From NCBI GenBank assembly GCA_012295275.1, contig CM022666.1, positions 11,133,077 to 11,197,076 on the forward strand: a stretch of 64,000 nt of DNA, written 5' to 3'. The first letter of the stretch is position 1; every line of letters begins with the position of its first letter. The position numbers and the translations under genes were made by a program. The notes beneath the pieces are model-generated. The model was not told the DNA's origin. It worked only from the letters and a program-made list of their open reading frames with translations, and did no database searches. The DNA comes from Chrysomallon squamiferum. Taxonomy: Eukaryota; Mollusca; Gastropoda; Neomphalida; Peltospiridae. Shown one piece after another: positions 1-64,000 of the stretch.

Positions 1-285
1 ACACCTATGCCATAAAATTAGAATTGTTAAAAATAGCATATGGTGTCAGTGGAAATAAAGAAATGCTTTTATTGAATGATATATTAAAAGTACATTTTTA
101 ATCAATGTATGATTATAACATACATATGGAGGAATGAAGTTGTAATACACATGCCATAAAATTAGAATTGTTAAAAAAAAGAAGAACTATCATGTCAGTG
201 GAAATAAAGAAATGCTTTTAGTTAATGACATACTAAAAGTACATTTTTAGACAATGTATGATTAAATCATACATACAGAATAAGG
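1..285. repeat. Two-copy tandem duplication, period about 144 bp
   Basis: The segment starting with CATAAAATTAGAATTGTTAA at position 11 recurs at 155. The match continues through the shared text GTCAGTGGAAATAAAGAAAT and AATGTATGATTA. The copies differ by substitutions and small indels. Both lie in non-coding sequence at the left edge, so further copies could extend outside the window. Confidence 0.85.
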
Positions 286-2054
286 AAGGCCATACCTGGT
301 ATAATAATGGACATTTAAAAAAAAAAGAAAAAAAAAGGAAACGTGAATAAACTATTTTTTCATCAACATAAGGACAAAATTAGATAAACAGTGCTGGGTA
401 TTACCATACTTTAAGTCACCACAAAAGAATATTACTAATGATTCTAGGAAGACATGATCAATGTTAAGGCACCCTGCACAATAAAACAGTCTAACTTGAC
501 CATAAAAATTTTAAATGCCGCATTTTGGACATGAACAATGTACAGCAAGAGAAAAATACAAATAAAAAGCAAAACAGGAAGACAGGAGTTAGAATATGTA
601 TGCCACAGCTTTAGAGAACAATACATTATGTTTAGCAGGTAACGTGATATATTTAAAGCTAAATTCGTAAATAACAAATTTCACATTATGATTATGTGTT
701 CATTAGCAAAGTGCATGATGAATAAAACTCATATTCATACCAATGATTTAAAAAACAAAACAAAAAAACAAACATATATTACATTAAATATAAATTTAGA
801 AATTTTAAAAACTAAAAAAAAAAAAACTAAAATTAAAATTAGTTAGCTAAATGTTTGGACACACACACTCACAAGAAAATGATAACAAATAGTTCCTTTT
901 ATTATATCCTCCCCAAAATATTTTCCTGTAATATTGTCTGATGCAAGCTGATTAGAATACATACATTCATACACACATTTATACTGCATATGCATTATAC
1001 ATACAAAAGACACAGCAGCCTGACAGGATCACCTCCCAGTAACAGCTGACCAAGCAAAACTGAAACTTCCACATCTTCTTTTATCTTTAATCTTCTAAAC
1101 AAAAATTATCTTGAGCAAACATTTCTGTTTTCAGCCTTTAGTTAAGAACATTGACATGGTTGATATATCTCGTAACATTTTTAACAGTTACATTTTAATT
1201 TTAAAACAACATCTGCATCTATAAATAAATACATGCACATACAAAAACAATGTAACACGCAAATTGCCATTCCAAACTTATATTTATTAAAAGTTGTTAA
1301 ATAACAAAGTTCTCAAATTTAAATACTTTAAATTATAAAAAAATCCAAGAGGAAAAGCATGCAATGTTGAGCAATAATTAAAATTATATATAAATATAAT
1401 TACAGTTACTACTTTTTGGATTTATTCAAGTAATGTGCCTTGTTTCGGAAAAAACAAAACAAAAACAACTAGAGAACTCTTGTAGAAATTCTACCAGTGG
1501 TAACAAGATGATACCACGAATTCTTTTGTTAAATGACAAAGCTTTTGTTGGGTTTTGGTGTACTGAAATACATTTTCAAATTATTTGTTTAAATAGGTAA
1601 TGGAAAATATCAACCAAAAATTAGAAAACAATATTTATTTTGCTTTGAATAAGAAAAACAAATAATTATGGGTTCCTTTTGTAACGTTTTTTTTTTTTTT
1701 TTTTCATTCAAAATACTGACCTTACCAGATATCAATCATGTCCTGAAGCCTTAAATAAAAATACTAAAAATAAATGAAAAACAACTAATGACACTTTTAT
1801 TATTTTTTAAAACAGATTTAATTTGTTGTTTTGTTTTTTCCCAAGAAAAAAGTAATAATGATGTTTCCAAATAATGAAGTTGTACTAGTATACAGATGTT
1901 CTGATGGTGATGATGATGAAAAATCAAGATATGAAGATCACCTGGTAATCACGTAAGAGTACTTTTCCATTTCCATTTGTCCACTTACTGCTATTTATTT
2001 GACCCTGTTCAATTAATTACCAAGTCATTTCCGGTTCCAACAGTGGTCTATTTT

Positions 2055-2237
2055 TTAAAATCTTCCTACAGATAAATGATGCTGTGGCACCAGTCTAGAC
2101 TTGGTTACAAGATTAACTGTGCTTGGTGCTTCCATCAGGCTGTTTCCTAAGTCAGTCAGTGGTTTATCAAAGATAGTGTTATTTTCTTTCCTGCTGTCTA
2201 TGAGTAGGTGCATAAAACAATTATTTTCTGCTGATTT
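2055..2237 (-). other. Short open stretch of unknown nature, 60 codons
   Basis: On the minus strand a 60-codon stretch ends at TAA (2055-2057) and begins just after an in-frame TAG (2238-2240). It contains an internal Met. The translation includes DKPLTDLGNSLMEAPSTV, which is less low-complexity than the surrounding AT-rich sequence. An AG that could serve as acceptor lies just upstream. I do not recognise the protein. It could be a small terminal exon, 3' UTR or chance. Confidence 0.2.
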
Positions 2238-3439
2238 CTATCAAATGAAAAGGCAGCTGTAATTTCCTTTTTCTTTATCTTCATATCTTTAACCATATTA
2301 ATTAAACCACAGATTAAAAACAATCTTGGTTAAATTAAAACATTTCTTCCCCTCAACTTGGTGCATTTCTTGATTCTTTCAAGTATGCTTATAGGAAAAC
2401 TCCCTTATTTACTGGTGAGAAAAGTTTCAGTTAAAACATGTTATTAATAAAATATATTTATTTAAATTTATTCAAGAATTCAAATGTTTAAATCTAATCT
2501 AAAAAATCATATCTCCAAAGAACATAAAATAACTAGTTTTTGTAACTGAAAATATCCATGATACTTAACAAATGAAGGTTTTTTTTCCAGTACATTTTAC
2601 TTCTTGCAGAATGTAGATTTCCTGTTTTTTTCTAAACATTTCTTCACATTCAGCACTTTATCATCTTCACTAATTATTCTCCATCATCTTTCTTCCAGAT
2701 TATCAACAATCAGCTTATCATCTGTTTACTGAACCAGCAGCCTATCGTTCCCAAAACATATTCACCAGCTGTTTAAATACAATGATAACTACAGTGAAAA
2801 ACATTTCTGAAATTCCTTTTTCGTGATTAGAATATAAAGCTGTATCAAAGGTGGAGTAAGGTAAGATTAAAATGTTATGCTTGATAATATAAAAATATTC
2901 TTAGTAAATGTGCATCAACAGATTAAAAGGGAAAATAACTCATCAATATTTATCTCCATCACTCAACAACTTGAAAGTACAGGTATACCAATGGTTAAAG
3001 CATGTTTGATAATAATCCAGTGATTCCAGATGTATGGGTTATCTGTTCACTGCAGGGTTACATACTTAACAGGGAATAAATAGATACTGGAATGCAATCA
3101 GAGAATCTAACTGTTTTTAGTTTCATGGTTTAAACATTGCATCATAATAATTTGGTATTCAGAAGGATGTTTTATTTATTTATTAAATGTTATCAGTAGT
3201 AGTAATATTATGTAATTTTTTAAAAACACATTAGTATTTCTCAAATGTATCTTAAAATGAATTCCAAGATTAAAATGGATTCTAATCAACCAGATCCATG
3301 GATAAAAAAAAATGAAATAATTATCTGTTTGAATGTACTAAGGTCCACATAATATAAACTGAAATAATAGCTTTTATAAAGATGAAATCTGATACATTTT
3401 AATTCAACAAATATCTCATCTTTAATCAGCACATACATA

Positions 3440-3600
3440 AATGGTTGGTATAACCCTGTCTGTGGGAAGATGGATACAAAAGATCCTTTGCTGCTAATTA
3501 AACAAAAAGTAGCTTTTTATATGGATATGAGTTTCCATCCTGATTATATGAATAATCGTTAACCCTAAGCACATTAAAAATGTGTACGGACTGTTATAAA
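3440..3600. repeat. Dispersed repeat fragment, related to the copy near 37.1 kb
   Basis: It contains TGTGGGAAGATGGATACAAA followed by a diverged run (GATCC, TTGCTGCTAATTA, AAAAAGTA). The same order of words appears at about 37145-37190 (TGTGGGAAGATGCATACAAA, CACTGCTGATTAC, AAAAAGTA). Two diverged copies in one window indicate a dispersed family, probably a transposable element common in this genome. No terminal structure was identified. Confidence 0.5.
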
Positions 3601-3925
3601 TAAAAAATATTCTTTTTTCTTTTTCTATTAATCACCAAGGCAGCACAGAGTGATTATATTAAAACAAGTCAACTGATAATTACATTTCAAGAACTTTCAT
3701 TTCTAAATGCAGTATTACCATGCAGCACAACCTGTAGAATCTTTCTTACTTTTGTAAAATTTTCTACAGCCTGGAGGTCTTACTATGTATGGGAATAAAA
3801 AAGAATTCTTTCTCTTCCCATTGGTACATATGTATCCTAGCGAGTAAAATCAATGAAGAACACATTACAAAGCTTGTACCTTCAGACAAATTTTTGTCCT
3901 CTTGAACAGTATAATCTTTTCCTCC

Positions 3926-4006
3926 TCACTGATTATCTGTGAAAAATGAGATTTGTGAATATGGGGTCCAGGCTATGCTGAATTCATCATCTATATCTGT
4001 AGACAT
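3926..4006 (-). other. Short ATG-initiated open stretch of unknown nature, 26 codons
   Basis: Minus-strand ATG at 4006 and TGA at 3926-3928. The translation includes STDIDDEFSIAWTPYS, which is acidic and not low-complexity. It is preceded by an in-frame stop seven codons upstream of the ATG. It could be a terminal exon or an accidental open frame in a 3' UTR. No family was recognised. Confidence 0.12.
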
Positions 4007-5505
4007 TCTTTCTTGATTTGGATTTCAAGGCAGCTTCATGCAAACAGCAAAGTTGTAAACTATGTTCATTTCACTCAAAAAAAAATCAGAAGTCTTCTTG
4101 AGGTTTACAATTTCAAAAGCTTCACATTGGAGTGGTCTTGCTAATGTAATATTATAGCATATCTTGATTTTAATATCACCCTCAATCTGTTTCTATGTCA
4201 CTCAGACATTGTATATTGCAGCTGTGGCAAATGTTTTCAAACTCTGTGAGCAACAGTTCTGAAAAATGAAATCAAATATTTTAGTCTATTTAATTAAAAA
4301 ATATATATAGAGATTTTTACTTATTATTATTTTAATTTCATTTCATTTTTGTTGTTACTTTAAAAATTAATTTAAAAAAATAAAAAGAATAAAAAAAGGG
4401 AATTTAAAAAAATAAACTAATACTTAGACCTTCCTACAAACATTCTACAATTAAATTTGAATTCCCAACTGTAATTCAGCCAATTTTTTTTTCTTTTCCT
4501 CATTTCATTATCAAGCTACAGCAGGGCTTTCAAATCTGATCCAACATCAGTCTATTACTGCTAAGATCTCCTGTGCTGGTTATTTTCCTTGCAACAGCCA
4601 AACCAAATTTTATATATATATATATTTGTTTAATGATACAAAAATCATTTAGACATGTTCTCACTACAGAAACAAACAGCAACTGCATATGAATATATTT
4701 TAAGTTATCTTGCAATATAGACCTAAGAAATCAAATTAACATTTAAAAATTCATCCTATTTATGATGGTAGCAAAAATATTATGAATTATATATGATACC
4801 TGCTACCTAATACTGCCTATGTCTCCTTCTCAAAAACAGTTTGAAAGCCCTCTAATAATATTTTTAATTTATTTAAATTTATTCTGCACATCTATGTTGA
4901 TTTATTTAATTCAACAATTAAACAGTAAATGATTTAAAAATATTTCTATGTTATTTACATGCATAGACACATTACGTATCAGTTGACCTCAGTTCCCATA
5001 ATCACAACATTTTGAACACATTAAATTTCACATCCAAAGGCAACTGAAATGAAATTTAAAAAATGTATATAATTTAACTTTTAAGGTATAATTAAAACAT
5101 TTTCATTAATTCAAACTGGCCATATAATTGTTAATTGAAAAAGTTATATATGTATAACCCTCTACTGGCAGGCAGACTTGCTGTGATATTACTTTAAATA
5201 ATAAATAAATAAATAAATAAATAAATAGGATTTTTTTCTTTTTGTCTACAAGTTAAATAAAATGTTCTGGTAGTTGCAGCTGATATATATTTTCCAGCTG
5301 GTACTCTTTCACTGTTCAGTTGTGTGTGTGTGTGTGTGTGTGTGCATGTGTGTCTGAAGACTTCTGATTAAACAAGAAGAAAATAAATAAATAAAGTAAA
5401 AGAGAAGGAAATAATAATTTACTTACTGTTAACTACCAATGCATTCATGAAAAAATAACATATCTATTCTCATGTTAAAATAATGTTTTTGAAGAAATTA
5501 AATTG

Positions 5506-5542
<37 letters not shown>

Positions 5543-5710
5543 TATTTATCAGATATTAAGATTTATTTATTATTTTAAGTTTTAAAAAAGACAGCTTATC
5601 ATTGTGTTTATTAATTTAACTGTAAATGTTAATAATAAAAATAAAAATAATAATAATAATAATAATAAATTAAAATGAAATATTTATGAAGAACAAAGAA
5701 GATAAATTAC

Positions 5711-5849
5711 CTCCCGGCAAAGTGATGAAGAGAAAAATCCACATCTCAGTTACAATGGAGTTCATTACCATGCAGGCAATGATCAGCATCTCTTCAATAC
5801 ATCTTCCCAACAATATGTCTCCTTGGTAACCATAGAAACAATAAGCCAT
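5711..5849 (-). other. Candidate alternative first exon, 46 codons plus one base
   Basis: A minus-strand ATG (5849) opens a 46-codon frame that runs to a possible donor (GAG|GTAATT, donor bases 5709-5710). The translation is hydrophobic near its end (EMWIFLFITLPG). It lies downstream of the long TSC22D-like exon, where bunched/TSC22D genes place promoters of their short isoforms. However, it ends in phase 1 while the long exon ends in phase 2, so both could not join the same downstream exon in one frame. The sequence also does not resemble the known short-isoform leader. Kept only as a weak candidate. Confidence 0.15.
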
Positions 5850-6761
5850 ATTTTCTTATTTGTTTTAGCATTGAAATTAAAATGCACGTTGCAAATAAAG
5901 AAAACTAATATATAATCTATATTTTATTATTTCATACTATCTAACCTCTCCCAAAAATATTACAGTAAAAAGTCTAACCTCAACAATTTAAGACAAACAC
6001 ACATATACAACATATCATATGTTTTAAGAAAAGAGAACAAAAATATGTTTACCCTAATTTGTGTTGTTGTCTATATATTATCTAAGAAGCAAGAAACACA
6101 TTTTATGTAAATTGGTTTATTTACCTTTTAAAACTTTTGAACCACATGCACACGCATGAAAACATACACACACATACACATTCAAAAACCATTTATCAAA
6201 CAATAAGTATAACACAAATTGTAACAAATCACTTCACCAATTTCATATAAATCTAAAATAATAAAATAATTACAAATATACATGTACTTCAACAATAAAA
6301 TAATTATGAACAAATAACTAACATCCATTTCTTTTGTATGGTATTTTTTCTAAATCTTATTGCCAGATCATTTTTACCTATCACCATGAGTCACATGATC
6401 ATGTGAGGGTCATGTTAATTAGAGACGAATCTGCTGATTCAAAATATTTTGTCACTTATGTCAATCACTGTAGCAAACTATCTTTAAAACTTTTGTTTAA
6501 TTTTCAGCTTTAAAAGTTTAATCTAGTTATTCATTCTTTCTAGGTCATGAATATCATTGCATAAAAATAAACATGTCATAGCAAATGTTAATGCTGTCAG
6601 AATCTGACACTGGTTATTAGTATAAAACAGAATCTAAAATCAGCACTACAGATCTAACTTTACTTGAGTCTGGATATATATTGAATGTGTTTGTTTTGTT
6701 TGTTTTTTTGGTGAGGTGTATACAATACTTTTATAACCATTTAATAACAATAATAATAATG

Positions 6762-6795
<34 letters not shown>

Positions 6796-9700
6796 GAACA
6801 TTTAATTAAATCTCCATACATTTCTATAATACTGTCAGTTATTTTGTAATAACAGTATGAGACTGATGTTGTTGCCATACTAAAGAGTTAATTAGAAGCA
6901 ATGGATCTTTTATCTGCAGCTTTACTAATCCACCAAACACAATCCATGTAAATTCATTCAGTGACATGGAGGTAAATTTATTTTATTCAGAGGTAACTAC
7001 AAAGTTTATTTCTCAAGAATGGAACTTTATTCAAATAAACTTCACACACACATAAAGAAATCAGATTCATGGCAAAAACATTCTTTCAGCTATAAAACAT
7101 ATTAACTCCAAGATATATGTGCAAACATACAATAATAAATCAAATTTTTATTTTACTTCAAAGACAGTGAAACCTTACCCTCAAACAAATAACTGTCTAA
7201 TTTAAATTCCTACATGTCTGGTTGGGAACAAATGAATAAATGAATGTTTAAAAATCACCTCAGAAAAAAATTACATCTACCATTAGGTATCGTACACAGG
7301 TAATAATACATATGTCAATACATTTTAAAATTAAGACACTGTGAATATATATGGCAATGCAAAAACAACTATACATTCTGGAAGAAAAATGTATAATTAG
7401 ATTCAATAACTGAATTTTTATTTCTAAATTTCAAAAACAAAATAGATAAATATCAATAACAAGGAAAACAAAAGGAAGAAAAAAAGAAAATCTGAAATAA
7501 CCTACACACATGACTGCAAGATTGTTTAATACAAGAATTGTGGAGAAACAGTATTTTCTGAAATGCAAATAAAAACAGTTTAATCAAGATGTAGGTATAT
7601 TTTTTGGGCAGATTAAAAAAATGGTCAGGGGATTCAATGACCCCCTCAATATTCCCTTCATCTGAATATTATATACAATATAAACTAGTATCAGTTATAG
7701 TTCTCGCATTATACTGCAACAATGCCCAACAAAATCTTTTGTTTTTGATATCCATATATATTATCACAATCACTCACATTCCCAAAAATAGACAGTGCTA
7801 ATTTACAATTTTCACCTGTTTACAGGAAGAAGCAGAAACCAAAATATGTAATATCTGTCAGTTACTTGAATAAATGTTATTTTTGTTTAAGCTTTAACTT
7901 TAAATTCACCGAGTTTAATTCCCTTTAAAAAAAAAAAAATGAATAATAATAACTACAAGTTATAAATAAAACAAATGGCCTTACCAAGTATGTTCCAATT
8001 ATTATTGATACATTTCATAAAATTATGGTCATAAAAAAATGTGGAATGTTTATTTATTACTTTCATCTACAAACACACATCTGTACTTACATTTGCATAA
8101 ATCAATAGCATTCTACTAATGAGGGAAAACAATGTTTGCCTTTTGAATATATATCCAGAGGTAATTACAACTTTCAGATATATCATGGCAACAGTAAGCT
8201 TAAATTTTATAAAAAAGATAAGACAACAGCAGTTTTTAAGAAAACTGCAGATACTGTACAGTAATTTAACTCATTATAATGTTGATCATACAAATTTTTT
8301 ATTTTGTGCAAATTAAAATACTGAATTACATCACTGGATGCCTTTAATAACATATGTTCAACATGCTTAATCAGTGATACGTGTAATTAATAAATACATA
8401 TATTGTGAATACTGTCAATAATAAATGTTCAAGTTTGCTTAGTCAATAATATGTAGTTAATAGACATATTAGTACATATTCACTGTCGTCCATCAGTAAA
8501 ACATGTCAGAGTAGCCCATCAATTAATAAAACATTTGATTTTATTATCTGGCTATGTAAGACATTTTTTTTATCAGTTTATATGGCAGCACACATTTTCA
8601 AAAGTGAAAAAAGAATGACCAAACTGTTTACACTGCAGTTTTAGAATTTGAAATGGCATTGGGTCTAACACACTGCTCACAATTCCTGAGATTATAGTAC
8701 AGTTTAAATTTTCTTCTTTTATTTATTTATTTATTTTATTATTATTACTGGGTTTTCCTCCCTAATGTAAACAAACATTCAACTCAGAATTTACTGGAAA
8801 ACACACAGAACATTTAATAAATATAATTTAAATTTACTGAATTGTGTTTATATGATAAAATACTTGTTTACACCACCTCAGCTAAAATGTACTCAAAACC
8901 TGCTTGGACAATGCAGTTCATTTACTGAGCAACTGCTAAAATCACTGAGTAAATAAATCATAACACAACAGTAACAGTCTACATAAATGACTGGTGAATC
9001 GGAATGTGTATGCCAGAACTACCAGTACTCATCTGTTTAATATTTAGAATATAAATCTGTTGCCTTGGTAATGTTACTTGTAGTTTAATTAATATGGCTC
9101 TAATTACAAAAACAGAATCATACAGACTCATCAACAGAAAATATATATATTTAAATTCATGAATGCATGATATATCTAGCTATATGTAAATAATGACAAA
9201 TGCATTAACATCATTAACAAAATTATAAAGGCTTGCCTTTAATCAACATACAGTTTGCAAGTATTTTTGTGTTATCATTTTTTAGATGTTGGTTTGTATA
9301 TGTTCAGTTCATAAATGTAAGCAATAAATGACTAATTTAACTAAAAAAACACCTTAAAAATCACAGGTAAATAGAGTAATTTTTATTTATGTTGAACATT
9401 AAATAAATATATCATATTTGAAACTCTCTTCAGGGAAGCTGAACAATTTGTTTCTTCTTACTTACTATGAAAAGATTGGAAAACTGTTAATGAGGGGTAT
9501 TTACAGGAAGATCAAATTAAAAAAATGCGAAACACCTCCCACAGTAATCTATCAATGTAAACAGACTGATTAAAAACAATAGGTAAAACAGAAACACAGC
9601 TCTAGTATGTTAGAAATTTAAGATTCATATAAAGTAGACTATTCTTAATGTAGCATAAATTGTTAAATACATGCTCAAACTGCACATATATTAATAAAGG

Positions 9701-10821
9701 ATATTGTAAAAAATGTATAAAATAAAATATAGACATAGAAATTTTAATCTGAGGTAAGTCTATTTTTAGTACAGTATTGTGCCAGATAGTTTAAAATTCT
9801 ATTGTATTGAGTAATCCATGTTATCATGGCATCACCTGCATTTCAACAGCCACACACACGCACACACACAGAATTAGAGACAATTACCTAAGTTTTCCTC
9901 AGTTTTTATTTCCGTTTCATCATCTGTGATATGAAATGCATCATGAGATTGTTATTTAATAACAATAATGATTAGATATAGTTTTAGTAAAAAAATGATA
10001 TAAAGTAATTATTCATAAGCTTATGTAAATAGCCCATGATTGTATTAAAGGGTGATTATTATTATTATTCCAACACACACACATGAACAAGTTATATAAG
10101 TATGTGCCTTCTGTCTAAATATATAAATATCTAAAAAAAGATAAACACACAAAAAATCTTCACTAAACCTGTTTCAAGTGTTCTAAAATTTTGTATGAAA
10201 GAAATGATTAATATGGAAAGGAAGTAATACAACTCATGATCTATAGCTGATGGGTCAAACAAACAGAATGCAATTCCATTTTTCTGATTTTACTTCAGGT
10301 GGCTAAAGAACTGTGTGTATCTCTAACAACGACACATACTTCTTTATATAATATCTTGAGTAAAATTAGTTTATTTGTTAAAGATGACACGTGATTATAT
10401 CATCTAACATAACATAAATGGGCATAAACTCTCATTTACAAACTGATATATGCTAACAGTCTGTATAACAACTGCAACAGTAATATTTATGAATACCATC
10501 ATTTTATTGATAAATATTAAGCATATCTGTAATATTTGACATTGTATCATTTATTCAGTTCAAATTTTAAAGACTTGATCTTATGCAAAGTAAGATGATG
10601 TGATGAAAAAATATATATAAAAGCAAATATGTAAATAACTGCTAAAGAAAAAACCAGAATACATAACAGATAAAATGATAAAAGGTTTGGTACTTTATGA
10701 ACTTTGTTTTTAGAAGTTGCAAACCAGTGGATAATGGTTCATCCAAGATGATTGTTACATCCAACATTATTAAAGATGACAGCATTATGTAAAAACATGA
10801 CATAAATAAATAAAGACTGAC

Positions 10822-12209
10822 CTTTCATACTGCAGTACTTCTTTGGTTGGACTTGACATTCCACCAACAGCAGCAGCTAGCGGTCCAACGGAATCCTGAA
10901 GAGCTTTGGTCAGCTGTATGGATTCTGGCCGTCCACCAGCCTGGATGGGATTAGCAACATTAGTACCTGGAATAGTGCAATGTTCTCTACAGACCTGTGA
11001 CTGATTGACATCAGTCGCATATTTGTCTGTATTACCTTCCACTGGAATACCACCCACCTGTTGTATAGGTGCAGAATGATCAGGAGTCTTTTGAATGTTT
11101 TGAGGTCGATGCTGACTTTGGCTCTGATCAACCAAAGGATTTTGCATAACAGTAGGGGTGCCTGCATGTACCTGAGGCACCGTCATCCCAGGCACTGGGA
11201 CCGTGGAAGTAGGAACTGTTGGATTGGCATTAGCAGTTGAATGTACATGTATCCTAGCTCCAGTCAGAGAATTTGGAACTGGTACCGTTTGGGGCAAACT
11301 CGGAGTTGTGATTGTATGAGGTGCTGACACACCTGGTACTTGCACCGATGTCTTCTGGGTTGGGGGGTTGATGATTGGTATGCCCGAAGGAGGCAGATTT
11401 ACAGGTTGACATGGGGGCTGTAACGGAACATGGCAGTCTGCGGCAGGTTGTCGCTGTGATACTGGTGGAACTGCCATTGGAATTGGCTGACTAGGTATGG
11501 GTATTGCTGGGTGGATTGGTATAAACGACTCACCCGGTTTAGCATTAAACACAGGTGTGCTAACAGCAGCACCATCCCCTACCACCGGAATATGAATGCT
11601 TTGGCCTACAGTGCCCACAGCACCAGCTGTCAATGGGTTTTTAGACGGATCATCAACACCATGGACATAATGAATGGAACTAGAAGCACTTGAATTATTT
11701 GAATGTACATGCACTTCCTCTGAAGCTTTTGACTCAATTTTCTCCGGAGCTGTGTTAAGGTAATCGTGACATAACCATCTTCCTCTTCTAAATGGTTCTT
11801 TAGTCTCGATTTTAACAACACGGAATCGTGATTGAGCATCAGGTTTCGACACTTCCTCTGGCGTCAAAACACCTGGAGTTAAAACACTGTCTGGGTCATT
11901 ATCTGTAGCTTTAGAACAATCTAATACTTCTGAACTTAAATCTTCTGTATGACTTTCATCCAAGTCGTCCATACTATCGCCATCAACGTCAGCAGTCATG
12001 TCCCCACTCCCTCCCCTCTGCGTGTTCTTTGTAACACTTGTTATTTTAAACGTACTTTTTTTCTTTGGCACATTGTCCGAATTAGCCCGCTGACCACTTT
12101 GTCCAGGCTTGAGATCATCAATACGTACATCCGTGTCCTTTACTGACTGTGTTTGAGACTGATTATTTAATGTAACAGCCATTTTATCTTCGCCAATCTG
12201 CTCAGCCAT
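10822..12209 (-). CDS. TSC22 domain family protein, long isoform (bunched-A type), first coding exon, partial
   Basis: A large single exon of 462 codons plus 2 nt starts at the only plausible ATG (12209, context AAAATGG). It ends at a donor AAG|GTCAGT (donor bases 10821-10820), in phase 2. Two motifs define the long TSC22D proteins: KKKSTFKITSVT (about residues 49-60) and SRFRVVKI...EPFRRGRWLCHDY (about residues 117-140). The remainder is acidic (residues 70-110) and then a long Pro/Val/Gln/Thr-rich disordered region. The C-terminal TSC box, a leucine-zipper dimerisation segment, must be on a later exon and was not found in the lower coordinates, so the gene probably continues past the left edge. 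Known family members (TSC22D1, D2, D4, fly bunched-A) are cytoplasmic or nuclear regulators of growth and stress signalling that bind Madm/NRBP1. The specific orthologue cannot be assigned. Confidence 0.85.
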
Positions 12210-12269
12210 TTTCAGGCTACAGCAGTGATAATGGCAGACATTACACACTTTGCATGCCGGGACGGAAAC

Positions 12270-12278
12270 TACGTCATA
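12270..12278. promoter_or_regulatory. CRE-like site in the TSC22D-like upstream region
   Basis: TACGTCATA lies about 60 bp upstream of the minus-strand start codon, in a locally GC-richer stretch (12240-12340). It resembles a CREB/ATF half-palindrome. The placement suits a proximal promoter, but one short motif is weak evidence. Confidence 0.25.
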
Positions 12279-13057
12279 ACCTACTCGGAACGACCTACGT
12301 CTGGTAACCTTTGACCTCCAGAATAGAGCAAAGTCGTATTGACCGATATTGTCTGACTCATTTCACACACTGAAAGAAAACCAACAGTTTAAGAATTACA
12401 AAAATATGATTGTCTGTTTGTACTGTAAAATCATTTTATTTTTAAACACTTAAAAAACATAAACGGACAAACGGAAAAGAAACTGCGTTAGAACAAGACA
12501 CTTAAGACTAAGAGTACAGCAGAAAATAAACATATTTAATCCTTTAGCAAGGTCAATATGACGGAAAATACCAATAGATCAATGGTTAATGAACGTGCCC
12601 TTTGGTGTGTGTGTATTTCAAAGGTTACCAGGTTCGAAAACCGTGAAGAGGATGCGTGTATTTTAATTTTTAAAAATTTTAAATCTTGTTTATGTGCACT
12701 CTTTAAACGAGTGACATTTTTCACCAATGGAAAAGTCTGAAGGTGTCTTTAACAACCTTCTCTCCTCTTTCCCTGGAGAGCTATTTCCAGTATTATCACG
12801 TGAAGGCTAGGTGAGAATCAGACGAAACCAGCCAACATTAATGTTCTTATTTTTATCTTTCATAATTAACCTATAACAATAAACAAACGCGATAATAATT
12901 TTAACAAATTAGAATATGATCAAATTAATTAATTTCTTTCTTTCTTTTATTTTTATTTTTAAAATAATAAATTAGATCACTAATCATTTCATTATTAACT
13001 TTTACGTTATTCTTTTTAAGATCTGCTAAATAGCCAATTTTAGTGTTTTATTTAGCT

Positions 13058-13060
<3 letters not shown>

Positions 13061-13104
<44 letters not shown>
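13061..13104. repeat. (TA)n microsatellite
   Basis: About 22 uninterrupted TA units between the two divergent genes. Confidence 0.95.
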
Positions 13105-13105
<1 letters not shown>

Positions 13106-13206
13106 TGTTTGTTTGTTTTCAAAATGAATCAACCACTACCGTACAGTTAATATAATATCAATTATAAATTTATATATTAATAAATTAATTTGTCAGGTTT
13201 CCTTCA

Positions 13207-13210
<4 letters not shown>

Positions 13211-13265
<55 letters not shown>
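13211..13265. repeat. (CT)n microsatellite
   Basis: About 27 pure CT units. One of ten long GA/CT tracts in the window. Confidence 0.95.
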
Positions 13266-13268
<3 letters not shown>

Positions 13269-13672
13269 ATTTATTTATTTTTGATTTAGTTGTTATTTAA
13301 CAGCATTTTATTATATTTATTAATAAACAGAAAATACTGATATTCTTAAGTGGATTAATCGAGACAAGGACATGTGTACCCAACACATCATCTACGTCAC
13401 AGTTACACTAGCTAGTATGGTTTTAATATGTGACAGGGCGGTCCTTCACACCTTTTGTTTTCTTTGTAAAAAACGACGGTCACAAGGGCCAAACTTTAAA
13501 TAATAAAGGACTGGATGAATAAATGAGTGTTTGTAACGACGCCTCCAAATTTTTAATATTGATAGGTTTTAGATGTATTTCACACGTTTAATTCTTAATT
13601 ATACTGCTACGTTTAGTAGAAAGTTATCTTTTATATGCAGAAAACTAATTCTTTTATAATCCTGTGCTGACT

Positions 13673-13674
<2 letters not shown>

Positions 13675-13761
<87 letters not shown>
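13675..13761. repeat. (CT)n microsatellite just upstream of the B-box gene leader exon
   Basis: More than 40 pure CT units. It lies about 150 bp upstream of a strong donor at 13915, so it may sit in the promoter or leader exon of the B-box gene. It creates long Leu-Ser open frames that are not genes. Confidence 0.9.
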
Positions 13762-13763
<2 letters not shown>

Positions 13764-13764
13764 T

Positions 13765-13914
13765 CACAGATTCGGCCCTGAAATGCTATCTCTGCGTGTG
13801 TTTGAAACTTGCTGAGATAATCCTAGAGGAATTGTATATTTTGTTGTTTTCAGTTTTCTGTTTAATATTAACGCTTGAATTCCGGTGGTTTATGTTTTTT
13901 AACCCGAAATAAAG
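13765..13914 (+). other. Probable non-coding leader exon of the B-box gene (3' boundary only)
   Basis: The sequence AAATAAAG|GTAAGT places a consensus donor at 13915-13916. The next good acceptor is TATTTTTTAG at 15941-15950, nine bases before the ATG of the B-box open frame. Splicing these gives an in-frame TAA in the leader just before CCC GAA ATA AAG GTA GTT GTC ATG. The ATG at 15960 would therefore be the true start and this exon would be 5' UTR. The 5' end is not visible. The start given here is only the end of the CT tract. Confidence 0.45.
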
Positions 13915-15249
13915 GTAAGTACAACTTATTTACTAATACTAGTGCTGTTGTACTGCTCCTATTATTACTGCTACTACTATATTTACTACTGCTACTATAT
14001 TTACTACTGCTACAGCTACCACTAAAACTGCTGCTGCAACAAAAGTTACTACTACTACAAACAACTATTTTTTTCTATTATAATTTTCAAATATTATAGT
14101 TTTTTTACATTTTTCAATTTATTTATTTTCTAAATATTATAACTGTACTACAAGAATAATTACAATACATATATCATCTAAATATAAGAAAATGGATATA
14201 CGAAGGCTATTAGAAGAGAAAAAAAAAATAAAATAAAAATAAAATACAAATTCCTTAAAAAAAAAAAAATTATAATAATAATCTTGGAATAGATAGATAA
14301 CAAGAGAAACAAATATTTTCATTGCTATCGTTATCATCATCATCATAATTATTTAGTAATCAATATTTAATTTACTTGAAGTGAAGTTTTATGAAAATAA
14401 AGAAGATGTAATAGAAAGGGCGCGCTGTGTATTAGGAATTCACATGAGAACTAATAAGTTTTGGCGCTCTGTTGAATAGCCTGTAGGTGCGCGTACATGA
14501 GCGAACACAGAGTAACAAACAAAACAAGGCACAAATAAGTTATTAGGAGGTTACAATGTAACCCAAGCACATGAACATACGCGAAGTCACGCATCCGATA
14601 TCTAAAAATATGCCAAGAAACTCACATACACGAAGTGTACAAATACATTTACTTTTTGCTTTTTGCTGTGTTATGAATTTAAAGATTCATGTGTTTTTCT
14701 ATGCATGTGCATACGTGCGTACGTGTTTGCATCTTTTTTTTTTATACGACTCGGGGAGCTAGGAAACAACTGCCCTCCCAAATTCGGGCAGAACTATGGA
14801 GAAAATTGGTACTTGTGTTTTTTTCTTTGTAAAATTTTGGGTATATCCGTCTTTCTGCCTCCTCTCTTTACCAAACGGCTGCCATAGCACCATGTACGTG
14901 TGTGCATCATTATTATTATTATTATTTATTTATTTTAATGTTTTTGCCTGTACGTTGTTTGTTTGTCGTTTGAATTAAATTTTAAAATAAAAATATCCGC
15001 CTTTTTTATCTAAGATCTTTGTATACGAGTCTCTCAGGTAATGCTTCATTCCTCCGTCCGTTAATCGGTTGTTGTTCTGTAAGACGGTCAGACCGATACC
15101 GTAATCTGTGTGAAACTTAAAACGTGAATATAGCAGGTATTGTAAAATAATAAATCTGAGTAGAAACTGAATTCTGACCGATCGCTCTGTAAGAGTATTA
15201 ATGTATAACATACAGATCACGTATGTCTGAAAACATGCATTCTTTCAAC

Positions 15250-15252
<3 letters not shown>

Positions 15253-15323
<71 letters not shown>
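15253..15323. repeat. (GA)n microsatellite
   Basis: About 35 GA units inside the inferred leader intron of the B-box gene, opposite in orientation to the CT tracts at 13.2 and 13.7 kb. Confidence 0.95.
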
Positions 15324-15327
<4 letters not shown>

Positions 15328-15959
15328 ATGCCCTGTAATAAATACATAAACCCTAGTTCTATCGTCCTGATTTTCTTAATTATATGTAAAATATATATTT
15401 TGAATTTTCCATCTTGCAGAATTAAGTGAAACTATTTTATTTTAAAATATAAAAGAAATATTATTATTATCATCATCATCATCATCATAATCATTTTATT
15501 ATTTTATTTATTTATTAATTATTTATATTATTTATTATTATAATATATTTGCGGTACAGATGAAGCATTAAAAAATACAAGAAAAATAAAAGAAAGGAAA
15601 AAACGTGAAGTATGTTTGGAATGTTCTGTTTCCGCATGTTTGTATTTGTTACTTGAGGAAACAAACACATGTTAAAAATGTTGAAAAAAGAAAGAAATTA
15701 ATATCTGGCCGCGTTATAGTAATGTGTGGGTGTGGCTATATGTAAATTCTAGTAATAGTAATAGTGGTAATAGTAGTAAAAAGTAGTTGTCACTAATAAC
15801 GTGTAGTATTATAACAATAGTTCTGGTAGAAATAATTATATATGGTATTTTAAAAAAAATTATTTGTTAAAAGCAACAATATGATTTTCTTTTAATTCCT
15901 TATTTAAGGTATTTAAGTGCACTGATTGTTAATTAGTTATTATTTTTTAGGTAGTTGTC

Positions 15960-16964
15960 ATGGGTGATGCAAAGACACTTAATGGTATGCTATGCGCCAA
16001 AATGGACCCTTGTTCTGACGTCTTCTGTGAACGATGTCTTGTCAGGCCTGCGCAGAAACTGACGAAACCAAAAAATATCAACTGCCAGTCATGCAAGAAA
16101 CCCATACCACCCCCTAAACCGGCGCACCTTTCATACAAAGGTTCGGATTTTCAAACCGCGTTGGTGTTAAAGAGTCTAATAGACAAACTCAAAATATACG
16201 AAGAACACGAAAAGAAAGGAACACTTGTGGTCTGTCAACGAGTTCTTGAAGATCAGCTGTCTTCAGAGGTAACTGATGATACAGAGAAAAACAAAGACGA
16301 CATTGACAACACTGACATGAAGGCAATGTGTCAACGACATCCAGATATGGAGGTTGACTGCTTCTGCTCAGATTGCAGTGTCCTCATTTGCAGCCATTGC
16401 ATCGTTGACGGCCATGAACAATGTTCTAGCCGTCTGACGATCTTGGAAGCAATTGCTTTTCAGAAACAGAACATTTCTGAAGCAGGGAAGGAAAAACGGC
16501 GCGAGATGAGTCAATTCGGTCTCAAAACGCAATTTTCCGTGGGCCTGATTGAAAACGAAATTGAAAATTTTACACGACAGGCTGAGAAAGCGAAGACTGA
16601 AATTCGTCTCCAGGCACAGAGGCTGATACGACAGATCCACGAGGAAGAAGAGAAGTTTCTGAACCAGGTAGACAAGTGTTACAATGAAGACATATTTAAA
16701 CTAAAGTCGTTAAAAGAAATCTTTGACAACTTTCGTCAGTGTGGCGAGGCCTTCATGCCGGTCATTCAGAACCAGAAAGACGTTACGATGGAATATTTGA
16801 TTAAAGTTGACCTATTTACGAGAACCATGTCAAAGTACAATAACGTCAGCGAGCCTCAAGTACCATCCCTGGAGTTCCGGCCGAGCAGACGACAGCAAAT
16901 CAATCTTGGTGTGATAACCATTTTCCACGACGATTTTGAAGAAATCAACGAAGTTCTGGATTAA
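15960..16964 (+). CDS. TRIM-like B-box zinc-finger protein with a degenerate RING, 334 aa
   Basis: The exon follows a clear acceptor (15949-15950), and the ATG sits in the context GTCATGG. The N-terminus holds the second half of a RING-like finger: C18-S-D-V-F-C23-E-R-C26 and C42-Q-S-C45. The usual His of C-x-H-x2-C is Asp, and the first C-x2-C pair is missing (only C12 precedes). A B-box follows at residues 124-155 (C124, H127, C136, C139, C144, C147, H152, C155), then a coiled coil (about 160-250) and a short tail. No SPRY, NHL or other C-terminal domain is present before the stop. TRIM proteins are ubiquitin ligases in signalling and innate defence, but this one probably lacks RING ligase activity. 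It could be a regulatory or scaffold paralogue from an expanded family. Neighbour: divergent from the TSC22D-like gene. Confidence 0.85.
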   Translation: MGDAKTLNGMLCAKMDPCSDVFCERCLVRPAQKLTKPKNINCQSCKKPIPPPKPAHLSYKGSDFQTALVLKSLIDKLKIYEEHEKKGTLVVCQRVLEDQLSSEVTDDTEKNKDDIDNTDMKAMCQRHPDMEVDCFCSDCSVLICSHCIVDGHEQCSSRLTILEAIAFQKQNISEAGKEKRREMSQFGLKTQFSVGLIENEIENFTRQAEKAKTEIRLQAQRLIRQIHEEEEKFLNQVDKCYNEDIFKLKSLKEIFDNFRQCGEAFMPVIQNQKDVTMEYLIKVDLFTRTMSKYNNVSEPQVPSLEFRPSRRQQINLGVITIFHDDFEEINEVLD

Positions 16965-17203
16965 ACTGATGGTATCTGAGATATATCTCGATAACGACGT
17001 TGATGATTCAGGGTAGAAAGCAAACCTTCATCGAAATTCAAAATTAATATAAAACAAGAGTTTTCCTAATGGTAGTTTGGATGTAATGAACAGTGTAAGG
17101 TGTCTGATAATCTATTACCTAGAAGATTAACTCTTATTAATTTAAAAAAAAAAAAAAAATGTTTGTGATAGATTACTGTATTATTTTATTTTAATAATCA
17201 TTT

Positions 17204-17209
17204 AATAAA
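17204..17209 (+). terminator. Polyadenylation signal of the B-box gene
   Basis: AATAAA about 240 bp after the stop codon, following an A-rich tract at 17143-17159. It is the first canonical signal downstream of the stop. Confidence 0.55.
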
Positions 17210-17484
17210 GTTGTTTAATTATATATTTTTCTCATGCTTTTCACAATTCTATTTTATTGTTCCATCTCTTATTTATTTTAATTTTCTTTCATTCCTTTTC
17301 TCTCTTGTCCTTCACACAAAAGCTCACTAAAAGATGCAAAATCCCAATCTCCAGAATGTCAACTGCAGAAAACTAATTATCATTATGCACTGAGGCAGAT
17401 ACACAATTTGTTATTGAGAAGGATGGGGAAGGGAATTATGACAGAGGAAGGCAAAAAGAACAAATGTAAAGGAAGAGAACAATC

Positions 17485-17516
<32 letters not shown>

Positions 17517-17892
17517 AATAATAATAATAAATACCAGTAAATAATGCAAAAGGTACTGACTCAGTTTATGCAAATGATTAATGCTCATCAAATGATTTTT
17601 TTAAACTATGCATCCTGATATAACAAAATTAATATATAACAATGAACCCCCCCCAAAAAAAGAGCAAAATAAACAAACAACAAAAATACTAATAAAGAAA
17701 AACCCCAACAAATCAAAGTGATTTTCAAAAATAAAATTGCACTTTATTGTATAACATTCAAACATGAAGACAGACACGTTTTTGTATATAAGATGAAATG
17801 TGACCAATTTTCATGAAGGTTACAAAAATTGAGTGATACTGTTGTAAAACACTTAATATCTACTATTTTTTTCTATTTTTACCAATACATAT

Positions 17893-17937
<45 letters not shown>

Positions 17938-18975
17938 CAGTGCTTTTGTGACACCCAGTCTAGATAATGAAATATTTTAAAGAATATAAAAAATGTTCTC
18001 CAAAATAATAATAAAAAATTAAAGAAACATAATAAAACATTTAGTTCCCTTCATGAAAAAAGATTACAAATGATGTTCACCACAAAATATTATCACAGAT
18101 AAATGCATTAAATGTATAAATCAACAGAAAAGTGTATTTCGTTAATCAGTTCCCCCATTTTTCAAATCCTGTCAGCACATATATTAATATAATTTCATTT
18201 TGTGATATGAACATAATAATCCTTATTACATACAGTTTAGCCCTCAACTGCTGAACTGTTATGTTACACAAGTAAAATAGAAAAAATCTCAGAAACTTAA
18301 ATTTAGTTTTAATTTTTATAATTATTTATTTTTTATTTATCCTTGTGTTAATATTTAAAGTACATTTATTAAAAACCTCATTATTTATTTTTCTTTCTTC
18401 TTTAAATATTTGTATTCATTATTATTATTATTTAGTATTATTAAATATAAATCAGTTGTCTATTTTTGTGAAATCTGCCAGTCTTTACATTATCTTGAAA
18501 AGCCACTAACTTTAAATCTATTAAAGTATAATACCATATACACTATATTCTCTTTAACCAACCATCTAATACATAAACAGTTTTAAACCTGACAAACCTA
18601 CTACATTAAATGTTTGTCTATCACAGATAACTTGAAGTTTTCAGAGTTTATTTATATATTTATTTATTTATTTACTTCATTAGTCATTTAAATTTTGAAA
18701 CCTGGAGTAGTTTTTTGAATTTCTCTTCATTAGTTAGCAAATAAGTAATTTGCAAAATATTTAAAATATTTTCAACTCTTAGACTCTAACTTCTTTTTAA
18801 AAGTTCTCTTCACTCTTATTTTAGCTATACAACTTTTGCAATTACTTTTCTAAAAAGGTAGCTTCTTTTTGTTTTTATATCCCAGGAGATTTCAATTTCT
18901 GATCACTGTATTATTCAATTTTACTGATTAAAGAATTAAATATATATAAAAATGTTTTCAAAATTTCACTTTTTG
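17210..18975. other. Convergent intergenic region and 3' UTRs
   Basis: This separates the 3' ends of the B-box gene (plus strand) and the CEP63-like gene (minus strand). It contains an (ACA)n/(ATA)n tract near 17486-17530 and a (CA)n tract near 17896-17932. No coding stretch was recognised. It should include the 3' UTR of the CEP63-like gene. Confidence 0.6.
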
Positions 18976-19130
18976 TTATCTGTGGTGATATTTCTCAATT
19001 GAAGTGTCCATGTTTATTTTCATCTCCTCAATTCGTGAGTCAATCAGTTTCTCAAACTCTTTCATTCTTTCTTCTTCTCCACTGAGAAATTTCTCAGCTG
19101 CAGCTTCTGCAGAGTTGTCAAACTGAAAAA

Positions 19131-19162
<32 letters not shown>

Positions 19163-19273
19163 ACAAAAACAAATAATCAAACAAATAAATAAGTAAGTAA
19201 ATAAACTGATAAATAAATAAATAAATAAATTTATAAATAAATAAATAAATTTATAAATAAATAAATAAATTTA

Positions 19274-19332
<59 letters not shown>

Positions 19333-21966
19333 AAGAATGCATAAATATTATAATTTTTATAAGAAAACATGGCTCCATATAATATCAGAAAATATTTTTT
19401 ATCATCATTACCTCTGTTTTGGCTAGAAAAATCAAAATATAAAAACCAAAACTTACAATATTTTTAGACAATCTAATAACAACCTGTATCAAAAGTGAGA
19501 CACAGTATAATAATAAAACTTGCATGAAAATCTGGAGACAATCTAAAAAGAACAACTTACATTTAAATCTAGAGAGAGCCTAGAAGAGTCTAAATCTACG
19601 AAGGAGTGTAACAGCGACATTGGTTCTGAGTCTAGGACTGTCCCAGCACTGTTCTGTGACACGTTCTTCTCATCCAGCAGATCTGTCAGTCCTAACAGAT
19701 ACACAAGATAAGTCTCAGCTTTTCTTTTATTAGTAACACATACAAACAGAATTTTTGTGTTTTAAATTATGAGTCATATTAGAGTCTAATATAATTATAA
19801 CTGCACTGTTTAATTTGATTCATGGACTTAATTTTGTACTTTTTAATACAACAAAATATTTATTTTGTTTCGTATTGAAAAGTTTGAACTAAATTAAAAG
19901 AATAACTTACGCGTGTTTTCTCGTTTCTCAAGCTGCAGCTGATCTTGCAGTCTGAGTTTTTGTGACTCCAGTAGGTGAATCTGGTCGTGGTGTCGTCGGA
20001 CTGTGGAATCCATGTACATCTGCATTGTGCTGAACTGATGATCTCTGGCAATTTCAGCTTGGTCACGCTCTCTACAAAAAAAAGAAAAAAAAAGAAAAGA
20101 ATTAAAAATAGGAAGGTTTATATTCATATATCATCAAAAGTGCTAATTATAAATACTTTTAAAAACAATATTCAGAGGTACAACACACTGATACTTTCCA
20201 GTTCCAACAAAGGCTCCAAAACTGGTTTATTAGTTTCTTAGCTATGGGAATGTGCATTCAAAATAATTCCTTGCTGCAAATGAATAACTTGTTTGTTTTA
20301 AACTTTAATATTAAACTGCATGGAAGTCTCTTTAAACATTTATTTGTTTGTAATGAATATTATTTTGGAAATGCTTTTTCTAATACGCAGAATATTTAGA
20401 ATAACAAAGATGTTAGGTTCCTGCATGCAGTTATTCACCCATTTATATAGTCATTCATTCTTAAAATACTGGCAATTTCTTTCTTTCTTTCTTTTCTTCA
20501 TTGTTTTCTTGTTTGTTTTACCTCTGGTCATTTGCCTTCAAGCCCTGAATGGTCAGTTCTGAATTGACTGTTGTGGCCTGCAGCCTGTTGTAAAATTCTT
20601 GTTCCATATTTGTCATTTCTTTCTGAATGCGTGAAATATCTTCTTGTAATGCACGGTTCTCTTGCTGTAAAAATGGGGGGGGAAAAAATAAAATAATAAT
20701 AATAATAATTAAATAATAATAATAGTAATAATAATAATTAAAACAGATATAATGATAGTTAAAAAAAAAGGATTTTACATTGTAAACGTCTTTTATTGTA
20801 AACATGAACCTACACCATAATACTGTTTGGTTTTCTCGTATGTAATGCACAACATTAAATAATAATTATTATATTGTATGTATAATATAATTTCATATTG
20901 TATGGTTAATGCTCTTGTATAAAAAGAACATTTATTTTATTTTATTTTGTTTTGTTTTGATTGTATAATAATGATTAATAGTTTGGCAATTTCTCTACCA
21001 GTATAATAAACATAACAGTTAATGATAGTCTGTTACATTAAGTTATCCAAAGATTAGTAATTTTGTATATGTATGCATGCTTACAGTTTAACAGTGTTTA
21101 TATACTTTATAGTCAGTAATGTCTATCTGTAAATTACCTGTAGTTTAGTAATTTTGTTCAGGTAATCATCATTAATTGTCTGCAGTTGGTGCTCTGCCTC
21201 AACACGGTCGAACACATTTCTCAGTTTATCCATCACGTCATGACGCAGGTGACGATTTTCCACCTGTAGCGACTCAATTTGAGCTTCTGCTACCTGTAAC
21301 AAAATAAATAAATATGTCAAATATCATGCATATACCAGCATAAAATATTAATGCAGAAACAAAGAACACTGTGCAGAACAGATAATATTTCATTCAAATT
21401 ATCCTATTTTAATCTAGTACATTTGTGATATTTTTATACCAACACCCATACCAAAATCAAAATTAATAATGGAAAAATAACAACAAAAAACTGTCAGTTT
21501 ATATATATGTTAAAAAAATAAAAAAAAGCAAAAAACAGAACAAAAACAAAATTAAAAACTAAATTTAAATTAAGAATTTTTTTTATTTTACCTTCAACTC
21601 AGCTGTCTTACTGTTTAGCTGGGTGCAGTTCTCTGTGAGATTCAGCTCCAAGTTTGAACATTTTTCATTCATCGTTACTACCGCTGACTCACGCTGATGT
21701 ACTTCAGTTGTCAACTCTGACAGTTTCAGTTTCATTCCCATCAGCTGAGCCTGGTGACGGTCTTCTGATGTTGACAGTCTGTCAGTCAGCTGGCAGATTA
21801 TTAAGAATAAATAAACAAACAAACAAACAAACAAACAATGAGAACTATCTAACTAATTAAACAAACTAAATAATTTGACTATATTTATGCCAGCTGCAGA
21901 TCAAGTGTACTTTAAAAATAAATAAATAAAGAAGTTAGTTAGTAAGTAAGTAAATAAAGAAACAAA

Positions 21967-22009
<43 letters not shown>

Positions 22010-25000
22010 ATGATCTGACTATGTTTAAACGGGATCAAATAAAATTCAGAATCTAGTAGATATTAACAATACCTATAAAAGAATTTTTGCATCATGAGTC
22101 ATTAGTTATAAACCGGATCTAATAATAGATCTTCAGAAGCTGTTTATTATTGAAGATAAAAAAAATAAGGAAAAAAGTGAAATAATTAAAAAACAAAAAA
22201 TAAATAACTAAAATAATAATAAAAAATAATAAATGTTAAAATAATTTCTGACAGTGTGTCTGTCTAACAACAGATATGAAATGAATGTTTCTAAAATAAA
22301 TTATGTTAGAAACATCTGACATCTTACGCTGCACAAGTGTTGTAAACTGATATATTTCTACAATCCAGCTTCATGCCACTTTTATCAGCCAAATAGCTCT
22401 CATACCTGTCACAAGTGCCACCCAGATAAAGTTTTCACAAGGTGATTTAATTTTTTGACTTTGTCACTGATGTGTGAAAACATTAAATAAAACCAAATGA
22501 ATATATGACAATTTATTTTACCTTCTGAATTTCAGATTTCAGTTGACTTAGTTGAGTATTTTTAATGTAATCCAATTCTTCTTCCTAGAAAAGAAACAAC
22601 AACACTCATTTTAAATAGAGAAAATAAACCATTCAGAAGGCAACAAAGACAAGAAATATAAATAGTTAAAAAAATAATGTCTGCAATAGCATATACAATA
22701 AAATGAGGTAATAGATCTAAGGAATTTATTTTTTCATCTAAGTGCTTGGGTATTTCTGTTTGCTTTTGTTGTTCAGTTTTTTTTTATCTTAACTCAACAT
22801 TTAACAAAACAATGTTGTGATGATCACTTTACAAAGTTAACAAAATAATGGGAACAACGAAAGGAAGTAATACATCAAGGGAGATTACTTTGTCATGCAG
22901 TTGCTTGGTTATTTCTGATAGTCGGGTATTGGTCAGTTTTAACTTGTTTTCCAACATGGCCACCTCATCCTTCAACTTCTTTTCTTTCCTTCTCAGATCT
23001 CTGAATTAAGTAAACAAATTAGAAACACTATAAGTAAACATGATAAAATAATTAGCTCATATAGTCACTCAATGTGACATCTTAATTTATCATCTAACTG
23101 CAGTAGTAAATCTTATAAATCCATTGACCACACAGATGTATACATATGGACATGCATGCATACAAAAACACACATGTATATTGGTCAGTATTTATTAAAG
23201 TTTGATTTTGCTTCTATCACAAAAACAGAAAGACACACATACACACACAAAATACATATACAGTGTTATCATTAGTAGTGGTGTGGTAGAAGGTAAAGCA
23301 TTGATAGTTTTTATGGTGAACTTTACAGCAATAGTAACCGAAATAACTGTGTAATAATGTTACTGATAGTGACTATCTGTCTTCTACATACTTATGCAGC
23401 TAATGCCAACATACATACTCTTCTTTTTTTTTGAACCAAGCTACATAAATAAACTCAATATTTGTATTTACAAACAACTCATTAAGAAACTGTTTAATAT
23501 AGAAATAAAAATAAATTTAATATCAGCAAGAAAATTTACCTAATTTCGGTTCTTGCATCTTGCAGAGATTCTTGTAGACTGGAGACTTTTTCTGACACTT
23601 CATGCTGCACACCATTTCCTAGACTTCTGACATAAATAATCAAGCAACGTTTTATTTTTTATTTTTAGGTATATAAATTATTAAATGTCTAAATAATTTG
23701 ATGATTTTGAAGAAAAACAGGAATATAGTTCAATTGTAACAGTAAAATAATGTTTATAAGATCATTAAATAGAATACAATAAAAATATGGACTAAATAAA
23801 TGAAATAAAAATATGTAAATAAAATAAGCAAATAAATGTGTAAGTAAATAAGTAAATAAAATAACTAACTAAGTAAGTAAGTAAGTAGGTAAATAAATAA
23901 ATAAATAAAGTAAAACTTTTCAAAAACACAAAATGGTCAAACTAGACATTAATCAAAATATGACTGAAGAAACACATAAATAGAGAAGCTTTTAATATTA
24001 CATAAAAAAAATCAATTTAGAAATTGTAGTTTTCTTATAAAGTGTATAAGCTAATATCACATATAACATTTTACAAAACGGAACAAAAATAATTCTGACC
24101 CCAAGATGCAGATATAAGCTATGTTGAAACTTAGGCAATAACAGTCGAGTATTTATACTTTTTTTAGGTGGGGGGCGCAATGCCATAAGTTCAGCAGCTA
24201 CTGAAAACTATGAATGCAGTAAAGTGATATAAACATACTAATATGTTATCAGCTGTTTATCAGTTACATATATCATGAGAAATCCTCATTATTCTAGTTT
24301 AAAACTAAATATAACTGTTTTTCATATCTGTCAAACAAGCATGTCTGTAAAGATTAGTACAGATAGTATTCTAAAGATATCTCCAGACATTAGAAGATGT
24401 TAAAAGGAAACTTACTTGATGACGTCATCTTTGGCTGCCAGCGTCTGCTCCATGGCAGTCAGTCGCTGGAAGTACTGCTGACAGTCTTCCTGTGCAGCAC
24501 GCAGCAGTCTGTCGTGTGACTCTAGATCACTCTCTAGAGAACTCTTCTCTGTCTCTGTAACCTTGGTAACAAAGTAAAGTTATGTTAATTATCTAATGAA
24601 TGTTGCTGTCTTTGTAATGAAGTAAAACTATGTTAATTCTAGACATTTTTTTCTTCTGTTTTTGTAGCCTTGGTAACAATGTAAAAAACCTGAAGTAAAC
24701 TCTCTAGAAAACTCTAGTAGTAGTGTAGTAATAATACTAGTTTGGTCATAATAATACTAATAACAGTAACTTAATCTGATTATGAAATCTTTTTTGTCAG
24801 TCTTTAATTATCTCCCTTGTTAATGTAACACTAACATTTTTATTTTTTCAATGAAAATTATATCTAATGCTATTTTGGTCTGATACCATAACATGCATCA
24901 ATATGCCTGTATGTATGTGTCTGAAAATAAATAAATAAATAATTTTAAAAGGAACTTACTCTGAGGTTATGGTTGAGTTTTCTAACATCTTCTAGAAGTG

Positions 25001-25467
25001 TTTCGTTGTCATTCATTGCACGTTTGTGAGCTGTGAGAGCTTCATTCAGAGATGTCTTCAACTTGCTTATTTTCTCCTGCTGTTCAGTAAAAATAGTAAA
25101 TTGCAGTTATATTATCAGTAGATGTAGATCAGTTTAAACAATAAGTTAAAAAGAATAATGTATTCTACTGATTGAAGTAGTAAAAAGAAAATTAATAATA
25201 AGTGGATTTCCTTATCTGAAATGCTTGAAGCTAAAAACTATTTGTGACTTTCACAATTTTTATTTCATTGTATATGATAGTTTGAGGATTTATATGTTAT
25301 ATAGGCTTTATATTCCTAGCCTGAAGTTTAATTTTGATTAATTATGAAAGATTTAATTTTTATACACAGATTCAAAAAAGAAAAAAGAAGAAAAAATGAA
25401 CAGCAACTAAAAAAGGTATGTGCGTGTGTGTCTTGTGTGTGTGTGTGTGTGTGTGTATAGATACATA

Positions 25468-25548
<81 letters not shown>

Positions 25549-28500
25549 CAGACAGACAGAATATACTTCTAAGACTAAAGTTTAAGGATAAAACAGTAGT
25601 AAAATTTACCTGTTGTGAAGCTACATCGTTACTTCTTTCCAGTTGTCCTTCCAACTGAGTAATTTTAGTTTTCAGTGAGAATTCTGTGTCTCCCTGCAAC
25701 TGTCGTCTACGGCCCAGCTGAGACTGATACGTCTGGGACTGCTGCTACAGCAAATAAAATAACAATTATTAACACACACGTTACTGTTTGTCACAGAACA
25801 CTACACGATTCATTCTGCCTGAAACATTAACTGTTCATATAAATTATATAAATATACACATTTATCAAAAATATGTGTAATGTTAACATTTGTTTTTCAA
25901 GCAAAACACTGAAGAACTAATGCTCCTTTTTTTAATATTGGTATAAAATATGTCATATATCAATTTGCACATTTTTCAAACAACACACACACACACATGC
26001 ACACACCTGTATAAATATTCAGGCTTATGTAAATGAATACATGTACACAAATCACTCATTTATTTATCACACAATGTATACCTGTATAAAATCACAATGT
26101 ATACCTGTTCACAATGTATACCTGTATAAAATCACAATGTATACCTGTTCAAAATGACACACTGTATACCTGTATAAAATCACACTGTATACCTGTTCAA
26201 AATGACACACTGTATACCTGTATAAAATCACATTTGTCTTCAAGTGCTTTCTTCTGAGACCGCAGACATTCTATTTCCTTCTTCATCATTTTCCTCTGCT
26301 GCTCCCAGTCCCTAGATTTCTGCTGATACTCCTAAACAACAATGTATCTCACTGTGTTACATCTACTACTACAATTACTACACCTTAAACAAATTTAATG
26401 TGTTTTACAACAACTATTAAAACAACACCAACATGATTCTCTTTACAATTGTTTATCATTAAATATTAAATTTTCTAGATGTATCATCATAATTAAATAG
26501 TCTAGAACAGTGATTCTGAATGTGGGGCACATGCTCAACAGGGGAGGAATTTGAAAGTTATATAATACGACCAGTCTTCCAGCTACAGTTTGTCTACATC
26601 TTATCATGTATCTAGCAAAACCTACTACCAGTTTGCCTAATTTTTAGCTTTGCTTAATTAAAGGAGTTCTACTTTATATTACAGTAATAACAATTTTACA
26701 CAAATCAGTTTGTTTTTATATCAGAGGAGGACATACACATTTTTTTAGATGTTGAGTTGGGGCATGGAGGAAAAAAGGTTGGGAACCACTTTTCTAGAAT
26801 TAATGAACACTAACTAAACTATTAAGTGTTATGGTATAAATAGAAATAAATGGCTAAAGACTGTTTACCATTAACTAGAATAGTAATTTTATTTTTGATG
26901 TGTCTACCATTATCTACAGAATTAAATTTTGTCAAATTTTCATCACTAAAATAGTAAATTTTCTAGATGTTGCTACAGAATTAAACGTTCTACGTCCAAC
27001 TACCTCAAGCTGCTCTTTCAGCTTGGTGATCTCTGACTTGCTTCCATTTATCTCTGACAACACATCTTCTTTAAGTCTGTGACTGTCCTTGGTCTGCTTT
27101 GAGTACTTCCTGTACAACTTCTCATATTCTTTTTTCATCTTCTGTACCTAAACATTACAATCTAACAACTCAGCAATGGTATTAAGTATCTTTGGTAAAC
27201 ATATTAATACTTATTCTGTAAACAGGTAAATAGCTTTAGAGTCTATAATTGACATTGTAGAATGTTTGACCGTACCCGATGCAATCATAAATTTAATTTT
27301 AACAACTGTACTTACTTAGTGATATTCTAACAAACACATCATTATAAGAAAATGTATTTAATAATAGAACCAAATTTACCTTTTAATGATTTTTATCATT
27401 TTTTATGAGAGGAATAAGCTTGAAGGTGGTTTGATATTTGGTAATATATTTGTTAATATATACAATCAAAATTTGTTCAGTTGTGTTTAAATAAATAATT
27501 AATTCATTTACCTCTGATCTTAGTTCTATAAGTTGACCTTCATACTCCTGAACTATTTCCTTCTGCACTTTGTTCATAGACTTCATCTGTTCATGAAGAT
27601 CTTCATTCTGTCATAATAACAATAATATTATTGACCACAACAACAACAATACATTTTCAATCAACAAAAATTAGAAAAAAAAAAAAAAAAAAAAAGCCAG
27701 ACAGACTTATACAATTGCTTCAGTTCAGTAAAGATGGGTTAATGATAATTATTATGTTTATTTTGAATAACTGTTTACTCAGACTGGATTCATAGGTGAT
27801 AGTGACACAGTTTGCAGTTGTAGTATTAGTGATGGTGACATAGGTAGTATTAGTTTAGTATTAATACTGGTATTAGTAATAGTAGTGGTGGTGGTAGTTA
27901 TAGAAATAATAACGGTGATACTGGTAGTAGTAGCTGTGGTAGTGGTAGTGATAGTAACAGTGAGCGTAGCTGTAGTGGTGATATTGGTAGTGACATTAGC
28001 AGTAGGTTAACAAAGTATGAAGAACACAACACAACCTCATATAATGTTATTAGTAATATTTGCAACAGATTAACAATGTACACCTTTAACAACATGTATA
28101 CAAAATAAACTGAGAGGAATTATCACCTCTTTATTTTTGAGTTGTAAAGTAGATGTGTTCAGTCGTAGTTCGTGGTCTCTCATTTCAAGTTTGGCTTGCA
28201 GAGCCTCCATGTCTCTATCCCATTCACGTTTTTTTGAACTCAGCATGATGTCAAGTTGTCTCATCAGTTCTTGTAGCTCTGCTTGACACGACTGAGTCAG
28301 AGGACCACTTGGTAATCTGATTACAAGTAAACAACACACGTTTCACTTTCAAAATGTGTTATTCAGTTAACTAAGTAAGCTGAATTAAATAAATGTAGAG
28401 CAATTAAAAACAATAAAAATAAAAGCAAATGTCATTATTCTTATAAAAAAAGTATTATTCTCTATAACTGCTTAATTTAGAAGATTAACATTAACAAGAT

Positions 28501-28679
28501 GTATGTGTGTTTGTATATATATATACACACAAATACATATACATAAATGATACATACATACATATACATATACATACATATACATGTTGATGTGTATAAT
28601 TATTACTGTATAGAACAGAAAGATGTACAAACTTTTTCTTCTTCTCAAGCTCAGCCCAAATATTTGTTAACTTTTCCAT
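18976..28679 (-). CDS. CEP63: CEP63/DEUP1-type centriole-duplication coiled-coil protein, complete, 17 coding exons, 729 aa
   Basis: Exons in transcript order: 28633-28679, 28127-28316, 27512-27607, 27004-27147, 26218-26331, 25610-25744, 24960-25079, 24416-24561, 23540-23626, 22889-23000, 22522-22584, 21592-21789, 21138-21293, 20522-20664, 19911-20071, 19561-19691, 18976-19122. All junctions are GT-AG and phases agree throughout, giving 2190 nt. Family signatures: CQAELQELMRQLDIM with an EW a few residues later (about residues 23-45), a QKS-DWE-Q block (about 162), GMKLKLSELTTEVHQR (about 436-451), ESLQVENRHL (about 491), and a C-terminal EEERMKEFEKLIDSRIEEMK block like the conserved CEP63 tail. 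Almost all of it is predicted coiled coil. CEP63 (about 700 aa in vertebrates) works with CEP152 at mother centrioles to recruit PLK4. DEUP1 is its paralogue in multiciliated cells, and an invertebrate would be expected to carry one ancestral gene. The start ATG (28679) is the first in the exon and follows an acceptor. Confidence 0.92.
19129..19334. repeat. (AAAT)n repeat in the last CEP63 intron
   Basis: About 200 bp of AAAT units with a few variants (AAAC, ATTT), starting within 10 bp of the acceptor of the final coding exon. It replaces most of the usual polypyrimidine context. The acceptor itself still reads TTTAATTTTTCAG on the minus strand. Confidence 0.9.
21960..22012. repeat. (AAAT)n repeat
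   Basis: About 13 AAAT units in the intron between coding exons 11 and 12 of the CEP63 gene. Similar shorter tracts flank it (21915-21950). Confidence 0.9.
24562..24720 (-). repeat. Partial duplicates of the 5' edge of CEP63 exon 8 in the preceding intron
   Basis: The exon edge reads on the plus strand CTGTAACCTTGGTAACAAAG. The intron repeats it as TTGTAGCCTTGGTAACAATG near 24662-24682. The following AAGTAAAGTTATGTTAAT (about 24573) has a second copy, AAGTAAAACTATGTTAAT, near 24622. Words from inside the exon (CTCTCTAGAGAACTC) reappear near 24700 as CTCTCTAGAAAACTC. The intronic copies carry decoy acceptor sequences (TTACCAAG on the minus strand). Confidence 0.6.
25437..25545. repeat. (GT)n and (GA)n microsatellites in a CEP63 intron
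   Basis: A short (GT)n (25437-25455) is followed by a pure (GA)n of about 75 bp (25471-25545), roughly 65 bp from the donor of coding exon 6. This produces a long Ser-Leu open frame that is an artefact. Confidence 0.95.
26076..26220 (-). repeat. Seven tandem copies of the CEP63 exon 5 splice-donor segment
   Basis: GTATACCTG (minus strand CAGGTATAC, an exon|intron donor) occurs at about 26076, 26099, 26116, 26139, 26163, 26187 and 26211. Spacings are about 17 or 23-24 bp. Several copies also include the adjoining exon bases TATAAAATCACA. The copy nearest the exon (26211) is the natural donor after the codons for DFIQ. The others lie in the intron as decoys. Using the next donor would run in frame into TGA. 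Confidence 0.8.
26508..26791. mobile_element. Short non-autonomous hAT-like DNA element, 284 bp
   Basis: It begins CAGTGATTCTGAA and ends GGGAACCACTT, an imperfect terminal inverted repeat typical of hAT elements (CAGNGGTTCT type). It is flanked by near-identical 8-bp duplications, GTCTAGAA (26500-26507) and TTCTAGAA (26792-26799). It has no coding capacity. It sits in the intron between CEP63 coding exons 4 and 5. Confidence 0.65.
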
Positions 28680-29261
28680 TATGATACTTTACAGAAATCA
28701 ATACTGAAAAATAATAATAAAAATAAAAATACTACTGAATTAATATTTTCTCAGTGAGCTAATAAAACTATTTTATTATTGTAATGATAATGTGAGAAAC
28801 TAAATAAGAAGACATTTCTAGCCTACTGTTTTAATAATCAAAATCTATCACTACCTGACAACACCAATATTTGTTATTAAGAAATAACTGAACAATATCA
28901 AGATATAAATGATAACGCAATGAAATTATGACTATGAAAATTATTGTCAAACTAACAACTGGCATTATTACAACAGTGTTAGTTCTTGCACTTTGAAGTG
29001 ACTTCAGAAGTTTGGTCTAAAAATTTTAGTTTCTAAATAATTATAGCGCTATTAGTATTATTATTAGCCTGTTGTTATTATGAAATATAAACCATTACCT
29101 ATAAAACATGGGCGTAGCTGCAATAAACACATCTTGCAATTTAAAAAGACAATTAAAGTAATAAGTGTGAAACTGCAAAACACTGTAACAAACAATATAA
29201 TTAATACTAAATCATTGATGTCAAAGAGACTAATCAGAAACTTGGAATTTGACAAGTTCTT

Positions 29262-29272
29262 ACCTGTCTAAA
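29262..29272 (-). other. CEP63: Donor of a probable non-coding first exon of the CEP63-like gene
   Basis: On the minus strand GACAG|GTAAGAAC gives a consensus donor (bases 29263-29262). It lies upstream of the acceptor CTGTAAAG that precedes the start codon by seven bases. A leader exon from about 29264 towards 29700 would connect the start codon exon to the shared promoter region. Its 5' end is not defined. Confidence 0.4.
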
Positions 29273-29741
29273 CATGCACAAAACTGAACGAATGAAGAAA
29301 ATTAACTAATAAATTGTCATATTTCAGGTGTAAATGTATATCAAAAAATATATAAATTAAGAACAAATAAATTTATACACAAACAATTATTTTTTAAATG
29401 TGAATTTTTGTAAATATAAATATTGAACATCAACTGTTTATCAACTGATATTTCACATTTCTACTCGCGTGCTTAGAAATACGTTATAATAAACGAACGA
29501 GTAGTAACCAGTGTATTACGTTTGTAATCTCCCTTTATTTTGTTGCTAATTTTAATTTCCAATGTTGTGGAGCTTAAAAGAAAATGAAGTCTTTTTAATT
29601 CTTATTTTAGACATAGAGGCGTTATTGAATAAACCCAAACATGTTTGAAAACTTACTGTCGTAAAGTAATCATGACTATGTATCAAACGTTTTAAAAAAT
29701 AGATCAGTCAAACACAATCTTGTCAAGCTCGAGACTTAACT

Positions 29742-29749
29742 CCGGAAGT
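29742..29749. promoter_or_regulatory. ETS-type motif in the CEP63-COMMD2 bidirectional promoter
   Basis: CCGGAAGT lies 42 bp upstream of the COMMD2 start codon, between two head-to-head genes. This motif is common in animal bidirectional housekeeping promoters. The surrounding stretch (29700-29790) is slightly GC-richer than its neighbours. Confidence 0.45.
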
Positions 29750-29790
29750 ATTGACACTGGGGGGTGGATCCATATTTTTTAAAGAAGAAA

Positions 29791-32700
29791 ATGTTGCTAG
29801 TGTTAGATGACAAACACAAAACACATTTGGAATTTCTTAACAGTGTCAGCAGTGATGGTACTTTTTAACAATATTTTAATAGTTTTCTTTTGAATTTGTT
29901 TCAGACGACAAAACTAGTAATTATAAATATAATTAAAATGATATTTCAGTAACTGAGTAAGTAATCCCACGACCAGGACTGCAAATCAGAGCAAACAATA
30001 TTAAATATAACATTATCAACATATGTCGATACTGTTTAATATAACCAACAATTAACAACGATTAATAATATGTTCATAAAATTACGCTGTACATTGATAT
30101 ATCCAAATACGGATTATAAATTTAATTCAGTGACAGGCTTGGTCAACACTTTCGACTTTGTACCGGGAATTTTTCTTGGCGCTCACCCAAAAAGCAGCAA
30201 ACGTCCGACACCCACTTATCCAAAATTAATGGATTGAAAGGAATCATATAAAATTAGATGTTTTAAACAAATAAAATGTCACATCTATTCAGTATTGATC
30301 TATTTTGTGTTCAGTGTACAAATACCAGAACATTTCAGTAATTGTATAATAAAAATAAAAATCTCGGTCATTGAGCAACCAATTCAAATAATTTAGAAAG
30401 TGTCATTTGCAATTGTTTTCAAAGTATAATCATAACTGGAACATATACCTTTTTAAATACATATGTACATACTATTAAAAACATTTTTGGGGCCTCCAAG
30501 GAAATTTCTCAGTATGCCAGGTCAGTTTGTTACTGATTAAATATGTTGCACAATAAAAGCTGTCGAAACTTTTTGGATAACATTTTAAAATTGTAATAAA
30601 AACAAAACCCACAGATTGTCATAAATATATTTAATTTTTTTTTTTTTAAATATATATTTTTTTATTATTTGAAATGTAAAATCTTTAATTAATTTGAAAG
30701 AACTGATGTCAAAAGAAGGACATGGCTTTCAAGATACAATATTGACTAGACATTTTGTTGTCAAAAATATGGTGTGATTGATAGGTTAACTGTCTAAGAT
30801 CAGATTATCAGACATCAAAGTAATTAATGATTTTTAGAAAACAGCTATTCACAGTAAAATGTGTTTTCCGTTTATTCATTGTAGTTTTCATCATTGTTTT
30901 AAGTACATTTAGCTAATAGAATTACTGAAAAGTTTTAAATGCTAGAATCAAATATACCTGGAGTAAAATGGACATCATATTTAATTATTTTACATCTGGA
31001 TATAGACCAGATACACTGTTCTAATAGAATTACAGAAATATTTTGAGTAAAATTAACATTTTATTTGTTTTGTTTTTCTTCTGGAAACAGATTGGGACTG
31101 GGACTGAAATAAAAATATGAATTTTACTGACAGATCTACAATTTATTGTTAAAGCAAACATTTTATAAAATTACTTTAGTATTAACTGGTTTAGAAATGA
31201 ACTGATATAAACTGATCTTCCATGACACAAAGATAACAAAGACTATTTATCATTAGCTCTTAAACTTTAAGAAAAAATAGAGGTTGATTTACTATCATCA
31301 GAAATAAATTATGTAATGTTTTTGTTTTTGATTTGTACAGTTGTTCAAGAATTCTGCAGAATAAGCTTGGAGTTTATTCGTAAGGGAGTTAACCCTAAAG
31401 TTTATCAAAAAGCATCGCGTAAGTAATACTTAACTGAAGATTTGTATGAGAAAATATAGCAAGTTCATTGTAATTTGAAAACATGTTTTGACATTAATAT
31501 TAATAATGGCGAAAAATAAAATATTTTGAATTCACATTTAACAAAAATTAATACAATCAAATAAAAATATTCCTTTTAATTTTCTGTCTAACTAAATGAA
31601 ACAAATCATTTATTTTCAGAAAAACTGGATGTTGCCACAGAAACAGTTCAGCATGGAGTTGAAGGCTTGATGTATCTTTTAACTGAAAGTTCTAAACTTC
31701 TGGTACTGAAACATAGCTTTATATTTATATATTTTTACATACTACATAAACATATTAGCATAAGCTAGGGAAATTTGAAAAGGAATTTTTATTCCATATT
31801 GTCATTTTGTTTTGATGTTAATATTTTATCATTATTTTTGTTTGGAAACAAACTAATGATAAAATGTTATGATAAAAGAATGTACATAGAATTAATTATA
31901 CAAGCTAAGATGATCTCATTATCTAGGATGTCAAACTTTGATGCAAAAATATACATATTATCCCCAAAAATATATTTAGGATACATTTGGTCTCTATATT
32001 TTTTTCAAAATTTAAAATATTTTTTATTCTGTAATTAAATAATAAAATGATTTAAAAAATTCCAGTAGCCCAAGCCATTAGCCTTTATATTAATTTTATT
32101 AAATTTTTTAAAAAATATTATTTTTACACCCAAGTTATCATTTATTATTCAGAATGACTTGTCACTGTTTATAATAAAGTATGACACATTTAAATGTTGC
32201 CATTTTTTCCCTTCACAACTGGAATCATGATGCCTCAACTAGAGAAAAATGGCAGAGCCCTGATATTTTTGAAAATAATGTTTTTGTTATTAAAATTATT
32301 ACTATTTAAGCATGGATAGTAATAATAATTTAAAAAATAACAATAATCATAATTAAAAAAAATAAATTGGAAGTGAGTGGAATATAATTTGACTTTTTCT
32401 ATAGAAGTAAATTTTAAGGCTCTGTTGGTTGATTATTCATTTTTAATACAATTAAATAAAATGTATGGTTCTTTTTTTACAGTTGAATGAAGTTGATTTT
32501 CAGGACTCGATTTTAAGTTTAGAGTTTGATGAAAGTGTTAGAAAAACTCTGCTGGAGATGTATCTTGAGAACAGACGTGAAATTAGGGCCATTCTTAATG
32601 AACTGGCAATGGATTTACCACATTACCACAATTTAGAATGGCGATTTGATGTCCAGGTAGGTTTAATATATTACGATTTCATTTAATTTTATCTGCCATG

Positions 32701-33460
32701 AAAAGATATTAATAATCTGCTGCAGTCAGCAATGATAATAATTCAAGTTTTGTAATTTGAAAATGTTTTCATTCTGTTTATTTTTTGCCAAAATGTACTC
32801 TAAAATGTGAAATTTTCATAAATTCTTCATGTTAAGTGATAAAAAAACCCTTCTTGTGTTCATATTTTTAACAGTGGCCCATGTAGGTCATTTGTTTTTA
32901 GCATCAGAAATTCTTGTTTATAAAGTTTATACCAGTTTTAATTAATTAATTCTGAGTGTTAATTAATACATTTTATTTTGTTTTTATTAATTTTACATCA
33001 CTTTCAGCACATATCATTTTATAGTTTAATTTGTGTTAATTGATTACATAAAGTTTAAATTTATGTTATCTCAGTTTTATGGAATTACATCAATTTAATT
33101 TAATCTAATATCAATTATTTAACTATAAATGTTTTAAATTACATTAATTTCAAATAATTTAATTTCAGCCTTAGAATTACATGAATTTCACAAATATTAT
33201 TTCAGTTTTATCTGGTTTTATTTCAATTTCAAATTTTTATTTTCATTTTAATTTAATTTCAGCTTGGAAGTAGATCACTAAGACGACAGATAACTCCACA
33301 GATTTTGTTCAAGTTACACACAGAAGACTCAGGAAATGTAGAAACTCATGTGTTACAAACTGATCCAGTCAATTTACTTCATATGACAAAAGTTTTGGAT
33401 GACGCCCTACAAGAAATGAAATCTGCTTATTGCAGACGGATTGTGCGAAATATTAAATAA
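29791..33460 (+). CDS. COMMD2: COMM domain-containing protein 2, complete, five exons, 199 aa
   Basis: Exons: 29791-29857, 31341-31418, 31620-31702, 32483-32656, 33263-33460. Junctions are GT-AG and phase-consistent. The total of 600 nt gives 199 aa, the length of human COMMD2. Recognisable family segments: start MLLVLDDKHKTHLEFL, ETVQHGVEGLMYLLTESSKL (about residues 57-76), DFQDSILSL, YHNLEWRFDVQLGSRSLRR at the start of the COMM domain (about residue 120 onward), LQTDPVNLL, and the C-terminal CRRIVRNIK. COMMD proteins assemble into a hetero-decameric ring within the Commander complex (with CCDC22/CCDC93 and Retriever). That complex recycles endosomal membrane cargo, and some members also modulate NF-kB and cullin ligases. 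All five exons are intact, so the gene is probably functional. AATAAA overlaps the stop codon region (about 33455). Confidence 0.95.
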
Positions 33461-34764
33461 AATATTTAAATTCATGAAACCAGGGGTAATACTTTATTAC
33501 ACACATTCTCTTAATAGTAAAACAGCACTGGTATATCCAGACATGTTATCAAGTTGGTAAAAACAGTTGTGAAGATTTATTAAGTATGTGTTGTGCTGTT
33601 GTAAAGCAGATAAACAGCTCTGTCAAAAATACTAGGTATGTTTTTTTTAATTTTCTTAATATAACCAGTTCAAATAGATATAAAACAGAAGATTCATCAG
33701 TTTTCTAAAAGACACAATTCATTGCTCACAAGTAGTTTACATCAAGCAGTATTATGACATAACATACAATTTTATTTCCATTAAATATATTTTAGCATTA
33801 TTGGAATGGCATTTTTTTTTCTCCAGAATTTTCATCACCAAAAATCTGATGGTTGTAGTGTTTGATGTTAAAATGCTAATTAAAACAATGTATCCTTAGT
33901 TGTGGTAAAGTAAAATTCAAAAAGAAAATTGTAGAATTATGTTAATTAAATGAAAATTTAAAAACAATACAGAATTTTTCAGCTGTTTTTTTTTTTTTTT
34001 TTTTTGAAAGCAATTGACAAGACTTCCCTATAGAAGCAAGTTTATTAAAAAAAACATGTTTCAACAATTCACATATTGGTCATAAATGAAAATCATGAAT
34101 TCATTAATTATTAAACAGCAATTTTATTTTTATTTTTTAATATGAAAGAACTTTATATCCTACACCTTTTCTATTAGTGTTGTTACATGTAAGAGAGTGT
34201 AACTTTACTACTTATGTTTTTTTTAAACTATGGCAATGAACAAGGACTTAAGTACAAGTCACAAAGCTTTACATTAATATGCCGTTTTCAATTCAGAAGT
34301 CAGTAATTAAAAATGATTTTCAAACTGAGCTCTAATCTATTGGGAAAACTTTCATTTTCTGGTCTCAGAAAATTAAAAATGATAAATACTGATATTTAAG
34401 CTTTTTGATCAAAAGCTTTATTAATTTATATATATATAAAACCTAAAATAAAATTAAAAAAGTAATGGTAAAACAATAATAATAATGATCATAAAATTTA
34501 TTCAAATGATTAAAAAAAACATCAATTCATTCATCAAAAACAATAAAAACTGTCTTTTTGTGTGAAATTGAACACTGATGAAACATTCAACAACTAACAG
34601 GAACTTTCTTTACTTTGTTTTTCTTTTACATTTAAAAATGTCATCCACCAAAGCTTGGCTTAGCAGATTTATGTTTGGCAAGTGATATCTATTTGTGTCT
34701 TAACAGAGTGTTGTATTGTAGGTGTTTATTGTCAACTGTTACAATTTTGTTTTGTGCTGTCTTG
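33461..34764. other. Convergent intergenic region, COMMD2 and PIN4 3' ends
   Basis: This lies between two converging genes and should hold both 3' UTRs. It has T/A homopolymer runs (33986-34005) and no coding signal. A poly(T) tract here reads as poly(A) on the minus strand, but no element boundary was seen. Confidence 0.6.
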
Positions 34765-37700
34765 TTATTTCTTTCCTTCCACCATTATAACATGATAACC
34801 AAACTTTGTTTTCACTGGTGGGTCAGTGTAATTGGGTTTATCAGTTGTACTAGTGGGAAGAGCAAATGCTGCATCTTGAAATGGTCCAACCATGCTTCCA
34901 CGGGTCATCCATCCTAGGTCACCCTGAAATGGATCAAAGTTCAACATGAATAAATTAAAGGCAGTTCTGAACATACCACAATATACAGAAATCATGAAAT
35001 ATAAATATTTATGTTCAAACTGTGCATGTGTGTGCATACATCCTCCAACAGAAAAAGCATTTGAAATAGGGACATAAATGCTAAGATAATAATCATAATT
35101 AATTAATTGCATTCACTGTTTATAATAAAATAACTAAATATTGTAAATGACAGAATTTTTAAACAATGAGAACCTTATTTTTTTAACCTGGGTACAAAGA
35201 AATCACTTTCTAAAACAGCATACTTCCTCTTTAACAAAAAAAAAGAGAAAAAAAGAAGGAAAGACAACAATAGCAATATAACACTAACAACTGATGACCA
35301 TTTAATAACAAACAGAAAATTACAAATTCTTATGTGTCTCATACAGAACATAATCACATTTTGTAAAAAGACACTTGACCTTTTAAAACTAATTTCCAGT
35401 ACTATCAAACAACAAAACACTAATTCTAATATAAAAAGCTTGAATATAGACCCACAACCTATTCTAATGAACCTGAACCCCTGGCCTATGAAAAGAAGTA
35501 GACAATCCACTGGCCTTAGAATAACTGGACATTTTAAATTACACACACCTGACAGTTTCCTGTTGGAATATAATACACGTCATTAAAATATAGCTAATAA
35601 ATCTACAGCTAATAAAGTTAAATATGTGATTATGTTCTGTTTTCCCACTTAAAAAAAAAAAAAAAAAAAAAATTCTTAGCAACATATACACATATACACT
35701 CATGGGCCCAAAAACCAGACAATGGAAAAGTGGGGTTTGATTTCACATCTGAAAACTACCAATAAACTCAGCAATATACAATCTGGCCATCTTAGAAATC
35801 ACCTCTTAGTATACACTGCAGAACTGGTTGCCTATATCAGGGCTGTTTTGGGTCATTCAACAATAACAAACCGACTGTCATATTCTCCAACAGCCTTAAC
35901 TCTGTAAATCAATCTAATTTGGACATTCCACCAGACCAGACCTATTCAGTAACATCTTCACAAATAAATATTACATAGTATATAACAACAAACAAATTAA
36001 TCATTGAGTACAAGTTGGTATTATAGGAAATGAACTTGCTGATCACTATGCCTAAGAATAACTTAATATCATAGACAAAGATATCTGTACTGACATACAC
36101 TCAGGGAACACATAAAATTGCACCCAAATAATGGCATAATGAATAGAATAACACCAAAAACATCTGGTTCTTTAATATTAAGCCACTTAACCAAACCACC
36201 AAAATCACACTTAGTAAAAAATTACATAACAACAATCTTACCAAACTTGGAATTAGTTATTTCACCAATCTAAACACAACCCAATTTAATACAAAATAGA
36301 TTTTCTGTCTGAATTATGCCAATGACTGTCTAATGTTAGATGACACATTCAATAAATTAAAAAATGAATTACCCCTAAAAATATCTTGGCACTGACAATG
36401 AAAAACAGAGACAATCCTTGCTGCTGTGACAACTTACATCATCAGCACAAAATACAAACTTTGATTCAGACAAATAAACAGTCACAAATGATTAATTAAA
36501 TAGATGCAAAAACATAAGATAAAATAAAACAATCACATACAATTTCAAAAAATAAAAATAAAACGATTTCAACATAACAAACAAAACAATAATGCAAAAC
36601 AAGTAAATTAATTAAACAACAAAAAGGACAAACTGCACGAGAACAACACACTCTTGTGTCTTGTCAGGCACAACAAGAACCCTTCTTTTCCCTCTGCCAA
36701 CTCTTTTCTGCAACAGACACACCACCTGGCTTTGTCAGAGAGTGTGACTGCTGCAAGGGTGCTTCACAACAGATTGCTCTGATTAGCACATTCTTTTTCA
36801 TTTACTCAATCATGTAATTAGGTGAAAGCAAAACGTGATAGCCAGTGGTCATGTGGGGAACCAATGTTAGTAAATGGCATTTTCTTTATGTAAGAGTTTG
36901 GTAAGCCACTGTCTTTTCTTTCTTTGATGCAGATTACTATTTTTATATTAGCTCCCCGAATGACATTAGCTCGTATCGTCATTAGAAACAGATAATTAAA
37001 TTTTTATTTTACAGGTAGCTGTATTGTGTATTAGTATTATTTTTACCATAATTAAATAGTTAATATACCTTAACTCGTTGTGATTATTTCTGTAGAGGAA
37101 AGACAGTGGTCCTGTGACAGAAGTCTGCTTCCCATTTCTTGTGTGTGGGAAGATGCATACAAAACAACTCTCACTGCTGATTACTAAAAAGTACTTGACT
37201 CAGGAGACTGTCTACTTTTAAAAATTATTTGTTACCTGGAAGGTAAGTGATGGAACCCTTTCATGTCTGTGTTGTTTTATGTATGCTGATAATGGGGATT
37301 TAAACACTTATGGTAGTGAGTGTCAAATGTTGAGTAAATTAATGTCACCAAAATTCATACTGAAATGAACGATAAACACCATGTGTAATCTCTGATTAAT
37401 TATCTTCTACATCTCTTCTATATGGTTACAGCACAAAGCAGATGCCCTGCTTCTGAGCCAAGGAGAGGTTTCTCAAGCACGTAAATTTGCCTGACACGAT
37501 ATAGTTTGAAAATGATAAAATAGAGAAAGCGCTCTTATATATGTTTTTACAACTGTACACAAGGAAGGATAGGTTCAAAATACATGGTTTAAATTAACCA
37601 ATCGTTGTGAAATATCGAATGTTCTAGAATGTTGGTGAATTTCCACTATGTGAAAATTTAGGTGAAAGGTTAAGTTGAAAGTTCATAATTATTTCATAAT

Positions 37701-38801
37701 GTTATTATATGAAAGACTAAAAGTTTTAAAACAGTATGTTTCGAAGTCGATAGCACAATGGTTAGTGCACTCAGTTATCAACTGGACGATGCAGGTTCAA
37801 TCTCTGTCAGTGAGGAGACACTGCATGGTGTAGTGGTAACATTGTGCCTTGGTGGGCACAGCTGGAAGTTCTGTTCCCCTGTAAGTTACTGATCCGACCA
37901 CTTTTGATAAAGTAAATACTTCTTTGTTCTTCTTCTAGGTGTTGTTACGGTAATCTGGTAATGAAGACACAGAAATAAAGTCACGGGTGTCTTAAGACCA
38001 TCTACATTATGACTTACAATTTGTCATGGCATATTTTCTATGACGGTGAAAGTTTTGTGATGAAGTTACCTGAAGAAAACACGTGAAGACGCTCACCTGA
38101 AAAAAAACACACCTGAAAACACAACAATGGACTGTTCATGCCCATGCTGACCTCTACAAATGCATGCACACACACTGACATACACACATACAAACACACA
38201 TGCACACAGACATTTACCCCTTGTCTAGCTTTGTCTTCACTGTATTGAGCTGCCACTTCATTGAACTTCATCCCACTCTTGATTTTTTCTATTGCTTCAA
38301 GAGCTTTAGACTGTTTTTCACACAAAATGTGTCTCACCTTAAATATGAAATCAAAAAGATTGTAAATATCACACTCACACACACATATACAAACATTTTG
38401 AATAAAAAAATATTTGTGATAAGGGTTTTTTTCAGAATTAGCTTACTATTTAACTGAATCAAAAGATCTAAAATGTATTACTGCTTCCTCTAATTATGTG
38501 TTATACTGCTACAGGTATGCTTTAAATGCACTTTGTATCATTAATCGTCATAAAAGAATGTTTTGGATATTTATATATTCAAACAAACAGTTATAAATGC
38601 ATAGACTACAGTTGACAAACAAGCATAGAGTATTATTACAGTAAAGTCTGTACCATCTTTTAGAGTGAGGCTTACCTTAACTGCAGTTCCACCCTTTGCT
38701 TGTTTTCCATCCCCTTTTCCACTGCCACTATCACCCTTGGAACTGTCCTTACCTCCTTTAGCACCTCCTTTTGCTCCACCTCCTACCTTATTTTTCGGCA
38801 T
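34765..38801 (-). CDS. PIN4: Parvulin-14 peptidyl-prolyl isomerase (PIN4), complete, three exons, 134 aa
   Basis: Exons: 38676-38801 (42 codons), 38218-38337 (40 codons), 34765-34923 (52 codons plus TAA). All are phase 0 with GT-AG junctions. The N-terminal 37 residues form a Gly/Lys/Ser-rich basic tail, as in human Par14, where it supports nucleic-acid binding and nucleolar or nuclear location. The parvulin domain follows: VRHILCEK with the first active-site His, [39 protein letters not shown], and the closing [12 protein letters not shown] with the second His. The length matches the vertebrate protein (131 aa). Par14 isomerises prolyl bonds and takes part in pre-rRNA processing and chromatin. 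Intron 2 is about 3.3 kb and carries transposon remnants. The ATG is the first in the exon. Confidence 0.95.
35700..36490 (+). mobile_element. Decayed non-LTR retrotransposon fragment with RNase H motifs
   Basis: On the strand opposite PIN4, inside its intron 2. The open segment 35722-35907 includes [11 protein letters not shown], the alpha-helical AE motif of retroelement RNase H. About 200 bp further on, 36020-36055 encodes [13 protein letters not shown], the GxxGNExAD motif of the same fold. Frames between them are broken by stops. A Cys-rich stretch follows at about 36411-36430 (NPCC), like the end of LINE ORF2 proteins. No reverse transcriptase region was recognised, so this is a 5'-truncated dead copy. 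Confidence 0.65.
37080..37200. repeat. Second copy of the dispersed repeat seen near 3.5 kb
   Basis: Shares the TGTGGGAAGATG.ATACAAA word and the following GCTGATTA/AAAAAGTA order with 3460-3515. It lies in PIN4 intron 2. Confidence 0.5.
37741..37925 (+). mobile_element. tRNA-derived SINE, apparently with two tRNA-like units
   Basis: Unit 1 has a box-A-like GATAGCACAATGGTTAGTGC (about 37750-37769) and a box-B-like GGTTCAATCTC (about 37795-37805). Unit 2 has CATGGTGTAGTGGTAACA (about 37833-37850) and GTTCTGTTCCCC (about 37868-37879). The spacing within each unit fits an internal RNA polymerase III promoter. The arms do not fold into a normal tRNA, so this is a SINE head rather than a tRNA gene. 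It lies in PIN4 intron 2. Confidence 0.55.
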
Positions 38802-39943
38802 AGCCGTTCTGAATAATAATAATAATAATCATAATTTAACGTTAATACTTCAAAACAAACATCTATTAACAATGTGACAATAATTTAATTAGTTAGTAAT
38901 TAAATGAGTTAATTATTAAAACGCTCGAAGTTCAAGTTACCGAGTTCAAGTCTAAATTTAAATTCTAACCAACATTACGATTCTCAGAGTGGCCTCAATT
39001 TATTTCTGAACTTTTAATTGTAATTTTAATTTAAAAAATTCCCAATACAATATAAATTATAAACAATGTTTTATACATTTTCTGTTTCAGAACATAAATA
39101 AATAAATAAATAATAAACCTCTCATCAAACGGAAATAACGAACTCTTCTGTGATAGAATCTTAAAAGTAGAAACTGCATTAGCCCAAATTTGAATCCATC
39201 CTATTTAGTGTCCGGAATCACAATATTAAATCGATACCAGCATATTATTTATTTATTTATTTATCTTTAAGCATTTCAGAGAGTAGAATTACTAACAATA
39301 TGGAATAAAATAAACTACACGAACCTTTACTCTTAAAACGTAATATATAAACAATATTAAAAATACAGTATATAAAATGTTTTCTTGAAGAATATTTGAT
39401 TCCGTATAAACAGATTAAGAAAACAACAAACAGAAAAACCCATACAAAACCCACAACCCCCCCAAAATAAACACAAACCCTACAACAAGTAAATAAATAA
39501 GTAAAAACAAAAATAATAAATAAATAAATATTTTAAAATATTATTTTCATTCTTCTGGAGATAGTTATTTCACCCTTCTAATAATAAAGTAGAGTAATAA
39601 TTGATGAGTGAAAATGCAGTAAAGTAGACAATTTTTTCAAGTTCTTTTTCTTTTCTTGTTCTTCTTCTTTGCTATTTTCTCTCGAGAAAAACACAAGCAT
39701 CCCACATGAAGTGAGACTATGGCTATTTGTATCTACTTTGTGGCAAGTCTTGGTGCATATTACTGTTACTGTTGTTGTTGTATTTATGTTTCCGTTTACA
39801 AAACGTTATGAAAGAAACAATGTCAGCCTTTGTTCATCCTCTCTCGATACTGATGATGATGACGACGATAACATTACCAACTGGTACTGTTATTTTAAGC
39901 ACAAATTGGCAGTCATAGAACCAAGTATTTACAAATTCCAAAA

Positions 39944-39996
<53 letters not shown>

Positions 39997-40149
39997 CAGT
40001 TCTAAATGATTACCTCAATGAATGCCGCTCTGAATCCTGGGTTTTTAAGTGTCACTTAGAACACAGAAATTACGTCAGCGTATATTAAACGTCACACTAC
40101 ACTTAAATCCTGTTTACGTATTTATATCTTTCAGTAAATTAATTTTAAA

Positions 40150-40186
<37 letters not shown>

Positions 40187-40648
40187 GTTACTATTACTAA
40201 TACTATTATTTTTATTGTAGTTGTTGTTGTTAAGTTAATTTATTATATAAATAACATTAATAAAGTATGAGCAGATTTATGAACCAGGTGGTAGTAGCAG
40301 AAGTAATAGTTGTAGCAGTAGGAGTAGTAGTATAATTACTTGTATTAATAATAGTTTTAATAATAGTAAGTAGTAGTACTAGTGGTAATAGTACTTATAT
40401 ATTAAATGCGCATACTGTTTTGTTCATAAAAGTGGCAAATAAACCGGAATTGCATATGTCATTGGTGTTTCGTCATTTAACTGTAATACGTCACCTTTGT
40501 AAAAGTAGAGCTGTTTTGTTACCGCTATAAATATTTCATCAATTCTGGCAAACCTTTCACCTTGATTTATGAAGATACACTAAAATATAAAAGATACGTG
40601 AGTATGGATGTGTCGATGTTTTGATGTGTGTATTTTGGATGTATGTAT

Positions 40649-40750
<102 letters not shown>

Positions 40751-41593
40751 GTGTGTGTTTGTGTTTGTGTGTGTGTTTGTTATGTATGTAGGAAGTTAGA
40801 TATAATTTACACCAGTACAGAAACATTAAGTTTTGGATTTATTGCAGGATTAAAATAAGTAAATTTTGTCTTCAAATAATATTTCCACTTTCATAATTTT
40901 TCAAAACAAGTTGAATCATTTAATTTCTATTTAATTTTAACTCGTAAGTGATCAGGCTTAATTATTTCTAGCATGATGAAATTCCTTATGATTTCCACAT
41001 ATCTTTATCTTTCAAAAAATACTTTAGATGTTGTTTTTTTCCAGCAAATTAGCCAGTCTGTGCTAATGGACATGTATTTAATTATGTATCATATATATTT
41101 ACAGCTAACATATTCATTCATTTTAATTCATCAGTCCAGCGATTTATGTTTATTTGTTTGTCTGTTTGTTTGTTGTCTTATTTATTTGTTTGCTTGTTTG
41201 CTGGTTATGTTTCTTTTATACTTGATTATTAGTTAGGTTCACCAGTTAACAGTGCAACAAAAGTCTATGCAATATTTACGAATAACAAACTATTGTAGTC
41301 TGCATTATCGTCGTGCTGTAAATAAATCTATTCATATTCATTAGATTCGCATCGGCAGTTATGTGAGCAATGATAATGAAACTCATTTACAATGATCCAT
41401 TATCTGCCTATATATCAATAGGTGTGTGGAAAGTAGGTGTACTTTCCAGCTGGAGGGAATGAGAAATGTCGGGTAAAGATATTTAAAATAGGCTGATAAG
41501 GTAACATATATTTTGGCGTATTGTTTGTAAATGTTTATGTGTTTAGAGAGGTGAAGAGACAGACAGGCATACAAACATACAGACAGACAGAGG

Positions 41594-41598
<5 letters not shown>

Positions 41599-41660
<62 letters not shown>
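41599..41660. repeat. (GA)n microsatellite
   Basis: About 30 pure GA units upstream of the PAN-CCP-GON gene. Confidence 0.95.
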
Positions 41661-41661
<1 letters not shown>

Positions 41662-41976
41662 CTGATAGATAAATAGAGAGAGAAAGAAAGAAAAAAAAAT
41701 ATAGACTTAAAAAAAGGGTAATTATACATACTTAGTTACATTCATACATACATACATACATAAATATATACATTCATACATACATACATACATACATACA
41801 GACATGCAGACATTCATACACACACTAGGTAGATAGATGACATCCATGTGCCTGTATGTATGTATATAAATATGAATTTAGCTAAACTGTATGTTTATGT
41901 TATATATATATAATTTTATTGTTTTAATTAATTAATTACAGGTAATAGTATGCACATTAAAAGAAGAGATTTCAAG

Positions 41977-42531
41977 ATGAAGATTGTTACAATTTTCTTG
42001 ATGACTATTTTTCTGAAACTGGACGCTTCAGTTCGCATTTGTACGAATCCAAGCAATTTTAGTTTTCTCCGTCGAAACAAACAAATGACTGGTTTAAGTT
42101 TTGATGCGATAGAAAACACTGGTCTGGTGAAATGCGCGGTCGAATGCCAGATCCGGAAAAAATGTAATTCATTCAGTTTTGAGTATGTCAGTGGAAAATG
42201 TGTTCTGTTCCAGAGTACAATAGAACAGTCGTACATCACAGAGAAAGGTGGAACCGATTTAAGTAACATAAAACACTGGCCCGCAGTAAGTAATCTTATA
42301 ACCTGTCTGTTTTTCTGTTTATGTTTCTGTCAGAATAACTGCCTAATTGTCTCTCTGTATTATCTCTCTCGCGCTCTCTCTCGGTGTATTTTACATACTA
42401 ACATACACAAACACATAGACACACAGACACACAGACACACAGACACACAACTTACACACACGATTATGTACAGCCAACCTCTGTTTTACGACGGTTCACT
42501 TTACAACTAAGCCGTTTTTTAAATTAGGCAA

Positions 42532-42602
<71 letters not shown>

Positions 42603-45600
42603 GTAGAACAAATTTGGTTTAAAGAAATGATGCAAATATATATATTTTAAAATATTTTCAAAATTTAAAAACACGGTCATCTACTGTGAACATAGTCGAT
42701 TTTAACAGCCAGATTTAGACTTCGCCTACTGAACAATTCCGTCAACCTGTTTACGATAGTAGAATGTTTTCTTGTACATGCCGGTGCTCTAATTAGAAAT
42801 TGTAGTAGAATCGACAACAACTGGGAAAGATTTGTGACTTTGTTAGGAGGAACTTAAATGAAGCATTAGCTCCTTATTATCGAATACTTAATGAAAAAAA
42901 CAAAAAAGAAATTCCTATCTTGTAAAGTCGCAGGAAGAATTACTGTTGAATAAGAACCGGAAAGGCGCAGTATATATTGCAGTCCGTTTTCAGACTTCTG
43001 TACACTGACAAGCTATACAGGGGTATTTATGTAATAATTATTATTTGTCATTTTATGTTAATTTAACATGAAATAAAAAATTTATATTAAATTTAATTGT
43101 AAAAAAAAGTATTAAGATAGTTTAGTTAAATGAATACAATAAACAGAAGTACCTCGACTTATGAGTTTAATTCGTTCCGTGACCGAGTAACTCTATTTGC
43201 TTATATAAATCAATTTTCCCAAATGAAATTAATTGAAATACCATTAATCCGTTCCAGCCCCCAAAACCACCCCATTTGTTTGTAACGTGATTTTAAATAA
43301 GAAAAATGTATTTATAAATTACAAATATTGTATAAAAAACAAAATAAAAGAGAATGTAAAGAAATAAATTGGTTTTGTAAAGTTTGTTTATCTTGGAGAT
43401 CAGACAAATTATTTTAACGCCTTTGGCTGGAGTTTCAGCCTTTATCGACTCCTTCTGCTTCAGTATGCTCGTACTGCCTAGCGAAGTCGCCTAATTCACG
43501 CCTCGCTCATGTTTTTCTATTATTTTATGCTTTAATTCAGTGGACATCATCCGCTTCTTCTTCTCATCACTGTCCTTTGCACTCATTTTCTTACGTTCCA
43601 TGGTCAGAAAAAAGAAATTTTGCTAAATACTGCAAAAAACGCGAACACAACACAACAGAGATGTTCCCACGGCCAGGTAACTACGTGACGTAAACGAGTG
43701 AGACGCGGGATGCTGGCCAGATGTTGTGTTGTTCGATGCGCCAACTAGCGGCGGCATATCTGAAGCTCACTCGTAACTCGGATTTTGGCTCGGAATTTTT
43801 AATCGAAACCACTGCTCGAAACTCGAAAAACTCGTAAATTGGGGCACTCGTAAGTCGAGGTACCACTGTAGTTTCGGATGTGTGGAACGTATCACATGTT
43901 TGCATGACGTAATTGGTTTGCTTTATGTCAATTAAAAATGCGACTTATTTTTCAGAGATTGGCTGGAATCTGTGGTGACAATCGTTGTTCAGATGATAAA
44001 ATCTGTCGTTTGAGAGGCAGTTCGAGTAAAACGTGTGTAATTGCATGTATGTTTGTACCTTTATTTAATACTACTTGTATTATTTCATATATGTTTGTAC
44101 CTTTATTTAATAATACTTGTATCATTTCATGTTTGTTTGTACCTTTATTTAATACTATTTGTATTATTTCATGTATGTTTGTACCTTTAGTTAATACTAC
44201 TTGTATTACTGTATGTATGTTTGTACCTTTATTTAATATTACTTGTGTCACTGCATGTATATTTGTACCCTTATTTAATATAACTTGTATCACTTGTATA
44301 CAATAATAGTAAGTGAATTTAGAGTATTCTGGAGATTTATATAACATTTGTGTCGTTATTTTGATCGGGCCGAAGAATAACGGTTTTAAAGTACTGTAAA
44401 TGCTCGAGCTAGGTCTAATTGGCATGATGGATATGTCACACACACACACACCCACACCCACACCCACACCCACACCCACACCCACACTCACACACACACA
44501 CACACACACACCACTCCGAAATCAATGAAATATATTTCATTTAATGACAAATCCCAGATGAATTCAAACCGCCTCTTAGATCCGCTGCATTATCTGACTT
44601 TGTTATGTTTTTCCCAATGATAATTTTGATGATATATCTATAAATTATTTTATACACCGAAATGACAACCATTCTGTTTCTCTAGAGAAAATTCATTTTG
44701 CAATCAATATGATTCTTTTATTTGTCTGAAAAATGTGTTAGAAAGTTTCCCTGAATCATTTAAATTATGCATTAATGTAAAAGAAAACATAATCAATGCC
44801 TAGTTTTAATCGTGGCAGCTGTCGTTTTGGTTTTGCTCTGTCTCGATAACAACAACAACATCAGTAATAGTAATAGCAATAGATGTAGTGATAGTAGTAG
44901 TAGCAATAGCTGTAGTACTAGTAACTGTAGTAGCAGCAGTTATAGTAATAGCAGTAGAAGTAGTAGTATAAGCATCAGGGGTAGTAGTAGTAGTAGTAGT
45001 GGTAGCAATAGCTATAATACTAATAATTGTAGTAGCAGTAGTAGTATTAGGAGCAGTAGCAGCATCAGTAGTAGGATCAGCAGTAGTAATAGTAATAGCA
45101 GTAGCAGTAGAAGCAGTAGCGGTAGTACTAGTACTAGTAGCAGCAGTAGTAGTAGTAGTAGTAGCAATAGCAGCAGCAGTAGCAGAGGCAGTATGTGGAC
45201 TAAACCTGGTCATTTATTAAAAGGGATTAATAGATTATTCAGAAATATAAAATGTAAATATTAGAAATACTGAAAACTCTAATATTAAATTACTGAAATA
45301 AATACGACAGTTTTAATTGTTTTATGTTTACTACTAGACTGTCCCGATCCGCCTAAGGTGGAAAATGCCACGCCTAATTTCACGACTACCTTTATGAAGA
45401 CGAAAGTCGGAAGTCGTCTGTCGTACACATGTGATAAAAACTTCAAACCGGAAGGAGAAAGAATGTGTCTGAAGAACGGAAGCTGGTCTGACTTCCGCTG
45501 TGTTTTTGGTACTGATCTTTCAGTTATTTTATTTTATTTTATTTATAGCGTTGACGTCACGACTGTAGAAAAATCGCGGCGCATAGAAATTTTAAAATTA

Positions 45601-47402
45601 TATTCTTTTCTTGTTGTTGTACTTCGTTTTAAAATATGCTAAAAAAAAAAATAAAATTAAAATAAATAAATAATAATAAAAAAAAAAAAATAAAAACAAA
45701 GAAACAAACAAATAAAAGATAAAAATAAAATAAAAATTTAGAAACATTACTTGGAGGAAGTCTACAGAATAAACGATTTCATCTTAACCTGAGTAGTATA
45801 TATTAAGTGGTTTATATATATATATATATTTTAATTAATTAATTAATTTATTATTATGTATTTTGTTTTTGGCTTGCTATTATAAAAAATAATATAAAAA
45901 TATGTGATTATATATTTTGTCATACAAAATGTTTAAAATAAAATAAAATAAAATAAAGTGGATTAAAGTAAAATAAATTTCCTGTAGAAAATGATCTGAA
46001 TTTTTATAATCTTTCACAGACTGTGGACCACCTCCTTCCATTTTCAATGCAAAACCAAATTTTACGGACGATGAAAATCTGAATACTACACTAGGGTCCT
46101 CTCTTAGTTACATCTGTAATGATGACAGAGCCATGATTGGTCACGTGACCTGTCAGCCAACTGGGTGGACAAGACTTGCCTGTCTGGAAGGTTCAGTATT
46201 AAATATTTAAAAAAATATAGAAAATGTAAAATGAGGCCAGTTTAGTTTTCGTCTTTATTTTTAAATATATATATATATATATTTTTGTTTAGTAAGTAAT
46301 AGTCAATGTAAATGTGTGTGTGGGATGTATGTGTTTGTGTTGTTCTTTTTTTTGGTCGTAGAATAAGTTTCTCATTGTTATTCTATTCATTCACTGTTTC
46401 ATTATTACAGAGATTACAAGTTGTTCTGAACTAAAATCATGTAACAGTCAGTACACCGACTTTATTACGACAAATTAAGACTCTATTCGCACTTTATAAT
46501 AGCTCTGTATCTTTTGTCATAGACATAACAAGCTGTTCTGATCTGCTGAAATGTAACAGTTCGTACACTGACGGCGAATACTGGTTAACTGCACCGGCAG
46601 TTGGCGGTAAAGGCGTTAAAATATATTGTGACGGTATGAAGTCATTGAACCCCTCCGAATATGTAAGCCTTCAAAGAGAATCGTATGCAGACAACAGAGG
46701 TGACGGGACCACAGACTGCGGCAAAGCCTATTCAGGTTCCGACTTTATATGCTGTGGAAGACAAACATGGAAAAAACTTAAACTGGAGGATCTGAAAGTG
46801 AGTTTATTTTAAACACGGCAAAACTTTATTTGTTATTTGTTTGTTTGTCATTTAATTTACGGTATGAGCAGCTAATATATTCAGACCTTGCAAGGCATCC
46901 CTAGTTATAGATTTTTATAAAATACCTAGCGTCATTCTGTGTTATTTACAACAATTAAATATCGTGAAGGTGGACTGATATTACTTCCTTTATGGTGATT
47001 TTATTTCGTCACTTTTAATTTGAAATAAAATGTGACAAACTAAGTAATTCATTGGAGAAAACCAGTCGTTTTGAAATACAAAACACGAGGTTGTTCATTG
47101 CTCATGATGCGAAAACCAAGAACTTTTTGGCATAAATTATATTTATTGTTAAATATTTAGTCTGAGAAACCCAAATCAGACAGATGTGTGAAAAGAGAGT
47201 TGAAAAGGCGGATGGACAGTGGAGCGAGAGTACGGGACGGATGTGTGGATGACTTAACAAACAAACAAACGAATAAAAATTGTATTAACATATCTTACAT
47301 AGCACTATATCCAAACAATTCTTCTTTTCATTTTTATTTATTTATTTATTTATTTATTGTTTGTTTATTGTTGTTGTTGTTGTTATTATGATTATGATTA
47401 TG

Positions 47403-47442
<40 letters not shown>

Positions 47443-47656
47443 TTTTTAAATGGCAGGGACTGGATGTTGTTAGAAAAGTACAACATCCATTTACAGAGTC
47501 AAATTCATGTGGTAGTCTCACTTTCTTCGCTACTGCATGCGACTGTGGAAAGAAGGAAGAGAAATGCACCGGGATAGCTGACTACAGTGTTTTCCACCTC
47601 AACTTGTCAGGCACTGGCTTCATTATCGATCCTAACGTAATAAAATTAACAATTTA

Positions 47657-47724
<68 letters not shown>

Positions 47725-48729
47725 ATTTGGAATATATTTACTATAATTATTTATAATGTTAGTAACTGCAAGATTGTAACAGCTATAATGTTATTTTCAG
47801 AAATGTTTTAAAATAATTATAATGTTATTTAAGCAAGATTTTAACATATTTATAATGTTCTTTACATTTTTATTTCAAGTTATTTACAAAATTATTTTAA
47901 CATATTTATCAACATAATTTAAAACGTTATTTTAACATATTTATGAAATTATTTACAACACATTTCTCATATTATTTAACAGCAACAATTTAGTCTGGTT
48001 GGTGGTATATCGGCCTCAATGAGAGTCGAGAGACAAGATGTGAACAGAATTCTCACAGTTAAGATGATAGGTTCTGCATACTGGTGCTCATCGCTTGGTC
48101 CCAAATCAAACAAGTTTGCTCTACAGAAGGACCCGCGTTACGGTAAAGGATTATTTTAATTTAAATTTTACATTCTACTGTTCATGTAGCCCAGGTATCC
48201 TGTGGCGGTAAATAGCTCAGACGGACGTTTGGCTGGACATCGCTGGTTGTCCTCCAGAGCTAGGTATATAGCAATTTTTGGCTAATCTTTACGGTTGGCA
48301 ACGATTCCGGTTACTAAACGCATTTTACAATAATTTTGGTTTTACATTCGCTGGTACCATATTGAAATAACACCGATGTTTTTGTTTTGTTTTTCTTCTA
48401 CTTCTTTTTTTTTTTTTTTAAAACTGTCTTTTGATTTTAAGTACAAAATAAGAATGAATAATCAGTTTAAAAGATATTCTGTAAGTGTCATGGCGCCATA
48501 TAATTTTCTCCGTGCCCTTAACTTTAAAACGTGGCTACGCCCCTGAGTATATATATATATGTACATTTGTCTGCCTGCCTGCCTGCCTCTCTGTCTATAT
48601 GTGTGTGTGTGTGGCTGTGTATTACGCATATATTAAAATGTATATATAGATCCCTATTGGTTTTTTTATTCATTTCTTTCAGATCCACCTATCGATTCAG
48701 CGACAGTACCAGAATGCCAGCGGACGTAA
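41977..48729 (+). CDS. Secreted PAN/apple - sushi - sushi - GON domain mosaic protein, eight exons, about 463 aa
   Basis: Exons: 41977-42285, 43956-44034, 45338-45508, 46020-46190, 46523-46797, 47457-47636, 47983-48142, 48683-48729. Phases agree throughout. A signal peptide (MKIVTIFLMTIFLKLDAS) favours this ATG over the in-frame one at 41950. Domains: PAN/apple about 20-103 (C...C.VEC...C.SFSFE...C); a short C-G-x3-C-x5-C motif 106-117; sushi/CCP about 130-186 and 187-243, each one 171-nt phase-1 exon with four Cys and the usual W or G near the end; and a GON domain about 244-448 (TDGEYWL, VKIYCDGM, PSEYVSL, ATACDCG, LNLSGTGF). GON is known from ADAMTS9/20 and nematode GON-1, but no metalloprotease or thrombospondin repeat is present here. 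It is probably an extracellular or haemolymph binding protein. The stop (TAA) overlaps a GTAAGT, and an alternative last exon may exist at 49572-49777. The domain calls are firm; the function is unknown. Confidence 0.82.
42535..42596. repeat. (TA)n microsatellite
   Basis: About 30 TA units in intron 1 of the PAN-CCP-GON gene, preceded by an (ACACAG)n stretch at 42408-42450. Confidence 0.95.
43146..43872. mobile_element. Tigger-like (pogo / Tc1-mariner superfamily) DNA element, internally deleted
   Basis: The left end reads CAGAAGTACCTCGACTTATG, and the reverse complement of the right end reads CAGTGGTACCTCGACTTACG. These are near-perfect terminal inverted repeats about 725 bp apart. The right end is followed by TA, as expected for a TA target. 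The interior holds a minus-strand remnant of a Tigger-type transposase N-terminus (next entry). At this length it cannot encode a full DDE domain, so it is non-autonomous. Inserted in intron 1 of the PAN-CCP-GON gene. Confidence 0.75.
43380..43601 (-). pseudogene. Truncated Tigger-like transposase N-terminus
   Basis: From ATG 43601 the minus strand reads a basic stretch with MSAKDSDEKKRMM, then ELKHKIIEKHERGV, then an in-frame TAG, then ILKQKESIKAETPAKGV in the same frame. This is the helix-turn-helix (CENP-B-like) start of Tigger/TIGD transposases. About ten residues between the two halves are lost or altered, and the DNA-binding CENPB and DDE regions are absent. Non-functional. Confidence 0.7.
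44041..44295 (+). repeat. 42-bp minisatellite, about six copies, abutting a splice donor
   Basis: The word GTTTGTACC recurs every 42 bp (44051, 44093, 44135 and so on). The array starts only 6 bp after the donor of the second coding exon of the PAN-CCP-GON gene (44035). Because 42 is a multiple of 3 and no stop occurs, the exon frame runs open through the array to about 44306, encoding repeats of the type CMFVPLFNTTCIIS. I treat it as intronic, but read-through would be possible. Confidence 0.85.
44436..44512. repeat. (CA)n / (CCCACA)n microsatellite
   Basis: CA units interrupted by a block of about seven CCCACA repeats, in an intron of the PAN-CCP-GON gene. Confidence 0.9.
44860..45195. repeat. 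Imperfect (AGY)n trinucleotide tract
   Basis: About 330 bp of AGT/AGC units with AAT, GGT and AGA variants, just before the first sushi exon (45338). It gives long Ser-, Val- or Thr-rich open frames on both strands that are artefacts of the repeat. Confidence 0.9.
46411..46485 (+). pseudogene. Broken duplicate of the first GON-domain exon
   Basis: After an acceptor-like TTACAG, the sequence AGATTACAAGTTGTTCTGAA parallels the real exon start at 46523 (GACATAACAAGCTGTTCTGA). It continues in register through TGTAACAGTCAGTACACCGAC (real copy: TGTAACAGTTCGTACACTGAC). It then diverges and meets a TAA (GACAAATTAA) where the real exon reads on into GEYWL. The copy lies about 110 bp upstream of the functional exon. 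Confidence 0.8.
47661..47721. repeat. (CT)n microsatellite
   Basis: About 30 pure CT units beginning 24 bp after the donor of coding exon 6 of the PAN-CCP-GON gene. An (ATT)n tract (47408-47441) similarly precedes that exon. Confidence 0.95.
48190..48262 (+). mobile_element. Possible tRNA-like SINE fragment
   Basis: GGTAAATAGCTCAGACGG resembles a tRNA box A, and CGCTGGTTGTCCTCC, about 35 bp later, weakly resembles a box B. It lies in the last intron of the PAN-CCP-GON gene. The fragment is short and diverged. Confidence 0.25.
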
Positions 48730-49571
48730 GTTACCTGGCAACAGCAAAATGTTTTAGCTGTTACAAAATATTTAACTTTTTCATCTTTTTATGATATTCA
48801 GTTCTGTGCTTATGACAACAAATTTTACAATTTTACATCTGCATTACATCGTTTGCATTATTTAAAAGTCAAGTTTAGATATGTGTTCAATGACGTTTTA
48901 CTTCATTACTGATTTATGTCTCATTGATGTAATTAATTTATTTTATAGACTTCGGTAGTTTAGAGTATCTGTTGTTTTGGACATGTATCTGAACTTTTAC
49001 ATATTTTAATGAAAGTTTTAAAAAGTCATAATTTTAACAATTAATGAATATATTTGTCTTGTTTTAATCGTGTTACAAATATAGATTTTGTGTTTTGTTG
49101 TCCCCACCCCACTGAATTATTTCTGAATTATTAAAAGTACATTCACTTCAGATGTTTGTATTTCAAAACTAAAATAAAGCGTTCAGCAGAGATAGTGTTT
49201 GTTGTCTATTGTAAATAATACTAACTTTATTAATTTTTAGTTTATTTTTATTATATCAAACAGTTTATTTATTTATAGTGTTGTATTTGTAAATGAAATG
49301 TATATAGCTCAGGAATAATTTCATTAAGTTTATTACAGACAACACGTATAATTAGGAATAATGGATAATACTGATATTTTCAGATGATATGTGTAATGAC
49401 TAGATCATTGGTGGATTAGGCACGAGCTTTGAAAATTTCGCATATTATTTGATATTTAGCTATTTTTTTTATACACATGGCTTAAACTTGCCACAGTATA
49501 ATTAATTTCTTCAATTCTGTGAAAACATATAAGGTTGTCGTTCTTGTTTATACTTAGGTAGGCAATGTTAG

Positions 49572-49777
49572 CTTTATTTGTGATCTGCGTTTGGAATACC
49601 CCTTGTCGTGATTATTTCACATACACTATGTCTAGCAAGATGAAAACATCTTTCAAGATTTACAATAACAATAAAGGAGTTCTGATACCTAAAGATAAGT
49701 ACACCAGAATTGTCGGTGAATCGGACAAAACCTCACAGATATATAAGACATTCTCTCGCCTGTACTATCTGTCATAA
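49572..49777 (+). CDS. Candidate alternative terminal exon of the PAN-CCP-GON gene
   Basis: After the AG at 49570-49571 a frame is open to TAA at 49775-49777. It encodes a non-repetitive hydrophilic stretch with CRDYFTYTMSSKMK and DKYTRIVGESDKTSQIY. The phase fits splicing from coding exon 7 (donor after 48142, phase 1) if the 48683 exon is skipped. AATAAA follows at about 49918. The acceptor has a poor pyrimidine tract, and the sequence is not a recognisable domain, so this remains a candidate. Confidence 0.35.
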
Positions 49778-49924
49778 AAGTATTAAGTACTTGAATGTGA
49801 CATGCATCGACTGATAACACAGAGCTGTGACAATGATTTGTCTCCATGGAGAAAACTTACGACGTCATCAAACGAGCCTGTATTGCTACTGTTATTGTGG
49901 CTGAGTTAGAATGTTAATAATAAA

Positions 49925-50540
49925 GAAACGTCATTATCATATAGCAAATGTCAAACTTGTAGAAAAACGTCAACTTCATGTAACTAGAGTCAGAATGTTA
50001 GTAACTGAGCTGTAAAGAAACGTCAGTCTCATATAACTAAAGTAAAAAATGATAGTAACTGAGCTGTAAAGAAACACCAGTCTCATATAACTAAAGTCAA
50101 AATGTTAGTGTCTGAGCTGTAAAGAAACACCAGTCTCATATAACTAAAGTAAAAATGTTAGTAACTGAGCTGTAAAGAAACACCAGTCTCATATAACTAA
50201 AGTCCTGAGCTGTAAAGAAACGTCATCTTATAACTAAAGTCAAAATGTTAGTGACTGAGCTGTAAAGAAACCCAGTCTCATATAACTAAAAAATGTTAGT
50301 AACAAAATCAGCCTCATATAACTAAAGTTGTTAGTAACTGAGCTGTAAAGAAACGTCAGTCTCAAATAACTAATGTCAAAACGTCAGTCTCTGAGCTGTA
50401 AAGAAACGTCAGTCTCATATAACTAAAGTCAAAATGATAGTAACTGAGCTGTAAAGAAACGTCAGTCTCAAATAACTAAAGTCAAAATGATAGTAACTGA
50501 GCTGTAAAGAAACGTCAGTATGAAGTCACTAAACCTCAGC
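49925..50540. repeat. Minisatellite with a 53-bp unit, about eleven copies
   Basis: The core TGAGCTGTAAAGAAACGTCA recurs at about 50006, 50060, 50113 and onward, with TCTCATATAACTAAAGTCAA between. Units vary by small deletions. The leftmost, diverged unit includes AATAAAGAAACGTCA, so the array may have grown from the 3'-end region of the preceding gene. On the minus strand each unit reads TTTCTTTACAGCTCAG, a good match to a splice acceptor. Confidence 0.9.
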
Positions 50541-50699
50541 ATCGTGTAGCTGAAGATAAAATGTAACAGAGCAGTAATTAAATGTTATGAATAGCATTTA
50601 TTAGAGTATTTTTAAAATATTAGAAACTGCATATACATTTAGCAAATATTTTCAATTTATTTATTTACAATAATAACTGTAATACTAAAAATAAAAATA

Positions 50700-50740
50700 A
50701 AAACAACAACAACGACAACAACAACAACAACAACAACAAC

Positions 50741-50786
<46 letters not shown>

Positions 50787-50800
50787 TATATATATATATA
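50700..50800. repeat. (AAC)n-(AAT)n-(AT)n compound microsatellite
   Basis: About 40 bp of AAC units, 45 bp of AAT units, then AT units, in intergenic sequence. Confidence 0.9.
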
Positions 50801-51120
50801 TATTTATTTTTTTAATTCGTGTATTTACACTAATAAAATATTCACGTAACTTTTGCTGATACTAAAAGTTTGATATAGAATTTTTGAAAATATTAAACCA
50901 TCAGATATCGCTATCTGTTTATATAACGTATTGCCAGATGGTAAATAGTAATTAAATTGTGATTATGTGAGGATGTAAACAAAGCTATGTAAAAATATAC
51001 TGTTGTCAAATATTCGCATAATATATATATATATACACAGGCACACATGCACTCAAAACATACAAGTATAATATATATTATATGATGTGATATATGTTGT
51101 GGTTGTGTTTTAAAGACTCT

Positions 51121-51631
51121 AATATTTAAATAAAGCTTTGTTTTCAACTGGAATACTAGAGCTTAAAGTATGGTATGGACTGTTATTGTCACGAATAGCT
51201 CCTAGCATTGCTTTCGCTATACTTTCTTCTTTAACACTGGTGACCTTGGAAAGTTCTAACAAATCGAGTTAACTCTCTGTACAGGTTTCCACTTTGCTGA
51301 TGGATTTTTCTACATCTTCGTGGGTTTTTTGTTTAATGTTATTTACTTGCCAGCAAAATAACATGTTTTTATTAGACCTCTTGATATTACAGACTCCATA
51401 ATAACACTTCAGTATTATTTATTATTTCGGTAAAGACTGTCATCTGATTTCCATTACGTTCGACTACCTCTTTCTCACAACGTTCAGCTGTTTTCTTCTC
51501 AGCATGTTCAAATTCTTTCTTTTCACAAAGATCACCTACTTAATTATCATTAGCATCAACTATGTGTGTCACCACCTTGAAACACTTGTCACTAACATCA
51601 ACTACATGTGTGTCACTGATTCAGCATTGTT
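51121..51631 (-). pseudogene. Broken coding-like stretch, unidentified
   Basis: After a strong minus-strand acceptor (twelve T then AG, ending 51632) three segments read like protein but in shifted frames. They are THVVDVSDKCFKVVTHIVDA, then (after a stop) LCEKKEFEHAEKKTAERCEK and its continuation to about 51390, and near the left end LELSKVTSVKEESIAKAML plus RDNNSPYHTLSSSIP. Codon composition is clearly less AT-skewed than the flanks. The middle part looks helical and charged. No family was recognised. Stops and frame changes indicate a decayed gene, or sequence errors in an intact one. The candidate exon at 54641-54745 lies upstream across the 25-bp array. Confidence 0.4.
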
Positions 51632-51689
51632 CTAAAAAAAAAAAATGGAGTTAATTTGTTGTCGCCAAGTCCAACTATATAATTATGTT

Positions 51690-54300
51690 AGCGGGTAACC
51701 TAAAATATCTCAGTTACAGAGAAAACAAAATACCTTAGTTGTAGATAAACTAACATATGTCAGTTATAGATAAACTAACATATCTATGTTACAGATAAAC
51801 TAAATTATCTCAATTACAGATAAACTAAAATATTTCTGTTACAGATAAACTAAATTATCTTTGTTTCAGATAAACTAAAATATCTCAATTACAGATAAAC
51901 TAAAATATCTCAGTTACAGAAACTAAATATCTTACAAAATAAAAATATCAGTTACAGATAAACTAAAATATCTCAGTTACAGATAAACTAAAATATCTCA
52001 GTTACAGATAAACTAAAATATCTCAGTTACAGATAAACTAAAATATCTCAATTTACAGATAAACAAAATATCTCAATAAATAAACTAAAATAAAATATAA
52101 ATAAACTAAAATATCTCTGTTACAGATAAACTAAAATATCTCAGTTACAGATAAACTAAAATATCTCTCATTACAGATAAACTAAAATATCTCAATTTAC
52201 AGATAAACTAAAATATCTCAAAATATATCTCAATTACAGATAAACTAAAATATCTCAGTTACAGATAAACTAAAATATCTCAGTTACAGATAAACTAAAA
52301 TATCTCAATTACAGATAAACTAAAATATCTCAATTACAGATAAACTAAAATATCTCAGTTACAGATAAACTAAAATATCTCAATTACAGATAAACTAAAA
52401 TATCTCAACAGATAAAAATAAAAATATCTCAATTACAGATAAACTAAAATATCTCAGTTACAGATAAACTAAAATATCTCTGTTACAAACTTAAAATATC
52501 TCTGTTAAACTAAAAAAATATCAATTACAGATAAACTAAAATATCTCAATTACAGATAAACTAAAATATCTCATCTACAGATAAACTAAAATATTACAGA
52601 ATAAACTAAATATTAAAGATAAACTAAATATCTCAAACTTATCTCAGATAAACTAAAATATAAAAATATCAATTACAGATAAACTAAAAAAAATCTCAAA
52701 ATATTACAGATAAAATATCTCAAAATATCTCAATAAATAAACTAAAATATCTCAATTACAGATAAACTAAAATATTTCAGTTACAGATAAACAACAATAT
52801 CTCATTTACAGATAAACTAAAATATCTCAGTTACAGATAAACTAAAATATTTCAGTTACAGATAAACAAAAATATCTCAATTACAGATAAACTAAAATAT
52901 CTCAGTTACAGATAAACTAAAATATCTCAATTACAAATAAACTAAAAATATCTCAATTACAGATAAACTAAAATATCAGTTACAGATAAACTAAAATATC
53001 TCTAAAATAAAATATCAGTTACAGATAAACTAAAATATCTCAACAGATAAACAGATAAAAACTAAAATATCTCAGTTACAAATAAAATATCTCAAAGATA
53101 AACTAAAATATCTCAGTTACAGATAAACTAAAATATCTCAGATAAACTAAAATATCTCAATTACAGATAAACTAAAATATCTCAGTTAGATAGATAAAAA
53201 TATCTAAAATAAACTAAAATATACAGATAAACTAAAAATATCTCAGTTACAGATAAACTAAAATATCTCATTTACAGATAAACTAAAATATCTCAGTTAC
53301 AGATAAACTAAAATATCTCAGTTACAGATAAAATATCTAAAATAAACTAAAATATCTCAATTACAGATAAACTAAAATATCTCAAAAAATAAACTAAAAT
53401 ATCTCAGTTACAGATAAACTAAAATATATCAGTTACAGATAAACTAAAAATATCTCAATTACAGATAAACTAAAATATCTCATTACAGATAAACTAAAAT
53501 ATCGTCATGTATACATAAACTAAAATATTACAGATAAACTAAAATAAACAGATAAACTAAAATATCTGTTACACATAAACTAAAATATGTCAATTACAGA
53601 TACACTAACATATATGTTACACATAAATTAAATATGTCAATTACAGATAAACCTAAATATCTCAATTACAGATATACAAAAATATCTCAATTAGAGATAA
53701 ACTAAAATATCTCAATTACAGATAATCTAAAATATTTCAGTTGGAGATAAACCAAAATATCTCAGTTACAGATAAACTAAAATATCTCAATTACAGATAA
53801 ACTATAAATATTTCACTTACAGATAAACTATAAATATTTCACTTACAGATAAACAAAAGTATCTCAGTTACAGATAAACTGAAATATCTCAATTACAGAT
53901 AATCTAAAATATTTTCAGTTGCAGATAAACAAAAATATCTCAGTTACAGAGAAACTAAAATACCTCAGTTATAGATAAATTTAAATACCTCACTTACAGG
54001 TAAAGTAAAATATCTCTGTTACAGATAAACTAAAATATTTGTTACATATAAACTAAAATATTTCAATTACAGATAAACTAACATATCTCAATTACAAATA
54101 AACTAAAATACGTCAGTTATAGATAAACTAAAATATATGTTACAGATAAACTAAAATATCTGAGTTACAAATAAACTAAAAGACGTCAGTTATAGATAAA
54201 CTAAAATATCTGTTACAGATAATCTAAAATATCTCAGTTACAGATGAACTAAAGTATGTCAGTTGGAAATAAACTAAAATATCTCAGAGATAAATAAATA
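51690..54300. repeat. Tandem array of a 25-bp unit, about 100 copies, 2.6 kb
   Basis: The consensus unit is CAGTTACAGATAAACTAAAA plus TATCT. Perfect 25-bp spacing is seen for example at 51971, 51996 and 52021. Many units are partial (for example ATCTCAAAATAT or GATAAACAGATAAA), especially at 52600-52760 and 53030-53230. Units near the ends are more diverged, as in an array that homogenises centrally. Confidence 0.95.
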
Positions 54301-54328
54301 AATTATATTTTAGTTCCAGTCAGTCAGG

Positions 54329-54332
<4 letters not shown>

Positions 54333-54388
<56 letters not shown>
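54333..54388. repeat. (CT)n microsatellite at the right end of the 25-bp array
   Basis: About 28 CT units directly following the last diverged 25-bp units. Confidence 0.95.
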
Positions 54389-54391
<3 letters not shown>

Positions 54392-54640
54392 TTATTTAAA
54401 TAATCCAGTTTCAGTTTTGTTTAGCTAGACATGATCTTCAAAGTCCATATAAAACAAAACAGAATAATGCTTTATGCTCTTCATTTCAATTTTATTGAAC
54501 CTGTCTGAAGCATGAACTCAAATGTAATTAAATGATCCCAAACATGTACATAAACCAGTCTTCTCCTTCCAAAGGGAGAAAGTAACACAAACTTTCACAG
54601 TAGGATCTCTACATTCTCGTGACACTCGTTAACAACTCAC

Positions 54641-54745
54641 CTGAAACAGGATTTGTAAGACATTATTCTTACCTTGGCTCAGTGTAAAGAGGGTACCTCC
54701 AACATCCACAACGCGTTCGACTGCATTGTATGGTTCTTTCTTCAT
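54641..54745 (-). CDS. Candidate first exon with a BTB-like start, 35 codons
   Basis: A minus-strand ATG at 54745 (an in-frame stop lies two codons upstream) opens a 35-codon frame ending at the donor CAG|GTGAGT (donor bases 54640-54639). A second donor (CAAG|GTAAGA) lies inside the frame at 54672-54671. The translation contains ERVVDVGGTLFTLSQ, which resembles the first strand of BTB domains of the KCTD/T1 type (V.lNVGG..F.t). It could be the first exon of the decayed stretch at 51.1-51.6 kb, with the 25-bp array as intron. The assignment rests on about 15 residues. Confidence 0.35.
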
Positions 54746-54994
54746 GCACTAACATGCAGTCATGAAACTTTTCAGTAATTATAATTACACACCGCAACTT
54801 GAAATCCAGTTTTTGTCTTTAAACCATACGCATATATCACGCTAGCATTAATATATGAACGAAAAATAACCCATTATCATGATTATAATTGTTAACATCA
54901 TCATCATAATAATCATTTTCATCACTATTAGGATTTTTGGTACTGATTATTTTTAACTGTTATTGCTAGTATATTTCATTACCATTCCGATCAT

Positions 54995-55345
54995 CATCAC
55001 TATCCGTATCACCGTAGTCATAATTAATGTTATTATGATCATCATTAGAATTATCATCATGATGCTCATCATATTTAACATCATTAACATCATCATGCTG
55101 ATTAAGTTTATCTTTATCATCATTATGCTCATTACACTTAACATTGTCAAGTCTCAAAGTTGTTTTAACTTTATTATTATCATTATCATCATCATCACTG
55201 TTGTTGTTGTTGTTGTTATTATTATTATTATTACCATAATCTTCTTCATCATCATTATGCTTATTAATTTTAACATTACGGATATAATCATTAACTTCAT
55301 CAATTGTTGTTGTTGTTGTTGTTGTTGTTATTATTATATATTATT
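54995..55345. repeat. ATC/ATT/TTG trinucleotide low-complexity region
   Basis: Mixed imperfect trinucleotides with (GTT)n blocks at 55198-55218 and 55304-55327. It yields Ile-, Met- and Asp-rich open frames on both strands that are not genes. Confidence 0.85.
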
Positions 55346-55576
55346 ATTGATGTTGAAATTACTCACAAGATTTGTCATCTCTATAAACATTAATCGTTAC
55401 AATTACAGACATTTCACTATTGTTTTCAAACTCACACTATAAGATACGAGAACCAAACATATATACGTCTGTGAAACAAACAACAAGATGCGATGATTAT
55501 TACATGAGCTATTTAGTGTGTATAGAAACCTTTTCATCTCTTCACACACCGGTACTTCCACATAAAAAAATCATAC

Positions 55577-55731
<155 letters not shown>

Positions 55732-56347
55732 TACATACGTGTAGATAGACAGAAATAGGTAGAGAAAGAGAAAGAAACATACTGAGATAGAGAATTAAAC
55801 AGATGGATATACTGACAGAGTGAATGAGAGCGCGTGTACATAGATGCAATTTTTTTCAGAATAGATAACTAAATATTCATATTATGACATTCATATCGTT
55901 AGTATTTATTTGGTTTTTTTATCAGTTATAAATATTCATTCTGATAATTAACTGAAATTTGATAGAATTCAGAAACTGTGAATACACTTAATTATGATAG
56001 TTATGTTCCATCGATGGATACAACTGAAAATTGCGCAGATATCGATCAACCATGGTGTTGCACCATTAGTGGATATAGATTTAGAATCGAATTCCCCTTC
56101 ATATCAAAGAAAATGATTAGATGAAAAAACACCTCTGAGCATCTGGAAAATAGTTGAACATTTTCTGCAAGAATGGTATCGGAAAAGAGATTCGATTTCA
56201 TTTTAAAAATTAATCTAATCAAAGAATTTATTCATTAATGCGAAATAAGTAAAATAAGACTTGATCCGTGAATGGAATTTTATACCCTGCCGTCATTTGA
56301 TCTGCGTGTCCGCGTTGTGACATATTAATTTTCGGATTTTTCTTTCG

Positions 56348-56390
<43 letters not shown>

Positions 56391-56544
56391 TTGCAGCAAA
56401 ATATTAGGCGTCTTTGATTTTCATTAGCCCAAACTGGAGTGCGTTACCCAAGACACAATAATTCCTTGATGAAGATGAAATCGGTTCCAAACATCCATCG
56501 TTGGCATAAGAGAACGATTAATAAAAATACAACAGCGAATTCCA

Positions 56545-56670
56545 GAGTTCAGACACTGAGTCTTGATGTCATCTGTAAGACACTGATTCTTGATATCATC
56601 TGTCAGACGTGAGTCTTGGTGTCATCTGTCAGACACTGAGTCTTGATAACAACTGTCAGATTTCAGATTC
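56545..56670. repeat. Minisatellite of about 30 bp, four to five copies
   Basis: CAGACACTGAGTCTTGAT and variants, followed by GTCATCTGT, recur at about 56550, 56577, 56604 and 56631. Single diverged copies reappear at about 56819, 57059 and 57407. Confidence 0.7.
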
Positions 56671-56730
56671 TTGTGCTCATCATATGATTATGTAGACAAT
56701 CTGATGCCATCTTCCAGACGTGTCCCCTGA

Positions 56731-57880
56731 TTTTTAAATCTGTCAATTATTGTTAGACTAATTTTGTTTGATCTGTTTATACGAGAGAATTTAATTTCAT
56801 CAGTTATTTACTTACCTGAGTCTTGATGTACAATCTCCATCAAAAACAAATATTTGATTTTCACAAAAACACTTACATGAATTTTGCTCATCGATTATGA
56901 GACCGCCATCAGCACATTTAAGCACAGTTTAAAAAAAAGAGAAAATCTATTAGTTAAAATTTACTGTCAGTGATAAGAAGATGAAACTATATTTTCTATA
57001 CAAAATGGTTTTTTTCTGGTTTGTACTTAACTATCAATTAGTATAATTTAACAATCGTAGTCTCGTGATGTCATCTGTTTTAAATGACTTGAAGCTGATT
57101 TTTGAGAATAAAATTGTCTAAATGTCAATCTGTCAGACATACCAACTACACATGTAAACTTGAAATGTAATTATTTCTTTTCATTTTAGAGTAAATTCTA
57201 ATTTTTATGATCACGTGTCATTTGTTTATAATGTTGTATATTAGGTCTTGACCGTAGTTAGCATGCATTTTGTTAAACTTTATTGTTTCAGTTAATGATC
57301 AGCTTTATTTTATTATTATTTATCTACTCAAAATTGTCTTGATTTCATTTGGGCTTAGACGGAGTCTTGAAAACATATTTTTAGAAAGAACAAATAATGT
57401 ATCAACTGTCAGGTACTGAGCCTTATTCAGTTGTTTATGTTGGATAAATGCTGGATATTAGATTATTAAACCATTGTTGGGAATCTAATGCTTTCCTATT
57501 ACTTCTTACTGACATTTTTAAATGACAAGAAAAATTGTTAGACTAATTTTGTTTGACAGTTTAACTTGTTAATGTTATTTAATTTTTCTGGGTTTTTTTA
57601 TAATGTACTGGATTAAGAATTCCTTTTATGTTAATTCTATTTAAAAAAAAAAAAATCTTTGATTTTCAAAAAAAAACACACAAAATTTTTCAAAAATTAC
57701 CCCCAAAACACAATTAAATTAAATTTAAAAAAATAAACAAATAAAAAAATAAAATCCTATTAAGTAAGTTGGAAATTGGATAGTGAAAACTGAAATAATG
57801 AAGATGAAACTATATTTTCTATACAAAATGTTTTTTGCTGGATTTTGCTGACTTTCAAATTTGAGTATAATTTAACAATT
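56731..57880. repeat. Ancient segmental tandem duplication, offset about 0.8 kb
   Basis: TGTTAGACTAATTTTGTTTG occurs at 56751 and 57536. ATGAAACTATATTTTCTATA occurs at 56981 and 57804, followed in both by CAAAATG and later by GTATAATTTAACAAT. The spacing changed from 785 to 823 bp through indels. The exon relic at 56877-56928 falls inside the first copy. The equivalent place in the second copy is A-rich sequence. Confidence 0.65.
56877..56928 (-). pseudogene. Relic of a cysteine-module exon (3' half only)
   Basis: The minus strand reads TVLKCADGGLIIDEQNS and then T|GTAAGT, a consensus donor in phase 1. This parallels the 3' half of the exon at 63457-63612 ([17 protein letters not shown] then T|GTGAGT). 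Upstream, the first half of the module and an acceptor are missing and are replaced by T-rich sequence. It is therefore most likely a truncated duplicate, unless a cryptic acceptor is used. Confidence 0.65.
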
Positions 57881-57899
57881 GTCATAAATAACAGAACTG

Positions 57900-60800
57900 C
57901 AAGAAGTCATTGCTTTAATACAGTTTTAAGACATAATTACATTTAGAAACTTGGAATTTGTAAAATGTTAGCAGGTTTCAAAGCTCCAAAAAGTAGATGA
58001 TGCATTTTATGTAGTTATATATTTGTACATTGTATGTTCATCTAACAGACATTGTGATTTGTTTTATCTAATTAAATGGTGAATAATAATGTACCATGTA
58101 TTATTTTTTCTAAAGCTGATAAATTAAGATTTATTGATAAAATATTTTTCTTGTCTATGTTGACTGAAAAAATAAAAAATAAAAAAAAAAAAAAAGAAAT
58201 ATCTAGAAAATTATTTGAAAAACAATAAACGTACACGTGAATGTTGGTGTTTGATCTGTAATTCTTGTTTTCAGTTGATTGTCTGATAGTAACAGGTATT
58301 GAAAACATATTTTAAGTCATATAGCCGTTTTAGAGTCTTTAAAACAATGCATTTTCTGCACTTAAGAATATTTTTATCAGTAAGATATTTTATATTACTT
58401 GTCAGTTCTGTATTTGTTATGTTTTAATCTGTTTTTATCAATTTGTTTTTGTAATTTCTGCAGTTGTTGTAAAATGTTCAGGTGTATATATACTAGTATA
58501 TGTTATCAAATATTTTGGAATCTCTATTGTTCTAGTAAGTATAAGTGTGTGTGTGTGTGTGTGTGTGTGTGTCTGTGTGTGAAATAGTAATCGATACAAC
58601 TATTTTATGGATTATCTTATTTGTTATTTTATCATCAAATGCGACATCTTGAAAATATTGAATTAAGAATTTAAGTTGTTTTGCTCCATGATAACATAAT
58701 TATACAATATAGATTTAAAATTGTGAGCTGTGAAGAACATCCTATAAATTTAAATAAATATTCTGTTTGCATTTATTTCATTCTATTTCTTTCACACCCT
58801 TTAGGGCTATCTAAAAATAGATCAAATTCTATATTGGAGTGTGACAAAGGACTAATTGAGAAAAAACAGAGATGGTACACATGGAAAGAGAAGATATTCA
58901 AGAAATAAAATTTAAAGCTGTAAAATGTATTGTTTCAGTTCATTTGTTTTTATTATATATATATTGGTAAAGGACGATCAGTATAGTATTCATTACCTTT
59001 GTCATTTCAGAAGATTAGCACTGATGTTTTACTGTTTTGGATTGGGATGATTGTGTGTTTGATATTAAGCCAATAATTTCCAGATGTATGTATGACTGAC
59101 ATTGGGATAACTTCTAAAAATAAATTTGTCTGATCCTAATCAACTTAGAGTTATAATATTAATTTTAGGCAGGCCAACATTGGCTAATAATCAGTTTGCC
59201 ATAATAGGCCCACAGACGGCCACTGCTGAAACCAAGAGCAAACATCACAGAGGCCAATTGGAATACAAACTGAAACATGTACATATATCTATATACAGAT
59301 GCATGCTTAGACATACCTACCTACCTACCTATCTATCTATGTATGGCCACTATTAATTTATTGCCCTGTTTACCACATCAGTTTTCCCCAAGTATCAGTT
59401 ATAATATCTGAAGTAAATTATTTGTAGTAGCACCAGTATATCATCGTAATAGCAGCAGTAGTATGAACAGAGAGAGCGTAGTAGTAGCATCAGTAGTAGT
59501 AGTACTAGTAGTAGTAGTGGCTCTCTTATTCCCTGTTACAAATCCAGTTATTTTTTCAGATAAATCTGTTATGTATTTAATAGCCATAAAATGAAGTTAA
59601 GAATACAAAACATCCAGCAACAAAATCGAAATAACTAAGTCATCTCTTTTTTTTCAAATATTTTCAATAGCACATGTTGGAATGATGTAGTCATAATCAG
59701 TAGGAACATTACTGCATACATGTCGACTGGAATTATCTGTAATACACAAGATTAAGAACACAGGTTACATAACAACAGATAAAAAAAAAAAAAAAAAAAA
59801 AAAAAAAGATTACAAGAGAATTATAACAAGAACTTTCAGTAACTAAAGTCAAGATGTTAAAAAAGGAAAATTAACAAATAAAAACATTACAAAGATTAAC
59901 AAGTAAGAATGTTAACACTAATTAAAAAGTAAAAATGTTAATTATAGTATTAACATGTAAGAATAAAAAATGTCATTATAGACAGTAATGACGTAATAAG
60001 TAAAAGTGTCAATACAAGTAGTAAATGTTACAAATAATGTTAATACTAGTAGTAATAAAATTTGTACTAGAAACAGCAACCCGTAACTAATACAAATGTT
60101 GTTAATAGATATTAGGGATTTAACCGAGGTGAAAATTATAACAGCACACTGAAATGTTAACTAAACCCAATATGTTAAAGAACAGCGCAGTAACAAGGAC
60201 ATGTCAAAGCGAGTGACACAGAAACAAACCTCAAACTACAGTAACAATGTTACAACAGATAATGTCACAAGAATCTTCATAAATATTTATAAATTATGTG
60301 TTTTTAAATCCTTTTTTAGATATGAATTGATGAAAACTAGCAGATATATTATAAATTATTTTATTTTCTGTATTGCATGTAATTTGTTTCTATAAAGGTT
60401 ACTATTATAATTTAAATGTTTCTTTAAATATGAATTATATCTTAATATATAAAAGAGAAAACTTACATTGATAAAATTATTCTTTTTTTAGTGCTATTCA
60501 CAATTTGTAACTACTATGTAATAAAATATAAATCAACACATTTTATTACATACAATATTGCAAACCATAATCCAGTGTGAAAATTAAATATATACATACA
60601 CAAAGGCGTGGTTTGTATGTCAGTGAAAATGCAATGAGACAAATGGATTTATCTCTTTTGCATAAATACATGCATACATATATACTCAAACACCGAAATA
60701 TATATATCAAGAGAAAGCATATTTGATAAAACAATAATAATAATAATAAAAACATGACCAGCTAACTCATATTATTACTACATGTATTTCAAACAGAAAC

Positions 60801-60900
60801 ACTGTCAGTTTATCAAAACATCTGTGAATAGAACTACATTAAAAAATGAAAGTGTAAAAATAGGCAGCATCTGGATTTTTATATTTCCACAACAGCAGGC
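57900..60900. other. Stretch with no recognised gene
   Basis: AT-rich sequence with a (GT)n tract (58546-58580), an (AGT)n tract (59480-59518) and a poly(A) run (59781-59808). A plus-strand open frame ending at 58908 and another at 59126-59356 (after a TTTTAG) are short and unrecognised. They may be chance. Confidence 0.55.
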
Positions 60901-60915
60901 ACCACGTTGTGGGCC

Positions 60916-60916
<1 letters not shown>

Positions 60917-60988
<72 letters not shown>

Positions 60989-61012
60989 TAACTGTCTTAA
61001 TGCAACGACCTA

Positions 61013-61061
<49 letters not shown>

Positions 61062-61114
61062 GGCATATGTGTAACTGTCTCCTGCAACGACCTACTATCA
61101 CATGCATGAACACA

Positions 61115-61163
<49 letters not shown>
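60917..61163. repeat. Duplicated (AAT)n block plus (CA)n microsatellite
   Basis: (AAT)n at 60917-60988 and again at 61014-61061. Each is followed by a GTAACTGTCT..TGCAACGACCTA sequence, so the unit of tract plus flank is tandemly duplicated with a period of about 90 bp. A (CA)n tract follows at 61113-61163. Confidence 0.85.
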
Positions 61164-61165
<2 letters not shown>

Positions 61166-61413
61166 TTGTGCCTGTTGTTCTGTCTTTCTCTCTGTCTTTC
61201 TCTCTTTCATTCTCTCGTACAATTTGAAGCAAACTAAAGTATATGAAATTCTGTACAGTCACATTAATACAAGTTACTGGACATACAAAAGGGAAAATTC
61301 ACTTATTACAGTTGTATCAGACAGGTAAAGACAAGATTTTGAAACAATGTGTCCTTCACTGCTATTTTATTTCCTGGTGACAAAATGTTTTTCTGTAACC
61401 TATCAAATTGTAA

Positions 61414-61523
61414 TTAACATTGCATTTTTCCAGTACTAACACAATAACACTTCTTTTCCCACCAAAACCAGCCACTTTCAGTTTAATAACCAACTTTGTA
61501 ACATTTGCCATCGATTTCACAGC
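61414..61523 (-). pseudogene. VWC-like cysteine module exon interrupted by a stop
   Basis: After the acceptor TTTTATTCCAG, phase 2 reading gives GCEIDGKCYKVGY, then TAA (61483-61485), then in the same frame TESGWFWWEKKCYCVSTG, KMQC and TAA. The pattern C..DG.CY..G..W..K.C.C..G...C resembles half of a von Willebrand factor C-type module. The phase fits joining to the exon at 63457-63612 (T|GC makes Cys). Either the gene legitimately ends at the first TAA, or the exon is a pseudo-exon with a premature stop. Confidence 0.45.
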
Positions 61524-62504
61524 CTGGAATAAAAAGGGAAAAAAGAAGACACAAACAGAAAATAAATTAGCGAAACTTTTCAAGGTTCACGTCAAATACA
61601 AGAAAGTTTTAGCATGTAGACAAATTTGTGACTAATAATACACTACGTAAGAAATGTCAAAAATAACTTTTTCACAATAACATATGTAATCTTCTCGTTA
61701 GAATATTCAACACATTTCGCTGATGTTCATTACGTTCTAAATGTATTCTTTCTTTTCTTTTCTGGTCAAGCGTTAGTACTTGACAGAATTGAAAAGCACA
61801 GGCTCAAACTCCCAATTCAGTTTTAGATATTCTCAAAATAACCGAGCACATTCCCACACTGAGTAACTGTCCCACTACCCGACATTGCTTCACCGACTGC
61901 CACAGTCACGCTGCACACACCGTCGTGGTGTCTTACGTCAGTTTTATCAACAGCTTCTTCTATGCAATGTCTGTTGTTGGACAGTTACGGACGTTATTAC
62001 ACCGCTTTGCAGTGAATGTATGCCACACCCCAGGATCGCCCTTTATTTGCATTTTCAATAAAAAACAACAACAAATTAAGTATAGTAGACAAATAGATAT
62101 TTTTGTTCAGGCTGAACTGTTTGGTGTTGGCTGTTTAACCCGTGTAAGATCTTAATGCATTAAAAACAAAATCAGTAAATTCCATTAGTCTGCACGGCGC
62201 TGGTCCCACCAGAGCCGAGTTTGGGAAGATGAGTAGCTAAGAGAGTAAGACTTACCTGTGTGTAACTGCCTAAACTTGCCGAGATTAGTACAAGTCATAT
62301 AAGTGCACTTTATTTTTTTCAATTCATTTACCAAAATACACTCATAAAACTTGCGAAGGTTACACATTACGGCTTAAAAAATCAAAAATAAATATTTGTT
62401 TTAAACATACTGTCACATATGTTGAATTATATATACATGTAAAAAACAAGTAAGTTCAGTAACATACTTATTATCATATCGTAATTATTATCGTCATTAT
62501 TGGT

Positions 62505-62755
62505 CTTGTCACTGTTGTTGTTGTTGTTGTTGTTGTTGTTATTATTATTATTATTATTGCCATCATAATTATTATTATCATCGTCATTATCTTTATCATA
62601 ATGATTATAATAATAACAACTGTTACTGTTGCTTTTTTAATTATATTATTATTATTTTTATTATAATTATAATTATAATTATTTTTATCATAATTATAAT
62701 TATTATTATTTTTATCATAATTATAATAATAATTATTATTATTATGAAAGCTGAT
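62505..62755. repeat. (TTG)n, (ATT)n and ATT/AAT low-complexity region
   Basis: A TTG block, an ATT block, then alternating TTATTATTATTTTTATCATAA units. It yields Asn/Tyr-rich open frames on the minus strand that are artefacts. Confidence 0.9.
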
Positions 62756-63006
62756 TTTATTTACCATAGCTCTTATCTTTATTTATAGTAAACTTTACAG
62801 TTGCTACATTTTTCTTAAATGTTATGAATTGTACAGTCGCACTGAAACTGAAGACACCACACTTAGTCTTTATACTCGTGTTTGTGGCTGGAATCCGAGT
62901 ATGATAAATCTCCACATCTGTCAACAGAAAATAGCTATTCAGTTTTTATAGTAAGATTGTTATTCTACTTACTCTTGCACCTTCATACATACATATACAC
63001 CCGTAG

Positions 63007-63116
<110 letters not shown>

Positions 63117-63456
63117 CACATACAGGCAATTATTGAGACTTGATGCTTTTTACACGCTACTGATGATGACTGAGTACTAACAATGGAATTTATGAATGAA
63201 ATGTATTCTCAACAACTGTAGAATTACATACGTGGCAGTTTAACCTGAAGGACGTACTCTGTCACGTGTTAACAGACCTAACTTTCTGAAACGTGGTAGT
63301 TGTCGTCAGCTTTACAGACTTGATGAGAATCACCCGTCTACAACGACATTTTCTCCCAGAGTTCCTTGCGAGTTTGCATTCTTCTTGATTATGTACTTAC
63401 TTAATTTAGAATATTCTATAACAAAACAAATATTTGCTGTTGACTACAATACTCAC

Positions 63457-63612
63457 ACGAGGTTTGCTTATCAATTTCGAAACCACCTTCAACGCATTTA
63501 AGTGGAGTTAAACCATTACGGTATTCGAACTGATGGACTCTTTGGCCTACATTCACTTTACCCCATGGTGTCTCACACTGCCTAGTTTGTTTGTTGTACA
63601 CAGCATAGAAAG
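63457..63612 (-). CDS. Internal exon of a secreted cysteine-module protein, partial gene running off the right edge
   Basis: The exon is bounded by the acceptor TTATTTTTAG (bases 63614-63613) and the donor T|GTGAGT (63456-63455). Its 156 nt are phase 1 at both ends, as is usual for shuffled extracellular modules. It encodes 51 codons with [29 protein letters not shown], and [15 protein letters not shown] followed by a split Cys codon. The pattern C..PWG.V..G..V..FEY.NG....C..GGF......C is loosely VWC-like. No firm family was recognised. Preceding exons must lie to the right of the window. A relic copy of its 3' half is at 56877-56928, and a possible next exon is at 61414-61523. Probably extracellular. 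Confidence 0.6.
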
Positions 63613-63637
63613 CTAAAAATAAATATATTTATATACA

Positions 63638-63675
63638 CACACACACACACATACATACATACATACATACATACA

Positions 63676-63763
<88 letters not shown>

Positions 63764-63812
63764 CACACATACACAAATACATATACAATAAATATATATA
63801 TTCCTATATACA
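63638..63812. repeat. (CA)n, (CATA)n and (TA)n compound microsatellite
   Basis: Alternating CA, CATA, GT and TA blocks near the right edge. They give Tyr/Ile-rich open frames on both strands that are not genes. Confidence 0.95.
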
Positions 63813-64000
63813 TATACATGTACGTATATATATTTTTGTGTTATTTTTCTTTTTTTTTTTTAGATCTATTTGTCAGATGTTTAGTCTTTGTTTTTATATC
63901 TGCCGACATTTCTGTTTTTGTCTGTCTGTCTTCGTGTCAACGTTTTACACGTTTTGACAAATTATTATTTATTGTTATAGTTATTGTTGTTATTATTATT

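Follow-up and report, generated by a model that had tools for sequence, protein, structure and literature searches.

Gene structure and domain organization

The window, a 64-kb stretch of Chrysomallon squamiferum DNA, carries an eight-exon gene on its + strand at positions 41977–48729, as delineated by sequence reading. The start ATG lies at 41977 and the frame remains open through all eight joined exons, the first stop being the TAA at 48727–48729. All seven introns show GT/AG borders and compatible phases. The gene that a first-pass annotation had proposed at this position was thus borne out.

Exon 1 (41977–42285) carries the ATG and a likely signal peptide (approximately residues 1–18, judged by eye), continues through the greater part of the PAN/apple domain and ends at a GTAAGT donor in phase 0. 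Exon 2 (43956–44046) encodes a Cys-rich linker following PAN, with four cysteines, and is entered in phase 0 and left in phase 1. Its acceptor is TTTTTCAG and its donor, as corrected below, is GTATGT at 44046/44047. Exon 3 (45338–45508) and exon 4 (46020–46190) encode Sushi 1 and Sushi 2, respectively. Both are 171 nt long with four cysteines and are symmetric (phase 1-1), as had been claimed for the sushi exons. Exon 5 (46523–46797) opens the GON domain and contains its fibrinogen/COLFI-like start; exon 6 (47457–47636, phase 0-0) encodes its middle part, still within the GON profile match, and exon 7 (47983–48142, phase 0 in and 1 out) its last part. The short exon 8 (48683–48729, acceptor CTTTCAG, phase 1) supplies the last 15 residues and the TAA. 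The junction phases are therefore 0 for exon 1/2, then 1 at each of the PAN block/Sushi 1, Sushi 1/Sushi 2 and Sushi 2/GON junctions, then 0 and 0 within GON and 1 ahead of the last exon.

The encoded protein is composed, in order, of a likely signal peptide, PAN, a short Cys-rich linker, two Sushi modules and GON. Pfam scores were obtained with a 463-aa version of the protein or with its pieces, and the same version was used for the full-length protein search and the alignments with relatives. GON (PF08685) scored 62.1 bits in the whole protein against a cut-off of 22.6 (E 8.7e-17) and 64.5 bits for the domain alone; the match covers profile positions 2–175 of 199 and extends to residue 417 in the 463-aa numbering. 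Exon 5 alone reached 42.5 bits (E 8.7e-11). Sushi (PF00084) matched two stretches (47.5 bits, cut-off 20.7) and PAN_1 (PF00024) matched residues 34–92 (30.8 bits in the whole protein, cut-off 21.4; 34.6 bits for the block alone). The GON domain recognized earlier from its landmarks TDGEYWL, IYCDGM, PSEYVSL, ATACDC and LSGTGF, all present in the translation, hence passed the Pfam check, and the PAN/apple domain and two sushi modules placed ahead of it all lie above their cut-offs. The protein had also been described as protease-free. Consistently, the reprolysin metalloprotease is absent among the five Pfam families listed for the protein, and no thrombospondin type 1 (TSP1) repeat was found in it (E up to 1 in both cases).

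The two sushi modules are 37% identical to each other. As a pair, they match complement-control modules in the PDB by sequence (best E 1.8e-08), including those of factor H and decay-accelerating factor. Of the 29 cysteines of the corrected 467-aa protein, five are encoded by exon 1, four by exon 2, four by each sushi exon and twelve by the GON block. In hydropathy profiles, the most hydrophobic 19-residue windows lie within residues 1–22; beyond residue 30 the best 19-residue mean is 0.93, with no stretch suggesting a membrane anchor. This profile is compatible with a signal peptide in a protein devoid of membrane anchor.

Relatives in gastropods

Searching with the full-length protein returned two relatives among 2145 candidates (E up to 0.001), and a profile search built on two sequences returned the same two proteins among 3756 candidates. 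With the GON region alone (residues 248–467), no relative was found among 420 candidates (E up to 10). The full PAN-Sushi-Sushi-GON order was seen in this gene only.

The first relative is a protein of Gigantopelta aegis (subclass Neomphalina) annotated as 'macrophage mannose receptor 1-like' (327 aa). It shares with the gene studied here the signal peptide, PAN, linker and Sushi 1, with 106 of 195 aligned residues identical (54%). In contrast, a C-type lectin (Lectin_C) domain takes the place of Sushi 2 and GON. Exon 1 is 56% identical to this protein over 91 aa, and exon 3 is 64% identical to its sushi over a 59-aa tblastn match that starts a few residues inside the intron. In the window, the matches of the G. 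aegis protein fall on exons 1–4 and run into the adjoining introns only over short or weakly similar stretches.

The second relative is the hypothetical protein LOTGIDRAFT_167205 of Lottia gigantea (subclass Patellogastropoda, 315 aa), named a Sushi domain-containing protein in UniRef. It is 26% identical to the query over 61% of the query length, 28% over the GON domain and 43% over 58 aa of exon 5. Its GON scores 62.4 bits in Pfam. Like the gene studied here, it has the linker with matching cysteines, a sushi followed directly by GON and a similar C-terminal end (DATDPAC, resembling SATVPEC). Unlike it, the Lottia protein has one sushi instead of two, no recognized PAN and, by eye, no clear signal peptide in its gene model. 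The Lottia sushi is read from the alignment with the present gene and from the predicted fold, since Pfam did not score it (E up to 1). A sushi-GON protein was thus already in public databases and such a mosaic is not categorically new.

One could imagine that neighbouring PAN-sushi and GON genes had been wrongly joined in our model, which rests on the genomic sequence rather than on a transcript, particularly as the G. aegis protein has PAN-Sushi and no GON. Nevertheless, the Lottia protein, also a predicted gene product, has the same linker and a sushi joined to GON, and the intron between Sushi 2 and GON (46191–46522) is phase-compatible and just 332 nt long. We consider such a misjoining very improbable: given that Lottia has the same linker-Sushi-GON order, the link between sushi and GON is unlikely to stem from faulty prediction, and the PAN-sushi and GON halves very probably belong to one gene.

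A possibly exchangeable end domain

The proposal, made initially from the symmetric sushi exons, that the mosaic was assembled by exon shuffling gained support on two sides. Every boundary from the PAN block through the two sushi exons to the GON block is in phase 1, and in the G. aegis protein the PAN-Sushi part is followed by a C-type lectin head instead. Furthermore, similarity to the G. aegis protein stops where, in the present gene, a phase-1 intron follows Sushi 1. A conserved stalk, a different head and a similarity ending at a phase-1 intron make up the pattern that exon shuffling would leave. The PAN-Sushi part may therefore be viewed as a reusable stalk, carrying a C-type lectin head in the Gigantopelta protein, and the present mosaic may have been built through phase-1 exon shuffling. 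The comparison suggests that PAN-sushi stalks are used with different end domains in gastropods. Many C-type lectins and other recognition receptors have been reported in G. aegis (PMC7895826); the retrieved part of that source mentions neither sushi, PAN domain nor mannose receptor.

The exon 2 donor and the adjoining repeat

Comparison with the relatives led us to move the end of exon 2 from 44034 to 44046. With the donor at 44046/44047 (GTATGT), the exon ends in SKTCVIAYCPDPP, the G. aegis counterpart being KKCVVVYCPSPP, and a cysteine is kept; this donor is preferred because of that cysteine and of the agreement with the G. aegis protein. The exon then matches RIAGPCENNSC...KKCVVVYCP of the G. 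aegis protein and HLARKCENHNC...YQCIHFACP of the Lottia protein. Ending exon 2 at 44034 loses a cysteine present in both proteins, and one at 44032 would be out of phase, as checked by hand. The corrected protein is 467 aa long instead of 463, with GON at approximately residues 248–452. The GON range given in the first-pass annotation (residues 244–448) thus pointed to a genuine domain with a shifted numbering, which implied an exon 2 end at 44034, probably 12 bases early.

A minisatellite of about six 42-nt units occupies 44047–44298, its first base lying exactly at the corrected donor. The unit corresponds to 14 codons, and at the position of the donor successive units start with GTATGT, ATATGT, GTTTGT, GTATGT, GTATGT and GTATAT. 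Since the exon 2 frame stays open across the minisatellite to 44303, use of alternative donors would add residues in in-frame steps of 14.

A second irregularity lies upstream of exon 5. A 59-nt stretch at 46402–46460 on the + strand is a partial copy of the start of this exon, including its acceptor (73% identical to 46514–46572). It reads EITSCSELKSCNSQYTDFITTN before its frame is closed by the TAA at 46476–46478. As an alternative exon this copy appears unlikely: its frame stops at 46478, and no GT occurs from the end of the copy to that stop. GT pairs are present within the copied stretch itself.

Such features could be expected in a decaying or unexpressed gene. The copy places an acceptor directly before exon 5 and leads to a premature stop if read through, the minisatellite begins at the exon 2 donor, and the protein searches (2145, 420 and 3756 candidates) brought up no close relative bearing GON. 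However, the eight exons are open, the introns are GT/AG, the four cysteines are kept in each sushi and the G. aegis matches fall on exons 1–4. Decay or lack of expression therefore appears quite improbable, and we retain a real and intact gastropod-type gene of eight exons as part of our best explanation, whose joint probability is given below.

The start of the GON domain

The first 36 residues of GON (46525–46632) resemble the starts of fibrinogen-like domains and of the fibrillar-collagen C-propeptide (COLFI). The resemblance appears in two proteins and with two profile libraries, at scores below the cut-offs. With exon 5, NF040941 (a fibrinogen-like YCDxxxxGGGW model) gave 25.2 bits against a cut-off of 30 (E 1.2e-05; 5e-05 with the whole domain) and COLFI gave 17.8 bits against 26.2 (E 0.0022; 0.006 with the domain and 0.017 with the protein). 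At the same place in the Lottia protein, COLFI reached 21.3 bits (E 1.9e-04) and NF040941 18.3 bits (E 0.0018), again both below cut-offs. A GAD-like model also matches this region weakly (E 0.029). The alignable features common to the GON start and the fibrinogen-like and COLFI domains are a cysteine, a leucine, Gly-Glu-Tyr-Trp and the V-K-I-Y-C-D strand, whereas the GGGW that follows YCD in fibrinogen-like domains is absent from this GON. Beyond these 36 residues, the same profile searches showed no match between GON and fibrinogen-like or COLFI domains.

Structural comparisons were also attempted. A two-sequence GON profile gave eight matches in the PDB, including the C-propeptides of collagens III and I (E 0.024–0.047) and, through another part of GON, unrelated icosahedral plant virus capsid chains (E 0.042–0.047). 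No solved GON structure was found by sequence. Structure models were built on very shallow alignments, with mean pLDDT of 46.2 for the Lottia protein (three rows, with exons 5 and 3 of the window) and 44.1 for exon 5 (two rows, with the Lottia protein), and GON as a whole was poorly modelled. A further alignment, to which exons 6 and 7 had been added, was rejected, since MAFFT aligned these two largely with the sushi rather than with GON. In the models, the GON start is predicted as a helix followed by two strands, with a block pLDDT of 72–79 in Lottia (residues 111–150) and 53–63 in the first 40 residues of exon 5. A fold search with the Lottia model listed 50 matches, nearly all of them complement-type modules over residues ~51–138; fibrinogen and COLFI folds are absent from these 50, a list filled by sushi, and this excludes nothing. 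We therefore treat the fibrinogen/COLFI likeness, observed at the sequence level, as a lead and not as a family assignment. It provides a testable idea about the fold and the origin of GON.

Neighbourhood of the gene

Another reading takes the gene for the remnant of an ADAMTS9-like protease gene that had lost its catalytic half. GON is otherwise reported to form the C-terminus of ADAMTS9 and ADAMTS20 (PMC4349717, as far as the retrieved part of this source goes), which would fit such a scenario. However, metalloprotease and TSP1 are absent from the protein, and Pfam detected neither of them (E up to 0.01) in 125 + strand open frames outside the gene, drawn from the 135 that passed a filter on length (at least 44 aa) and complexity, through which shorter exons can be missed. 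Moreover, the N-terminus matches the G. aegis PAN-Sushi-lectin protein from the signal peptide on. A remnant of this kind is hardly credible.

Several other frames of the window deserve mention. On the + strand, a 67-aa frame at 29068–29268, 13 kb upstream of the gene, matches THSD1_N with 19.1 bits against a cut-off of 27, which may be due to chance. COMM was matched by two of the 125 + strand frames (best E 5e-07), and a COMMD-type gene is likely present in the window; the frame at 32456–32683 (+ strand) corresponds to the start of the COMM domain, below cut-off. Ten of 183 filtered frames from both strands were also scanned with Pfam. In this set, a minus-strand frame at 34768–35112 matched a PPIC-type peptidyl-prolyl isomerase above cut-off (Rotamase_3 profile positions 71–115) and another at 38041–38442 matched below cut-off (positions 35–65); the two are perhaps exons of one gene. 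In the same scan, a 337-aa + strand frame at 15951–16961 gave a B-box-like match (17.8 bits, cut-off 24.1) and, by eye, shows a RING-like cysteine pattern, so that it is possibly TRIM-like. Pfam gave no match (E up to 0.01) for a 525-aa minus-strand frame at 10788–12362, whose KKKSTFKITSVTK and SRFRVVKIETKEPFRRGRW stretches resemble the long first exon of genes for TSC22-domain proteins. Neither the Rfam scan nor the tRNA scan of the whole window gave a hit.

Possible function

Proteins or glycans are common ligands of PAN and sushi modules. Taken together, the results are best explained, with a probability of roughly 0.6 that includes the reality and integrity of the gene itself, by a disulfide-rich, non-enzymatic extracellular binding or matrix protein, presumably secreted, whose PAN-Sushi-Sushi-GON order would have arisen through exon shuffling. 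The PAN and sushi modules would anchor or dock the protein outside the cell, and GON could act as an exchangeable head binding a partner in matrix or haemolymph. The first-pass annotation had likewise guessed at a secreted recognition or matrix protein. The presence of a C-type lectin head in the place of GON, on a stalk 54% identical, suggests that GON is a binding head.

The closest rival to this explanation is that GON acts here as in C. elegans GON-1, as a protease-independent factor for export from the ER, with PAN and sushi binding cargo or glycans and the protein working mainly in the secretory pathway. A protease-independent function of GON has indeed been reported for GON-1: the secretion defects of gon-1 worms are rescued by a GON domain provided with a signal sequence, so that a GON free of its protease can be functional (PMC4517882, from the retrieved part of the source). 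Nevertheless, the C-terminus of the present protein ends in PECQRT, by eye without a retention signal, its GON is diverged even from that of Lottia (28% identity over the domain) and its stalk resembles that of a lectin-type protein. Extracellular binding is favoured over an ER role because of this lectin-type sister protein, by analogy, and a role in ER export is rather unlikely.

The protein could alternatively belong to the shell matrix or to another biomineral matrix. Its relatives are gastropods, and shell matrix, Lottia gigantea and sushi domain co-occur as terms in the retrieved shell-related literature. In contrast, the term 'GON domain' is absent from that same literature, and inspection by eye shows neither an acidic nor a repetitive low-complexity region in the protein. 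We regard a shell-matrix role as improbable.

Extending the extracellular binding explanation leads to a more speculative proposal, which we put forward tentatively and consider unlikely in its entirety. Gastropods may possess a family of secreted recognition proteins in which one PAN-sushi stalk carries exchangeable heads (C-type lectin, GON, perhaps others). GON would be a distant head of the fibrinogen superfamily that reached ADAMTS9/20/GON-1 and these mosaics through separate recruitments, and the family would serve immune or symbiont recognition. As regards symbiosis, such a role is no more than speculation.

Comparison with known GON proteins

Judged by titles and the starts of abstracts, the retrieved literature containing the term GON domain deals with ADAMTS proteins or with other clinical, developmental or method topics. 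In titles and abstract starts, subscription journals being mostly outside the scope of the search, no description was seen of GON combined with PAN or sushi outside ADAMTS; the words GON domain, sushi and PAN co-occur in one paper (PMC6714394), whose title concerns fibulins and ADAMTSs.

As in ADAMTS9, ADAMTS20 and C. elegans GON-1, GON is C-terminal in the protein described here. Unlike these proteins, which have a metalloprotease and thrombospondin repeats, it possesses neither, and the gene is a shuffled extracellular mosaic placing GON outside ADAMTS. GON is poorly understood, and a natural protease-free GON protein of 467 residues would offer a compact system for studying what this domain binds.
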